Positions 1 through 64,000 of a stretch of 64,000 nt of DNA are shown here, piece after piece (positions within the stretch are counted from its first letter, which is position 1; the number at the start of each line of letters is the position of its first letter). The notes below the pieces were generated by a model. The model made no database searches. It saw only the letters and a list, made by a program, of their open reading frames with translations, and was not told the DNA's origin. Location: positions 2,046,001 through 2,110,000 of the forward strand of contig CP085825.1 in NCBI GenBank assembly GCA_020809705.1. Reading direction: 5' to 3'. Both the position numbers and the translations under genes were made by a program. Origin of the DNA: Calonectria ilicicola (taxonomy: Eukaryota > Ascomycota > Sordariomycetes > Hypocreales > Nectriaceae).

Positions 1-2099
1 CGCTGTGGACACTCCGGGTGACTGAGGAGGGATGTCACACTCGCCAGTCGCAGTTGGTGCTTTGGGGTGTTTGTAAGCCGGGGTGTTGTGATCGAGCCTG
101 TTCAATCGTTCAATGGGATTGCTGGCGCAGCGCAACGCAGGCGAAAAAAGAACCGATAATCACAGAAACCTCGGCAGTGGCGGCGCCGTGCTGAAGATTT
201 GCGGTGTTTGCCTTCCGTCTTTGTAGCGATCGGCTGCTAGTGCAGGTTTGTGAACAGGTCGAACAAGCCTGCCAGTCGGATGATGTCGTCAATGATGTAA
301 CAGACTTGGTGTTTGACGCAGTGCGCGACGATCAATCACGTCCCTGGTCTGCTTCCTTGAGCGTTTCGAAATAATGAATGGTGTCGGAAGAGACAAATAC
401 GGGACTTTTTACACTTTGCTCTTCGGCAGGAATCACTCCCCGGCGCCCCAATATATATACACAGCGCATCGCTCCAGTTCTTATTTCCCATGGTCCATAG
501 TGGGTGCCCAAATAAAATTAGACTCAAATATTTGCACAACTTGCGACAAGCTCACTGGCATCGTCCTGGTTTCGGTTGGTATTAGCGGGAGCCACCTCAG
601 CCAAAGCTGAGATGGTGCCTGCTAGCTTGATTTTTTGTTTACAAGCTGCTCCTTCCTACTCTCTGATGTTGAGTCGATATCAATTCATCTCTCATGGATC
701 GCGATCGCGCTTGCTGCTGCTGCGAAGAGGGGTGCGAATACATGGTGCTTTTGTTAATTGGTTCTTTGGAACATGCCAATTGCAACCAATTCCCTATCTG
801 CGCCATCTCCAAGATCCTTTGTTGGTTGCAGCGAAGCCATGCCAGGGTGACATGGGCCTTCTTAATTGGGTAAGGCCTACCTCCAAGGCGAACAGGCCGA
901 ATGAACTTGAAGTCCCCAGCGCGGCTCGCCTCCTAGCACTAGCTGTCAGCCTCGCTGCATTGCTTAATTGATGGCTTACATGGTGATTTGCGCGGATTCC
1001 AAAGGCGTGAGCGGTCATTTACTCCTGGTGTGTCCTAGTGCAACGCACATGTTCATAGTATGGCCCCCCTAATCCCACCTCCCGGTCCACTGTCACCACT
1101 CAGCCTTGCCACCTGTTGCTTATTGTGGTTCGGCCTTTCGCGTATTCCGTATAACGGACGGTGAACAGCTCTGGTGACACAAAATGCCCACCACGTGTTG
1201 GCTGTGCTGTCCCTGAAAGGCCAACAGGTAGCAGTCTAGGGGGCTGTGTAGTGATTTGCCCGCATTAACATGTTGTGTTGGTCACTTTCTCCGCATCTCC
1301 GCCTCTATCCGGCCGTTGCTGCTTGCGGTTCACAAGCGAACCAGGGGTCGCGTCGTGGTGCTACCCCCATATCCGGCAAATTGGTAACAAGCTGACTGTC
1401 ACCAGGCCCTCCAGAGAAGGACAAGGGAAGCGAATTGCGCCCCCCGTCTTCAAAAGAATGCCCAATCTTCATCATGTAATCCCTTGTTCTTGCCAAGGAT
1501 ACTTGGTTGTGCACAGATCAGATGCTTCCCGCCCCCCAAGCCCTGATCTTCGCCTTCTAGAAAGCCCGGGTGGTGTAGCCCGGTTAAAGTCCCACCGTCC
1601 GGCGTCTCGGCATCGCCATCAACGAAGCTTAATCCTCATAGGCTCTGAGTCAATCATGCCCTGCTGCGAAATCAGCCAAGCTATCAGCCTTGTGCGTTCC
1701 ACACAGAACCACGCCACAGTTTCCCTGTACCAAAACTCGCCAAATTTTGAATAAGCCATTGTATATTGTGCTGCGCGCATGCAAGGATTGCCTATTGGTG
1801 GCCTCCAGGTATATCTTTGGAAGGCTTGGCTTGCTTCAATTGAACAAAATGCTGAGTGATGGCGATTCAACTGCCATGTTTTATGATTGGTGCCACGTGA
1901 CTGCATCTTCATGTGTTTTTTTTAAGCCACTCCGCTCGGCTAGCAAGGTGTTTGCCTGTCTATTGGCGGATGAGTTGGCATTGTAAAATCACACACACAG
2001 CCTGCCTCACTATTCTTGAAAAGACTCGTCTTTATGCTGGGTAAGACCTAGTTCTGAACTCTTTTTGTCTCCACTTGTCTCGGTCAATTATTTGGTAAT
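1..2099. other. Gene-free stretch upstream of the first HET gene
   Basis: I find no open frame with a recognisable domain, no tRNA and no clear repeat here. The longest frames (about 1275-1754 plus and 1619-1912 minus) have no family motif and no splice-consistent extension. The last part serves as promoter and leader of the HET gene at 2100. A CACGTG palindrome lies near 1192, but it has no evident target. Confidence 0.5.
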
Positions 2100-4028
2100 A
2101 TGAACCAAAGTTCCTTTCGCTGCTCCTCTTGCTGGGATCTCGTCAGCACGACCCAGCAGGCCAACAACACTAAAATCCGTCGCTGGTCCTCCTTTGCTGA
2201 TCTGGACCAAAGTGCTAATTCTGGCTGCGATATTTGTTCAATATGTCGACAGCATCTAGTCATTTACTTTTCCATAGATGCATTCCGCAACGATACTAAC
2301 GAAATCAAGGTCAATGCGTTACACCCTGGCAATTGGCACTTGGAGTGCGGGAGAGCGAGGTACTCCATTGGACTCCCTCTCGCCTCCTCTTCTGCCCTAG
2401 TCAGACCTCAATCTCAAAACGTTGGTTCGCAAGAGATTCTGGACCAAGGGAAATCGTGGCTGAGAGAATGCATCTCCTCTCATTCGGGCTGCCACGGCGA
2501 CCTTGCATCGTTTCATTTGTCATATTTGCATCAGGAGCTCCCGAAGCGTTTGATCGATCTGTCATTCGGTGATACGCTTCATGTTTTCAATTGCGAAGAT
2601 AGAATCAGGAACGAGGCTCTATCTCCAGGTGATACGGAGTATTGCTGCCTAAGTTATCGATGGGGAGATACGCCCCATCTGTGCGTGCTAACAAGAGCCT
2701 TCCAAAATACCTGGAATCTCCCACTTGCTTCTGTACCACAAACTTTTCAGGATGCAGTGAAAGTGGCCAGGCATCTCAGTATCCAATACATTTGGATCGA
2801 CGCCCTTTGCATTGTTCAACCCAATTCTAGCGAAGATACGGAATGGCTTGAGGAGGGCGCTCGGATGGGCCTCATATATCAAAACGCCATCTGTACCATC
2901 GCTGCGACGGCTTCCCATCATGCCAACGAGGGCTTCTTAGAAAAGACAGGAAATAGCTATCCCAGAGCAGAACCGGTAAAAGTCCGTGGAACTGGAGATC
3001 CAGCCGGTGAAGTATTCATCCCCGTTCGAGCTCCTGATTTTTATCGATGTATTGGGCGGGCTCCTCTGAACAATCGAGGCTGGGTCGTGCAAGAAAGAGC
3101 ATTATCGGCCAGAATCCTACACTTCGCCACCGAAGGGATGTTTTGGGAATGTGGATCACTCAAGGCTCACCATAGTCACGGCGTTCTCCAGCATGATGAC
3201 TTCCCATCTTGCCACTCCCGAGAAACACTACTTAGCATTGCTCGAACAAGACGTACGAATCATATTTGCCCTGTAGAATTGTTTCACTTCATTGAGACAT
3301 ATGCATCAACTGAGTTCACTAACCCGGGAGATCGCTTGCTGGCGCTCTCTTCAGTTGCTAGAGCTGTGCAGCAAGAGCTCGGCGGTCACGAGTATGTTGC
3401 TGGTCTCTGGTTGAATGATATTATTCGTGGGCTCCATTGGAGGTCTCGATTCCCAGGATCTCCGACCCATCAAAGGCGAAATCTTGCCGCCCCATCATGG
3501 AGTTGGGCTTCAGCAACTGGCGGGGTCGCTCTCGGCGTTCTTGAATTGAATACATTTCGATATGATTTAGTGGAATTTTTCCACGCATCGACTGTCCCAG
3601 TCATTCAATCCAACCCATTTGGAAATCTAAGAGAGGGGAAAATCTTTCTGAAAGGCAGGTTGGTATTTGAGTATCTTCCTACGGAATCAGACAACAAGGA
3701 TGAAAATTTGAAAGTCTATTGGGACAACACATTTCCGAGGGAGGATAATCAAAATGCACACGATTGGACATCGTCAGTGAGATATAAAAAATATACCTTG
3801 CTGCCTATAGGCCAGAGGAAAAGAGCATTCTCTAATGTCACATACATTGGGGCGCTAATCGTAGAACCTGTTGGTCAACCTGAGTTGGTAAACTGCGAGT
3901 TCGGCGAACGGTTGCGAAGCGAATTTCGTCGGCTTGGATGGGCCGAGTACTCATACAATAACCACATCTTGACCGACAGAAGGCGGTACTGGACAGAAAG
4001 GGAATCAGAGGAGATAGTTCTTGTCTAA
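2100..4028 (+). CDS. HET-domain protein (heterokaryon incompatibility type), 642 aa
   Basis: Single-exon gene. The N-terminus has Cys pairs (CSSC near residue 8, CDIC near 43) as often seen before HET domains. The HET core runs from about residue 180 to 330 with its three conserved blocks: YCCLSYRWGD (181-190), IQYIWIDALCIVQ, and NRGWVVQERALSARILHF. HET domains are found in fungal self/non-self recognition proteins whose activation triggers death of fused hyphae; many genomes carry dozens with unknown partners. No NACHT, WD or ankyrin repeats follow; the C-terminal 300 residues match nothing I recognise. The ATG at 2100 is the first in frame. A second, unrelated HET gene lies 3.6 kb away on the other strand. 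The family assignment is firm; an allorecognition role is inferred. Confidence 0.9.
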   Translation: MNQSSFRCSSCWDLVSTTQQANNTKIRRWSSFADLDQSANSGCDICSICRQHLVIYFSIDAFRNDTNEIKVNALHPGNWHLECGRARYSIGLPLASSSALVRPQSQNVGSQEILDQGKSWLRECISSHSGCHGDLASFHLSYLHQELPKRLIDLSFGDTLHVFNCEDRIRNEALSPGDTEYCCLSYRWGDTPHLCVLTRAFQNTWNLPLASVPQTFQDAVKVARHLSIQYIWIDALCIVQPNSSEDTEWLEEGARMGLIYQNAICTIAATASHHANEGFLEKTGNSYPRAEPVKVRGTGDPAGEVFIPVRAPDFYRCIGRAPLNNRGWVVQERALSARILHFATEGMFWECGSLKAHHSHGVLQHDDFPSCHSRETLLSIARTRRTNHICPVELFHFIETYASTEFTNPGDRLLALSSVARAVQQELGGHEYVAGLWLNDIIRGLHWRSRFPGSPTHQRRNLAAPSWSWASATGGVALGVLELNTFRYDLVEFFHASTVPVIQSNPFGNLREGKIFLKGRLVFEYLPTESDNKDENLKVYWDNTFPREDNQNAHDWTSSVRYKKYTLLPIGQRKRAFSNVTYIGALIVEPVGQPELVNCEFGERLRSEFRRLGWAEYSYNNHILTDRRRYWTERESEEIVLV

Positions 4029-4638
4029 GCTCCGTCTAATTCATAGAGATTCAACCCAAGGTGCATATCATTTGGCACGCGATGTTTAGGCAATTAAATC
4101 AACAATTAGAAAGCGGTCGACGATAAAATAATGAATTCGGATGGCTGCTGAGAAAGAAAATCCCATTTACATCGTATGATTGCTAGTTGCAATTCTGAGA
4201 GATAAAGTCGAATGCCAAGGATCTGAATTATTACCATTTGCGACAAGGGCTTATTAGCGGGATCAGAATTCATCATCGGTTGCTTATATGGCATCATACA
4301 TGACTATCAAAACGGAAAACGGGCCCCTGCTCAGTCATCAGCCCAAATGCCGTTTGACTTGATGGTGTCATCATGGGGCTTGATTTCGATCAGGGATTTA
4401 ACCGGGGATTACGACGAGGGACTGGCCATCGGCCAACTACAATGCCATTCGCACGCCGCTTTCTATCATCCCGCTCGGGATTGCAGCGGCGCCTGATAAT
4501 TGATAAGTTGCGCCGCAATTCATTGGTCAAAGATTAATATTTGAGCCGCTGGCTTGGCTCGTTTCCTTTGTTCCATTCCAGGTGCCAAATCTGCGACAAG
4601 CGTCTTTTTGCTCCCCCAATCAAACCCCCGCATTTACA
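4029..4638. promoter_or_regulatory. Intergenic region, promoter of the FAD monooxygenase
   Basis: About 600 bases between two plus-strand genes. No coding signal. The part nearest the monooxygenase start is pyrimidine-rich, as in fungal leaders. No operator could be assigned. Confidence 0.35.
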
Positions 4639-6171
4639 ATGGCTCAAAACGCACAATCACCAAAGTTCGAGGTGGCCATAGCAGGAGGAGGCATCGCAGG
4701 ACTCATTACAGCCATCGCCTTACTCAAGCATCCCGGAATCAGCGTCCAGGTCTACGAGCGCGCCGAAGAGTTCAAGGAAATTGGCGCCAGTATCGCGCTT
4801 GGGCCTAACGGTTTAAAGTCGCTGGACACGCTTGGTGTCGAAAATGCTCTTGCCGAGGGTGTATGCATCCGACAAAAGTCGGAATGGCCCATGATTTACC
4901 GACACTGGAAGACGGGAGAGGTTATTGATCATGATGTCCATCACACCGTCAAGACAAAGAAGCACTTCTCAGCTCGGTACCATCGGGCACACCTACACGA
5001 AGCTCTGCTCGAGAACCTACCCAGAGAGATTGTTCATCTGGGAAAGAAGACTGTAGATGTCAAGACAGACCCAGATAATGGAGTGACAATCTACTTTGAG
5101 GATGGAACGAGTGCAGAAGCAGATATTCTCATTGGCGCAGATGGCATTCATTCCGTGCGTGAATCCCAAATCGACATTGAAATGCTATCTTGTTAACAAA
5201 ACTATAGAATGTCCGACAAAAGTTTGTTCCGGGGCACTCACTCCACTGGACCGGATGGGTGGCTTTGCGTGCAACATACGAGGCGTCCCGCCTTGGCGAC
5301 CTTGAGTATCCCGAAGATGCAGTTCACTGGGTGCGTATACAATCTGCTCACCAATCATATCACGAAATTCATGCTAATGGATCTAATTTAATGTAGATCG
5401 GCCACGAAAGAAACTTTTTCCATTCTCATCTAGGTATGATACCTCCATAATGGGATTGCTTCTTCCTGTCTGACTGTCTTCACAGGAAAGGGCCTCTTCA
5501 CTACTGTTGGTGGTTTTAATGTGGACCCTGAAGACCCCAATGCCCCAGGACGAGATGTGAAGTGGGATGAAGTCGGTAGCTTGGAACAATTCAAAGAAAT
5601 CTACAAGGTTAGAATCATCTATAGCTCCATCGTTCTGCATACCCTCTAACAAATTTAGGATTGGAACCCCACTGTCAGAGCATTCATTGAAGCAAGCCCG
5701 TACATTAGGCTCTTCCCAAACTATGCTGGCAAGGCTTTGAAGACATGGTCCTTTGATAATCGGGTGACGCTCGTTGGCGATGCCGCACACACCCATGGCG
5801 GTGCTTTTGCTGCCGGCGGATCCCTGGCGATCAATGATGCACATGCACTTTATCTCGCCTTTAACCAGGTGTGGCCAGCATCAGAGTCCCAACCAGAGAA
5901 GCCTACCAAGGCACAAATTGCCGACATATTCCGCCTCTACGAGGCGACCCGCCAGCTTCACGTTAACAAACTCCTCGGAGTGGTCCACAATTCCATTGCA
6001 GGCAAGCGGGTAACTCTCGAGAAAGGAAAAATCGAGACAGATGAGGAGCTGAGGCAGCGGATTCTGCAGAGGATGGATCCGTGGTGGATCAGCGAACACG
6101 ATGTTGAACGCGCGTTCTGGGAGGCTGTTGATCGAATCAAGGAAGAGAAAGATTCCAGAGCAAAGCTTTAG
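4639..6171 (+). CDS. FAD-dependent monooxygenase, salicylate-hydroxylase-like, 436 aa
   Basis: Five exons: 4639-5154, 5208-5330, 5397-5433, 5486-5607, 5659-6171. The introns are 51-66 nt, and splicing them gives one continuous frame. The three flavin-hydroxylase signatures are present: the FAD dinucleotide fold VAIAGGGIAG (residues 12-21), the DG motif GADGIHS just before intron 1, and the GD motif LVGDAAHTHGG near residue 304. Group A flavoprotein hydroxylases of this type hydroxylate aromatic acids (salicylate, 6-hydroxynicotinate and similar compounds) with NAD(P)H and O2 in the cytosol. The start MAQNAQ at 4639 is preferred over an in-frame ATG at 4582, because the FAD fold then begins at the usual distance. 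The gene is followed at 436 bp by an SDR on the same strand, suggesting a small catabolic pair. The substrate cannot be told. Confidence 0.88.
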
Positions 6172-6606
6172 ATTTGCTTTTAAATGTGTGAAAACGATCA
6201 TCATGACAGATCCAGAATTTAGCATCAAAGAATCAAGCAAGACCTATGGAAAAGCCGAGCGTTCTTTTGCACATTCTGGTGCCTTGAGGGATAATCGATT
6301 GGATTCCATTGAAATCCCCAGTCAAAAATAGCATGTGTAGATATATGAATAACTTCAGGGCGGACCTTGTTGTGTTGTGCCGCTTGGCCAATGGCCCATA
6401 AATCTCGGCATCCCATTATCTAAGTGTGTTTTGCGGTACTTCGTGACCCACTTCTGTTCTTTCACTAGAGCCACGGATTAATAATCTCTTGCATAATTGA
6501 TAAAGACGATGGTGACTGGGATGGGACCGGTTATCGGCCAAATCCAGTTTCACAAACTACTCCGACTAGAGGATCACGAAGTAAATCGCGCTTCATCATC
6601 GCGAAA
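6172..6606. promoter_or_regulatory. Intergenic region between monooxygenase and SDR
   Basis: About 435 bases holding the 3' end of the monooxygenase transcript and the SDR promoter. No separate gene is visible. The two genes point the same way but are far enough apart to have their own promoters. Confidence 0.35.
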
Positions 6607-7566
6607 ATGTCAGAGCCTGTTCATTCCGGTGAGTCTCAAAGTTGACCGGGAACTGTTGTGGAGTTTCAGATATCGAATAAGATTTGACAATGGTCCTTGG
6701 CTCTAGGATTTTACTTCACCACGCAGAGGCATCGGGACACGTACCCTGCGATCAACCCCGTTGACCGTGATTTCTCTGGAAAATATGTCTTCATTACGGG
6801 TGCTTCTAAAGGCATAGGAGAGCAGACGGCTCTTTCATACGCTCAGGCAGGAGTTGAGGGCATCGGCATTGGAGCACGAAGTGATCTGAGCTCCCTTGTC
6901 CCGCAACTTGTCGAAGCTGCAACTAGTGCTGGCAAGAAGCTACCTAAAGTCGTTGCTCTTCAACTAGACGTGACAGATGAAGCCAGTGTGGATGCTGCGG
7001 CCAAGAAAATCGCAGAGTCATTCCCCCGCCTTGATATCCTGATCAATAATGCCGGTTACCTCGAAACCAGGGCAAAGATCAGAGACAGTGATCCTAGCGA
7101 GTGGTGGAAGACATGGACCATAAACGTCAAGGGGCCATACCTAGTCACTCGCGCGTTTCTACCTCAGATTTTAGATAAAGGAGGCGAGAAGATTATCGTG
7201 AACCTCGGAAGCATAGCCGCTCATTTGCAAGCCCCGGGCGGTTCTGCTTACCAAACCAGCAAGCTGGCACTCCAAAGATTCACGGAATTTTTGGATGCTG
7301 ATCATGGGCCGGATGGAGTCTTGACCTTCGCAATCCACCCCGGAGGTGTGCCGACAGACATGGGGCTGCGGTTGCCAAAGGAGCGCCAGGTTGCTTTGAC
7401 TGAGACCCCGAAACTTCCTGCGGATACTATTGTGTTCCTTACGGAGAAGAGGAGAGAGTGGTTGGCCGCGAGATATCTTTCTGCTACGTGGGATGTCGAA
7501 GAATTGCTGTCAAAGGAAGAGGAGGTTGTGAAGGGCGATAAACTCAAGGTGCGAATGATTGTTTAA
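6607..7566 (+). CDS. Short-chain dehydrogenase/reductase, 293 aa
   Basis: Two exons, 6607-6628 and 6707-7566. The first encodes only MSEPVHS plus one base. I infer it because the long frame has no ATG upstream of its conserved start, while a GTGAGT donor and CTCTAG acceptor join an ATG cleanly to it. Classical SDR marks: TGASKGIG for NAD(P) binding, the NNAG motif, the catalytic Ser in NLGSIAAH, and the active-site YQTSK (YxxxK). The NAD(P)-dependent oxidoreductase is cytosolic and its substrate unknown. It follows an aromatic hydroxylase and converges with a HET gene 96 bp away, so the 3' ends may overlap. Confidence 0.87.
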
Positions 7567-7662
7567 ATTTTGTAATTCATGGAGCAAATAGTGGGTATCG
7601 AGAGATTCTTACTCAAATACGCAAATTCCTGTACCTTCAACTGATATTTTTCGATTCCGCTA

Positions 7663-9864
7663 TCAAATAAGCGTAAATATGGTTTCTTCGTTGTTCAAAA
7701 CCTCCCCATTCATGATACCCTCACAGTACGTCTCACCCAGATATGACCATGTCTCTTGCCCGTTAGGTTGTTTAATCTTCCTGAGAATCACAGGAACAGT
7801 AACCCCAAATACTACAACGACCACGTCACCCGGTTCCATATCAACAGGCCCTGTGCCGATGTAGCCTTTCTGAGTCACGTAAACCCGCTGGTCCATGTTT
7901 CTCAGTAGACACTCGGAGTAATTGGCAAATTTCTGGTCCTCATAGACTTTAGGGTCAATCCCGACTCTTCTCAAGACCTCGTCTTGTCTTGGGTCGTGAA
8001 ATTTGAGACGAGAGAATCGACGTCGAAGTCGAAGAAGTTTCGGCATCAGATACACGACTGCTGAGGCACATGACAATGCAACAACGTCAGATAGAAATAG
8101 CTCAACGGCTTTTATCCATGTTTTTAAAGCTTTCAATGGCTCCCTAGCCCAGAATTGAAAATAATCCATTGTGCTCGCCGGAACCCAGTACCAGGGAAGA
8201 ACGCCCACTGTACCTACTATGCGAGTGATACGAAGAGAGAGTGTTGCTTCATGGGTATTTATCAGTTTTTGACCCCATTTTCTAATCTCTGAATGCGTAT
8301 TTTTCAGGTTCACTGCAGCTGCATCACCGTACTTTTCGATAAATAGAGGACTTGACGACCCAAAATCTCCAAGCCGAATAGCTACCATCTCGTGGTCATT
8401 AGAAACATGCGATTTCGCAATAAACTCGTCAATCTCGTCAAAGTATCTCGGTAACGATGCACAGTCAACATGTTCGGCAGCCACTGTATCGGCATCTTTC
8501 ATCACCTGTCGCTGTCCCTTCTCTAAAATCGTGTCGACAAGAATACCCCGTACGACAAGGTGTCCAGCGCTAGTATTTACAGTCGGGGCGCTGCGCCTCT
8601 CGCCCCCTGCACTATAACTTGGGGTTTTCAACTTCAAGTATCCATGTGGTAGATTCAAGTCCATTGACCAATCCGGTGTCCAAGAAGGTAGATTGGCAAC
8701 TTTCTTTGGGAACTGTGAGTAAAGCAGCAGATCGAGATTCTCACGGGCGAGGATACTGGCCGACTCAATATAAACCCTTCGTGTGTCATCGTAGTTCACT
8801 ACTAAACCCTGCAAACTTTGAGGATCTGCCATGCCCATGAGGCCAAACACTCGATCTTCTGCGAGTGTAGCTTTGGTCCGAGAATTTCCAGGGCTCGCAT
8901 TATATTTGATGACCAGATCATACAACGACTGCCTCGCCCCTAGCTCATGAATGGCCCTCCTCTCTTGAAAAAGGCGCATTGGACTTTGATTAAGGGTGTA
9001 GATGTAGTCACGTCTCGCGACATCTTGTCGAGAGACAGACTCTTTTACGTTTGTTGCCCAGTGCGTGTTGTAAATAGTGTAGAAAAGCATGCCCATTCGA
9101 AAGCAATCGAAGCAGAGGTTTCGAGATCCGCATTGAAACAATACAGTAGGTGCCAATGATACTTCTTGAATAATCCATAGCCGGCGGAACCACGGGCGAT
9201 CCAAGACGTCGACCGCACCTTGCAGCGGAAAAGCGTCTCCGTATTTTGCTAAAAGCTCCAATACGTCATCTCTGTCCTCTTGGATTGACCCTGTTACTGG
9301 GATGGTAGGGTCCATTACTGCGTCGAATACATCCAAGAAAGTACTCTTTCTTGGGCCTGAGATGCGGCTCAAAGTAGACTCTTCTGATATTTGGCGTACA
9401 CAGTCAAAGTATGTATCTGAAGACCGAGTCCTAGGACCCAACCAAACCAGAAGCTGGGTGCACTGAGCGTATATGTCATGCATCAGCTTGACTTGGCTGG
9501 CCTTTTCGACATCATCGGCTTGGTTGATGCATATCTGATCAACGAAAAGCGGACGGTCGGTCTTGATGTTCTTGAGGGCGGTTTCTAGAGGCCCATGGAT
9601 GCGGAGTTCTCGGGGTCCATGCAAAGTCTCAATCAGGATTATGCGATTTGGTGGATGATGGCTTTTGACACCCCACGTGTAAGACAGGGTGTCGTGAGCA
9701 ACGGCACTGGCATCGTCAACGGTGATGAGCTGGATGCGAACTGTGTCGCTGAACAACGTGCGGAGGGGTGGAAGTAGTTTTACGAGGCGAAATGCGCTAG
9801 GGCGCGAGCTGATGTTGGGATATTCATACGGCGGATGTCTTGAAGTCCTTGCAAATTGCAGCAT
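7663..9864 (-). CDS. HET-domain protein, 733 aa, with C-terminal lid segment
   Basis: Single-exon minus-strand gene. The HET domain lies at about residues 55-240: DTLSYTWG (58-65), PLFVDQICINQAD, LLVWLG and RPWFRRLWIIQEVSLA. It belongs to a HET subclass that ends with a conserved module resembling GDVVVVVFGVTVPVILRK followed by a YLGETYCEGIMNGE-like tail; both are present here. A hydrophobic stretch near residue 600 (VVALSCASAVVYLMP) could be membrane-associated. The protein is unlike the HET gene at 2100 outside the core blocks, so this is not a recent duplicate. Likely a component of fungal allorecognition or cell-death signalling; its partner is unknown. Confidence 0.88.
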   Translation of the reverse strand: MLQFARTSRHPPYEYPNISSRPSAFRLVKLLPPLRTLFSDTVRIQLITVDDASAVAHDTLSYTWGVKSHHPPNRIILIETLHGPRELRIHGPLETALKNIKTDRPLFVDQICINQADDVEKASQVKLMHDIYAQCTQLLVWLGPRTRSSDTYFDCVRQISEESTLSRISGPRKSTFLDVFDAVMDPTIPVTGSIQEDRDDVLELLAKYGDAFPLQGAVDVLDRPWFRRLWIIQEVSLAPTVLFQCGSRNLCFDCFRMGMLFYTIYNTHWATNVKESVSRQDVARRDYIYTLNQSPMRLFQERRAIHELGARQSLYDLVIKYNASPGNSRTKATLAEDRVFGLMGMADPQSLQGLVVNYDDTRRVYIESASILARENLDLLLYSQFPKKVANLPSWTPDWSMDLNLPHGYLKLKTPSYSAGGERRSAPTVNTSAGHLVVRGILVDTILEKGQRQVMKDADTVAAEHVDCASLPRYFDEIDEFIAKSHVSNDHEMVAIRLGDFGSSSPLFIEKYGDAAAVNLKNTHSEIRKWGQKLINTHEATLSLRITRIVGTVGVLPWYWVPASTMDYFQFWAREPLKALKTWIKAVELFLSDVVALSCASAVVYLMPKLLRLRRRFSRLKFHDPRQDEVLRRVGIDPKVYEDQKFANYSECLLRNMDQRVYVTQKGYIGTGPVDMEPGDVVVVVFGVTVPVILRKIKQPNGQETWSYLGETYCEGIMNGEVLNNEETIFTLI

Positions 9865-10432
9865 TATGGCGGATAGAGTCTATACAGGGCATTTTGAATG
9901 ATCAAAGGTGGCCAAGAAAATAGCTCGAGCGGTCCTGACACTGGTATTCAGCTGCCAAGACCATCCCCAAGCCATGTGATCGGGTTGAGCTGAGTCGGGG
10001 TCTCGGCCGGACATTTGCGGACAATTGCGCTCTCGGCCGATCCAGTCCCCCACGTCGCCCGGACTGTCTGGGCGGGAGGCTTGCAGGAGTCATTCTGCGC
10101 TAAAGAAACTTGGCTTTTCGCCGTCTCATCGTGAACGAACGCCAGTCGACCTGACACTTAATTAAAATCTGACGCAGTCAAATTTTAAAATGGTGCTAAA
10201 AATGGACTCATGGTCTGGGCTGGCAATGGCATAATGGCCTGCCTCTTTGGGTCTCGCCACGAGATCCTCAAACGAGGCGGCTTTTGTTCACAAGCGACTT
10301 CACAAGCGACAGGGGGTCCGAAAAAAGCTTAAGGTGAATCTATCTAAGTCTTATTATTGCTAATATTATATCGTTAAGTTCTTCTATTGGTATAGCGGAC
10401 ATAGGAAAAAGGCATCGCTCTTCGTTCGTTAA
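9865..10432. promoter_or_regulatory. Promoter region of the 7663-9864 HET gene
   Basis: About 570 bases. The left half is GC-rich with several CGG/CCG elements, the right half AT-rich. It lies upstream of the HET gene and downstream of the transporter at 10433. No gene found. Confidence 0.35.
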
Positions 10433-11898
10433 TCATGATAAATCCAACAAGCGCATAATGTCAGCTTTGCTGGCCTCTAGTGTTCCCATCATCTTCTCCA
10501 CTGCAGGCGGGCTGGAATACCAGACACCGATGCACATGAAAAGTGAAACGAAGCCGAATGACAGAATGACCATCTTGAGACCGCCAGTTGGGACCTTGCC
10601 GCAGGTGGGGGGGTTGATCTCGCAGACCTCACCAGCCCACTCCCGGAATGAGGCCCACTGCCGTGAAAGCTCCTCGCGTCCCACAGAGTAGACAACCAGA
10701 CCAAACAGGGCAATGCCGTAGCCGACGGCCTGGAGCATGGAGATGTGAGTCCCCCAGATGATGACGGAGGCAGCAACAAGGATGATGCTCTTCAAAATGC
10801 CGCTGAGGGACATGACGAGTCCGGAAGTCTTGCCGATCTACAAATCCGAAGCTGTTAGCATTGATGATTTTAAAAATTCGTAGCATTGTGGGTGTACATA
10901 CCAAGAAAACGCTAGCGACGTTGAGGAAGAAGGCCACAAAAGCGTTAAGGAAGAGGATTCCATATCCAACCTTCTCGACGGCAGCCCACTCAAACTCACC
11001 ACCTTCGCACATGAAGGCGAAGAAGAGGTTGATGACGGTGCCAACGGGAGCAAAGTAGTAGAGGCTGACGAGGGGATCCATCTGCACTCCCTCACCCTTG
11101 AGCATGACCTGGATCATGACGAGGCGGGCAGCCTCGCAAAGGGTACCGGCAAGCTGGATGAAGAGTCCCATCCAAGAGAAGGCAATCTCTCCAAGACTGG
11201 CAAGGGCGACACCAAAGACAATGACCATGATGTTTCCAAAGGTGTTCCAGTCAGGTCTCATGACACGTGAGGCCCAAGAAATGAGGAGCACCATGACGGG
11301 GGCTGTGGCCTTGAGCATCTGGATGAAAGCGACGGAAAGGTAGAGGTAGACGATGTTGGCGAGGATGAGCGAGGCGGAGAGTAGGAAGCCTAGGGGGACG
11401 ATTGTTCGGAAGAATAAACGTTTTGTGAGGGGGACCTTGTGTCGGCCATCGAGAAGAGAGGTGGTGTGGGCGAGGAGTTGTGTGGCGAGGGTAGCAAACA
11501 TGAGATGCCATGTTGTGAGGATGATAGCTGATGAGGCTTGTTAGTATGCTTGTCTTACTTGGGTCAAGAGACTTATGCATGAAGAATTAACGTACGAAAT
11601 CCTAAAGTTAAGGTTAGCAATAGGCCTAGAATTAGACATGTTCAAAGGGCAAAAAAAAAAAAACATACGGAATCCAGCGCTGTCTAGTAACCACTTGTTG
11701 AAGAGAATTGTGGCTGTGGAGAAGAACATCCAGTTGCTGGAGGGGTTGCGGGTTAGCGGTTGGCGGGGAAGATGGTGGTGTCGTCGTCTCTACTCACGCG
11801 ATGAATAGAGAGGCTTGGAGCTTGGCGCGGGCGGGGGAGGTGGTGGGTTGCTTCTCGGCACCGGGCGCATTGCCCTCCTCAAGTTTCACGGCGCCCAT
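10433..11898 (-). CDS. TPT/DUF250-type nucleotide-sugar or triose-phosphate transporter, 401 aa
   Basis: Five exons on the minus strand: 11798-11898, 11669-11736, 11596-11601, 10902-11527, 10433-10837. The third is only 6 nt (GATTTC) but is required: it sits between a TTTAG acceptor and a GTACGT donor and restores the family sequence GFRFPIILTTWH. The spliced product has about ten hydrophobic segments and the TPT-family marks ILFNKWLL, TTWHLMFATLATQ, LKATAPVMVLLISW and the C-terminal KTSGLVMSLSG...GYGIALFG. This drug/metabolite-transporter superfamily moves nucleotide sugars or phosphorylated C3-C6 compounds across Golgi, ER or plastid membranes. In fungi most members are Golgi/ER, and the cargo of this clade is undetermined. 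The start MGAVKLEEG gives a short hydrophilic N-tail, as usual. Confidence 0.87.
11596..11601 (-). other. 6-nt microexon of the TPT-type transporter
   Basis: On the minus strand the order is ...ACTTTAG, GATTTC, GTACGT... The six bases supply the last two bases of one codon, a Phe codon, and the first base of the next. Skipping the microexon would keep the frame but remove Arg-Phe from a conserved segment. Both flanking introns are about 67 nt. Confidence 0.75.
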
Positions 11899-13578
11899 TG
11901 TGTGCAAATTATTATTCGTAGTTTCGGCGAAGAAGAAGAATAAGCTGATTGTTGTTTGTTCTCGTGCGAATTATTATAGAGATGGTGTCGCTGGCGTCGT
12001 GGGAGTCGCGGAAGAGAGAGTGGGTGCGGATTAAGGGAGGGAAGGCGGCCAACGGAAAAAGTAAATAAAAACAACAGATAAAGATCGTCTAGTCAAGATG
12101 ATTAATAGGGAGGAAGAGACCGGATTGTATAAGGGATCAGACGGAACGAATGACAAGTCTGATTTTTCGGAAGATGTGAGCCGAGAGAGCGCCACCGACG
12201 TCGCACCAATGTTGAAGGATATTGAGGCGATGGTGCAGAGTCAGTCACGGCGTTGGTTGGTTGTATATGTATGTGTATGTATAATTAGGCCACGGCCATA
12301 GCCACGGACAGGCCGGCGCTCGCTCGCTGGCTCGCTCTTGGGCCTCCCTCTCAGAATGAAAAAGGCCGACTCTAAGTTTACTGGGCCCCTGGGCGATCCA
12401 ACGGGCGGGATTCTCAGTGGGAGTGATGGGAGTGGGCGGGATGCGCAGCGGCACGGGGCAGCAGCAGGAATACGAGGGAGCAGATGGCCCTGACCAATTT
12501 CGCTCCTCGTATTCCCACCTTGTGCGCGGAATGGGAATGGGGGAATGGGCATGGGGACGGTAACTATGGGACGGGTATGAGCTGCTGCGGACTACAATAG
12601 TTCTCTCCTAGATGCCTGCGGCGCGGATCGAGCTGCCGAGAAGTGTCTCCTAAACAAGCAACAAGTCTCCAGATGGTCTCCAGATGGTCCCGAACCGGCC
12701 CTTGGTCGTCTCTAGAGGCGTTTCACGTGCGGAAGACGGCATTGAGAGTTTTACGCAGTCGCCAATCGGCGGCCAATGACGTCGCGATCCAGCGCCCCAC
12801 CCGCGTTCTGGGCCTTTGTTGCTTGGGTTGACTGTTGGCTAGCGCCCGAGCGCCCTGCGGCGGAGTCGCGGCCGAAAGCAGTTAAAACACTAGGTAAAAT
12901 TACGGTGCGACCAATGAATGCCGAGATGCCGTTCCTCCACAGCCCTCTCCAGTCCACTCCAGGCCGCCTGGCAGTCCCTCGCCTCGGATGCAAGGGGCCG
13001 ACAGGGCACGACAGGCAGGGCACGACAGGGCACCGCAGAGCACCGCAGGGCAAGACAGACGGACAGGGTTCCTCTCTTGTCGCCGCAGTATCGCTTATTG
13101 GGTCAATCGTAATAACGAAGCCTCCGTCCCAATGCACCATGCCAATCATGCCCTCCGAATGACAAGACCGCAATCGGGAACCGTGCTCTTGGCCTTCTTG
13201 TCCCGATGCCTTGTTACGCTCAGTCGAATTGAAATTCTTCCGCGAGAGAAGAAACGCCACACCTTCTAGAAACCCAAAAGCCCGCAGCCTCGCTGCACGA
13301 CGTAATTCAAGTGCCAAGAACCTACACAGCCATTCGGCCCCCCCGGTGTTTGACGTGCGACAGGGCTCCACGCTTGTCCCCCTTCATGCTATGTAAAGAG
13401 TCAAAAGAAGTCCATCGACCCGGCAATAGAAGGAGAAATGAGAGCTTGGGCCCAGAGAGAAGATTTCCAAAAAATCAAAAAAGTACACTTGATTACGATT
13501 AGAGTTCCTCCCATAAGCCCATCTTCCAGAAAAGATCATCGACCAACACCACAAAAACCCTATAAAAGCTTTGACACA
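11899..13578. promoter_or_regulatory. Divergent intergenic region between transporter and GNAT gene
   Basis: About 1.7 kb between divergently transcribed genes. It contains AG-rich leader sequence, a short duplicated GTCTCCAGATG near 12665 and a 10-nt tandem repeat (13004-13057). A 206-codon minus frame (12751-13371) has no family motif and biased composition; I do not call it. Probably promoters and long leaders of both genes. Confidence 0.4.
13004..13057. repeat. Degenerate 10-nt tandem repeat
   Basis: Five imperfect copies of GGGCACGACA (starting at 13004, 13018, 13028, 13038 and 13048, with a 4-nt spacer after the first). Non-coding; it lies in the GNAT upstream region. Confidence 0.6.
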
Positions 13579-14446
13579 ATGCAAGCCCTTGTTGCTACGC
13601 CAAAGCACCACCACCACCATGCTACGTTACCGTTCCAAGTTGTGACAGCGGGCCAGCATGACATCCCGGCGCTAGTCGACATCTATGTCGCTGCCTTCAA
13701 GGACGACTTTGACACCACAACCATGACTACAACGCTGCCTGAATGTCCCCGTGAATTCTGGGTCAGGGATCTGCTCACTTACACATCGGACCCCAGCGTT
13801 CACGTGCTCAAGGCCGTCCAGCAAGTCAACGGCTCAGAAGTTATCACAGCTTGGGCCCTATGGACTCTGCGCAGCGACGCCGCATCAGATAGCGACTCGG
13901 ATGAGTCGGACGACGACGACGACGACGTGTGGTGGGCCGATGAGGACGGCTGCGAGGACGATAGTGAGGATGAGGATGAAGATGAAACATTCCTTCGGCC
14001 AAAGCCGTCAGCGCTAATACGCTGCAATTGGGATGAGGAATCACCAACATCGCCAACAATGATAAACAAGGCTTCCATTGAGAGAAAACCGCACATGTGT
14101 AAGCAAAGAACCAACCTCGCCCGTTCCTTCCCCCTTTTCGCTTATCTAGGCCAAGACTCTAACATCTTTGTCAGATCTCGAGGTCATCGCCACGTCCCCA
14201 GAGGATCAGCGACGGGGGGCAGAAACCTTCCTCCTGGAGCACGTATTGATAGAGGCAGACGAGCTAGGGCTGGAGGTGCACACGGAGGCGACCTCATTAA
14301 CAGCTCCCCTGTACCGTGGGTTTGGGTTCGAGGACAGGGGTTGCATTGGGCTTTCATCTAAGGCTGGGCTTGATCACCTCATAATGGGAAGAATCCCAGA
14401 TACCCACCAGCGGTTAAAGCATGGAGTGGGCCAGAAATATTATTAA
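13579..14446 (+). CDS. GNAT-family N-acetyltransferase with acidic insert, 263 aa
   Basis: Two exons, 13579-14098 and 14175-14446. The splice joins HM to YLEVIATSPEDQRRGAE, the beta4/alpha3 acetyl-CoA pyrophosphate loop (consensus Q/RxxGxG/A). The C-terminus has the beta5-beta6 pattern LEVHTEATSLTAPLYRGFGF. The N-terminal part matches fungal GNATs (AFKDDF, then ITAWALW). Two oddities are present: five His codons near residue 10, and an acidic run of Asp/Glu/Ser (about residues 95-135) inserted in the acceptor-substrate region before the intron. Small-molecule or protein N-acetylation with acetyl-CoA is expected, substrate unknown. The start at 13579 is the first ATG giving the family N-terminus; an upstream in-frame ATG at 13438 adds non-conserved residues. 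Confidence 0.8.
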
Positions 14447-14819
14447 CCTTTCCAACCCTAGCCAGGAAAGAAAGATCTAATTTAATACCAGCAGACTTGG
14501 TCTGGATTGTTCTAATCTCAAATACCACCTCGTATTCACAAGGCGTCCCACAAGGCAGCTGCCCACCCCAGAAATTCCCTTCTGGTACAAGATGAAACCC
14601 CCAATTTTAAGGTTAAGTATTGGTCTCCCTAAAAAAAGACAAAAAGGCCGTCGGCAGTTATTGTCAACATAGAATAGACGAGAGATAGTGCGTGCACATG
14701 ACTTGAAGCATCGTGATCACATTCCATTCCCGTCTCCCATTAGCCAGGAACCAATTCTAGCTCAGATTAAAACTTAAAGGGTATATTTTATCGTTCGTTC
14801 ATCGCTAAAAGTAGCCAAT
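14447..14819. other. Convergent 3' intergenic region
   Basis: About 370 bases between the 3' ends of the GNAT gene and the minus-strand Zn2Cys6 gene. AT-rich; it should contain both poly(A) sites. Nothing else seen. Confidence 0.35.
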
Positions 14820-16636
14820 TTAATACGTAACGCCTTTCACGCCATGCCAAAAACACTCGACTCCCTCCTCCGCCAGTGATAAGATACCCTTGGGCGCCTT
14901 AAATTGTGAAAATCGAAATGATGAGATCAATGTGGCCAATTGCGGCACTTTCCAAGGTATGATGTCCCAAGGAATAAGGTTCTGTTCTCTGGCCATGACC
15001 AGAGACTCGAGCAGGTCTGCGATCTCCTGGCTGTCCCAGATGCCCTCTCGCCTCCTTATTGACCGGAGCAGAGCGACGCATCTGCGCTGAATGCTAGTGT
15101 CGCTGCACGACGTGCAGATCAGCATCATGGCCGGCATCAGATTTGCGTCAAAGGCGAAAACAGGCGCCGACTCGAAAGCCCCCAGCGCCACTTGGAGCTC
15201 GGCCCTCCGCAAAATCTCGTCGGCCGCCTCGGGTGGCAAATCGTCTTCAAAACTCCGAAGATCCAACAGCGCCGCCCAGATGGCCTGTTCCGTCGATAGG
15301 GTCATGACTCGATACTGGTCTTGCTTCGGGAGGGCTTTGAGGTTGCATTGGCTCTTGAAAAGGTTAAAACGGTCGCTCCAGTTGTAATAAAGAGGAGCCA
15401 CCGAGTCCATATAGACCTTCTCGTTCGGTATCTCAGGATCGGATTCCGGTGACCCGGTCTTGTTGGGCTGTGGTGGAGAGGTCCAGCGCTCTGGCTCTGC
15501 AATATACACCCTTGCGCTCCATTCCGTTTCGATTTGAAACAGGGATGTCGCCGCTGCGGAAACGGAATCGAAAGGCGTGGTCGGGTGCTGCACTTGTAGT
15601 TGCGGGGTCGAGTAAAAGTACAGCTGGGGAATGACATCGGCCCCGAGGTAAATCGCCACGTCTTGTCCCAGCCTGATTAGCATAGCAGCGATGTCGTCGA
15701 AGAATTTATTCCTCTCCTTGGTGTCCTCCCGCGGGGAACCATCCGATAATGGGCTCTCGGCGGAGAGCTGCCGCAGTGATGTGAGGAGCGCGCAACCCGA
15801 CTGCAGGTGGCGCAGAGCTTCGGCGTAGCGGCCGAGAAGCGTCTCCACGCAGATGAATATCACACAGCACGTCAGAATGACCTCCATGTTCGAATTTGAA
15901 GGCGTGCGCGTGAAGGATTTGATGTGGTGGATGGCCTGGTTGTACTGCTGGATCGATATCTCCTCGAGGGCCTGGAAGACTGGGGAGCCGCCAGCTAACG
16001 CCAGCTCTTGGGATTTGAAGCGCTTATGTGCACCTCCGAGGGCGCAGATGGCATATTTTATGGGTTCGACAGCGTGCCCAAGAGGCAACGCATGCACATA
16101 CCAGAATTCGGTTGGTGTTAGGGCTGTTCCCAGGTCCTGGATGGTGCATGTTCTGAAGTGGTGAAAGAGGTCGATTTCTGTCGGTAGGCGTGAAATGTCT
16201 GGAACCAGGCCCGGAGGCACACACGCAGAGGCGGGTGCACCATCTTTACGTCTAATTGTTAGGTCATGCCACTCCTGGGGCGAGAGATCGCTCCTCTTGT
16301 TCTTGTTCTTGCGGCCAAGAACAACCTCGTAGCCGTCACACACATGTCCGTCCTTTTCGCAGCGGCGGCAGTGCGGCTTGCCCTCGTCGCACTTGAGATG
16401 GCGGATCCTGTAGAGGCCGATAAGCAGGAAGCAACAAATTGTCTTGGGGTCAGGTACACACGAACTTGCTGCATCACTCCCGGGTTAGCAGACATCCTCT
16501 CTGATCAGCAGACTTGACGGGGTCTGGCGAACCATGTTTTGCAGCCGGTCCTTACCCTGGGGGCCTTTGCTCTTGTCCACTTCTTGGGCTTTTCGCTGGG
16601 CGTTGGCGACATTCTTCCGACTGGCGGGTTTGTCAT
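14820..16636 (-). CDS. Zn2Cys6 fungal transcription factor, 564 aa, probable 3-nt microexon
   Basis: The large exon 14820-16407 carries the second half of a Zn2Cys6 cluster (KCDEGKPHCRRC, then VCDGY) and a fungal-specific regulatory domain with LPTEIDLFHHF and ALGGAHKRF. The first half (VRTGCKT plus TG) lies in exon 16533-16636. Joining the two directly gives CKT-W-IRHLKC and loses a zinc ligand. Inserting a 3-nt exon CAA (16466-16468), flanked by an AG acceptor with an upstream CTAAC branch site and by a GT donor, gives exactly CKTCKIRHLKC with all six Cys. The total is then 1695 nt in frame. Such proteins bind CGG-containing DNA in the nucleus. An in-frame ATG at 16663 is an alternative start. 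Target genes are unknown; the DJ-1 and MFS genes follow. Confidence 0.82.
16466..16468 (-). other. Probable 3-nt microexon in the zinc cluster
   Basis: On the minus strand GATGCAG is followed by CAA and then GTTCGT. The bases complete a Cys codon (TG+C) and start a Lys codon (AA+G). The 64-nt intron before it has a TGCTAAC branch site about 18 nt from the acceptor. Without it the second zinc-ligand Cys is missing. Confidence 0.55.
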
Positions 16637-17415
16637 GATGGTATCGAGATGCCGTATGGGCATGGCCAATATTTCTTTATAATGAAACGCTCACCGTCAT
16701 GGATCCTCCCCAGTAGTTGCATAACGGGCCCGTTGCCGCTTAGCCAGCCCCAGTGAGGCTGTGCTCGACTCGCCTGTGTGCAATGGCCCTGGCCGTCCCG
16801 TTCTGGCACGTCGAGTAGGTTAAATCCCGCCGCAGTAGTGCCAGCTCTGGGGCACTTTTGTGTGTGACCTGGCGAGCCTACGCTCGGTTATGCGGCAGGC
16901 CCAGGCGGGCTTCTGGCCGGATCAGCAGTGAAATAGAGGAGGCCGCGGCCATCATCCACGGGGTCCACGGGACCCGGCGCCCGGAGCTTCGTCATTGAAG
17001 TCCGGCGTCCCACCCACTTTTTGTGTCCACCTCGCCGTGGTCGGCTTCTCGCGATGCTCGATTAGCGATGAGCAGTGATGGCTACAAGTCGCGGTACTAC
17101 GCGTCACTGCTCATCCGACGAGCTCCGCATCGTCGACATGTTCGGGAATCTCACAACGCTCGACGCCAACCCCACCCACACCCAACAACGAGGCAGCCAC
17201 AGCAGGGATAACGGGGATGCCGCAGCCTCACTACTCCAAGACCAGCATGGGGCGAGCGGGCGGTTGGAAATCGGGAAAACAAGGTACTGCGCCGGCTCAA
17301 AACAGTGTTTCTAGACGATGGAACGCACATGGGTATCGTGCGCCACAAGATCCATGGGAGCATCTAGAAAGGGGCAGCATGATATTTTTTGCATTCGGGC
17401 GGTAAAATTAGCCTT
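16637..17415. promoter_or_regulatory. Upstream region of the Zn2Cys6 gene
   Basis: About 780 GC-rich bases between the regulator start and the 3' end of the DJ-1-like gene. No coding signal. Presumed promoter and leader of the regulator. Confidence 0.35.
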
Positions 17416-18523
17416 TTATTGTGAAAAACTCTTGACCATGTTGATCATGATCCGTGCCATCTCCTCAGCATCGCCCGGGAATCTAGCACTAACATAGTTG
17501 TACTGTGCATCCTCCACCACAAATCTAGCGCGAGTTGGAGCATTTGTCAGAGTCTTGGCAAAAAAGACGAATGAACAAAAGAAGCTAGAGGGGTAAAAAA
17601 AAACACGCTTCAAACGGAAAAGAAAACGAGAAAAAGAAAGAAAAAAAAAAAAGGAAAAGGGCACAATCTTACGGACGCATTCCGATGCTTGACTTATATT
17701 GACTCTTTGGCTCATTCAAGCACTTCTTGATCTGCACGGTTGTTAGTTAGCCTCTATCCTACACACGAGGGACGGCCTGTCCCGGGTCGACTCACCGAAT
17801 CCTCCAGATTTTCCGAGCCGTACCCGTACGTCTTGTAGTAGTCACCCCAGAACATCCTTGTGCCCCAAAAAGCAATCTGCTCAAACCGGGTGGGCAACGT
17901 GGTTGTGGAGCAATCACTCAACACGCTCTTCCCGTCGGCGCGCTTAGCATTAGCCAAAGCCAAGACGCCATGACAGATGGCGCCTACAGCTTTGGTAGCT
18001 CCCGGTCGACGCGTCTCGGGGAAATAGCTTGCCAAGAGCGCATGGACAGTGGCGGAGTCGAGCAGCTGCTTCATCCCCTTTTCGTGCCCACCGGGGAGGA
18101 AAACGAGGGCAAAAGAATCGAGCGAGAAAGTGGCCGAGGACCACGCAAGCGGGTGCTGCCACGCTTCTGTTGCCGTCAAGGTAGTATAGTCTCGTACGAC
18201 GGACATCTTGGCACCCTATACATCCAGCTCAATTAGTCATTGAGGCGCAGCCGAGGGCAAGGCACTTTTTGATCATACAGCCAGTTTCTGACCAAAGCCC
18301 TCGGTCAAGCGCTTGTCGCACTCTGGAACCTTGCCATTCTCGGTTGCGAATTGCACGTCAAAGCCAGCCTTGCCGAGCTCAACCGCGGGAACGGTAACTT
18401 CTACCCACACATGGTGTTTAGTCCTGTTCTGTCCGTGTTCCAATATCTTCCATACGACTTGACTTTACCTGTGGGGTCGTGACCGTAGTCAGCCATCAGT
18501 ATGAGAACCTTCGGGGTGGCCAT
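17416..18523 (-). CDS. DJ-1/PfpI (HchA-like) family protein, 254 aa
   Basis: Five minus-strand exons: 18469-18523, 18279-18400, 17796-18215, 17673-17731, 17416-17524. The fold begins with KVLILMADYGHDPTEV. The nucleophile-elbow cysteine is in VGAICHGVLAL, preceded by LVFLPGGHEKG, and the C-terminal signature FVVEDAQYNYVSARFPGDAE is intact. The last acceptor must be the CGCTAG at 17525, giving MRPFVVED; the more pyrimidine-rich AG at about 17559 would break the frame. This class I glutamine-amidotransferase-like superfamily includes glyoxalase III, chaperone and isonitrile-hydratase members; typical roles are methylglyoxal or oxidative-stress defence. Starting at MDIH (18535) is equally possible. 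Confidence 0.83.
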
Positions 18524-19215
18524 GTGGATATCCATCTTGCCGAGCGTCTTGGCAAGCCCTACAAGGAAACCCCTAGCTTCAATGCAAGTTGAAAATCTGA
18601 AATCGGATATCGGCAATTGCCCAATCAATTCGCCGACGGGGTATTTCGGCAAGTGGAATTGGATAGAGATCCGCTGTGAGGTTGCTGTGGCGAGGGTTTT
18701 TGAATGGGGACAAATTTCACATAATAGCTCTGATGTCAGGCCCCTGATGAGCTAAACACAGTCAGCGTCACAATCAGCAAAAGGGGCTGCCTAAGGTCTT
18801 ATTCGTCAGCAAGCCACCTTCCCTGCGTTGTGTAGGGTAGCAACTTGGCATAACTGCCGAGCCGATCGTTGATCACATGCAAAGCCGACAACCCAGTAAG
18901 CACTACGAAAGAGCTGGTTTCGTCATTGAAGAAATTTCAAGCTAATTGAATATATGGGAAAGGGTATATTTGTTGTAAACAGGGTTTCACATGTGACGTA
19001 TGTGCTAGGTGCTATTTGCACCCCATACGGCTAGCTAGCTCGGACACCAGTAATGCACTTTTGGCAAGTCATCCCACGCTTCCATGAAACCAAATGGGAT
19101 AAGCTTTGATTCAAAGAATGCCCAAAAACAACAATGTCCGTTTCTAGGTGAAACAGGCAATCATATAATTACTTGATATGGAAATGAAAAAAATTAAATC
19201 TTGGGCTGCGATCGC
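18524..19215. other. Intergenic region between DJ-1-like and MFS genes
   Basis: About 690 bases with the DJ-1-like promoter and the 3' end of the MFS gene. No additional gene detected. Confidence 0.35.
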
Positions 19216-20666
19216 TCATTCCTGAGAGTCACTTCGCTCCTCCGCATCGCCATCATCATCCTTGCTTAGTCCGAAACTTCTGATGACTAACCAAGCAGGA
19301 AACAGGGATACCCCCCAAAGCCCAAAATTGATGTAAGTGCTGCCAATCGAGGCGAAAATGGGGATGGAATTCAACCCATAGCTAAGCGCTTGCCACGCTG
19401 ATTCGGTGCCGCGCAGCAAAGCTGACAACCGAATTGTCTCCTGGGGATTCGACGACAATTGCCCAATAATAAAAAACGCAAAATTGTAGTTGAGCTGGAA
19501 GCCAGCGACGAGGAAAATAAAGACGCCAAATGCCTTGCCAAATCCTTCGTCGCTCCAATCATAGATGGGACTTGTGCGGTGAAACTTGGTGACATTCACG
19601 GTCAGCCAGATCCACCATGCTCCCTGCAGCGCCATTATGACAGCAAATGCCCATCGGGCCCTCTTTTTCAGGGGAACATGATTCTGATCAAGCCAGACAC
19701 CGAGAAGGACGCCCGCAACAACAGCCACAATGCCTGACAGGAACGAGCCCAGAGCTCTTGCTCGTACGCTGAACCACAGGGCGATGTAGGAATAAAACAC
19801 CGACTCTGCATATACGGCCTGACCAATCCAGAGGATCAACAGGAGAAACTCTTTTCTTAGGAAGGTTTTTGTTGTTGCCTTGAGCTCTTTCCATGGGTCT
19901 TGGGAGATTGACAGCTCCACTTGCTTGCCGTCTGCCCGCTGGACCTTGTGCGGACTATTGAGCAGCAACGCCACAAAGGGTCCGCAGCATTGAAGTGCGA
20001 TGAAGATTAGATAGACGTTATACGAGACCTTGCCCGCCTCGCTGCGATCGGCGTTTAAGCCCAAGTTGATGGCGCCTCCCAGAATTTGGCCGAGTCGGGT
20101 CCAGGTGAGCCAGTAAGCGACCAATTTGCCCCTGTTCCTGGGTTCGGGGTAGCTAATGCCGATGGCGGCCTCCGATGCCCAAAATATTCCTGCCGAAATT
20201 CCGCAAAGTGCGGCGCCAAATATGACCATCCATTCCACGCCATAGCGGTTGTTCAGATACAGTCCAGCGCTGTAAGGTGCAAACCCAATGGTCCCCACGA
20301 CCAAGGCCCCTTTGATGCCAATGTACTTGACAATACTGCTTGTGGTCCAGCAAGAAACAATCATCAGGCAAAATGTCAGTGCGTTTCCGGTATTCACAAG
20401 GTAAGGCTTCTGCGCGCCTCCTGCGCCTAGAGAGTTCATCGCTCCCCACAATCCTGGGGCGGCAAAACTACAGATGCCGAGAATGGTCGCATTGAAGATG
20501 GGTGAGCGGTTCCATTTTACTACAAACTTGATTAGTACAGCGCTATCGACATTGAATATTGGAATGTCAACCGACCTGGATGGTTGTAATTTTCAACCGT
20601 TGTTGTCTCCTCTTGCGATATTTCCTTCTGGTCACTCATCGCGATATCATTTGCTGATTTGGTCAT
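19216..20666 (-). CDS. UNC93-like MFS transporter, 464 aa
   Basis: Two exons, 20576-20666 and 19216-20519 (intron 56 nt). The N-tail is hydrophilic, then VKWNRSPIFNATILGICSF leads into about 11-12 hydrophobic segments. Family marks of fungal UNC93/DUF895-like proteins are GLWGAMNSLGAGG, GISAGIFWASEAAIGISYPE, RGKLVAYWLTWTRLGQILGG and the late RGTESAWQALSYGLNS. These are major-facilitator-type membrane proteins of unknown cargo; some fungal members are linked to iron or metabolite transport, but that is not deducible here. The start at 20666 was chosen as the first ATG compatible with the donor; the frame is open further upstream without conservation. Confidence 0.85.
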
Positions 20667-21371
20667 TTGGAGAGTATTGGGAATGTGTCGTAGTGGCCTA
20701 TCAACCGTAGCCCCAGCGCATAGATCGATTATATTCGATGCAAATTTAGCCCAGGGGTTTAATCCCGACTCATGGGTCTGCTGCCGATTTTTTCTTCTTC
20801 TTTTTGAAGATATGTCCACTGTCAGGAATGCAACGGTTGCCCTAGATATTCGCCCGGGACGCCCAACCAGCTCCTTGCAGCATTTATCTCCAAAGGATGC
20901 AATCACGCAATGCATCCCCGGCAATCAAAAATATCAATAGTCACAGTAAACAGCCTTGTCAGAATGCTTCCTATAGGTCAAACCCCGCTGTTTAGATTGC
21001 TCAATTCGTTAGCGAAAGGCGTGATCTGAGGTTGGTTTGCCAAGAAACGCTTATCTCTAACCTTGACTGTTTCTGTACCACCTAAAGCAAGGATTACTGC
21101 AAAGCTACATTGCAATTTTTCGGCTTAGGATATCTGAATTGATCTACCTATAAATTATTATAAGTCGTCCAATACCGATGAAAGATATGGCATGAGGTAA
21201 AGTGAGAGTGCTTTTCTCGGTTGCGAGGGATGATCCCAAGTATATTGAGCTCAATTCTCTCTGTCTTTATAAATTTCGTCGCATCGATGACAAATCGCAT
21301 ATGGTGTTATTGCTTGCGGGAAGTATGGAATAGGAGCCACCAGTGCTGGAAGTTATTGTTGTTAATCGAAC
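20667..21371. promoter_or_regulatory. MFS gene promoter region
   Basis: About 700 AT-rich bases upstream of the MFS start. No gene found. It ends at the flavin-monooxygenase relic. Confidence 0.35.
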
Positions 21372-21668
21372 TCATGATGTGTCTTCAGCGGTCCACTTGT
21401 ATTGGGATCTGGGGTGGTCGCTTATGAGCCTTCCATCGACGTCGAAAGCCTCCCCAGGGAAGTTCTCGCGGGTTGTTCACTCATCTGTTGCCGCGGAATC
21501 CCAGGGTACGCCCCGCGATTCAAGTTCCGGGACTAGATACTTGGCATGACCGTCGAAATTACCAGGGGTAATGGCGTATGAAGTGTTAAATCCATGGATA
21601 TCCGTCTCTCGCACCCAAGTTTCCAAAATATCAGTGACGGTTTTGGCCGACCGCTCGTGCGTGAGCAC
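21372..21668 (-). pseudogene. C-terminal relic of an NtaA/SnaA/DszA-type flavin monooxygenase
   Basis: On the minus strand a frame reads SAKTVTDILETWVRETDIHG, then YAITPGNF and YLVPELESRGVPWD, the typical C-terminal block of FMN-dependent nitrilotriacetate/pristinamycin-synthase/DszA monooxygenases. A TGA at 21477-21479 interrupts it. The same frame continues with TTRENFPGE and DHPRSQYKW, again matching the family tail, until a stop at 21372. Sequence above about 21655 is degenerate with several stops, and the catalytic barrel is missing. It is therefore a decayed fragment rather than a short gene. Its nearest intact neighbours are the MFS and the kinase-like gene. Confidence 0.75.
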
Positions 21669-22107
21669 CTCTCAGTGTCAGCTCCTGACCTGGTATGTCT
21701 GACCATGTGGAATGGTTACCAAGGGGAGCTAACCAACATTGGGCTGTGTTTGTTGGTGGATCTATGCCAGACTTCAGACTGGACAACTTAAAACTATTAA
21801 ATTAAGCTATGAGGTTAAAAAATGTGATGAATCGGCGCTTAATTTTCTCGAAAGTACCAGAGGAAACCTTTTCACCACGAGTAAGATCATATAACAAACC
21901 ATAGTGCGTTTTGAGGGTATTCTCCATTTCAACCTAAACAGCAGGACGGCATGTTATAAGTACGTCGAAGAATTAAGTCATAATGCTAGGTGAAACTGTT
22001 TAGGGTATTGCACTTGGGAAGAAAGTTTCTGAAATGACCGCTAAATTCCTTTTGCGATCCCCAACTTGACAAACTCTCTACAAACTACAACCCCAAACCG
22101 TAATAGG
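21669..22107. other. Intergenic region between the relic and the kinase-like gene
   Basis: About 440 bases. A short minus frame (about 21790-21930) is open but matches no family I know. Otherwise empty. Confidence 0.3.
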
Positions 22108-22929
22108 TCAATCGTCGAGTACTATTTTCAATGCATTCAAAACCTCTTCCGCGGAACTATACTCGGAGTTCCAGAGTCTCTGGATGATATCTCTAACTGG
22201 ATTATTCTTTGTCACGGTCGGATACTCTCCGTCGAGAAGTTTCTGCTGGATTTCCTCAACCTCAACAAGACCATACGGAATAGCCCATTCGGTAATCTCA
22301 CAAACTGCAGTGCCAAGTGCAAATAGCTCCATTGCAAGTGTCCCATCGGCGGGAGGCTCTCTGTTTCCTTCTGGCACCCAATACCGAGGCTCATAAGAAA
22401 ATAGAAGATCTGGATATATATCCTTCAGTGTAGATCCGGTGAAATCACTCAGTTTGATATGAAGATCATCAAAAACAAGAATATTTCTTGTTGAAATATC
22501 GCCCCAGATAACATCATGATTATGAATGTGTTTTAGAGCTTCCGATAGCTTTATTGCGATTTGTACACGCCTGGCCATGCTTGGGGGTTCATTTTGTTGA
22601 ATAAACTCTCTCAAATTTCCATTTGGAGCTCTCTCAAGACGTAAAGCCCAAGCCTCGCCATCTGGCGTCAATTCGAGACCTATGCACTTGAGAATGCATG
22701 GGTGGACACCGAGAGATTTATAGATAGTAGCCTCGCGCTTGAGTCGGTTGCTTGTGTCCTCAGCATAAGCTGCACGATCGTACATTTCACCATCAAGCCA
22801 ATACCCTGCAGCCTTTAGAATAGATTCGGGGTTGCTTTTCTCAGCATATACAATGCTAAGAGCCGTTCGGCCAAGAGGTTCCAGTCTGGCCCTGATAAGA
22901 TGGGCTGCTTCTCGGTCAGATAATCGCAT
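22108..22929 (-). CDS. Protein-kinase-like protein, 273 aa, DFT instead of DFG
   Basis: Single exon. Kinase-fold landmarks: a possible beta3 Lys in SILKAAG (about residue 39), the alphaC Glu in RLKREATIYKSLG, the hinge ALRLERAPNGNL, a catalytic-loop equivalent HDVIWGDISTRNILV (Asp present, HRD replaced by WGD), DFTGS in place of DFG, and the C-lobe ELFALGTAVCEI. It resembles the small, divergent fungal kinase-like proteins that have the fold without flanking domains. Catalytic Asp and metal-binding Asp survive, so activity cannot be excluded; the Gly to Thr change and the lack of a glycine-rich loop argue for weak or altered activity. The start at 22929 is the first ATG of the conserved frame. 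Confidence 0.72.
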   Translation of the reverse strand: MRLSDREAAHLIRARLEPLGRTALSIVYAEKSNPESILKAAGYWLDGEMYDRAAYAEDTSNRLKREATIYKSLGVHPCILKCIGLELTPDGEAWALRLERAPNGNLREFIQQNEPPSMARRVQIAIKLSEALKHIHNHDVIWGDISTRNILVFDDLHIKLSDFTGSTLKDIYPDLLFSYEPRYWVPEGNREPPADGTLAMELFALGTAVCEITEWAIPYGLVEVEEIQQKLLDGEYPTVTKNNPVRDIIQRLWNSEYSSAEEVLNALKIVLDD

Positions 22930-23546
22930 TTTGAAATGGTGGATGGAATCGAAATGATAAAATGCAACAGGAATGAATGGTTGCTGATTTGTGTTGATTT
23001 GGCGGGATCTGGATAGAGGATTCTTGGTGGTGGAAAAAGAGAAATCAAATCAACTTAATATGCCACGAAAGCGCATCTGCTGCACGTGCACGACCGGATT
23101 AGCTCCCGAACCGATTAGATGAAAGCCATGCTCTCGAAATGTGACTAGCAAAGTACATGGAACCAACAAATATCGGTGAACATGCGCTCGCGATTTGCGT
23201 TCTCCACCTGGGCGCGGTTCATTGGAACGGAGGCTCGTCGCATACCCTAGTGCCGCGCGGAATTCTCACCTAAGTTCAAGGTCCAGGTTGTAAATGCATG
23301 TTGGTTGTGGTCTGTCGCTAACTGACTAAAAATCTGAAAAGGCGCACTGGGGCTTCCAATTTAACTGTCATTGGTCTCGTCATATCCCCAGGAGATACCA
23401 GAGGGATATACCACAAAGGATTCGCAAAGAGTCTTGGCTAGATATTAGAATCGGTCATTTACTCACAAACTTAGCTGATTTGAGCGGACTAATATGAAAC
23501 ACTCGTTGACCTGCTTGAGAAGCCCCCATCCTTTGGTGATGTCCAT
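22930..23546. other. Intergenic region upstream of the kinase-like gene
   Basis: About 620 bases. Promoter of the kinase-like gene on the left. The right side may hold unrecognisable remains of the P450 N-terminus, but I cannot support any reading frame. Confidence 0.3.
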
Positions 23547-24224
23547 CTCGTACCCTTCGTCATCAAACTAGCTCTGAAGAGATTGGTCGAAAGTTTCTTG
23601 ATTTTTGACGAACTGATATCATCAGCGTTAGATGTTGGAGGTGATGTCAACTTTTCCTGGCCCTTTGGCTTTGTTAACCGTAGGGATGATGATGGCTTAT
23701 TCGACCGAGCCAAAGTCACTCTTTCGTCGATCGCGTGGCTCATGCATGTAGGATGGATATTTCGTCTTCACCAATAGCTCATCCCAATTATTTGGAATTG
23801 GCTGAAAGCAAATGATCGCAATCGGCATTTTTACCAGCTTGCAACACGAGAAATGACCAGCCGAAAGGACCGTTGCGGTGATACAAAGGATACTCTGGCA
23901 CAGCTCTTTGATGTGCAGGCAAAGAAACCACAATTAAGCGATATAGACATCTCTTTTATGATGACTACAAATGTTTTGCCGGATCAGATACTGCATCCAC
24001 TTCCCTGCCTGCGCTATTCTATTTTCTATTGACAAAACCCGAGAAGATGTCGAAGCTGATCCAAGAGTTGGACGAGAAAATAGCACAAGGTCAATTGAGT
24101 TCTATTTTAACGCCTCGCGAGGCTCCAACCTATTCATATCTACAAGTTATATATCAAGTTTTGCGACTTGTTCCCCCATTCGGGACACGGAGATGTTCCC
24201 TCAGGAGGCATTAAAATAGGCTGA
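23547..24224 (+). pseudogene. Broken, truncated cytochrome P450 (pisatin-demethylase-like)
   Basis: A plus-strand frame from about 23547 contains VNFSWPFGFVNRRDDDGLF, the fungal P450 block before helix E. A TAG at 23775-23777 interrupts it. The same frame continues with SRKDRCGDTKDTLAQLFDVQ and SFMMTTNV. About 23973 a one-base deletion shifts to a frame with the I-helix motif FAGSDTAS, then TKPEKMSKLIQELDEKIAQG and SYLQVIYQVLRLVPPFG (K-helix, with the ExxR Glu replaced by Gln). A further shift near 24190 gives DVPSGGIKIG and a stop at 24224. The heme-binding Cys region and the N-terminal membrane part are absent. The gene is clearly dead. It ends 79 bases from the tRNA gene. Confidence 0.82.
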
Positions 24225-24274
24225 ATCACTTACCTGAGTGCTGCAGACAAAAAAGAAGTCGGAAAATAATTTCC

Positions 24275-24281
24275 AAAAAAA
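24275..24281 (-). terminator. RNA polymerase III terminator (T7)
   Basis: A run of seven A on the plus strand, hence T7 in the tRNA transcript sense, 21 bases after the tRNA 3' end. Four or more T suffice for Pol III termination. Confidence 0.65.
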
Positions 24282-24302
24282 GAGAGGAGAGCGAATCGCT
24301 TT

Positions 24303-24426
24303 TAGCAATTGCACGTTTCGATCGTGCGACCTCCGGGTTATGAGCCCGGCTGGAAGGAGTTAGCTTGATGCATCCTGCCAATGGAATTGAATGTAACATA
24401 CCGCGCTTCCACTGCGCCAAATTGCT
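24303..24426 (-). tRNA. Initiator tRNA-Met (CAU) gene with an mRNA-type intron at 26/27
   Basis: Removing 24350-24401 leaves 72 bases that fold completely: acceptor AGCAATT/AATTGCT plus A73, D stem GCGC/GCGC with a 7-base loop, anticodon stem CCGGG/CCCGG with loop CTCATAA, and T stem GCACG/CGTGC with loop ATCGAAA. Initiator hallmarks are A1-U72, three G:C pairs closing the anticodon stem, and A54/A60 in the T loop. The A box (TGGCGCAGTGG) and B box region are intact, and a T7 terminator follows. The tRNA would start translation by delivering Met to the 40S subunit. The intervening 52 bases are at neither the normal intron position (37/38) nor a position the tRNA splicing endonuclease is known to use in fungi. 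Either an unusual functional gene or a very recent insertion. Confidence 0.85.
24350..24401 (-). other. 52-nt spliceosomal-type intron inside the tRNA
   Basis: On the minus strand the insert starts GTATGT, has GCTAAC shortly before the end and finishes TTCCAG. These are the same donor, branch and acceptor signals as in the protein-coding introns of this window, and the length (52) is also typical. It separates G26 from C27 exactly. Confidence 0.75.
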
Positions 24427-25141
24427 TTCATTGGTTGAATGCCGCTGGCTTTAATCAACATCATACAGCTAGCTACCATTGCCTGGTTATCTGCACAGTG
24501 CATCGCATTCATTCAAGGGATATAATGAAAGCCTGGACAGGTATTTCACAAGAGTCAGGAATGTCAAATGTCTAGTCAATGAACATGTTTTTTTTTATAC
24601 CTTTGATGTCATTTATTCAGGTGCATATGGGGAACATGGCACAAATTCATTGAAAACACTTATTTGGTCAGATTGACACGGTTTGGGCTTCAAGTGACAC
24701 TATCATTTGACTGTCGAGATCAATAATTGAAAATCACCAAGACAAGTTTAATACAGTGTTCTTAAAGCCATAACAGTATAATTATACATTTCGACTGATC
24801 TTTGTATGGCAAGTAGCAGTTTAGATCTCGGTGAAACCATTGACATATATATACATGACAAGCCAGACGCTATTTCCAAATCAATTCCACGATATTATAT
24901 CTCTCTTGACGCCCGCTTCGCTAGGTCCGGGTTCTAGACCTGCAGAATACCAACGGGATTTCCTTTAATCTAGTCCTAAATCTTGATTTGCCTGGAAAAT
25001 GACCTTATTCTCAGTTCCAATTATTGAATTGGTGTCGCACTTCTCCCTGCATATCTTTAAGAGTGAGCATATAATTCTCCCCCTAATCATTTATGCGAAT
25101 CGGAGCTAATAATTGTGAATTGGCTAAAAATAGCCAATGCT
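24427..25141. other. Intergenic region, tRNA 5' flank and acyltransferase 3' flank
   Basis: About 715 AT-rich bases. No gene, repeat or second tRNA seen. Confidence 0.35.
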
Positions 25142-26656
25142 TCATAGTCCATCAGGAGCCTCAGCGTATCGCCTCCACTCGGGGTCCTTCAGGAGCCTCT
25201 CCATAGCCGAGTTCTCAACACCAACCAAGACCTCAGTACCGCCCCTCTTGGGGTCAGGGAGAACAACCTGCATAGTGTGTGTAATACCGCAAGATGGAGG
25301 CCTCAAGGATTGCATGGTGTTGCCAAAAGCGGGACCCCACTGAAGATCATAGAAGGGGAATTCTCTCCAGCTGGACTGGATCATGTGGTTACCAGGCATG
25401 TCCAAGAAGCAAACAGGGGCCAAGCGGTTCACATCCTTGAGACCCTCAATGATGGTAGTCAACTCATCAAGGTAAACGCCCTCGGCCTTGGCAACAGCTC
25501 GTCGAGCGACGATGGCCAAATCGGCAAGCGAGGCCTCGGTAACGACCTTGCGGAGATCCATAATGGCGGGAGCAAAGCCAAGAACGTTACCAATGGTGTA
25601 CTTGTGTACAGGAACGCCAGCACGTCGACGAGCATCAAGGGCAATAGCAACCTGGGAAGGGCCGCCGGCGGGAGGGGCTTCGGGGTCGACTTCCACGGTA
25701 GGATCAGTGAGGCTGGGGTGCTGAGCAGTCATGGTAGCGCGCCAGATGAGAGCCGTAAGGGCATCATTGGTCGAAATGTACTCGGGAAGGGTCTCATCCT
25801 TTAGAAGTTTGGCGTTCTTGGGCGAGGCCTCCTCCTTCAGCGCAGCAAGCTTCTCAGGGGAAAAGTACCAGATGTGGCCGTGGGTAATGGGGCTGGCCAG
25901 CTTGGGAGGCACCTCAGTGGGGGTGAAAGGAAGCTCAATGTACTCATGGTGGTTCAGGTCTAGCTCAGTGTTGTTTCCAGAGACCTTCATGAGCTTCTCA
26001 CGGTCCTCCCAGGGAATCTCAACGGGCTCAGTGATAGGGATGCCCTGGGCCTTGCGTACTTCCTCGGACAGAATCTCGGTAAATTTGAAGGCGCAGGTGT
26101 GATCGCAGTAAGCGTGGAGGAAGAACATGTTTAGAAGAAGACCACCTCGGATAAAGTTGGCCTGCATAAGGGTGACAGTCATGTGGTCACCGGGCTGAGG
26201 CCACTCACCACCAAGGCCACGCTTGGTGACAATCTTGGGGTCCAGCTCAGAGGCGGGGAAGTTTCGAGCCTTGAGCTCAGCAAAGGTTGGGAAAGCTCCC
26301 TCTGCTCGAAGATCCTTGACGGCAAAGTCATCGACCTCATCTCCATAGTGGTGGAACTGCAGGAGACCATCTTGCTTGCCCTCCAAAGGCATCACCTCGC
26401 AGCCGGCTACAGGAGTGCGATCCTTGAAGGCCTTGTAACTATCCTTGAGGATGGTGGACAGGGCATCAATGTCATAGTCATCTGGCAGCTCAAAGAAGAA
26501 GATGTTGCGAACCCATCCCTTGGGACCAATTTGCTCAGTAGGAAGAAGGGGAGGTGCTAGGTTGGGCAGCTCAGCAACCTTGACGGTGGCCTCCGACTTG
26601 TCAGAGATCTGGAGCTGGTCAATTGACACAGGCTCGACGGGAATTTCAGTGGCCAT
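25142..26656 (-). CDS. BAHD/trichothecene-acetyltransferase-like acyltransferase, 504 aa
   Basis: Single exon. The acyl-CoA transferase catalytic motif HxxxD is present as HAYCD (residues 181-185) in MFFLHAYCDH. The second family motif (DFGWG) is represented by YDLQWGPAFG near the C-terminus, and a NVLGFAP block lies between. The overall layout (LPP...QIGPKGWVRNIFFFEL at the N-terminus) fits fungal BAHD-type transferases that acylate secondary metabolites or alcohols with acyl-CoA in the cytosol. The length is normal. The start MATEIPVEP at 26656 is preferred to the frame opening at 26698 because only the former has family-like sequence. It is divergent from the rhodopsin-like gene across a 1.2 kb region. 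No other biosynthetic gene is adjacent, so the acceptor molecule is unknown. Confidence 0.83.
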   Translation of the reverse strand: MATEIPVEPVSIDQLQISDKSEATVKVAELPNLAPPLLPTEQIGPKGWVRNIFFFELPDDYDIDALSTILKDSYKAFKDRTPVAGCEVMPLEGKQDGLLQFHHYGDEVDDFAVKDLRAEGAFPTFAELKARNFPASELDPKIVTKRGLGGEWPQPGDHMTVTLMQANFIRGGLLLNMFFLHAYCDHTCAFKFTEILSEEVRKAQGIPITEPVEIPWEDREKLMKVSGNNTELDLNHHEYIELPFTPTEVPPKLASPITHGHIWYFSPEKLAALKEEASPKNAKLLKDETLPEYISTNDALTALIWRATMTAQHPSLTDPTVEVDPEAPPAGGPSQVAIALDARRRAGVPVHKYTIGNVLGFAPAIMDLRKVVTEASLADLAIVARRAVAKAEGVYLDELTTIIEGLKDVNRLAPVCFLDMPGNHMIQSSWREFPFYDLQWGPAFGNTMQSLRPPSCGITHTMQVVLPDPKRGGTEVLVGVENSAMERLLKDPEWRRYAEAPDGL

Positions 26657-27828
26657 ATTGAAACGAAACGGGTAAAATCTGCACTTTGGAAGAAACAAAA
26701 AATCAAAGCAAAGGGTATGTAAACAGCAAAGTGACTGACTGGGTTGGAACGTGGGAAGATATGAAACAAATTTAAACGCGCATAAACTTCCTTTCGGCTA
26801 TATGGAAGGATGGCAGGCTTCCGGAACATATACTCCTCTAGAATACTCGCTTTCCCTTCGCCTCCACGGACAACTTTCCCTACCTGTATAAGTGTAAAGG
26901 GGGCATCCCTCGGGCCGGTGGGCGACTCCAATTGGGAAGGAGGCCTGAAAATCTATGAAACTGACAGAATAATAGCTTGGTTCCAGCGTGCTGGTCCTGA
27001 CACGCCATCAAACCCGCTCATGATACGACGTCTCCGGTGCCTAGTGGAAGAGTTGTTGGCTCTTGTTCTCGGGTGTTGGCCGTGACCCTGTTGCCTCCAG
27101 GGATATCGCCCACATAAACGTCCAGATCTGGGTAGGTTGAGAACAACCGGGAATAAATTGCCCTTGTAGCATGCTGGGATCGCGTAGAAATGCACCCCTT
27201 GCGAGTGATTGCCAGTATGGAATTGTTATCAGGAGCCCACGTGCTAGCACGAGCCATGAACATAATTCAGCTAAAAGATGGCTCGTTCGCGAGAAAGTAC
27301 AGTGGCATCGTCCCTGGACCCCGACGATCCAAATATGTATCTCGTGCTATGCGGATCCGGGCCCACTTAGAATCCTCTCAACTTCAGGGATCATGGCCCC
27401 CTTACAACCACAGCAAAAGACATGGGTAACCAACCAAGCAGCCCCCTACTGTCACCATTGCGGGTCAGGACGGATTATGGGGCTGTCAGGCGATGTCAAC
27501 CACTCCCGTTGTAAGTACACACCGCAGCTTGCAACCGTCTCCATGCCATGCTACGCCGGTGTAGTCTGTAAGACGGGGCGGGCCGGAAGAATTTGATGAG
27601 TCCAAGTCATGAATCGAGGGCCATGTAAGCTGCACGCGGTCCCTTGCATCTTCATTAGCCGCATCAAGAACGCATAGCCTATTAAGGAGTCCCGGTTACC
27701 TGGACAAGCATCTTGCGTCTTGTTGGTTATATCCATGAAATTCCCCTGCGAGGTTAATTTGTTCGGCCTCTCTGCCTAATGGTGTTGGTTCGTTCTTGTT
27801 TCTGGTAGGTGTCCATGTGATTCTGGAG
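26657..27828. promoter_or_regulatory. Shared divergent promoter region, acyltransferase / rhodopsin-like gene
   Basis: About 1.2 kb between two start codons on opposite strands. No open frame with a recognisable product. No operator assigned. Confidence 0.4.
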
Positions 27829-29227
27829 ATGGCCGTCGACAAGAACATAGAGGCCATTTTTGGCGCAGCTCCCGATGGTCTAGATTTGACCGAACAGACT
27901 GTTACAGTCTACAACATCGTCGTTTGCGTGGCGCTCGGAGTTTCAATCCTCTTTGTGGCTTTACGATTCTGGGTGCGGAAGACCAAGGGCTCAGATCTTT
28001 GGTATGACGATTATGCCATTGCCTTCAGTACTGTGAGTTTGAGCATTTTGGGTCGGCCATCAATTTCGGTCAAGTGCTCACAATCTTCTAGTTTTGCACC
28101 GGCGCTACGGTAGCAGCCACTATTCTCGGTATGTATAGTTGGTTAAGCTCTGGGATGTAAAGGCTTTGGAAACTGACCTTGTCTGCTTTTGAACAGCTGG
28201 AGAATTTGGTGCTGGAGAGCATGTGTGGGCGAACAATATAGAGAGGTTCATCAGGCTGATCAAGGTTGGTAACTCGGGACAGAATACAATCCGTGATCTA
28301 GAGAGATCAGCCAGTTAACAGAATTTCCAGCTCGTTTATGCCGAACCCTACATTTACGCACTTGCCGTTACCACGACTAAACTCAGCATTTTATTGCTGT
28401 ATCATCGACTTTTTCGCTCCAAGGCCGACGACAACCGACTCTTTAACAACATGTTTTGGGTGGCGACTTTCCTTACAACCATCTACCCGTTCATCCTATG
28501 GATTACCATGGCCTTGGCTTGTCGACCCGTGAGCTACTACTGGAACCAATATCTTGGCGCGACGGGCACATGCATCGATACTCACTTGTTCTTCCTTCTC
28601 CTCGGAATTGTGAACATGCTTAACGACATTGTTATCTTGGTTGTCCCGATCCCCCGAATTCTGCAGCTTCACTTGAACAGCAAGGCTAAAGCATCCATTG
28701 TTGGTATTATGCTGCTGGGCAGTTTGTAAGTCTCCACCTTCGTCTCACCAGAGCCTCGTCTAACTTCGCCAAGCGTTTGTGTTGCCAGTATCTTCCGAAT
28801 CTATTATCTCAACGGGCTATTCAAAACACTTGATGTCACATGGTGGATGGGTCCTTCATTCGCCTGGTCCAGTATCGAGCCGTCGGTCGCCATTATTTCG
28901 GCATGTCTTCCTACTCTCGCTCCTCTTTTCCGAATGGGTCGAAAGAAAGGGACCAGCAGCAACCCGTACTACGTAAACGATAGAACTGGCGAGGGGACTG
29001 GGCATATGAACTCGCGCAACGTTGCAGGTCGTTTCAATGCGGGCCACATGAGAATCGAAGACGACGAAGTCGAACTTACGTACAAAGTGCAGGGAGGCGA
29101 AACAGCATCTCACCGCAGCCCAGGAAGTCAAGGGAGCTCAGAGTATGACCGAGCTATAGTGGTGAAAACCCATGTAATGGTTACGTCGGAGGGACGTGAA
29201 GGCCGTGGCATGGACGATCGCATCTAA
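27829..29227 (+). CDS. Fungal rhodopsin-domain (SAT4/Pth11-like) integral membrane protein, 388 aa
   Basis: Five exons: 27829-28032, 28092-28128, 28197-28264, 28322-28725, 28774-29227. The product has seven hydrophobic segments in the first 290 residues. It carries the family marks WYDDYAIAFST after TM2, FGAGEHVW, YALAVTTTKLSILLLYHRLF, the ACRPVSYYWNQ / GTCIDTHLF pair of cysteines, DIVILVVPIP, and WSSIEPSVAIISACLPTLAP in the last TM. A hydrophilic tail with DDEVEL and a Ser-rich part follows. These proteins are abundant in plant- and insect-associated ascomycetes; the founding Pth11 senses surface cues, but most members have no known ligand. The extracellular CFEM domain of some Pth11 proteins is absent here. 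Confidence 0.87.
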
Positions 29228-29903
29228 TGGATAGGGGGGGTTGTTACGGAACCCATCGGCAAACTTGACCCATCTACTTGAAGCGACGGTCCAGGGTTTG
29301 AGGGGGGGAAGCGTTTCGATATGCGGATTGCATAATACAACCAAGGAAATCAGTTCACACGAAAGGCCAGGGACACCAGCGATACTGTGGTACAGGCAGA
29401 GTTGTGCATTGGTACACCAATGAATCGGACCATTTCCGTAAAATAATAGCAAGACATAGAGATCACACGATCAGGCCGGTCACTCGGCAGCACAAAATCG
29501 CACAAAAAAAAGGCTGTGGGACATGGGGCTCACAAACAAAGCACAATTAAGAGAGAAATCCAACTCCGCATTTCCGGTCAATGACCTGTTTACGAGTCAG
29601 ACACATAAAAATTCCCTCCGCAGTCAAGTGTGGATTTCATTTTGGGGCTAGGCGGAATTCGCACTTAAAGGATGAGAGGAGTCTAACCCATGCTTCAATG
29701 TGACGTGACAAGGATCTAGGTTGTTGGAGCGGATCCATCCCGCTGGCCAAGATTGAAGGGAACTAACCTCAGGGTTGTCTAGCGTCAGCATTGTATCTCG
29801 ACCGAGATAGCCAAGACAGTCGCACCACTGGCAACTGCCGGAGCCGCAGCGACGTCAGGCAAATGCCCATAAGGGGCTGGGGACGCAGGGCATTAACGGC
29901 TTG

Positions 29904-29945
29904 GACCAACGGCTGGGACCAACGGCCGGGACCAACAACGGCCGG
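29904..29945. repeat. Three-copy direct repeat, unit about 14-16 nt
   Basis: Near-identical units GGACCAACGGCTG / GGACCAACGGCCG / GGACCAACAACGGCCG follow each other. Non-coding; replication slippage is the simplest origin. Confidence 0.6.
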
Positions 29946-30075
29946 GAATTTGTACCACAAGGGCAAACTTCATGCACGTGTCTCGACAATCTTTGAGCAT
30001 TGTGATTCCTGTGAAACAGAGTTCCGCTAATCGCCGACTGTATAGTGAGAATTGCCCGATTGACTCAAACTCTCT

Positions 30076-30099
30076 CCAATCAGCATTTATATATTATAC
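30076..30099 (+). promoter_or_regulatory. Possible CCAAT and TATA elements of the small Cys-rich gene
   Basis: CCAATCA at 30076-30082 and TTTATATATTATAC at 30086-30099, ending about 100 bases before the ATG at 30203. The spacing is reasonable for a fungal TATA promoter. Based only on motif match. Confidence 0.35.
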
Positions 30100-30202
30100 A
30101 ATCTTGTCCCGTTTCCCAGATCATATATCACAATCCCAATCATCTTTCAATGCCATCAAACTGTCAATTCTTTTGTAAAAAGAAAAGAAAGGAGAGGGAA
30201 AA

Positions 30203-30599
30203 ATGTGCTGCTTGGGCCAGGTCTATTGCACTTCTTGCTACGGTCTCCACATGGTTCGCATTCGCCGGTGTCGTGGATTGCTTGACAGGCACCCCGGTCT
30301 TGACCCAACAGTCGTATTCCATGTCAAGGAGTTTTGCTGGACCCCGAGTCCCGGCTGCAATAATCTCGCCTTTTACAAATCTCCGATCAGCATGGGACAC
30401 TGCTATGAGTGTCGCTCTACTGAAGAAGAGCTAGTCTCTAGTACGCCAACTAGGTCGCATTTACTTCTCCATTTATCGCATTTACTAACCTCTAAAAGAG
30501 GAAATGATCGAAGGTTTAGCAGCACATTGCTGGAAGCACGTCCCAGGCGATCCATCACCAAGAAATCGGCCAAGTTTTGCGTCTCCACAGCAGGCCTGA
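30203..30599 (+). CDS. Small cysteine-rich protein of unknown function, 112 aa
   Basis: Two exons, 30203-30440 and 30499-30599. The 58-nt intron has GTACGC, a textbook TTTACTAACC branch site and an AAAAG acceptor. Spliced, the frame ends at TGA 30597-30599; read through without splicing it would run to 158 codons with unnatural composition. Cysteines fall in pairs: MCC, YCTSC, a spaced RRC, FC, GC and HCYEC. There is no signal peptide, so it is probably intracellular; the pattern resembles small fungal proteins that begin MC and end in a CxxC, which have no known role. Metal binding is possible. A purine-rich AAAGGAGAGGGAAAAATG precedes the start. Confidence 0.5.
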
Positions 30600-32720
30600 C
30601 GGGAAGGAGCCGTCGTATTTTGAAACCAGAGGATTTATCTAAATTCCGCTCGTCAGCTCTAGCTACGGGAGCCCAATGAATCCTTCAGCTTACTGGCAAT
30701 ATTTCTTCTGAGTCTACTAACAGGCATCAATGGGCCAACCCAAATAATCCTTCTCAATTGCTTCCCTAATCGATAACGAGGACATGAATTGGTTTAATAT
30801 TTACGCCTGTGACAATATCCCGGATGCTGGATGGAATGATTAGGTTCAGAATGGCGCCACTTCGGAAAAAAAATGCCAGTGATCTTCAGATAGTGCGAAT
30901 GCGACACAAAATCCCAGAATCCATGTTTTTGAACTGTTCCCAAAACTCTATCCCGTGGGTTTAGACTTTGTTTCCTAGAACGAACATAGATTTGAATTGC
31001 CAAAGCAATCAATCTCCATAAAGCCTCAGTACGGTACAACAAGTAAGCATTCTGCCGTTTGAGTGGAATGTAATAACAAGGAGCATAACAGGGACGCGCA
31101 TGTATACCGCCGACAGGTCGGGTCTAAGCATGACTCGGCCCAACGGCACCTCCACGACTGACAGTAGGGTACACGTATGATTGGGGGGAATGTTTCGTAG
31201 CCTCCTGTAAGAAGGTACCGGGGAGCCCCCTGAATACCGGGATCTTGGACATCCGGCTCCACTATGAATGGGTCTCTCCAAGGACGTTACCTGGGAAAAG
31301 GGCTAAGAAGGAATCCATACCCTGTGTTGGTCCGCGCATCAAACGGCGCTCGCCTCATGTTCCACTTCGGCTTCCTTCGTTTCCTTGATCCTTTATTTCC
31401 CTGTAGTGCCGAATTGTCGGTCAAACTACTGGAGATGGCCCACGGGGAACACAACCATATCGGGTTCAAGGGCCAATTAGGTGTCTGCTGTCCCAGCAAA
31501 CCGGTCTGTGCTGAGAGAATGGGGGAACAGCAATCACCGGGAGATTACGCGCGTCAAATGACGATTTCACCTGCAAGATATAGTAGGGGCAGGAATTTGT
31601 CAGAATATTGGGTGATTGGTCTTGATGTCGAAACATTTGGGGCCGTTTATTTTTATTTGTTTATTTTGTTCTTGGCGGCCCCTCAAATTGCCATCATTCA
31701 TTCACCTGCACGCAACCTATTTAGATGGATTTAAAACAAGCATGCCCAATCATAAAGAATGGCTTTTGGTGAATGAGTAAGATCTCTAATTATTATCTAT
31801 TCAGTGGCATTGGTTGATTACTGTCGCGCCAGCGTTTGCTCTCGGGGAACATTTCTCACCATAAACATTGGAACTTTGGCTTGCGGATTGATGTAAAGGA
31901 ATGGGGTGGATGAATTCGGACCTCTGAGGAAGGCAGTAATCAACCAAGCCTCAGAATTCGAAGTTGTGAGCGAATGCAGTCCTTATTCGGTAGTACATCG
32001 ACTTATGGTGGCAACGGTTCGGGCATTGACCACAACATCTTGTCTAAGTTTTTGCCACTCTATATATTTAGATGTCATGACCCGAGAAGCTTGGACATGC
32101 AACTTTAGGTTTCGATAAAACCATCCCTGTTTCTCCAAACATTTGAGTGCCCACTTTGACCTCATTCCACAGTTGTGGCGTGTTGGCAGATCCACGTCGA
32201 AAACGACATACGATGCATTCTGAATCATATGCATATCCGATATGCCTGGCCTGCATTGCTGCAAGCAAGTCTGATTTTAATGACATATCTTTCCCAATTC
32301 ATTTCAATAGTTATCACTAATGTCGTCAGCCAATCACGATGTTAAAAAGAAACTGATGGCATGTTCTACCAGTAGTGTCTCCCTGGTTTTGAGTTCACAT
32401 TGATGATTTGTGAATTTATAATAGAATGACCCCGGTGGTTACTTTTGAGGCGTTGTATATCATTGACATGAACCTCCTAATAGTGCTTTTGATATTGCAT
32501 TCTAGTGACAACATCCAGGTTTGCTAGAATTCAATGGACATAGACACCAACTCGATAATTTCCAATGCCATGAAGCGGCCTGTGCATACACCTTGAGAAT
32601 ATTAAATCTGATCAAAATTCAATTCCCAAGACTTATATTATGGTGCTGCATCATTCCAAACTCATTATCCAGCATTCAAGAGACTCTAGTACTCCATCGA
32701 GGAAAAAATCATTCGCCCTC
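30600..32720. other. 2.1 kb gene-free stretch between convergent genes
   Basis: No recognisable coding sequence. The largest frame (31264-31734 plus, 156 codons) lacks any motif and crosses a low-complexity end. Several shorter frames around 31983-32286 (minus) resemble nothing I know. Probably decayed sequence. Confidence 0.4.
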
Positions 32721-33792
32721 TTAAACTTTGATACCGACAAGTTCCTGGCTCAACTTCCACAGCTTGGTTTCCCCTTCCTCGTCAAATGCGTGTGGCGCAT
32801 AACCTGGGTCTGGAATATAATCCATCCTCTTCGCAGGTTCACCCACACCACAATTAGTCAAGTATTTGCCCCCTTGGCCTTCCCAGACGTCTGCAACCGC
32901 GGCCCAGGTTGTCGTAGCTGCGCCTTGGTCTGGGTTGAGCATTCCGTTAACCATGGCGGGGTCACTATCCCATTGATCCGACATTGCTTGTGGCACATGC
33001 TGATGGAGTGGAGTCAGAGAGCCTCCTGGGTGCACTGCATTAGCATGAACTCCACGAGGCCCGTAGACTCGATCAATGTAATTTGTCAGCCAGATGTTAG
33101 CTGTCTTAGATTGTCCGTATGCAACCCAAGGATGATAGTTTTTCTCCAGGTTGACATCTTCGAAGTTGATAGGAGAGAACCGATGGCCACCAGATGCGAG
33201 AGAAATGACGCGCGAGTTGAAGGACGGCGTGCTGCTAGAAATAAGTGTGGGGAGCAGTAGAGTGGTCAGGGTGAAGTGTGCCAGGTGGTTCACTCCAAAT
33301 TGTTGCTCAAAGCCATCGGCTGTCTCCTTACGCTCTGGGATACCCATAATTCCTATAAAAAGATTAGTCAGAGTCATTATACCATGCATGTCCAAATCAT
33401 CGCGTACCAGCATTGTTGATGAGAATGTTCAATTGGTCTGACTTAGAAAGGAATTCCTTTGTGGCACTCCTAACCGACTCAAGAGAATTCAGATCCATCT
33501 CAATCATTTGGAGATTTCCGGTTCCCGGCGATGATTTTCGGAGATTTTCAATTACACTCTGTCCCTTTTGAAGATCACGAGCCGTAATAAAGATGTCCGC
33601 ACCAGTAGTATGCAGAGCGCGAGCAGTCTCAAGTCCAAAACCAGAGGTGCCACCTGTGATGAGAACAACTTTTCCTGTCCATTGATTGACAAGGTTGCTA
33701 TCATTGACGATCTGAAGGGCGGTGGGCCGCGAATCGCCTGGACCCTTGGGGTCGACGAAGAGCTGAGCGTAAGGCTTGAATGGATTAGACAT
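32721..33792 (-). CDS. Short-chain dehydrogenase (retinol-dehydrogenase/WWOX-like), 338 aa
   Basis: Two exons, 33408-33792 and 32721-33352, with an intron inside the NNAG codon group. Cofactor motif TGGTSGFGLETARAL, structural motif ILINNAG, active site SLASGGHR...YGQSK (Ser and YxxxK), and the PGGSLTPL segment all fit the atypical-length SDR group related to retinol dehydrogenases and light-dependent protochlorophyllide reductase-like oxidoreductases. NADP-dependent reduction or oxidation of a carbonyl or hydroxyl is expected. It is divergent from a Zn2Cys6 regulator with 428 bp between start codons, an arrangement typical of regulator and target. Confidence 0.88.
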
Positions 33793-34220
33793 GGTTGAGT
33801 TAGGCTTGCTTAGAAGTTTTTTTTGTGGAGAATTGTGGAATTTAAATGAATTGATTGGAGAGGATGAGAGTTGGTGTGTGTTTGGTGATGAAGAATGATA
33901 ATTTTCGACGGCCAACAACTCAATATAAATAGGCAGATAGGCGCCACGGACTTTCCCTTACTAACTCCGTAGGATCTCGAGGTTACAGAACAATACAGAA
34001 TCATATCAGGTCTTTTTGGGGAACAATCTACTACCATTATTCTTTTCAGGTTTGAGAATTGCCTCTTCTTCACAAGCGGCGTCAGCACGGCGTGGGTCCC
34101 ACGGGATATGTAACCTCAATTGTCCGCTCTGATTTCCCGCCCCCCCCCCGCTTGCCAGGCCTGTCAGACGCCAGCTGAAGCGCATGCAACGCTTTACTAC
34201 GTGTTCCAATCCGAATAATA
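33793..34220. promoter_or_regulatory. Divergent promoter, SDR / Zn2Cys6 regulator
   Basis: 428 bases between the two start codons. Contains a C9-10 tract near 34140 and an AT-rich half towards the SDR. No CGG-N-CCG inverted pair could be singled out with confidence. Confidence 0.4.
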
Positions 34221-36086
34221 ATGCGTACAAAGCTTGCAGATACGGCTATGGCTGCGCCTGAATCCGGAGTTCCAGACCCGACAGCCGAGCAATCTCCAAG
34301 CCAGCTTGGCTTCCCCCCTGACAACTTTGCGCGCGCACAGCAAGCGTGTCGCCAGTGCAGGTGAGTGCATATCCAATCATGCATCCCACGCAGTCGATTA
34401 ACTTTGATAACAGTCGACTTAAACGGAAATGCCAGCGAGAACTTCCATCCTGCTCTTTAGTAATCATCTCCCAACCCCCACCATCCTCAATCTTGGCTTA
34501 CAATTGTTATCAAGTGTACGCGTTTAGGCAAAATATGCGAGTATCCTGCTGGGAGGAAGCCTTATGGTTCAGGTTCCTCCAGCATTGCGGCATCATCACC
34601 CTCTCTTGTATCGGTCATATCCAATGGAAACGAAACTGCCCCTTCCTTCCCAAGCGCTTTCTTCATTGACGCGGATCTATTTCACTCCATCCCTCATTCC
34701 ACCTTGGCAGGCAACCACTCCGCACCCTCTCATATCTTGCAATTACTTGGGCCAGATCCAAATGGCATATTAGAGTATTACTTTGACACAATTGACACAT
34801 GGTTTCCATTCATCAGCCGGAAGAGATTGAATCAGAGCATTCAAGCTCAGCTCCCCACAGAATCATCGAGTTTGACGCTGCTATTGCTGTGTATGGAACT
34901 AGTTTCCAAAGCTTCTCGTCAGAATAATACGTCAGCTTCAAGTTCTATCCTCTACAAAACTGTGAAAAGTTATTTGAATAACGTAGAGGAGGCGTCTCCC
35001 GTCTCCCTGCATCTCCTTCAGTCGCTGGTTCTTCTTGCAATATATGAAAACGGTCACGGAATATTTCCCGCAGCATATATGACGGTAGGTCGAGCGGCTA
35101 GAATTGGCATATTGAGGGGCGTCCATGACCGGAAGAAGGCCACACAATTATTTCAGACACCACCATCTTGGACTTATTGGGAAGAGGAGCGCCGTACTTG
35201 GTGGGCTGTGCAGATATTAGAACGGTAAATTGATTCCTCAATGCCTAAATCTAATTGCAAAAGTCAGCTAAAAAGAGAGGGGAAATAGCTGTATTAATCT
35301 TGGCCCCACGGGTCTTCCACTGGCCATTCCCGAACCATCACAGGGCGACCTGTTGCCTACAATGGATAAGGATTGGCGACAGGGTGGAATAGGGACAAAC
35401 CAAGCCCTTTTCACATCTGGGTTCTCGCCTGACTTTGAAATTGGGCCATTCGCACGGGCTTGCCAGGTGTCACACGTCCTTGGTCGAGTTCTCAATCATA
35501 GGAATAGTGCAAAAGGTTCCCAGCCCCGAGAGGGTATTTTAAGCGAGGCTTTGCAACTAGACTCGACACTTACTGCTCTCGATGGTTACCTCTCCTCATA
35601 TACGTTGGATTACGAAAACGGTACTACGCTCGACATCGGAATGTGCATCTCTGCGCGGCTAGCACTTTTCCATCTATACGCATGCAATATACCCGACAGC
35701 ACAGATCAACGGTTTGTTGAAGAAACCATGATGCAAGCCGCATGCATCTCGGGGATCAAACAGATTATGTCAATTCGTGGTGCAGCTCTGGCCCGCTGTG
35801 TATTGGTGCAAGGAGCAGAAAATATAGATAGAGTCAGTCCCTTGATCATTCAAGGGCTTTATGATGCATCAACTGAATGTCAGTGGTTTATTCGAGAAGG
35901 TGATATTCTTGAAGGGGTACTTGATACATCTCAATTGTTACTTGAGGCATTGTCATTACTCTCACTTCGTTGGGAACTTGCAGGTAAGTCACCGAAAACT
36001 TTGGAAAGCAGCACCTCAAAACATCGATTTTAATATATCGTGATGCAGGAAAATGTCTTGCTCTTCTACGTGAGGCTGACACATAA
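34221..36086 (+). CDS. Zn2Cys6 fungal transcription factor, 542 aa
   Basis: Five exons: 34221-34360, 34414-34459, 34515-35224, 35289-35983, 36049-36086. Two introns fall within the zinc cluster; joined, it reads ACRQCSRLKRKC then PSCSLCTRLGKICEYP, all six Cys present, with the usual Pro. A fungal-specific transcription-factor domain follows (EYYFDTIDTWFPFIS, RAARIGILRG, ILERCINLG, and PEPSQGDLLP). The last exon is only 38 nt and ends READT. The protein should act in the nucleus as a DNA-binding activator or repressor. Neighbours are an SDR (divergent) and a PDR transporter (convergent, 200 bp), suggesting control of a xenobiotic or metabolite response. The start at 34221 is the nearest ATG that gives a plausible short N-tail. 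Confidence 0.86.
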
Positions 36087-36286
36087 TAACATATCACATC
36101 ACTACGACATGTAACCAAATGTCTTGCAGCTATCAATACGCGATCAAGCAATAAGCTTCGCGATACCTATTTGAATAAGTTCATTAGTTTTATTTTTGTT
36201 GACACAACATCTCAGTTGTAGTTCCAGTTGCCTTCTAAATTTCTATACATCAATGAATATCCCACCTAGCCCAGTAACCTTCCGGC

Positions 36287-39200
36287 TTAATCCGTCTTTG
36301 CCTTTTTTGTTTTGGGCACCCGCACCAACCAGTAAATACCCAGCGCCGCAACAATATTGAAAACGAGATACGCCCACATCAAACCAAAATCTCTCCATCG
36401 GTTCTCAAAACTAACCCCCTTCTGAGACAAAAAGGAGTTTGTGCTAGAAATTGTGCAGTATTGGCACTGCGTAGTATTCCCAGCCTCAGGGTTATTCACA
36501 TAACCTCCGGAGGAGGAAATGTAGGACTCCATGTATTGACCGCATGTTGTGTTGCTAGGTGCCATGAATTTGATGAATTCATTTGGTTCACAAACGGCCT
36601 TGGCATTCGCCATTGAAGTGGTCAGAAGTCCTTCAACAATATAAGTAAAAGGATTGACTCTGTACATAAAAACCCAGAAGCCTGGGAGTTCTTGAACTGA
36701 TGAGAGAATTCTAGAATCCAAGTTAGAAGTCAATCCAAAACGGTCTCTGTGAAAACCACACTCACCCATTAAAGGAAAAAATCATGACCATTATAAGCGT
36801 AACCACACCTCCGGCTACCTCATCGCTCTCGAATCCAGCAATCACCATGTTTCCAAACGTGCCTGTGAACATGAAGAAAAGCCAAATGAATAAAAGCACA
36901 GTGACATTGCGTGCATCACCCGAGTTGGTTTCGTAACCATTGCGATACAGTCCTGCAGGGAAGTACCAACAAATGTAGCTCAGTACAGAAATGACCTATA
37001 GAATCATTAGTCTTACAAAGCTCAGGTGATTCATCTGAAAAGGAAATCCTACAGAGTTCCAAACGGCTTCAACCAGGATATTCGAACCGATGAATGCCTT
37101 CCAAGAATAAGTCTTTGAAGGACGTTCGCGAGCCTCGTACATGGTGCGCTGGGCAACAAACGCAGGCATCATCTGGTTGATGATTTGAGTGAAAATAGTG
37201 AGAATCATCATGACTCCAAACATTTGGTTCTGCAGCCCACGCTCAGTGTTCTTTCCCTTGAAGAACGTGAGGCCGATAAACAATGACTACAAAGTAGTTA
37301 GAATCTGAGTTGAAAGTCGTCAGGAGTCATGCCATTAACTTACTGAACCGGCTGACAGAGTCACCTTGGAGTAGATATATCCCGGGCTTCTCCAGTATTG
37401 TTGAAACAGCCTTTTTGTCACTTCTTTGTACTGCTCATCAAGAGGCACAGCAAATTCGCTGTAAGTTGACTGATCTTCAGCGGTTAGGTGCTGAGCCTTA
37501 GAGCCACCTTCGGATGCTAGCCTTTCCAGCTCGGATTGGACTTGGGTGCGCTCCGGTGATGATTGCCAAACGTCAGGCCAGTTGATTTCGGTGTGGGAGC
37601 CTGGAGCTGCGCCGATGACATCCAGCATGTATTCCGCCGGATTTGCACCAGTGGGCAGGTTTGGTGCACCATTTCGAACGAAATAGTCAACGAGAATTCT
37701 CGAGTTTCTTCCAACATCTCCGAAATAAATTGTTCTTCCCTTCGATAAGAGTAGGAGCCGGTCAAAGCGCTGGAACAACATAGCTGAGGGTTGATGGATG
37801 GTGCACAGAATAGCCTGGCCGTTCTTGGTCAATTTTCCCATCAAGTTACAAATGGACCAGGATGTCTGGCTGTCAAGTCCCGAGGTCGGTTCATCCAAAA
37901 ATAGTAGAAGTTGTGGTCTCGCTGCCAGCTCCACGCCAATGGTCAGTCGTTTTCTCTGCTCAACATTCAGTCCGTCTCCGGGAACTCCAATGATCGCGTC
38001 TGAATATTCCTTCATATCAAGAAGTTCAATAACAGTATCAACGTATGCGATCTTTTCCGCCCGGGAATAGCGTGGCGGTTGGCGAAGGAGAGCACTGAAA
38101 GTAAGAGCTTCGCGGACGGTCGAAGTGTGCACATGGAGATCTTGTTGTTGAACGTAGCCAGTTTTTCGTTGGAAGGACTCATCTCTTAATTGCCCATCGA
38201 CCAACATAGAGCCGCTAACCACTCCCATCGTGACCCGGCTGGCCAAAACATCAAGTAGGGTTGTTTTTCCAGCTCCTGATGCGCCCTGGGAGTCCACTTG
38301 TTAGCGTCCCTTTTTCTTTTTCATCGTGCATGCAACTTACCATTAAAGCTGTCAGTGTTCCTGGTTTGACCCAGCCATCCACATGGTCAAGAATCCTGCG
38401 ATTCTCTCCTTTGATGGTCACATCATAGCACACATCTTTCCAGTGGAACACAGAGCTTTGTTTCTCAACATCGGTATTCTCTTCTGAGTCTTCAGGAGAC
38501 ATATTCTGCGCTGAGTCCAGTTTTCCTGACTCCTCATCACTTGTAAACTTGCGAGAGAGTTTGCTCAAAGCCTTGCGAGTAAATACTAGCACCTCTCCCT
38601 TTGATCGCTCCGAAGTGACATATTCTGTAGCAATCAGGTGGAGTGTCATGAATAAGACTGTGTAAGCAATGATCACCAGAAAATAAGGCCATTTGTGAGA
38701 GTCCTTGTAGCCATACGCCGTGGATAAATGCAATGATCCACTCACAACATCCGACCCAGGGATCGATCCTTGAGCTGAGCATACTCTTTCAGAGCCAGTT
38801 ACCGATTCATATCCACTGCCTGACGGTACGAAGGTTGAGCAAGGAATATCTCGGCCCGCAAATTCGTTGATCATCAGACTTTCTTGGGCATAAAAGGTCG
38901 GGTTCAACCACCTGATCCATCCAATCCACACCGGCATATACTGTGGTGTAATGGCAAAGCCGGTGTAGAGAGCAATGGCAAGGAGGAGAATCGACGCTCG
39001 CGCGAGAGCTGCTGAAACAGTTTTTGTGAGGGATGCAATAAGGCGAAATGCCATGGAGATACTCATGGAAACCGAGAACGAAACCAAGAGGAAGAAGAAG
39101 AAGATGCCTGGATCCCTTTGCAAATTTCCCATAAAGTAAAAGATCGCATTTATCATTATGGCGTTGAAGATCTTGTAAGGGAGGTCCACAATGATAGAGG

Positions 39201-40926
39201 ACAAGGCCTCAGCGCTGGGATGGTATAAAGCATATCGAGCGTGTTTCTCAACAATGCTTCGTTTGGCGTACAAGGTGAGAATTTCCAAAACGTTGTTGAA
39301 AGTGTTCATCATCATGATGAAATAAATTAGGAATCCCCGCTTGAATAGACCTCCGCTATTATCGGGGATGTTGTAAAAGATGCTTGACACAACAAGCGTC
39401 TCAATGAGGTTGCATAACAGCATCGTAATCGTGACGCTTGGGTCTGCTTTTAGCATCAGCCAGGATCTTCCCAAAGTGATTCCCATCTGCTCTAAGTATG
39501 ATAGAGTAAAAGGCGACTTGATACGTTGAGTCTTTGACTGGTCGATCTTGCGAGACTGGACAAAATTTTGATAGTTTTCACCCCCAAATGGGTGAGATTC
39601 CTGATAGTCATCAATCTCAGCTAGCACCCGCTGTCGGTGAGAGCTGTTCTTCCAAGCAAGCGCAAATTCATCTGGAGATCGAGGTGTCTTATTCTCCCAA
39701 CCCGGTTTGATAATGCGCTCCTTGGCGCTTGTCATTGAGGTTAGAAAGTCGGGAGTGGTCTGTTGTTCAGGGCAAACGAATCCCAAATCCTCGAAATATG
39801 CCTTCGCCTCAGATGTCTTGCCGAAAAAGATCTGTCTGCCTTGGTATAAAACGAGAACCTTGTCAAACACGTCGTACGCAGTTTGAGGACTCTGGTAAAT
39901 GGCGACTGCAGAGGTACAGCCCATGACATCGGCCTGTATCCTCAAAGTGCGGCAAAACTCAACGGCATTGGCGCTGTCCAGTCCTCGGGTGCTGTTATCC
40001 CAACATTGCAATGGCGAGTAACTCAGGGCTGCCTCGGCAATTGTGACACGCTTTCTCTCTCCGCCACTCACTCCTCGCACAAAGTCATCTCCTACTCGGG
40101 TATTTTTGGTGTGTGATATACCAAACATGGCCATCGTGACATCGCGCAGGTGCTCTGCGTATTCGTGTCGAGAGACGCCAGCAGGGATGTTCTTGGGGCA
40201 CCTTGCACGGGCAGCAAAATACAGTGTGTCGCCTACTGTGAGGTGTGCAAAATGCTGGTCGACCTCAGCAGTGTAAATGGCCTCACCGCGAAAAGCTGTC
40301 CTCATCTCCTTGGGTTTAATCCCGGAGTAGTTAAGCTCTGCGCCTTCATCGATATGGAATCCATGAGTGTCTCCCGCAATCGCCTTGAGAAAGGTGGTGC
40401 AGCCTGAGCCGGGGGGGCCAAGAACAGCTAGCATCTCTCCGCTATGGAGCACGCCTTCGATATTCTGCAGAATATCAACTTGCTTCTTCTTTTCGTGCAG
40501 CAACTTTTTGACCATAGTCCCTGCCTCCAGGAATATGTTGCCGACTGTCTTCTGGAAGTCGGTGTCGGTACCAAATCCGTACACATTGAGGTTTCTGAAC
40601 GCCACACCTGTCGTCCGCGGCTTGGTGCCCTGTGATGCATCGATTCTGAGATCGTAAAATGCCTTTGCCCATTTTCTAGCGCTGAATTTGGTGCTGTTTG
40701 GGTTCAATGGCCCATCTGATGGCAGTGGGAAGAGGGCACCTGGGGCTGCTTGCGACTGGGTTGTAAGTCGACGGGCAAGCTCATGGACTTCCTCATTCCT
40801 GAGATCCTCCAAATCCTCGGAGTCGGTGGCGGAAGGGCATCTTTCTTTGCTCACTTCCATGATTGAGGTGGCGGCTGAACCGCTTTGATGGGAGTGGCTA
40901 AGACCCTTTTGGTCACCAGTTCCCAT
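36287..40926 (-). CDS. Full-size PDR-type ABC-G transporter, 1471 aa
   Basis: Five minus-strand exons: 38341-40926, 37344-38285, 37053-37286, 36766-36995, 36287-36710. Architecture is (NBD-TMD)x2. NBD1 has the asymmetric fungal PDR form: Walker [10 protein letters not shown] with Cys for Lys, signature VSGGERKR, and Walker B-like [15 protein letters not shown]2 has canonical Walker [10 protein letters not shown], a degenerate signature LNVEQRKRL and [13 protein letters not shown]. Both TMDs have six hydrophobic segments, and the C-terminal one ends PKTKKAKTD. The length is normal (about 1450-1500). Such plasma-membrane pumps expel azoles, plant defence compounds or own metabolites. The last acceptor (before [12 protein letters not shown]) was chosen because the nearer AG breaks the frame. 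Confidence 0.93.
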
Positions 40927-41745
40927 CTTGGTGATCTGTTTGTGTTTATAATATGCCGTTCAATGAATTGAAGATTGAGCAGGATGTGTTGATTAAGCTA
41001 TTCTAACTACGGACCCATGGACAATTACCTCCATCTTATACCTTTAATCCCATGGCAAGAAGCGGTAAAGTCCTTCGTAGAATTTATTAATGAGTCCCCA
41101 CCAAATACTTGGAAACGATGGTTTGCCTTTCTGTTTGGTGGGGACCCGAGGCTTGGTACCATACTTTGCAGGGTGGATCAGTGGATCGACAAACGGGTAT
41201 TCGGTCGTTCAAAGTCCGAGCCCCTACAAATTGTAGGCTCAAACGTAGCAACCCTAACCCTCGACATCCATATTTTCGTGACTCAGCGTCTCGGTGTTGC
41301 CAAGGTCCGTTTGCAGGTACCAGCGATCACGAGCGTGCAGGGGCATGCAGATGTGCTGGTGGCTCCTCCAACGTTCGCCACCCCTTAACCCACACCATTC
41401 TGCCATAGCCCTTGTCTAAAGACCACTGCCACTAACACACGCCTTTGACGCTTTCGACTCTTGGTAAGCATTTGGACAACAGGGCAACCCGAAAAAAAAT
41501 TATTATTGCGTAAAAAGAAACTCACGTTTAGACTCATTTTTAGCCCATTGGCCCATCCCTCGTAAGAACGGATATATATTTGCCGAAAGTCCGTCGCAAC
41601 CCAGTTCTTGATCCAAGCGCATCCACTGTAATTTTCTCTCGCTCGGGCATTTTTCTTCCAGCACAGCAAACGGTCTCTGTCAGTCTCCATCTGCCATTGT
41701 GACCGTGCCGGCGTAGTAGTACGGCGCCATCTGCCGGATCTACAG
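40927..41745. promoter_or_regulatory. Divergent promoter region, ABC transporter / second Zn2Cys6 regulator
   Basis: About 820 bases between the two start codons. No gene. A T8 run near 41500 (plus-strand A8) and scattered CGG elements are present; none is assignable. Confidence 0.4.
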
Positions 41746-43830
41746 ATGCCCGATCCCGACCAGCTAAACCGGCTCTCGGTAAGTCGTGCAGCCTCCCCTG
41801 CTCCATGTCTTTCTTGGAGCCACATTTAAATCAAGCCAGCTAATAACGGCCGCTCCCAGTGCACAAGATGCAAAGATCGAAAAGTCCGTTGTTTTCCCGA
41901 TGATATTGGTACATTGGTAGACTGACAATCGGTATTTCTTGCCGTTACAGGTGCGATGCAACCGGGTTATGCCCGCCTGCAGCCGTTGCAAGACCCATGC
42001 TGCTGAGTGCATCTATCCTCAAAGAGTGAAGAGGAGGACGGCGCGCGCAATAGTTGAGGAGTCACTGTAAGCTCATTTTCAGTATTCGAGTCGTGAATTT
42101 AGTTGGTGCTAAAGGCAGGTTGTGTCGCAGGTCTGCAAACACCGAGGCTTTAACCACCATCCTTGATAGACTCCAGCGCCTCGAAGCCCGCTCCACGAGT
42201 GTCGGCTCTCCCACGGCCGCTGGAGCAATTACGTACACCACAAATTCGCCATCCCATTGCCCTTCTCCTGTAGAGACAAATGTGGCTGGCTCCATTGACT
42301 CGTACGATATCTCAAATCGAGTTGAACTGGATGCTACCACTATTCTTAGAAATGCAGTTGATCAAGCTCGGAGCTTGATGACACGCAACCTTTCAACATC
42401 AGCTATTACCGATGCTATCGAGATTCCAGCTGAATTGGCCAAATGCTGGATACATAGTATGAAGCCTTTGCTACCCCACCCTATATGCCCATAACTCACT
42501 CAAACCTTGCAGACTACTTTGAGAACATGCCAACTTGGCTGTTCAGCAGCCTTATCGACAAGAGAACCTTGCAGCTTATTCCCGACATCATTGGCGTCCC
42601 GCACATTCACGTCGAACCAGCAATTTTAGTCATTTATTACTGCATTCTCTTTCATGGGTGTACTTTGAGAGCTAGTAACAAATCTGCAAAGGAAAGCGTA
42701 ACATATGCTCGGTCCAACTATATCGCATGCTTAAGAGCCATTCCCGGGTGGCAGCGACAGGCAACCGGGACCATGATGGACCTTATAGCGGCCCTATTCC
42801 TTGTAATTTCCCATCTTCTATATCACCTTTATTCTCTCTCATTAATATTTTAGACTCGCGTTTCTTATCAGTTCTTTGACGAGGAGCTGTCCTGGAAAAT
42901 GTTTAGACATGCCTGCGAATACTGCCAAACCCTCAACCTGCACCAGCTCGATAACGCAGATATTACTTGGGGCGAGAATGATGACAAATGCGATTGCGAT
43001 GCCGACCGTAAGGGTTCATGGGAAGTACTCCAGATTGACCTTTATTATCGACTCGTTATGGATAAGCCTCCCATATTCTCCGTCAACGCCTGGAGGGTAA
43101 ACCTGCCTTGGCTAGACCCAAATTCGCAGCCACCTCCCGAAACCATCCAGGCTTCTGCTTTCTTGGCCACCTCACGCATAACTCTCGTCATTATCCGGTT
43201 TTTTGCCCTCCTGGAAGATCCTGAAAATGATACAAAAGCCGAAGTGATGGCAAAGACAGAGGAGCTCTGTAGGGAAATACTACATATCCTTGAGGAATGG
43301 GGACTGGTGAGGCTTTTCGATTTATATTCTAGCTATTCCAGCTAATCATTACGCAGAGTTCGTGGATCGAGAAAAATCCAGATCGCGATGCTGAAGTATG
43401 GGAGATTGCAGATGTACCATTGACCGGGTATACTTGCATCATATATATGTTTAGGAAAATGACGGTTCTAGACTCGAGCTCACCTGAGCCTTTCACAAAG
43501 GACATTGAAATTCCCGAGTCACCCGTGGTTATGGAGGCGTGTCGCCGGATTATTGATCTGGTAGGCCAGTTGATGGTCATGATTCCATACGTGCAGACTG
43601 TCATCACCACCATTGGGGCTTATAGGTGCTATATTGCATTCTCCTACATTGCCAATACCATTCTGCGCGCCTCAGATATCCAGATACACTTAGATGACAT
43701 CAAGTCATTGAGGCGCTTTGGAGATCAAGCAGAGCTAGCGTGTAAAGGGCAAAAGGACATGTCCCCAATTATTCAAGCAATGCAAAGACTCAACACAGAG
43801 ATCAATCGTCGTTACAGTCAGCTAGTTTAA
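41746..43830 (+). CDS. Zn2Cys6 fungal transcription factor, 571 aa
   Basis: Seven exons: 41746-41778, 41860-41883, 41951-42066, 42131-42456, 42513-42802, 42854-43306, 43357-43830. The zinc cluster begins only 12 residues from the start: CTRCKDRK, then VRCNRVMPACSRCKTH and ECIYPQR, six Cys present, split by an intron after the Lys. Exon 2 is just 24 nt. The middle domain (NYFENMPTWLFSSLIDKRTL, HVEPAILVIYYCILFHG, FRHACEYCQTLNLHQ) is the fungal-specific transcription-factor fold. It is divergently placed next to the PDR transporter and may regulate it. The donors after exons 2 and 3 (GTCCGT, GTAAGC) are supported by frame continuity. Confidence 0.83.
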
Positions 43831-45009
43831 TTACAAAACAGTGATTCTCAAGGCGAAATGATAATAACATCCAGCGACTAACTTAGTTGATAGGGGGTGG
43901 AGGTGACTGTTGCTCCACCCCGCTTGACACTCTCAAGTCATGCTAGGTGCGAGACTTGCTCAATTTCTCATCATTACCCAGATAGAAAAAAATGAAAGCG
44001 AATATAGATAACAAACTCAATGACTCAATTAATGTTACAATTTCAAAGTATGGCGACAAAAGAGAGCGATACATGCAACATGTGACTTGTTTCCGTTCAT
44101 TAAGTTATTTGCCAGAGGAAAAATATTTTGTGTGCAGGTGCACAATAGGAACAAGGGGAACAAATGAGAGGAAATATGCTTCGATTATTTTCAGACGATC
44201 AAGACGAAGAAAACTATTGAGACAATTTGATGATTTTGGGCTTATCTGCAGCTGGTGAACTCGGATGCAACGGACCTCGGTACAGGGTAGGATTGTCAGC
44301 AAAGTATGAATATGATCCGAATTGAACCTTCGTCGGAGGCAATGAAATACCAATTTTATGGTAGCATCTAGAGGATACAGTTTCATGTTCTCTTTTGCAA
44401 GGGGTAATTTTTTCGGAGCTCTTGTATCGAATAGAAGCTTGGCGCACTCATTGAGAGTAGAAAAATAAATGAAGGAACAAGAAACGAAACCTGTACGTAA
44501 TTCATCTGAGGGTATTCTTCACGGAATGATGTACCAATGGTGTATGAACTCATCAATTGCATGCGCCTCGTACAAATTAACTGAATGCTTATTGGCTGCG
44601 TAAGCCCAATCTCTGGCTAAATACGGGGAGATCACCTGTCAGACTGGCGGGAGACACCCAAGAAGTTCTCGGCCGGGTGGGCTATTTTCAGGGGCAGCAC
44701 ATGTCTAGCCCCTAAAATGCTCACCAACAGCCCCTCACCTCCACCCCCAGGGGTCCATCCCTCCCCAAAGCGGTACGGGGACCCAATTTCTCCGGGGCGG
44801 TCTCAACACCACAGCTCCGTGCCCGTACACCACCCACGCAAGGCCACGACATCACCTTTCCCCTCTTTCACCACAGCTTCATTTCGTCCACGATTTTCAC
44901 ACTGCTGGCTCTGGGTACAACAGCCTCCGCGGCTTTCTCGCGAATACACCTAGTTTGGTCCACAACACCATGAGCTGAGGTCCCGCTCGCTTGACCCCAA
45001 TTCGCAACC
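43831..45009. other. Intergenic region, boundary of accessory and core parts
   Basis: About 1.2 kb. AT-rich on the left, then a C/T-rich leader (44700-45000) typical of highly expressed fungal genes. No gene found. Confidence 0.4.
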
Positions 45010-47040
45010 ATGGGTCTCCTTTCTTTCGTTCGAGATGTCTACGACCACGACACCCTAGACACCCGCTTCACCAACGCCTCATCCGTTCCCTACCAAACCG
45101 TAATCGATGCGCGAGACGATCCCGACCTAAAAAAAGAGACGCTCGACAAGGCGCGAGCCCGAGCACAACCGTCCAAATGGAAAACCCCCGAATTTTACTT
45201 CTACTACTGCGTCTTTCTCGTTGCCGTCCCCTACATGTTTTGGGTCGCATATGAAGTCTCGAGCCGTATGTTGTCATGTTCTGTTGTATTTCCTGGACGC
45301 ATAGCCTGACCCAAAATTAGCAAGCGATCCACGATGGAATAAGATCTATAGATACCTAGCTCCCGGTTGGATCCCCGGCCGCATGATTGACGTTTCCGAC
45401 CATCAATACGCCGTATTCCGAAGAAACCTTCCCTACATGAGTGCACTTCTCATATTTCACCCACTTCTGAGAAAGCTGTGGAACGGCCTTTACCCTACCA
45501 AGGGTAGAGTGGTCAGTGGCCAAGCCCGTCTGGACCAACGTGCATCCTTCGATTTTGTCTTCGCATTCTTGTTCTTGGCCATCCTGCACGGAATTTCTGC
45601 GCTCAAAGTTTTTGCTATCCTGTGGACGAATTACCAGGTAGCAACCACTCTCCCTAGAAAATATGTTCCGGTAGCAACATGGGTGTTCAACGTCTCAACA
45701 TTGTTCGCAAACGAGATATTCAATGGATACCATTTTAGAAGCATAGCGAGCCTCATTTCTCCCCAAGTTATGGACATAGTTGGGAATGAGCAACGCCTCG
45801 TCGATTCGGAATTGATGAGGTTCGGTGACTGGCTGGATAGCTTCCGTGGGCTTCTGGTACGATGGGAAGTTCTTTTCAACATTACCATCCTGCGACTCAT
45901 TAGTTTCAACATGGATTATTACTGGAGCCTTGATCGAGGCAGCTCTAACGCCCTAGAGGTAAGTATCGGTGGGAACTAGTTCAATCCGACCAATTGCTAA
46001 TATGTCAAAGAAGAAACAACTGGACCCCGCAAACCTTTCTGAACGAGACCGTGTTACTATTCCGGCGAATATCAGAGATTTCTCCTTTCGCAACTACATT
46101 GGTTATGCCATTTATGCTCCGCTGTACCTGGCTGGCCCTATTCTCACATTTAACGACTATATTTCGCAGCAGAAATACCGTGCAGCCAGCATTGAAACAT
46201 CACGTACTATTCGATACGGCATTCGTTTCCTCCTCGTACTCCTCGCAAAAGAGGTGATTCTGCATTACGATTATGTTGGTGCAATCGGCAGGGCAAACCC
46301 TGACTGGAGCTCCTATACTGCAGCTCAGCTCAGTCTTTTATCCTTTTTTAACCTCCACCTCATCTGGTTGAAACTTCTGCTTCCCTGGAGGCTCTTCCGG
46401 CTTTGGTCGCTCGTTGACGGCATTGACCCGCCCGAGAACATGGTTCGTTGTGTTAGCAACAATTATAGCACTCAGTTGTTTTGGCGCGCTTGGCACCGCT
46501 CGTACAACCGATGGATCATCAGGTACATCTACGTGCCACTTGGAGGCTCATCATTCCGCAATTGGAAGGCCATGGTGAAGTCTATCGTGACATACTTGAT
46601 GGTCTTCACCTTCGTGGCCCTTTGGCATGACATCAAGCTGCGGCTCCTTATCTGGGGTTGGTTAATTGTGCTATTCATGATTCCCGAGTGGACTGCAGCG
46701 TACCTATTTCCTAAGCGAAAGTGGGAAAGTCAGCCGACGGCATATCGTATGCTGTGCTGCGTGGGAAGCGTTGCAAACGTATTGATGATGATCTCTGCCA
46801 ACCTGGTTGGCTTTGCTGTTGGATTGGATGGCTTGCAGTCCATTGTGCATAGCATTCTGCATGACTGGTCTGGTATGTTTTATCATTGCTCTATTTTCTA
46901 TGCTAAAACGAGAATTGCTAACAAAATACCCAGGTGTAATTTTTCTTCTTTCCGCCTGCGGATGCCTTTTTGTTGGCGTCCAGGTCATGTTTGAGATTCG
47001 CGAGTCTGAACGCCGTCGGGGAGTTTTGCTCAAATGTTAA
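45010..47040 (+). CDS. GUP1: MBOAT O-acyltransferase, Gup1-like (GPI-anchor remodelling), 620 aa
   Basis: Four exons: 45010-45265, 45321-45958, 46011-46872, 46934-47040. Multi-spanning ER membrane protein. The MBOAT catalytic His is in FVALWHDIKLRLLIWGW, and the conserved Asn/Trp region FWRAWHRSYNRWIIRYIYVP precedes it. The N-terminus (RDVYDHDTLDTRF and PSDPRWNKIYRYL) is characteristic of fungal Gup1/Gup2. In yeast Gup1 adds a long C26 acyl chain to lyso-GPI anchors during their remodelling, affecting lipid rafts and cell wall. The acceptor of intron 2 could also lie three bases later, with one Lys fewer. Identity as a Gup1-family protein is firm. Confidence 0.92.
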
Positions 47041-47473
47041 ACCAATGTACTACCATGATGGGGTTTGATGCTTGTTTCTGTGCGAGTGGAACAGTGTAAT
47101 TGTACTTGTATGACAAGATGGGAGATGTGTAATTATTCATCAATGAGTAGAATGCCAAATCATGCCAACCACTAAGAAGGACTTGCCGGGGTAGTTTCGT
47201 GAGCATGTTACAGTGTTGTTTCAAAAGATCTCCACCTTGATCATGCTGCAAAAGTACACTGATAGAATAATTCATACAGACCATTATCAATTATATAGAC
47301 TATTGCTCTGGGGTATTCTAACGACATTATGCTATGTACGCATGTAATTGCTAACTTGATATATAACTGAACGTGGGTATCACCAACCCAACAACGCCAC
47401 CCTATATAATATACGACCAGAAATATAAGTTATCAAATACACTGATGGATCTAAAAGAGTGTCAAGGTGGCAA
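47041..47473. other. Convergent 3' intergenic region
   Basis: About 430 AT-rich bases between the 3' ends of the Gup1-like and AIG1-like genes. Nothing else seen. Confidence 0.35.
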
Positions 47474-48411
47474 TTAGTATGCACGATCAGGCGTCTCAGA
47501 GACTGGTCCTGCGGCGTACTTGTTCTCAAAGCTGTTCATCTCTGTGTCATGTTGGGTGGGTCGCCCTGCAAATTTGCCCTCCTTGTGAAGCTTGGTCTCA
47601 GTCACCCACTTGCGGAGCCAGATAATGCACCAGACGAGACAGAAGATGATGACAATTCCCACGGCGATTCCGATAATGTAGGCTGCGACAATGCCACGGC
47701 CACCAACCTTGCGGTAGTTGAGGAAGTTGTAGACGTAGAAGCCCTCAGTCTCGACAGTAATGTAGGCTAGCGCGAGGTACAGCGCGAGAATGAAGATGAG
47801 GAATGGAATGTGAACCCACAGGGGCGGATTCGTGCGCGGGACGAAGACTTCAAACAGGGCGAACAAGCTGTTCAGGCCATGCTGGCTGACGTTGGAGAAG
47901 GCGGTAAACTCGACAGAGAACCACGGTCCCTTGTACAGGACACCCCAGTAGACAATGGTGACAAGGAACGGGTATGTGACGATGCTGGAATAGAAGAGCG
48001 AGTAGAGGGCCTGGAGCGGGCGCGGGAAGCTGTCGAGAAGAGGGCGACCGGTGCGGGCGTAGGTGAAGGTGTGGATGGTTGCGACGAGGAAGTAGAACTG
48101 CAGACCCCAAAAGGTGAGGTAGGTGAAGTAGGAGAAGGACTGGCGAACAGTGAGGCAGCCTCCGAGCGAATCGTGAGTGCAGGTCCAGCCGATGATGAAA
48201 AAGCGTGTGACCCAAGTGAAGAGACACTATTCGCGACGGGAAAAAAAAAATCCCGTTAGCATACGCAATTGTTGGGTTTGTCAACGAAGCAACTTACGAT
48301 AAGGGCGCGCACGCCAAACAGGGCCCAGGGACTCAGCAACCACGACGTCTCAAAGCGATTGGACGTGTCCCAGAGGTCGGTGCCAAACTTGAAAGGGTTC
48401 TTGGGGGCCAT
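47474..48411 (-). CDS. FAR-17a/AIG1-like membrane protein, 288 aa
   Basis: Two exons, 48298-48411 and 47474-48226. Six hydrophobic segments; sequence blocks such as SYFTYLTFWGLQFYFLVATI, YSLFYSSIVTYPFLVTIVYW and FSNVSQHGLNSLFALFEVF match the fungal branch of the FAR-17a/AIG1 family. Animal members (AIG1, ADTRP) are membrane threonine hydrolases acting on fatty acid esters of hydroxy fatty acids; the His in QHGLN probably corresponds to their conserved His. Function in fungi is not established. The tail after the last segment is hydrophilic. Only one intron, containing an A10 run on the plus strand. Confidence 0.8.
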
Positions 48412-49099
48412 TGTCGCGAGAGGATTTCGGTGAAGCGCCCCGAGAAGCCGTTCTGTCGAAGTTGCGGGCGGGCGACGGGGTGGTGAGGAGCGGCCGTGGT
48501 GGTGGTGGTGGTCAGAGGAGAGGAAAGCCTGCGCATGAGGCCGATGGAGAAGTGGACTCCGTGTTGCGTCGCACCGCAGCGTATTGCGGCAATGAGGTGC
48601 CGTGAGCGACCCGCACGACGGTCTAGCGGGCTGTGCTGGGCTCGGGGGGGTGCGTGGCTTGCCCGGCCGGACGCCCAACGGCTTGCGAGGCGCCCTTCAG
48701 CTGATTGCAAGTCCGTGGTGAGCAAGACGCCGACGACGTGGGAAATGCATGGCTGCCCGCATGGCAGTTTGTGAGGTTTGCGCGCGCCCAAAGGGCCTAG
48801 AATCTGCCGGCGCAATGCGCATGCGCGCGTGGGGGGTGTGGTGCGGGTGCAGATCTTCCTTCTGGAGCCTGGCCATTTGGGAGTGGGAGTGGGTGGGACT
48901 CTAACTACAGTACAGACAGCTGGAAGCGGGCGTGACAGCTCATTGTGCATCATCCGCCCGCTCGCCTGGCTAATAATTAATCATCTGTCATTATAGACGC
49001 CGATGACAAGCTTGCTGGACCGATGCTGTCGTTACATTGCACGGGGAACGCTCTTGGCATCATCGTCCCCGAGCTTGGAATGTCGTGGCGGCTGTTGCA

Positions 49100-49106
<7 letters not shown>

Positions 49107-49150
<44 letters not shown>
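49107..49150. repeat. (AC)22 dinucleotide microsatellite
   Basis: 44 bases of uninterrupted AC, preceded by an interrupted GCACATAC and followed by AACACACACG. Likely length-polymorphic. Confidence 0.95.
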
Positions 49151-49152
<2 letters not shown>

Positions 49153-51867
49153 CACACACGCACTCACTCGGTCACTATAGTTCTTGAAAGGCTAATTCTG
49201 GATGGCCACCCACTTGCAGATGTGATGGTACTCACACGACGAAAAAAGACCGATCTAAGACATTGTGGGCTGTTACGGCATGGCATCCGCGTTTATGTCG
49301 ACGCCGCCTGCTTGCGCGTCCCCTTTTTTCTTAACGGCTTCATCACCGCCGTCACCAACCGGTCGTTGCCAGGGTGGGTGCAATCCGGACTTGGGAAACA
49401 TGACGTTGAAGAGGGGTCATCTTTGCGTGTGTTGCTATCTTTGGATGCCATCTTTGGTTGCCTCAATGCTGCCCGAGCCTTGGTCTACCGCCAGATCCTA
49501 TCGCAACCCACCGAGCTGAGCTTTTGCTCACCGCAAGGTGACTGTCACTGAAGACAGTTGTCGAACCTGAAGCGCGCTCCATCCAGTCTTAAATGAGACG
49601 GGATTGGGCGGAGGGGAGCCAAGGAAGCTAAGTAGCTGTCCCCCAGGGACCACGCGACAAACTCCATCACTATGGAGACACTCGGATCAAGAGCTTGGGG
49701 AATCTTCTGTGCGCAACGGGCTTGCTTGGTGGTCACGGTCTTCGTGAACCGTGCCCATGACAGATTGGCCCGGCTATCCATGTTGGTGGGTTGTAACTTA
49801 TGTCTTCAGCTGTCACTCGATAGTCGCCCCAAAGTGGACAGGCCCCTTGCCGTCGGCGGCCGGCCTTGTCAAAAAAAGGGAACCGGGTTGTCATGGCATG
49901 CGCATCGCGAAAGGAGCTGTGAGATGATGCACGCCGTAGTGTGGCATGTGCAGATTGCCCTGTAGACAATTCGACATGGAGCAAATGAAAAAGCCTGATC
50001 CAACCATACAGAGTTTCGATCGCCTCCAAGCCCCCTTTCTCCTTTGACAGCGCCAAGTTCAGATGAGCTGCTCGATCCGCGTACCAAACGGGGTTTGCCT
50101 GGGCCAGGACCACCCTGGCTCCTGGGGTCATCTCAAGCTTGCCAACATTGGCTGACCGGGCTCTGGGGCCGTCATGGCCCGTCAGCAAGCCACCCCAGAC
50201 TAATATTCCCGTTATCGACAGTAACGGGATTGGCCCAGGGGTCGTTGTGCAAGATCAGTTTACAGGAAGACCCCTGAACTAAGAGAGATGATGATGATGG
50301 CTTTTGTGCGTTGACAGGTCCAAGCCCATGAAGAATAAAAATAAATAAAAAGAAAGATCAGAAAATACCACTTCCCTAATTACCGGCGTTGCATTGGTAA
50401 TGGGGCCTGAGAATCAGAGGCCAGCGCAGCGTCAGCACCCAAGGATGATTTGCCTTAAACGAGCCAGCCGAACGGGGCGGCTTTAATTCTATCCTGCAAT
50501 GCTCGGGAGCCAACCCGTTGCGCGATCGCCGCCGATCAAAGAGTCCAGACGGGACGGGTGGTGACCTTTTTTTCGACTGCTGCATGCTGCAATCTGCATG
50601 TCGGTCCATACAACACACCAACGCTCTGGACGGGTGAGCAGATGCACATGTGTGTGTGTGTGTACTACGAAGAGATTATTGCTTATTTTATTGATTTCTT
50701 TTTCGCCCAATCCAGATGCTAATGCAACCCACGGCAACCAAGAGTGGACAGTCCACCACCCACACCATCCATCCCACCGGCATGCATGCACCAAACACGC
50801 GCGCACAAGGCACACACCATAGAGTGCCTCGGCAGATCTCGATGTAAAAATGTTTCTCTTTGTTTATTGGCCTCGTGTTTTGTTTCTTTGCCTTCGCCGC
50901 CACGGCGCTGCGTTGATGATGCACAGCCGATGGTGGCCACTGCTCATTTGAGAAAAAACAAAACCAAAAAAAAAAAAAACTCGGATATGAAGAGGTGACT
51001 GGTTTCTAGTAATATCCATCCAATCTCGTCTGGTGCTTCTCATTTCTCTCAACGTCAAGCAAGAACAATGGCTCATTTCCAGTCATGGCGCCCCTGAGTA
51101 TGTAATCATGTAACGTAGTCATGAGGGAAAATTTGTCCCCCCCTTCGTTAGGGAAAAGGACAATAAACTCTAACCTTCATATCGCCCTCCCAGGCACATC
51201 CAGGCCGTTCGAGCTGTCTCCAGGCTGGGACCATATGCCTAATTTAGCAACCCGTCCAGCGGCTCCATCTTAGGACCCTACTGGAAATAGAGCCAGAGGA
51301 TCGCTCATCGTTGCCCTGGATGCCCCCCACCATTTGGGCAATTGATGAGCCGAGGGTGGTATTTGGAGCCTTACGTTTGTGCTATGTAGGATTTTAGCAT
51401 CGGTGGGTGGGCGGCATAGGGACTCCAGCGGCCCTAGTGGTAGTGGCCCCTGGTGGCTACCCGCTGGCGTGCAGTGGCTTGACCGGGCTGCAGGAGGCGA
51501 GTGGCTTTAGTGGGCGTCGGTGGAGGTACCGCCAGGGAAGAAGGGCAGTCTACGGCCACCAACGGCTAGTTTGCTGAGGGCGCCAAGTGCGCCGTTGGCT
51601 GGGGTTCGCTGCCGGCGTGGTTCAGGCTCAGGGGAGGACGCAGAAGGGTGACGGGAACGCAGCCACTGAGGGCGAGGGGCACACCGCTGGGAGCACGACT
51701 TGTCGCACGCGCCAGCTCGACGAGTTGATGGGCAATAGCGGCTAAGCGCGTGGGTGGGCGCACGTACGCAACTCAGACGAGTCCTTTGGTGGACTGGAGG
51801 GTTGGATGGATGGATGGAGGGTTGGAGGGGCGGAGACAAGCGCAAGGAACATGCCCTCCCTCCCTCC

Positions 51868-51916
51868 CTCTAGCACCCAACACTCAGCACCTAGCACCCA
51901 GCACCCAGCAGCAGTA
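51868..51916. repeat. Imperfect short tandem repeat AGCACCC
   Basis: Five or six variants of AGCACC(C)(A/T) in a row, followed by GCAGCAG. Non-coding, in the upstream region of the 840-aa gene. Confidence 0.6.
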
Positions 51917-52991
51917 CCACAGCACGCAGGCTCCACTGCGCACTCAGGGAGCCCACCCCAGCGGAAAGGGTCATGGCCATGGCCGACGACGAGGGTTGTG
52001 GCTAGGGTCGCAAGGGACGAAAAACAGCCCAAGGCAAGGTACGCCCCATTTGCATTCGTTGTCATGGATCCATCTGGGCCAGGTCCCGTTTCTAGTTCCA
52101 GTCCACGCCTCCCCCTCCTCATATTCACGTTCTTATTCATACTGGCCGCCATCTTTCTCTACCCGTCCCTGCGCTGGGCTTGTCTTGTTTTGTCTCGTCT
52201 TGCTTGGTGTCGTCTCGTCTTGCTTCCTCCTGCTCCAGCTAAATCCTCGCCCTATCCTCGCCCTCTCTCATATTCCAACCACCGTTGCATTCCAACGCTT
52301 CTGCTGTGCTCCCGGTTCTCGTCCTACCGCACTCTGCGCTCTGCTCTTTGCCCTCTTTCCCCCAAGCAGCTCCGCCAAGAGACGCCTCTACTGCAGCCGA
52401 TCTTCCTCTTGCCCTGCGGCTACCCCGGATTGTCGATAACCAACCGACTCTTTTCTTCGGGGCCTAATAAGGTCCCTGATCAGCTGATGATCCTCCCCTT
52501 TGCAGCCCACTGCTACCAATAAACCACAAACAGTTTGCAGCTCTCGAATCGACACACGTCGCCCGCCGATCTCTTCCCGCCGAGCCTCACACTCGCTTCT
52601 GGACCTTTGTTGCATACATCTGGTCAAGACCGCGCAAACGTTCCACGCCGATACCGCCATTGCTCCGGTCTCACTCGCCCACCCTCACGAATACTCTTGA
52701 AGTATTATGGCGTTCGTCTTCTGAACACTGGCTCGTGGTGGCTCTCGAGATGCGATAATAGCCCCATCCTTCATCCAGCAATCTATAATCACTTGTGCTC
52801 CTTTTGGTACAATTTGCTACGACAACCCACGCAGACACCCTTTGCGATCGGTTCCTAGCTACACAACCGCATAAACCCAGCGCCTCTCCCGCGTTCTTGT
52901 CACGCCTCTCGACCCGTTCGCCCAACGACAGCGCGGCTCCCCGCAGCCTCAAGTCTCACCAATCCATTCAGCTCACATTCACTCCGCCACC

Positions 52992-55562
52992 ATGTTGCCT
53001 GCCATCCGACCCATGTCAAAGCTGTCCCTTTCGGGGGTTAACACGGCCACTGTTCCACCTAGCACTCTTGCTCCTCTGACCTTCGACAAGCCGAGCGATC
53101 TGCGGATCGTCCTTGTTCCCACCGCCGAAGAGGGAACTCCCACCTCATCAGAACATCCATACCCGGAGCTGGAGAGAGATGGAGCGGACCTTTCTGAGAT
53201 GCACATCCCCACCGACCAAAGCATCCCAAACCACCCAGTTCCATCCATGCAGGAGGCCTTTTCAGAATCTCTACTTGAAGCAACCGATTCGGGTGGATCA
53301 GGGAAACCAAAGCTAAGAGATTTGGATGCAAAGGCTCGAAGAGAAAAACTCATTGAACAAGAAGCCGAGGATGATCCTTTCGATGCCCCTTGGCGCTATC
53401 GACCTGGCCAGGAGCAGCATGAGGTATACAAATTGATATCTCAAATCACATTTGGCGTCTATCTCCTCTTGAATAACTTGGCCGCCGATAACTCTCAAGT
53501 CGTAGCTATTCTCCAGGGTCACATTGACGAGGTGGATGAGTTTCTGGAGGTCATGCTGGAAGATTTTGCCCAGGCCAACCAGGATCTTACTGAACGCATC
53601 TCTCATCTTCAACTACCCATGGGCAACAGGCAAGCCTTTGAGGGCATGCTCGAAGATCGTAACTTTCGCGCACAAATTTTGGCCGGAAATGAGAAGATCG
53701 ATCACATCTTGGCTCGAACCAATGCTGCCATGAAGCAATGGGACGACGATATTGATGCAGGCCTCCGATCAAGCGAGGCATTCATGGAGTGGTTGAACGA
53801 GCAGAAGGACATAGAATACCCAGAGTCCAGCCTGGATCTCAACAAGATATACCAAGCCATGAAAGGCAACGCCGATGGCTGGCTTAATGCCTTCGATGAT
53901 CTCAACAATCAAGCTCAAGATTTGAATGGGCTTATTATCAAGTTGATGACCATTATCGCTGAAATGGAGAAGACTGCGGGTGAAATCAGCCGAAAAACTT
54001 GGGTTTGTGCTTTGAATTCGGTCCAGGTGATGTAAACTAACAATTCATAGGCAAATATCCCCCCCTTCTCTCTCCCTGTGCGTCCTGAACAGTCCGACGA
54101 ACCTGTCCCAGACGATTCATCCCAATCAACAACACGCCCTGATTTCGCATCTACCCGAAGTGCGAGTATTCGCAGTGGAGAGACTGGCATCGCATTCAAA
54201 CCCCGGAGTCTTCTCGACCCTGAGGTTGACACACTCAGTGATTTTCCCCTTCCTGGCTCTACCCCACTGCTTCCACCAGGGCGCATAAGTGCCAGACCCG
54301 CGCCTCCACCGGCTGCGCTTGCGGTCGAACTGCCCGCTGATCTTCCTACTTTGTCGCCTACTGTGTATGATGGAAAACCCAAAAAGGTCGTGGAGGAACC
54401 AAGGGCCCCTACGCCAAAGTTCGAGGCACCAAGAGCCGAAACTCCAAGAGCCGAAACTCCACGGGCCGAAACTCCACGAGCAGAATCTCCCATAGCGGAA
54501 ACTCCAGATGTGGAACTCTCAACACTGGAATTCCCGGAGCCTCCTCAGCAACAGGAGGATACCATTCGAGAATCCGTCGTCCTGAATGATGGACCCTTGT
54601 ACATCCTGCAGCCACGTACCTATATCCCTCAACCTCCCGAGCCTCTTCCTTCGCCTATGGTTCATAACAACTCGCCACCACAGCCCAAACCTCAGTCTAA
54701 TCCTCAATTACGGCCCCCTTCAAGACCCGAGACGAGGTCATCATCAAGGCCACAATCTAGATCCCAAAACCAGGCGCAGCAATCACGGCCGCAATCCAGA
54801 TCGCAGAACCAAGCGCAGTCCCCAAGAGCTCCATCCAGAGGACAGGGCCAACCACAGTCCCCTCCCCGATCGAGCCAAACCCAAAGCCAGGTATTTTTGG
54901 AGAAAAGGACATCACTGCGACAGCGGGTGTCCCAGAAAACCACACCTCCTGAATCGATCCAGATCCCGCCTAGAAATGCGGCTGAAGCCATGCTGGCGCG
55001 GCCATCAACCGGCAATCCCCCGGTGCAAACACGCCTAACCTTAGACCCTGATACCTATGTCTCTGACCTGGAAGTCGCTCATCATCACCGTTTGCCCCGA
55101 GCCAACTCTCACGCCGACTTTTCCATGCAAGTGCAGCCCCACATCTTGTCATCGCCTCATTCAGAGCAACAACAATACTATCACCCAGTCCGTGCATCAC
55201 CGCACTCTCCTCTCCAGCAACGGCCTCATACTGCTGACGCACACCCCGACCAGTTCCGCCCATCTGGCTACTTCCCTGGTCACGTCCGCCAACAGCCTTC
55301 TCGAATGGGCGGCATGAGCACTCTGAGCAGTGTCACTACCGCCACCTATGACGACGCAGCGACAATGACATCCAGGGGCACATCTGCTGCTGGGGGTAGA
55401 CGAGTCAAAAAGAAGAAGAGCGCTTTTGGCTGGTTGAAGAAGGCATTTAGCTTGGACGAAGAGGAGAGAGCCGAATTCCAGGCCAGAAAAGCTATGCAGT
55501 ACCAAGGACAATATTTCGACGAATCTAGCCCTAAGTTCCTGGATGGAAAGCGGCTGAGATGA
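52992..55562 (+). CDS. Conserved-looking fungal protein of unknown function, 840 aa
   Basis: Two exons, 52992-54002 and 54051-55562 (48-nt intron). I do not recognise the family. Residues 130-335 form a well-structured acidic helical region (YKLISQITFGVYLLLNN, GHIDEVDEFLEVMLEDFAQA, KIDHILARTNAAMKQWDDDI) with coiled-coil character. The second exon is Pro/Ser/Gln-rich and disordered, with a five-residue repeat (RAETP-like, about residues 460-485) and a duplicated SRPQSRSQNQAQ block. The C-terminus is basic and compact (KKKKSAFGWLKKAFSLDEEE). This suggests a scaffold-type protein with a structured head, a flexible linker and a membrane- or partner-binding tail; that is inference. The long leader suggests translational regulation. 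Confidence 0.8.
54430..54489 (+). repeat. 15-nt coding repeat (RAETP)
   Basis: Four tandem copies of a 15-nt unit encoding RAETP or RAESP, followed by a diverged IAETP. In frame, so copy-number change would not break the protein. Confidence 0.85.
54745..54823 (+). repeat. Duplicated coding segment SRPQSRSQNQAQ
   Basis: Two 36-39-nt near-identical copies in tandem in the disordered linker of the 840-aa protein, the second starting near 54784. Confidence 0.75.
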
Positions 55563-56415
55563 GCGGGCTAACGCCTTTGGTATGCGTCCCAAACACCACC
55601 GCTAAGGCGCGGATTTATTTCCTTGCCATCTGCAGTCTTTTCTCGCAATCAAGCCGTCATTGTTATTTATACCCGGCGACCTTCATTTGATTTGGAGCAT
55701 CAACGACTATATCTATATCTCACATCATTCTTGATGATCGATACCCTGACATTTTGCAACTATATCGTAAACATAATTCGCCTGCAACCGAAGTTGGGGC
55801 CTACATTCCTTTTACGGAACGTTATATATTTACTGCCGGTGCACCTCTCGGTTACCACTATATATACTTGCATATTAACATGCATACTCACGAACAATCT
55901 CATTTCATTTATCAAGCATCTTCCTTAGGCTGGGCTACATGTACAATGGCGTTATTTTGTTTTGGGTAGTTGGGATCACAGTGTCTGCAACAAACGTCCC
56001 CATCGGCAAACCATGTCTCAAGGATATGACGTGGAAAATAGTTGTTGTCTGGCTTAGTATTAGGATGTGGAGGTGGGGGGAGTGTACATAAGACCAAGAT
56101 TAGCAACCAATAAATGTTACGAAGATATGCAGTTACACAAAGCTAGTCCATGCAAGTTCTAGTATTATTATGCTTGACACGTTGAAGAATGCAGCCGCTT
56201 GCCGGATCATTATTAGGTGAACCTGGTTTATTACATGAGGTGAGCGAGCAGACTGGGTGGGCAAATATCTATTTCTGCTCGTCTGTCTATACCACCCGAG
56301 GGTGGCTGCTGTGTCTCTAAGGCACGGGCGTGGCCTAGTGCCACTGTGACTACTCTCCATCCTGCCAACAAGCCAATTTCTATATGCCAAATATTCGTTT
56401 CCAAAGGACAAACCT
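55563..56415. other. Convergent 3' intergenic region
   Basis: About 850 AT-rich bases between the 840-aa gene and the F-box gene. No gene found. Confidence 0.35.
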
Positions 56416-58137
56416 CTACTCCCCGAACCCGTAGCTCTTGACGCGGCTGAAGAAGTAGGGCTTTTCATGCTTGAGCGTGAACTCGGCCCAGTCGTCCGTC
56501 AGCTTGTTGTAGCTGTAGTAGCCCCTCCAGATGAGCTTGTTGTTGCGAGAGCCCTTGCCTGCGCTTCGCAGAGACAGGTCCATCCGGTACATGTACTTGG
56601 ATTGGACGCCCTGCGTCTCGACGACGAGGTTGCTCTCGGGGTCCTGGTTACCATCCCGGTCCCGCAACGAGCCGGACTCTGGATCCTCGACATCGTCGAT
56701 TGAGGATAGGCGCCAGCGACCGCTGTGGGCTAGGGCCATCACGGTGGAGGGTAGGTGGTGCTGGGCACTGTCGCGGTGTAGGTGGAAGGCCTCGCGGGTC
56801 AGGTGGTGGACAATATCGGTGGGCTCCGATGTGGTGAGCAGGCTGAGGGCGGTGCCATCGCGGAAGAAGCGCAGGTAGCGGTAGTATGTGACGATGTGGA
56901 TGGGGCTGCCCCAAGTCGTCTGGTTGGTCGAGGCCTGACCAGTGCGGACGTAATTGACGGTGCAGATGTAGCAACCGTTGAAGCGAATGCGTGGCCGCGA
57001 GCGGAAGTGGTTCTTCCAGGTTGGGTAGACGGACGGCGTTAGCGACTCGGTGTAGGCCAGGGCAGCTTCACGGCGGCGCCGGGCAAGCTCTTCGGGGCTG
57101 ATAACGAAGCCCTCAATGATCTGCGGCTGTTCCTGCTCATCCTCGTCTAGTTCGGTCCACTCAATGCTCTTCTGGAAGCGGTAAATCATGTTGGGGAAAC
57201 CGACTTCGCTTCCGAGAGCCACACGGCGCCAGATGCGCTGTTCAGCGGCCACGAGGTACGCTAAGCGCTTGCAGACGCGGGAGAGGCGGGCGAAATCAGC
57301 TACGTCGAGGATGGCTACATCGCGCATAATATGCAGGAGAATCTCCTCGGGTAAGTCTGCTAGAGGACAAGGTGGCTCGGGCATGCCCTCGACTTCTGGG
57401 GGAGTCGCCTCGATCTTGAGCGAGGCGAAGCTGGCGAGCAGCTGGTTAATTGAAAGCGGCTTGGCATCCTCAGGGGCAGCATTGGATTTGCTGGCTGTGG
57501 GTGGTGCTGGTTTAGAGGTTGATGATGTGGCAGTGTGAGCACCGACCTTGGATGCGATGGCGGTGGATGAAGATGAAGATGCTGAGGCAACAGGTGCTTT
57601 GGCTTTGGGGAAGTGCTTCTCGCGATATAGGCGGTCTACGCCATTGTCAAGCTACCGAGCAGATTAGAATCATCGCATTGAAAAGTAGGACTAAACCACA
57701 GTACATACTCGGTAAGCTTTTCGATACAGCTTCAAGCTATCGCCCATGTTGCCAAGCGCCTCTTTGGCCATAGCTTCCTCATAATGATCGAGGGCGGAGA
57801 CGAGCTTCTTTTGAGTTTGCACGCCATTGGCCTCGTGCTGGGCAGTCTGCGATGATGCGGATGGAGCATCAAATGTCTGGGCCTCAAGATAATAATCGTC
57901 CTCATCGTCGGCTCCTGGCTTGACCTTTGATGGCTTATTGGTGTTTGAGAAGGATGGCCCGCGGCGATGCGAGGGACCCGCCGCCGATGACGATACGGCG
58001 CGGCCACCCCGAGTTTGGGTTTGGTGAGGCTCATTTTGATGCTGGAGATCCGAGATCCATTGCTGGCGGAACGACTCAAGCTCGGAGTCGAGCGCGCCGG
58101 GTTTGGCGGCTGATGATGATGACGGCGACGAGGCCAT
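56416..58137 (-). CDS. F-box protein, Hrt3/Fbxo9-like, 554 aa
   Basis: Two exons, 57709-58137 and 56416-57651. The N-terminal third has a TPR-like helical pair (HYEEAMAKEALGNMGDSLKLYRKAYR) continuing into RLDNGVDRLYREKHFP. The F-box follows: CPLADLPEEILLHIMRDV. The C-terminal part, WKNHFRSRPRIRFNGCYIC, YYRYLRFFRDGT, and RLSSI...GYYSYNKLTDDWAEF, is the diagnostic Hrt3/Fbxo9/Pof7 domain. Such proteins are substrate receptors of SCF ubiquitin ligases. Length and layout are normal for fungi. It is divergent from the 606-aa gene. Confidence 0.9.
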
Positions 58138-58812
58138 TGTGAGTGAAGAGGTGGGATTGAGTTATGTATGTCCGATATGTCCGAGGGAGAAGATAAAAGA
58201 AACGTTGTCTCTACAGCGAATTCATGATTACTTTAGGGAAGCATATATGCGATGTGTTCTTTGTTTGATTGTACAGCTTGTCTGTCTCCTAGGTGGATGG
58301 GAGGCGGTAAGGAACAGGGGCTAAGGTGAGGTTACCGGTCGAGTCAGATGGAGTTGATTATGAATAAACTAAGGCAAGATATGTGGTTCCGGGTGGTGTT
58401 GCAAGGTTAGTGGTGGGCGGTGGGGATTGGCTGCAGTGGCGGGGGTTCCCATTTCCGGGGCTGACACCCGTACGCCGGGAGGAGTCAGACGGGATGTCTG
58501 ACGGCGTGTCTGACGGGATGAGAGACAGGACGAGGCGCAGAGGGCGAGGTACGGTACACAGGGCGAGGCACTGGACGGCGGCAGAATGCTGTACCGTTAA
58601 ACATCAAGCAACCAAGACGGAATATGATAGGCAGACCAAGACAAATGCATACAGGCCGCCACACGGCACACAGCTGCTAGTGCACGCCAATGTCGCCGGA
58701 TATGGACCGTCCAATACGGTCGTGAATGACTTCATCTGAGCCGCGTCGCGTCCGCTCAGGACATTTCATGTAATGTAACCAACAATCCAAGCACAATTGA
58801 GTGCGCGAAACC
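58138..58812. promoter_or_regulatory. Divergent promoter region, F-box / 606-aa gene
   Basis: About 675 bases between two start codons. Contains a triple GTCTGACGG-like repeat near 58485-58515. No gene. Confidence 0.4.
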
Positions 58813-60804
58813 ATGGCCTCGCCGAGAGGCAGTTTACAACCTCTGGGACCGGATCTCCTCCCGCCTCTCCCCCACGTTCGTGTCCATGGCCAGTGCGGTG
58901 CCTGCGGCCATGCCTTTGCTGGGGGAGACAAACTAGTCGTCCGTACGCCTGAATTTCCCCACCAGATCCTTCCTATAAGGCCTACCCAGCTAACCACAGC
59001 ACCGTCGTATTGCTATCAGTGCTTGGGAGCATCGACGCATCCACCCCCGGCCAGAAACAGGTGCCTTACACGTTTCCCAGCAGCATCTCTTCTCACCACC
59101 ACCGTCACCGCGGTAGCGAGGTTCTGCTATGCCCCTTTGTATATTGCCGGCGGTGTGACGAGGCGGAGGAGTCGGCCACTATCCACACAGATTGTCTTAA
59201 TCTGTACATGAGCGAGTGCCCCATCCAGGACAGGTCTAAGAAGCTGTTGAAGTTATGGACAGTGTCTACTTGGAGATATCCTTGGCGCAATGCCTTGCCG
59301 TTGTACTTGCCCCCAGGCCGCGATGAAGTTGGGGACATGGTCTTGGCCAGTCGCTTTGTGCCAGGCCTAGACCAGCTGCCGCCAGAATTGACCAGCTTGG
59401 TATGGGAACATACCCGCTCAGACATCTTGGCAAGGTACAATGCTGTTTTGAGGCTATGCCGCCGCCTGGTGCTGCACTCGGAAGAGACAGCCGTCACCAT
59501 TCCGCTTTGCCGTATTTACTCGTGGCATCGTGGGTTGCGGCCAATTATTCAAGAGCGAATCCGCCAGCCCATGATTCGCCTCACTCTGGATGAAAGAGGC
59601 CTCAAGCGAATTGAGCGCATCTCGGAACCAAACGAAGGAAGTGCTGACATACTACATGGACAGGCAATATATATTGTCGAGCATGCCCACCGCTTTGATG
59701 AAGCCTTTGCACACTTCAAGGTTTGAAACCCATTGAACCTCTTCCTAGTTGCTCTAACAAGAATCAGCTTGGGCTTTGTCGCCTCACCGTATCAAAGGAG
59801 GCTGATTTTTACCTCTGGGATACATCATGCCCACCTGATCCAAGAGAATGTTTCTCGCCGAGCCTAGCTGTGACCCGACACACACGCTTCGCCTCCATTG
59901 ACACACGCAAATGCTTTGGGTTAACCTTTTTCATATCTTCTGGTGCCACGCGCGGTATTCATGGTCACACACCCCAGGCACCTTGTGCAATGGAGACGTT
60001 TCGAAAGATTCCACCCATGTATTCTGATGATGTTTCCTGGGTCTACGTCCCGCTGAACCCCAATGATAGCATCGTTGGTTTTGGTGTGCGTCTGAGCCTG
60101 AGACCAATTGCACTAGGAAGTCTCGTGAGACACCCGACACCGAGGTTCATACGAACCATGCCGTGCTACTTGGTAAGGTGTCATGAGTACAGATGTGAGA
60201 GTGTAAGCTGACTTTTTAGATTCGGCTGGAGCGTTCGGGAGACTTGGCTATCGGACCACACCACGGAGGTGAGACCCGAGATTTTGTGTCAGCCACTGCG
60301 CCTCGACCTACAATTGTCTACGATGTGCCCCTGACGCCAACCATTTACACGGCCAGTGCGTATCCGAAGACAGGAGAAGACATTGAAATGAGACCATTTT
60401 CTCCCGCTGACAGCCCACCGTTTGCGGAAGCTTGTCTCTCATCTGCACGCCTCGAAGAAGTGGCTCGCGCTCGAGTCTATTACAACAAAGACACCAATTT
60501 CTGTCGAGGAATGGTTCTTGTGTATCAAGATGAGACGCAGCGAGCGTTGGGGGAGTGCCGCGTGGGCGTCGACCCATATCGAGATTACTTGGAACCATCA
60601 ACAATGTGTTATCTTGCTTCCACAAATTGGACGAGAGGTGCTCGACGCCTTGTTGAGAACATCAAAGTGGAATTTACGACATCATCTCGGGATGAACACA
60701 ATCACGAGGGAGATACAGAATGGAACTGCGTGCCAATGAAGGGAACACTTCAGCTATGGTTTTATTATTTACAAAGCAGGCTCCTGATCGTCCCGGATGT
60801 ATAA
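58813..60804 (+). CDS. Fungal protein of unknown function with paired Cys/His motifs, 606 aa
   Basis: Four exons: 58813-58942, 59020-59720, 59768-60172, 60220-60804. Intron 1 was placed so that KLVV joins LLGSIDASTP; other donors lose the frame. The first 90 residues contain CGAC (after HGQ), then CPFVYCRRC and HTDC, a C-x2-C ... C-x2-C ... H-x2-C order that could bind zinc. Next comes LDQLPPELTSLVWEHTRSDI, which resembles the start of an F-box-like helical motif in fungal proteins. The remainder is beta-rich (SIVGFGVRLSLRP). I do not recognise a named family. Its neighbour is a genuine F-box gene across a shared promoter. Confidence 0.72.
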
Positions 60805-61911
60805 AGTATCTGAGCGGGGCTTCCGTTTTAGAATTTGCGAGATCAGATCCCCCGATCGAGATGATGTCATGTACGAGTAATAAGTAATTGGAGTACAGGA
60901 ATTATCAGATCAACACTTGGGCAATGCAGGCAAGCCACCAATCATCGGCGGGTGACTAAAACTCGGCACACATGATGGAATTAATCAGTAAGCTTGTTAA
61001 TATTTTCTTTTTTGTTTTCATATATATAAAAATGGTAGATTAAATAAATTTGAAGATACATAACACGATAATAACTTTGGCTTTCTGCTCATCATCACTT
61101 TCCCTGGTTGCCATGTGCCCGAGTGGCAGGCACGTTGAGCACCCTTATGGCCCATGTGGTTCATGGCAGCCAATCAAAATCCATGACATCATGCCGGCAA
61201 AGCGCGGCTCTCCACCGCTGCTGGGACCTTCTTTCACTTTCGCTGAACCTAGCGGAAGGCGCTACCGACGAGCTCAGGTACGGGATTACGTGAAATTTGC
61301 CCCCGATGCTCCGACGCCGGGCAAACTCGGTGAATTTGGAGACGGCACCGCGTGAATGGTGAAGGGGGGGAAGCGCACACATTGCAACCATTGCCATTGG
61401 CACATGTACATCAATTCATCTAGCCAAACCTACCTCCTGCACACCAAGAAGCACCCATTTAAGCACAATCGATCAGCTTGAACCGATCGCAGATTGACCC
61501 GGCGGGACGGTGGATCGCAGCATTGTGGATTTTCTCCTCAACCCAGCCCACCTTGAAAAAAAAAAAGACGATACTAGCCGACCGACAGCCCGACCCCGAC
61601 CGGCTTCGGGGATACAGCTCGCTCTTTGCGCATGCGCTGCTCCGAACGCGACAGAGACATATCTCTCAGGCACCACCACAGCCAAAGGCCGCAGCCAGCA
61701 CCATCGGCTCTTTCGATTTGGAACCGGGACCTGTGACTCGACCATCCCGAGCCACCGTTGAGAGCTTTGTCATCGTCATTGACGTCGACTCATCTCCATT
61801 ATCGCTCCCCTGGCATCTTATCTGCTTTTGTTTGTCCCGCACATCTATGCTTTGAGCCCTGTCTGCGGCCCGTCCCTCGCCACCTCTTCATCCATCACAA
61901 TCACGAATACC
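60805..61911. promoter_or_regulatory. Intergenic region, promoter of the mitochondrial carrier
   Basis: About 1.1 kb. Left part is the 3' region of the 606-aa gene, right part the carrier promoter and C/T-rich leader. Contains an A9 tract near 61556. No gene found. Confidence 0.4.
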
Positions 61912-63338
61912 ATGCGTCCCGACAACGTACATCGATCCGGTGGTCTCGATAGTAACCACTACTCCAACATCCCCAACGCCGACGACGAATATACCCTCGC
62001 CAACATGGTCCACACAAATTCAAGCAAGAGCAGCACAACCAGTGCCAGTGCCAGCGCTCCAGCGCCTAGCAAAGATGATATCATTGAAATCACAGCTCCT
62101 CAAAAGATGGTGTCGGCCATGTCAGGAAGTTTGTTGACATCATTACTCGGTGCGTTATGAGTTGATTTCCAACCCCTTGCCTCCGAACCATTGCTAACAT
62201 GCAATATCTAGTCACTCCCCTCGATGTCGTCCGAGTGCGCCTACAGTCACAAGCAGTCCCGAAACCGGCCGTCGACTTTTCCAAGCTTGCCATCACGACT
62301 ACATCCCTCACGCCCGCGCAAACCGCCGAACTCGGCATCACATCGTGCTGTCGCGAAGTCTTTTTCGCTGGTGGAAATGCCGATTTCTGCCTTGCCGCTC
62401 CCAGGATCGAGGGTTTGGCGCCTCCACCGGCCGAGTGCGCTGTCGAGGAGGTGCAGCGTCGAACTTTTAGCTCAACAATGGATGGCCTGCGCAAGATCGC
62501 TCGGAACGAGGGCGTGACAACTCTCTGGAGGGGACTTTCGCCTACGCTCGTCATGGCCGTCCCCTCTAATATTATCTATTTTACCGGCTACGATTGGTTA
62601 CGATATAACCACAAGAGTCCCTTCAACCACTTTTCCGATTCGTCGGCTCCTCTAACTGCTGGTTCGGCCGCTCGTGTACTTGCTGCGACAGCAGTTGGAC
62701 CCATCGAACTCATTCGCACACGTATGCAAGCGACGCACACGTCAGGCTCAGGAAACCACTTGGTTGAAGCCTTCAAGGATGTCGGACAAATGGTTAACAC
62801 CCAAGGTTACACTGCCCTCTGGAGAGGCTTGACCTTGACGTTGTGGCGAGACGTACCCTTCTCAGGTCTTTACTGGTGGGGGTACGAGAAAGTGCGATCC
62901 AAGCTTACCGATTTGCGGGAACGACGCCAAGGCCACCCCTTTACGATTGATGAGGATCTATCCGAGGCTCGACGAAGGTCGCAGAGCCATGAGAACCATA
63001 CGGAAACATTCGTTGACAGCTTCACGGCGGGAGCAGTGTCAGGAACATTCGCATCCTTTGTTACCACCCCATTTGATGTTGGCAAGACTCGCACGCAGAC
63101 ATTTCAAAACCAGGCTTCGGGCGCCGCAAACGCCGCAGCCCCCGAGGAAGGCAATATGGTGCGCCTCCTCTGGCACATTTCCAAGACCGAAGGAGTCTCT
63201 GGTCTCTGGAGAGGATGGATTCCTCGAACTCTTAAAGTGGCACCTGCCTGTGCCATTATGATTAGCAGCTACGAAGTCGGAAAGCGGGCATTCCGCGGTG
63301 TCAACGAGCGAAAGCTCCAGCGACAAGAAGGCCACTAA
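61912..63338 (+). CDS. MTM1: Mitochondrial carrier, Mtm1/SLC25A39-40-like, 454 aa
   Basis: Two exons, 61912-62149 and 62212-63338; the intron has a GCTAAC branch site. Three carrier repeats are visible through their PxD/ExxR/K motifs: PLDVVRVRLQSQ, PIELIRTRMQA and PFDVGKTRTQ. Each is followed by the W-R-G element (LWRGLSPTLV, LWRGLTLTLW, LWRGWIPRTL). The long matrix insert after repeat 1 with TSCCREVFFAGGN is characteristic of Mtm1 and SLC25A39/40. In yeast Mtm1 affects manganese superoxide dismutase activation and iron handling; SLC25A39 imports glutathione into mitochondria. The inner-membrane location is inferred from the family. It has a Ser-rich N-tail. Confidence 0.92.
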
Positions 63339-64000
63339 AGCTGCGACGGCTAATAAAACAGTAAAAAAGTGAAAATAAAGAGAAGAAGAACACGAGGGCA
63401 CAAAAGTAACGGCACTCACAAAGGATTGCATAAAACAGGCGTTTGTAATATTTTGAAGGCTGGCGGTAGTTCTTGTTTACAAATCCCCCCCATTTTGATG
63501 TTTCACGCGAGGATTAGATGCAGGCGTTGGTACCGAATACCTCAGATAGAGACGAGATAATTTGTAAGAGTGAGAGACGAAAGAATTGTACTACCAGACA
63601 GACAACCCATTTTTACTCAGAACGTTGCCCGTCGCATAGCTATGATGTACTTGCAAGAACTGAGAAGCTCCTGGGTTTAAGTGTGGTGTCCTATAAAAAG
63701 AAGTATTGATTCATGGGCATACAGTGACATCATGGCCACTGTTATGATATAGCAGGTCCATGTTAGTATGCGTTGTAATGTTTGGCTTGCTCCAAGATTC
63801 AGCTTAAATTGCCATGTATATATTTTATTACAACCCTCTCCAACAATCTGGTTAGATTCCAAGTAGGCCGTGTCACATTTCGTGTTATTCACGGCGAAAC
63901 TTGCTTGGTGAAAGCAAGCAGATGCTGTAAATGATGAAAAGTTGGAGCATGGTGGGGTATTCAGTTAACGAGGGGCACTCATGAGCAATGCCGCCTCAAG
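63339..64000. other. 3' flank of the carrier gene up to the window edge
   Basis: About 660 AT-rich bases. The carrier poly(A) site is expected within the first 200. No coding signal recognised on either strand. Confidence 0.35.

Follow-up and report, generated by a model that had tools for sequence, protein, structure and literature searches.

The gene at positions 24,303 to 24,426 raises the question of whether a nuclear tRNA gene can be interrupted by an intron of the kind found in protein-coding genes and, if so, which polymerase would transcribe it and which machinery would remove the insert. In the textbook view, nuclear tRNA introns are handled by a dedicated endonuclease and a ligase. 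A first-pass annotation of the 64,000-nt stretch of Calonectria ilicicola DNA analysed here (the window) had described an initiator tRNA-Met (iMet) gene split by an mRNA-type intron, and had named RNA polymerase III (Pol III) and RNA polymerase II (Pol II) as possible routes of transcription. The sequence comparisons presented below lead us to read the insert as a true spliceosomal intron (U2-type, GT-AG) in a working iMet gene that would be transcribed by Pol III, with a probability of roughly 0.88.

The interrupted initiator tRNA gene and its family

The anatomy of the gene is summarized in Table 1. Nucleotide 17 is absent from the tRNA, and the insert, which follows 25 nt of exon, therefore falls between nt 26 and nt 27 and away from the 37/38 site used by the tRNA endonuclease, as had been claimed. 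When the insert is omitted, ARAGORN returns a tRNA-Met(cat) of 72 nt with a full cloverleaf. Eukaryotic initiator tRNAs are marked by the cloverleaf, the CAT anticodon, A1-T72, three G-C pairs in the anticodon stem, A54 and A60. In this gene A1-T72, GGG/CCC at 29-31/39-41, A54 and A60 can be read from the sequence. The earlier statement that the tRNA bases fold perfectly and carry all initiator marks holds for the marks and for the ARAGORN cloverleaf; by minimum energy, however, the bare 72 nt do not fold into an exact cloverleaf. In the intact window, neither ARAGORN nor Rfam at gathering scores found a tRNA at this gene or elsewhere.

Table 1. Features of the interrupted iMet gene, numbered from the first letter of the window.
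Feature	Positions	Strand	Observation
iMet gene, interrupted	24303..24426	-	ARAGORN calls the joined exons tRNA-Met(cat); the genome search recovered nine paralogues, this one included
Exon 1, tRNA nt 1-26 (25 nt; nt 17 absent)	24402..24426	-	Invariant in 9/9 genes
mRNA-type intron, 52 nt, between nt 26 and 27	24350..24401	-	Same site in 9/9 genes; body diverged, signals invariant
5' splice site GTATGT	24396..24401	-	GTATGT in 7/9 and GTAAGT in 2/9 iMet genes
Branch site CTAAC	24359..24363	-	CTAACT invariant in 9/9; branch A 9-10 nt before the intron end
3' splice site CAG	24350..24352	-	AG invariant in 9/9 iMet genes
Exon 2, tRNA nt 27-73 (47 nt)	24303..24349	-	Identical in 8/9; T to C at nt 69 in one copy
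A box, Pol III internal promoter (nt 8-19), in exon 1	24409..24419	-	Letters read; positions according to PMC3978253
B box, Pol III internal promoter (nt 52-62), in exon 2	24314..24324	-	Letters read; positions according to PMC3978253
Run of seven T (RNA strand), likely Pol III terminator	24275..24281	-	In 9/9 genes five or more consecutive T start 7-29 nt past the tRNA

The genome (69.9 Mb in 12 contigs) was searched for further copies, and all counts from these searches are lower bounds. With the 124-nt gene as query, nine loci were recovered on six contigs, eight of them at full length and one, which is interrupted twice, in two pieces. A continuous 72-nt query matched eight loci, each in two separate pieces (16 in all), the ninth locus being absent from the matches listed; no contiguous iMet copy was found with this query in the 70-Mb genome, as far as a lower-bound search can tell. 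When up to two mismatches were allowed, a pattern for the iMet anticodon arm gave 15 matches (17 in the reversed control), and the nine exact ones are the nine split genes. The other six carry two mismatches each and were set aside as not iMet-like by eye. All nine iMet genes found are split at 26/27, and an uninterrupted copy was not found.

ARAGORN names all nine copies tRNA-Met(cat) of 72 nt when the insert is omitted and none of them Met when the unspliced sequence is given with introns allowed: seven are then misnamed (Val, Arg, His, Pyl) with other introns and two are not called. By ARAGORN and by the marks read from the sequence, the joined exons of all nine genes have the features of a functional iMet. 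Chance or a local assembly oddity can be rejected because nine loci on six contigs share the position of the insert, its donor, its branch site and its acceptor. The interrupted iMet gene is confirmed as a genuine observation, and the nine loci with diverged inserts speak against an assembly error, one of the ways in which the first-pass annotation had thought that it might fail. Another was the existence of intact copies alongside decay of the split one; the count of iMet genes in this genome revealed nine split genes, no intact intronless copy, and only one exon change in one copy.

The exons of the nine genes have a mean identity of 99.7% and are identical in eight of them, the change at nt 69 in the remaining copy (L004) creating an A4-C69 mismatch in the acceptor stem. 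The intron bodies are 42% identical on average (range 15-97%) compared with 38% for shuffled letters, and the downstream flanks are at background (36%, and 36% when shuffled). The upstream 60 nt reach 47% compared with 30% when shuffled, and the notion that the flanks are pure background was rejected for this side, where there are real elements in common. Identical exons in dispersed genes, with introns and downstream flanks near the shuffled background, argue against the view that the split genes are inactivated copies or pseudogenes and that a working iMet gene lies in sequence absent from the assembly. Such a view can draw on PMC4090602, according to which eukaryotic tRNAs with an insertion in the D or T arm are for the most part presumed pseudogenes, and on the search for 5.8S rDNA. 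Neither the Rfam model nor a conserved DNA query found 5.8S rDNA, the empty answer of the DNA query proving nothing; the assembly may lack the rDNA or the search may have skipped it, and for this reason an intact iMet gene could lie in missing or skipped sequence. Eleven of the 12 contigs are 4.2-8.4 Mb long, however, the splice signals are kept, T-runs are present, and the acceptor stems of the tRNA-Pro genes described below contain a compensatory change. With exons intact save for one change in one copy and an intronless copy not found in an assembly of unproven completeness, we consider it highly improbable that these genes are pseudogenes.

The introns of two iMet genes on different contigs (L005 and L006) differ at one position and their flanks are visibly different, which suggests copying or gene conversion confined to the gene. 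The split-iMet pattern had no matches in collections of viral and genome contigs that are not meant to hold fungi, an uninformative result; the unsplit pattern matched in six viral contigs.

Splice signals and other interrupted tRNA genes

The only invariant columns in the iMet introns are GTA-GT, CTAACT and AG. The first introns are 52-55 nt long, and their donors (GTATGT or GTAAGT in 9/9) conform to GTRNGT. One gene (L009, C2:4975715) contains a second insert of 54 nt at 46/47, with the form GTAAGC...CTAAC...GAG and intact flanking exons, and another copy of this second intron was not found in the genome search. CTAAC is present in all ten iMet introns, which all end in AG; in the first introns the branch A lies 9 or 10 nt short of the 3' end. 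This pattern of constraint, with bodies near the level of shuffled letters, is what would be expected from selection for spliceosomal removal and little else.

For comparison, 34 candidate mRNA introns of 46-92 nt (range scanned, 44-99 nt) were collected between open frames in the window and at other loci. Their donors include GTATGT (7), GTGAGT (7) and GTAAGT (4), their branch sites are CTAAC (15), CTGAC (10), CTAAT (6) and CTGAT (3), and their branch A lies 5-23 nt from the end, the upper limit being set by the scan. An earlier pass of the scan had given 25 candidates and one iMet intron. The likeness to introns of neighbouring genes noted in the first-pass annotation stands in so far as these candidates share the signals of the insert, but the comparison is a weak one: the scan itself demanded such motifs, and a decoy motif yields 9 candidates compared with 34, which amounts to support and not to proof. 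HET domains were seen in two of six proteins scanned, in keeping with a filamentous ascomycete.

Retention of donor, CTAAC and AG in ten of ten iMet introns, while the bodies diverge, also speaks against the alternative in which the tRNA endonuclease removes the inserts as non-canonical introns, comparable to those of C. merolae and nucleomorphs, and their GT-AG appearance is coincidental. Introns at other tRNA positions occur in archaea and some algae (PMC4090602), and the canonical anticodon-loop introns of this genome imply that the endonuclease is present. A weak consensus helix also joins the intron ends: its seven weak pairs form three short runs and connect the intron 5' end with the branch-site region. 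One or two sequences break four of these seven pairs or have a gap there, and two-sided changes are absent from all seven, as they are from the 28 pairs of the whole consensus fold. A shared bulge-helix-bulge at the junctions was not seen by eye in folds of the nine iMet precursors, an assignment that relies on folding only, and the iMet introns occupy 26/27 and 46/47 and not the canonical 37/38. Moreover, two further tRNA families in this genome hold both intron types side by side. Removal by the endonuclease appears, on these grounds, scarcely credible.

The two families emerged from pattern searches. A pattern consisting of a branch site, AG and the 3' half of a tRNA gave 18 matches (17 in the backwards control), comprising the eight single-intron iMet genes, a tRNA-Pro gene (L104) and nine others; the sole one of the nine that was examined (L105) contains no tRNA by ARAGORN. 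A wider intron pattern gave 69 matches (26 in the reversed control), among them two tRNA-Pro and three tRNA-Val genes. Of the 69, 20 were examined as whole loci; the two Pro matches, two in L105 and those in at least three tRNA-Arg genes (L026, L091 and L092) fall in loci examined before, and the rest were judged from the match alone.

All three tRNA-Pro(CGG) genes found carry a 53-54-nt mRNA-type intron between C34 and G35, and all three have a canonical 24-nt intron at 37/38 besides. ARAGORN calls the unspliced genes Thr(CGT), returns Pro(CGG) with an intron at 37 when the first intron is removed, and returns a 72-nt Pro(CGG) when both are removed (L106 and L107); for L108, its own Pro(CGG) gene and intron were read separately. 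The pair C7-G66 of two copies is replaced by A7-T66 in the third, a compensatory change that spans both introns. Two tRNA-Pro(CGG) genes stand in tandem at C4:986012-986403, 238 bp from start to start, with diverged introns.

Three tRNA-Val(TAC) genes recovered with the wider pattern have a 55-nt intron in the D loop, at 20a/21, together with a 7-nt canonical intron. All three are called Val(tac) by ARAGORN once both introns are removed; with only the first removed, two are called Val(tac) and one Lys(ttt). The mRNA-type introns of the Pro and Val genes (three of each) begin with GTAAGT or GTAAGC, in agreement with the donor consensus.

The remaining matches to the wider pattern were rejected where they could be assigned. 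Fourteen share one common body, and the eight examined (L109-L116) were read as tRNA-Ile(AAT) genes with a canonical intron only, and rejected because their CTAAT is the anticodon loop of tRNA-Ile(AAT); ARAGORN divides them equally, with four named Ile and four Thr(agt). Further matches fall in tRNA-Arg D arms, belong to a dispersed repeat or are unassigned, and nine of the loci examined (L120-L128) have no tRNA by ARAGORN. The repeat-like sequence, of CTAATCCGCCGACTAAAGCTAATTTTTCAAAAGGCCGAGGGTTCGAACCC type with a B-box-like end, occurs in about 16 places among the matches, e.g. C9:1273440 and C5:6389976.

Among ordinary tRNAs, 58 distinct ARAGORN calls were obtained in 58 loci, 16 of them with anticodon-loop introns, which were seen in elongator Met, Ile, Arg and Lys. 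None of the 58 shows the mRNA-type intron signature, in a set that is biased towards genes visible to ARAGORN; the Rfam tRNA search behind most of these loci scored 63 of 2542 candidates, and some Ile genes are named Thr. Upstream of most of eleven tRNA-Asp(GTC) genes (L040-L050) lies a conserved leader, about 45 nt long, that terminates in a hairpin, mostly GTGGTTG...CAACCAC. Many of these genes also have a trailer hairpin before the T-run, and TATATA further upstream, features that the other tRNAs examined lack by eye. These leaders and trailers perhaps belong to a longer Pol III unit.

Transcription of the split genes and the U6 parallel

The A and B boxes are intact in the iMet exons, T-runs follow the Pro and Val genes as well as all nine iMet genes (Table 1), and by sequence the iMet genes hold the three parts of a type 2 Pol III unit (A box, B box and T-run). 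CAA triplets, which suit Pol III starts, lie upstream of most of the nine. The string TTTT is absent from all 18 tRNA and U6 introns (10 iMet, 3 Pro, 3 Val and 2 U6) and present in 9 of the 34 candidate mRNA introns (Fisher p 0.02, computed on paralogues that are not independent), or in 10 of 25 candidates in the earlier pass of the scan. For the ten iMet introns alone, its avoidance is a trend that does not reach significance (p 0.09; 19% of shuffles of their own letters lack TTTT), and it was not accepted as proof of Pol III transcription.

A AGGGYTAGGGCA box starts 50-62 nt upstream of five of the nine iMet genes (L003, L005, L007, L008 and L009). The box resembles telobox-like elements of Pol II genes. 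This similarity, and the fact that capped Pol II RNA is the normal substrate of the spliceosome, are what would favour a spliceosomal route that starts from host non-coding RNAs made by Pol II, with RNase P and RNase Z trimming the ends of these precursors. Four of the nine genes, including the copy in the window, have no upstream AGGGYTAGGGCA box, however, and the same intron kind occurs here in U6. Together with the intact A and B boxes, the T-run beginning within 29 nt of every iMet 3' end and the absence of TTTT from the 18 introns, these observations make Pol II precursors unlikely. Of the two routes considered in the first-pass annotation, the T-runs and the A and B boxes suggest Pol III over Pol II. 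Near matches to AGGGYTAGGGCA within the window are at chance level, and the box was not seen in the 80 nt upstream of the other tRNAs examined, with a similar string in one tRNA-Asp gene. The element resembles a telomere repeat.

Two U6 genes were found, L097 (C1:6580508) and L098 (C3:884181), with 47 of 4404 candidates scored. Both are interrupted by mRNA-type introns, at two different sites and each with CTAAC as read by eye, and both introns contain GGTTCGANTCCCAC, a tRNA-like B box. The Rfam match at L097 takes in part of the intron and not the 5' exon. In fission yeast, U6 contains an mRNA-type intron that is spliced and is thought to derive from reverse splicing, which offers an earlier example of splicing in a Pol III transcript (PMC10484740); a tRNA-like B box in Schizosaccharomyces U6 is indicated by a title in the reference list of the same article.

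We infer the polymerase, the use of the spliceosome and the order of steps from these sequence features. Pol III, acting through the exonic A and B boxes and the T-run terminator, would yield a precursor with a tRNA part of about 125 nt. The nuclear spliceosome would recognise GTATGT, CTAAC and CAG and release the 52-nt intron as a lariat, after which nt 26 would be joined to nt 27 and mature iMet could form. For tRNA-Pro(CGG), a spliceosomal step would assemble the anticodon before the tRNA endonuclease removes the 37/38 intron. The Val(TAC) and U6 transcripts may follow the same spliceosomal route, with a later endonuclease step for Val too. More speculatively, the introns may have arisen by gain in Pol III transcripts, perhaps through reverse splicing as proposed for U6.

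Because an uninterrupted iMet gene was not found, translation initiation would depend on the spliceosomal step. It is likely that several tRNAs, among them the products of all iMet genes found, are transcribed by Pol III and then processed by the spliceosome, that translation initiation is wholly dependent on splicing, and that the Pro(CGG) anticodon is made at the 34/35 junction before the endonuclease acts, with two machines working in series.

Relation to known introns and significance

The proposal of an mRNA-type intron in a tRNA is supported by the comparisons made here: the joined exons form iMet, 9/9 genes are split and the splice signals are kept. Among the closest known systems are introns in other small structured RNAs. 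Fungal U6 introns (S. pombe and others) are likewise mRNA-type introns in a short structured Pol III RNA. The host here, however, is a tRNA and not a component of the spliceosome, so that the gain cannot be put down as simply to proximity to the catalytic centre. Within this genome the promoter boxes are exonic in the tRNAs, whereas the B box is intronic in both U6 genes. Fungal U3 snoRNA also carries spliceosomal introns in a small structured RNA, but fungal U3 is a Pol II gene, which differs from the Pol III transcription that we propose for the tRNAs. As of 2017, no small structured RNAs other than U3 and U6 were known to carry introns often, and a tRNA case is not described in the accessible part of that source (PMC5832005).

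Canonical 37/38 introns, which are also present in this genome, interrupt nuclear tRNA genes as well and must be removed for function. The introns described here differ in position (26/27, 46/47, 34/35 and 20a/21), in length and signals (52-55 nt with splice signals) and probably in the machine that removes them. Archaeal, C. merolae and nucleomorph tRNA introns share with them positions outside 37/38, including the D arm and the variable region (PMC4090602; PMC3978253). Those of archaea and C. merolae, however, are tied to the bulge-helix-bulge (PMC4090602; PMC3978253), of which a shared form was not seen here. Non-canonical eukaryotic tRNA introns are described for nucleomorphs and C. merolae in PMC4090602, whose main text does not contain the stem "spliceosom", and disruption of tRNA genes is treated as bulge-helix-bulge-type in PMC3978253. 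Nothing on point regarding a spliceosomal tRNA intron was found in the accessible parts of PMC13148404 and PMC2784804. Titles and the beginnings of abstracts in the open full-text literature, a scope that mostly leaves out subscription papers, revealed no described spliceosomal intron in a tRNA gene. The inserts may represent a new class of tRNA intron or, on a stricter reading, a new host for a known intron type.

If the spliceosomal reading is correct, there is a new tRNA intron class, Pol III transcripts beyond U6 can be routinely spliced, and the start of translation is tied to splicing. The genome would also provide a system for studying intron gain, with a family interrupted at a fixed site, one copy carrying an extra intron, and unrelated tRNAs and U6 interrupted at other sites. 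Split genes may have been overlooked elsewhere since ARAGORN and Rfam miss or misname them here. Lastly, if the spliceosomal step were skipped in the Pro gene and the endonuclease acted alone, the product would carry a Thr(CGT) anticodon on a Pro body according to ARAGORN, a possible source of mistranslation.
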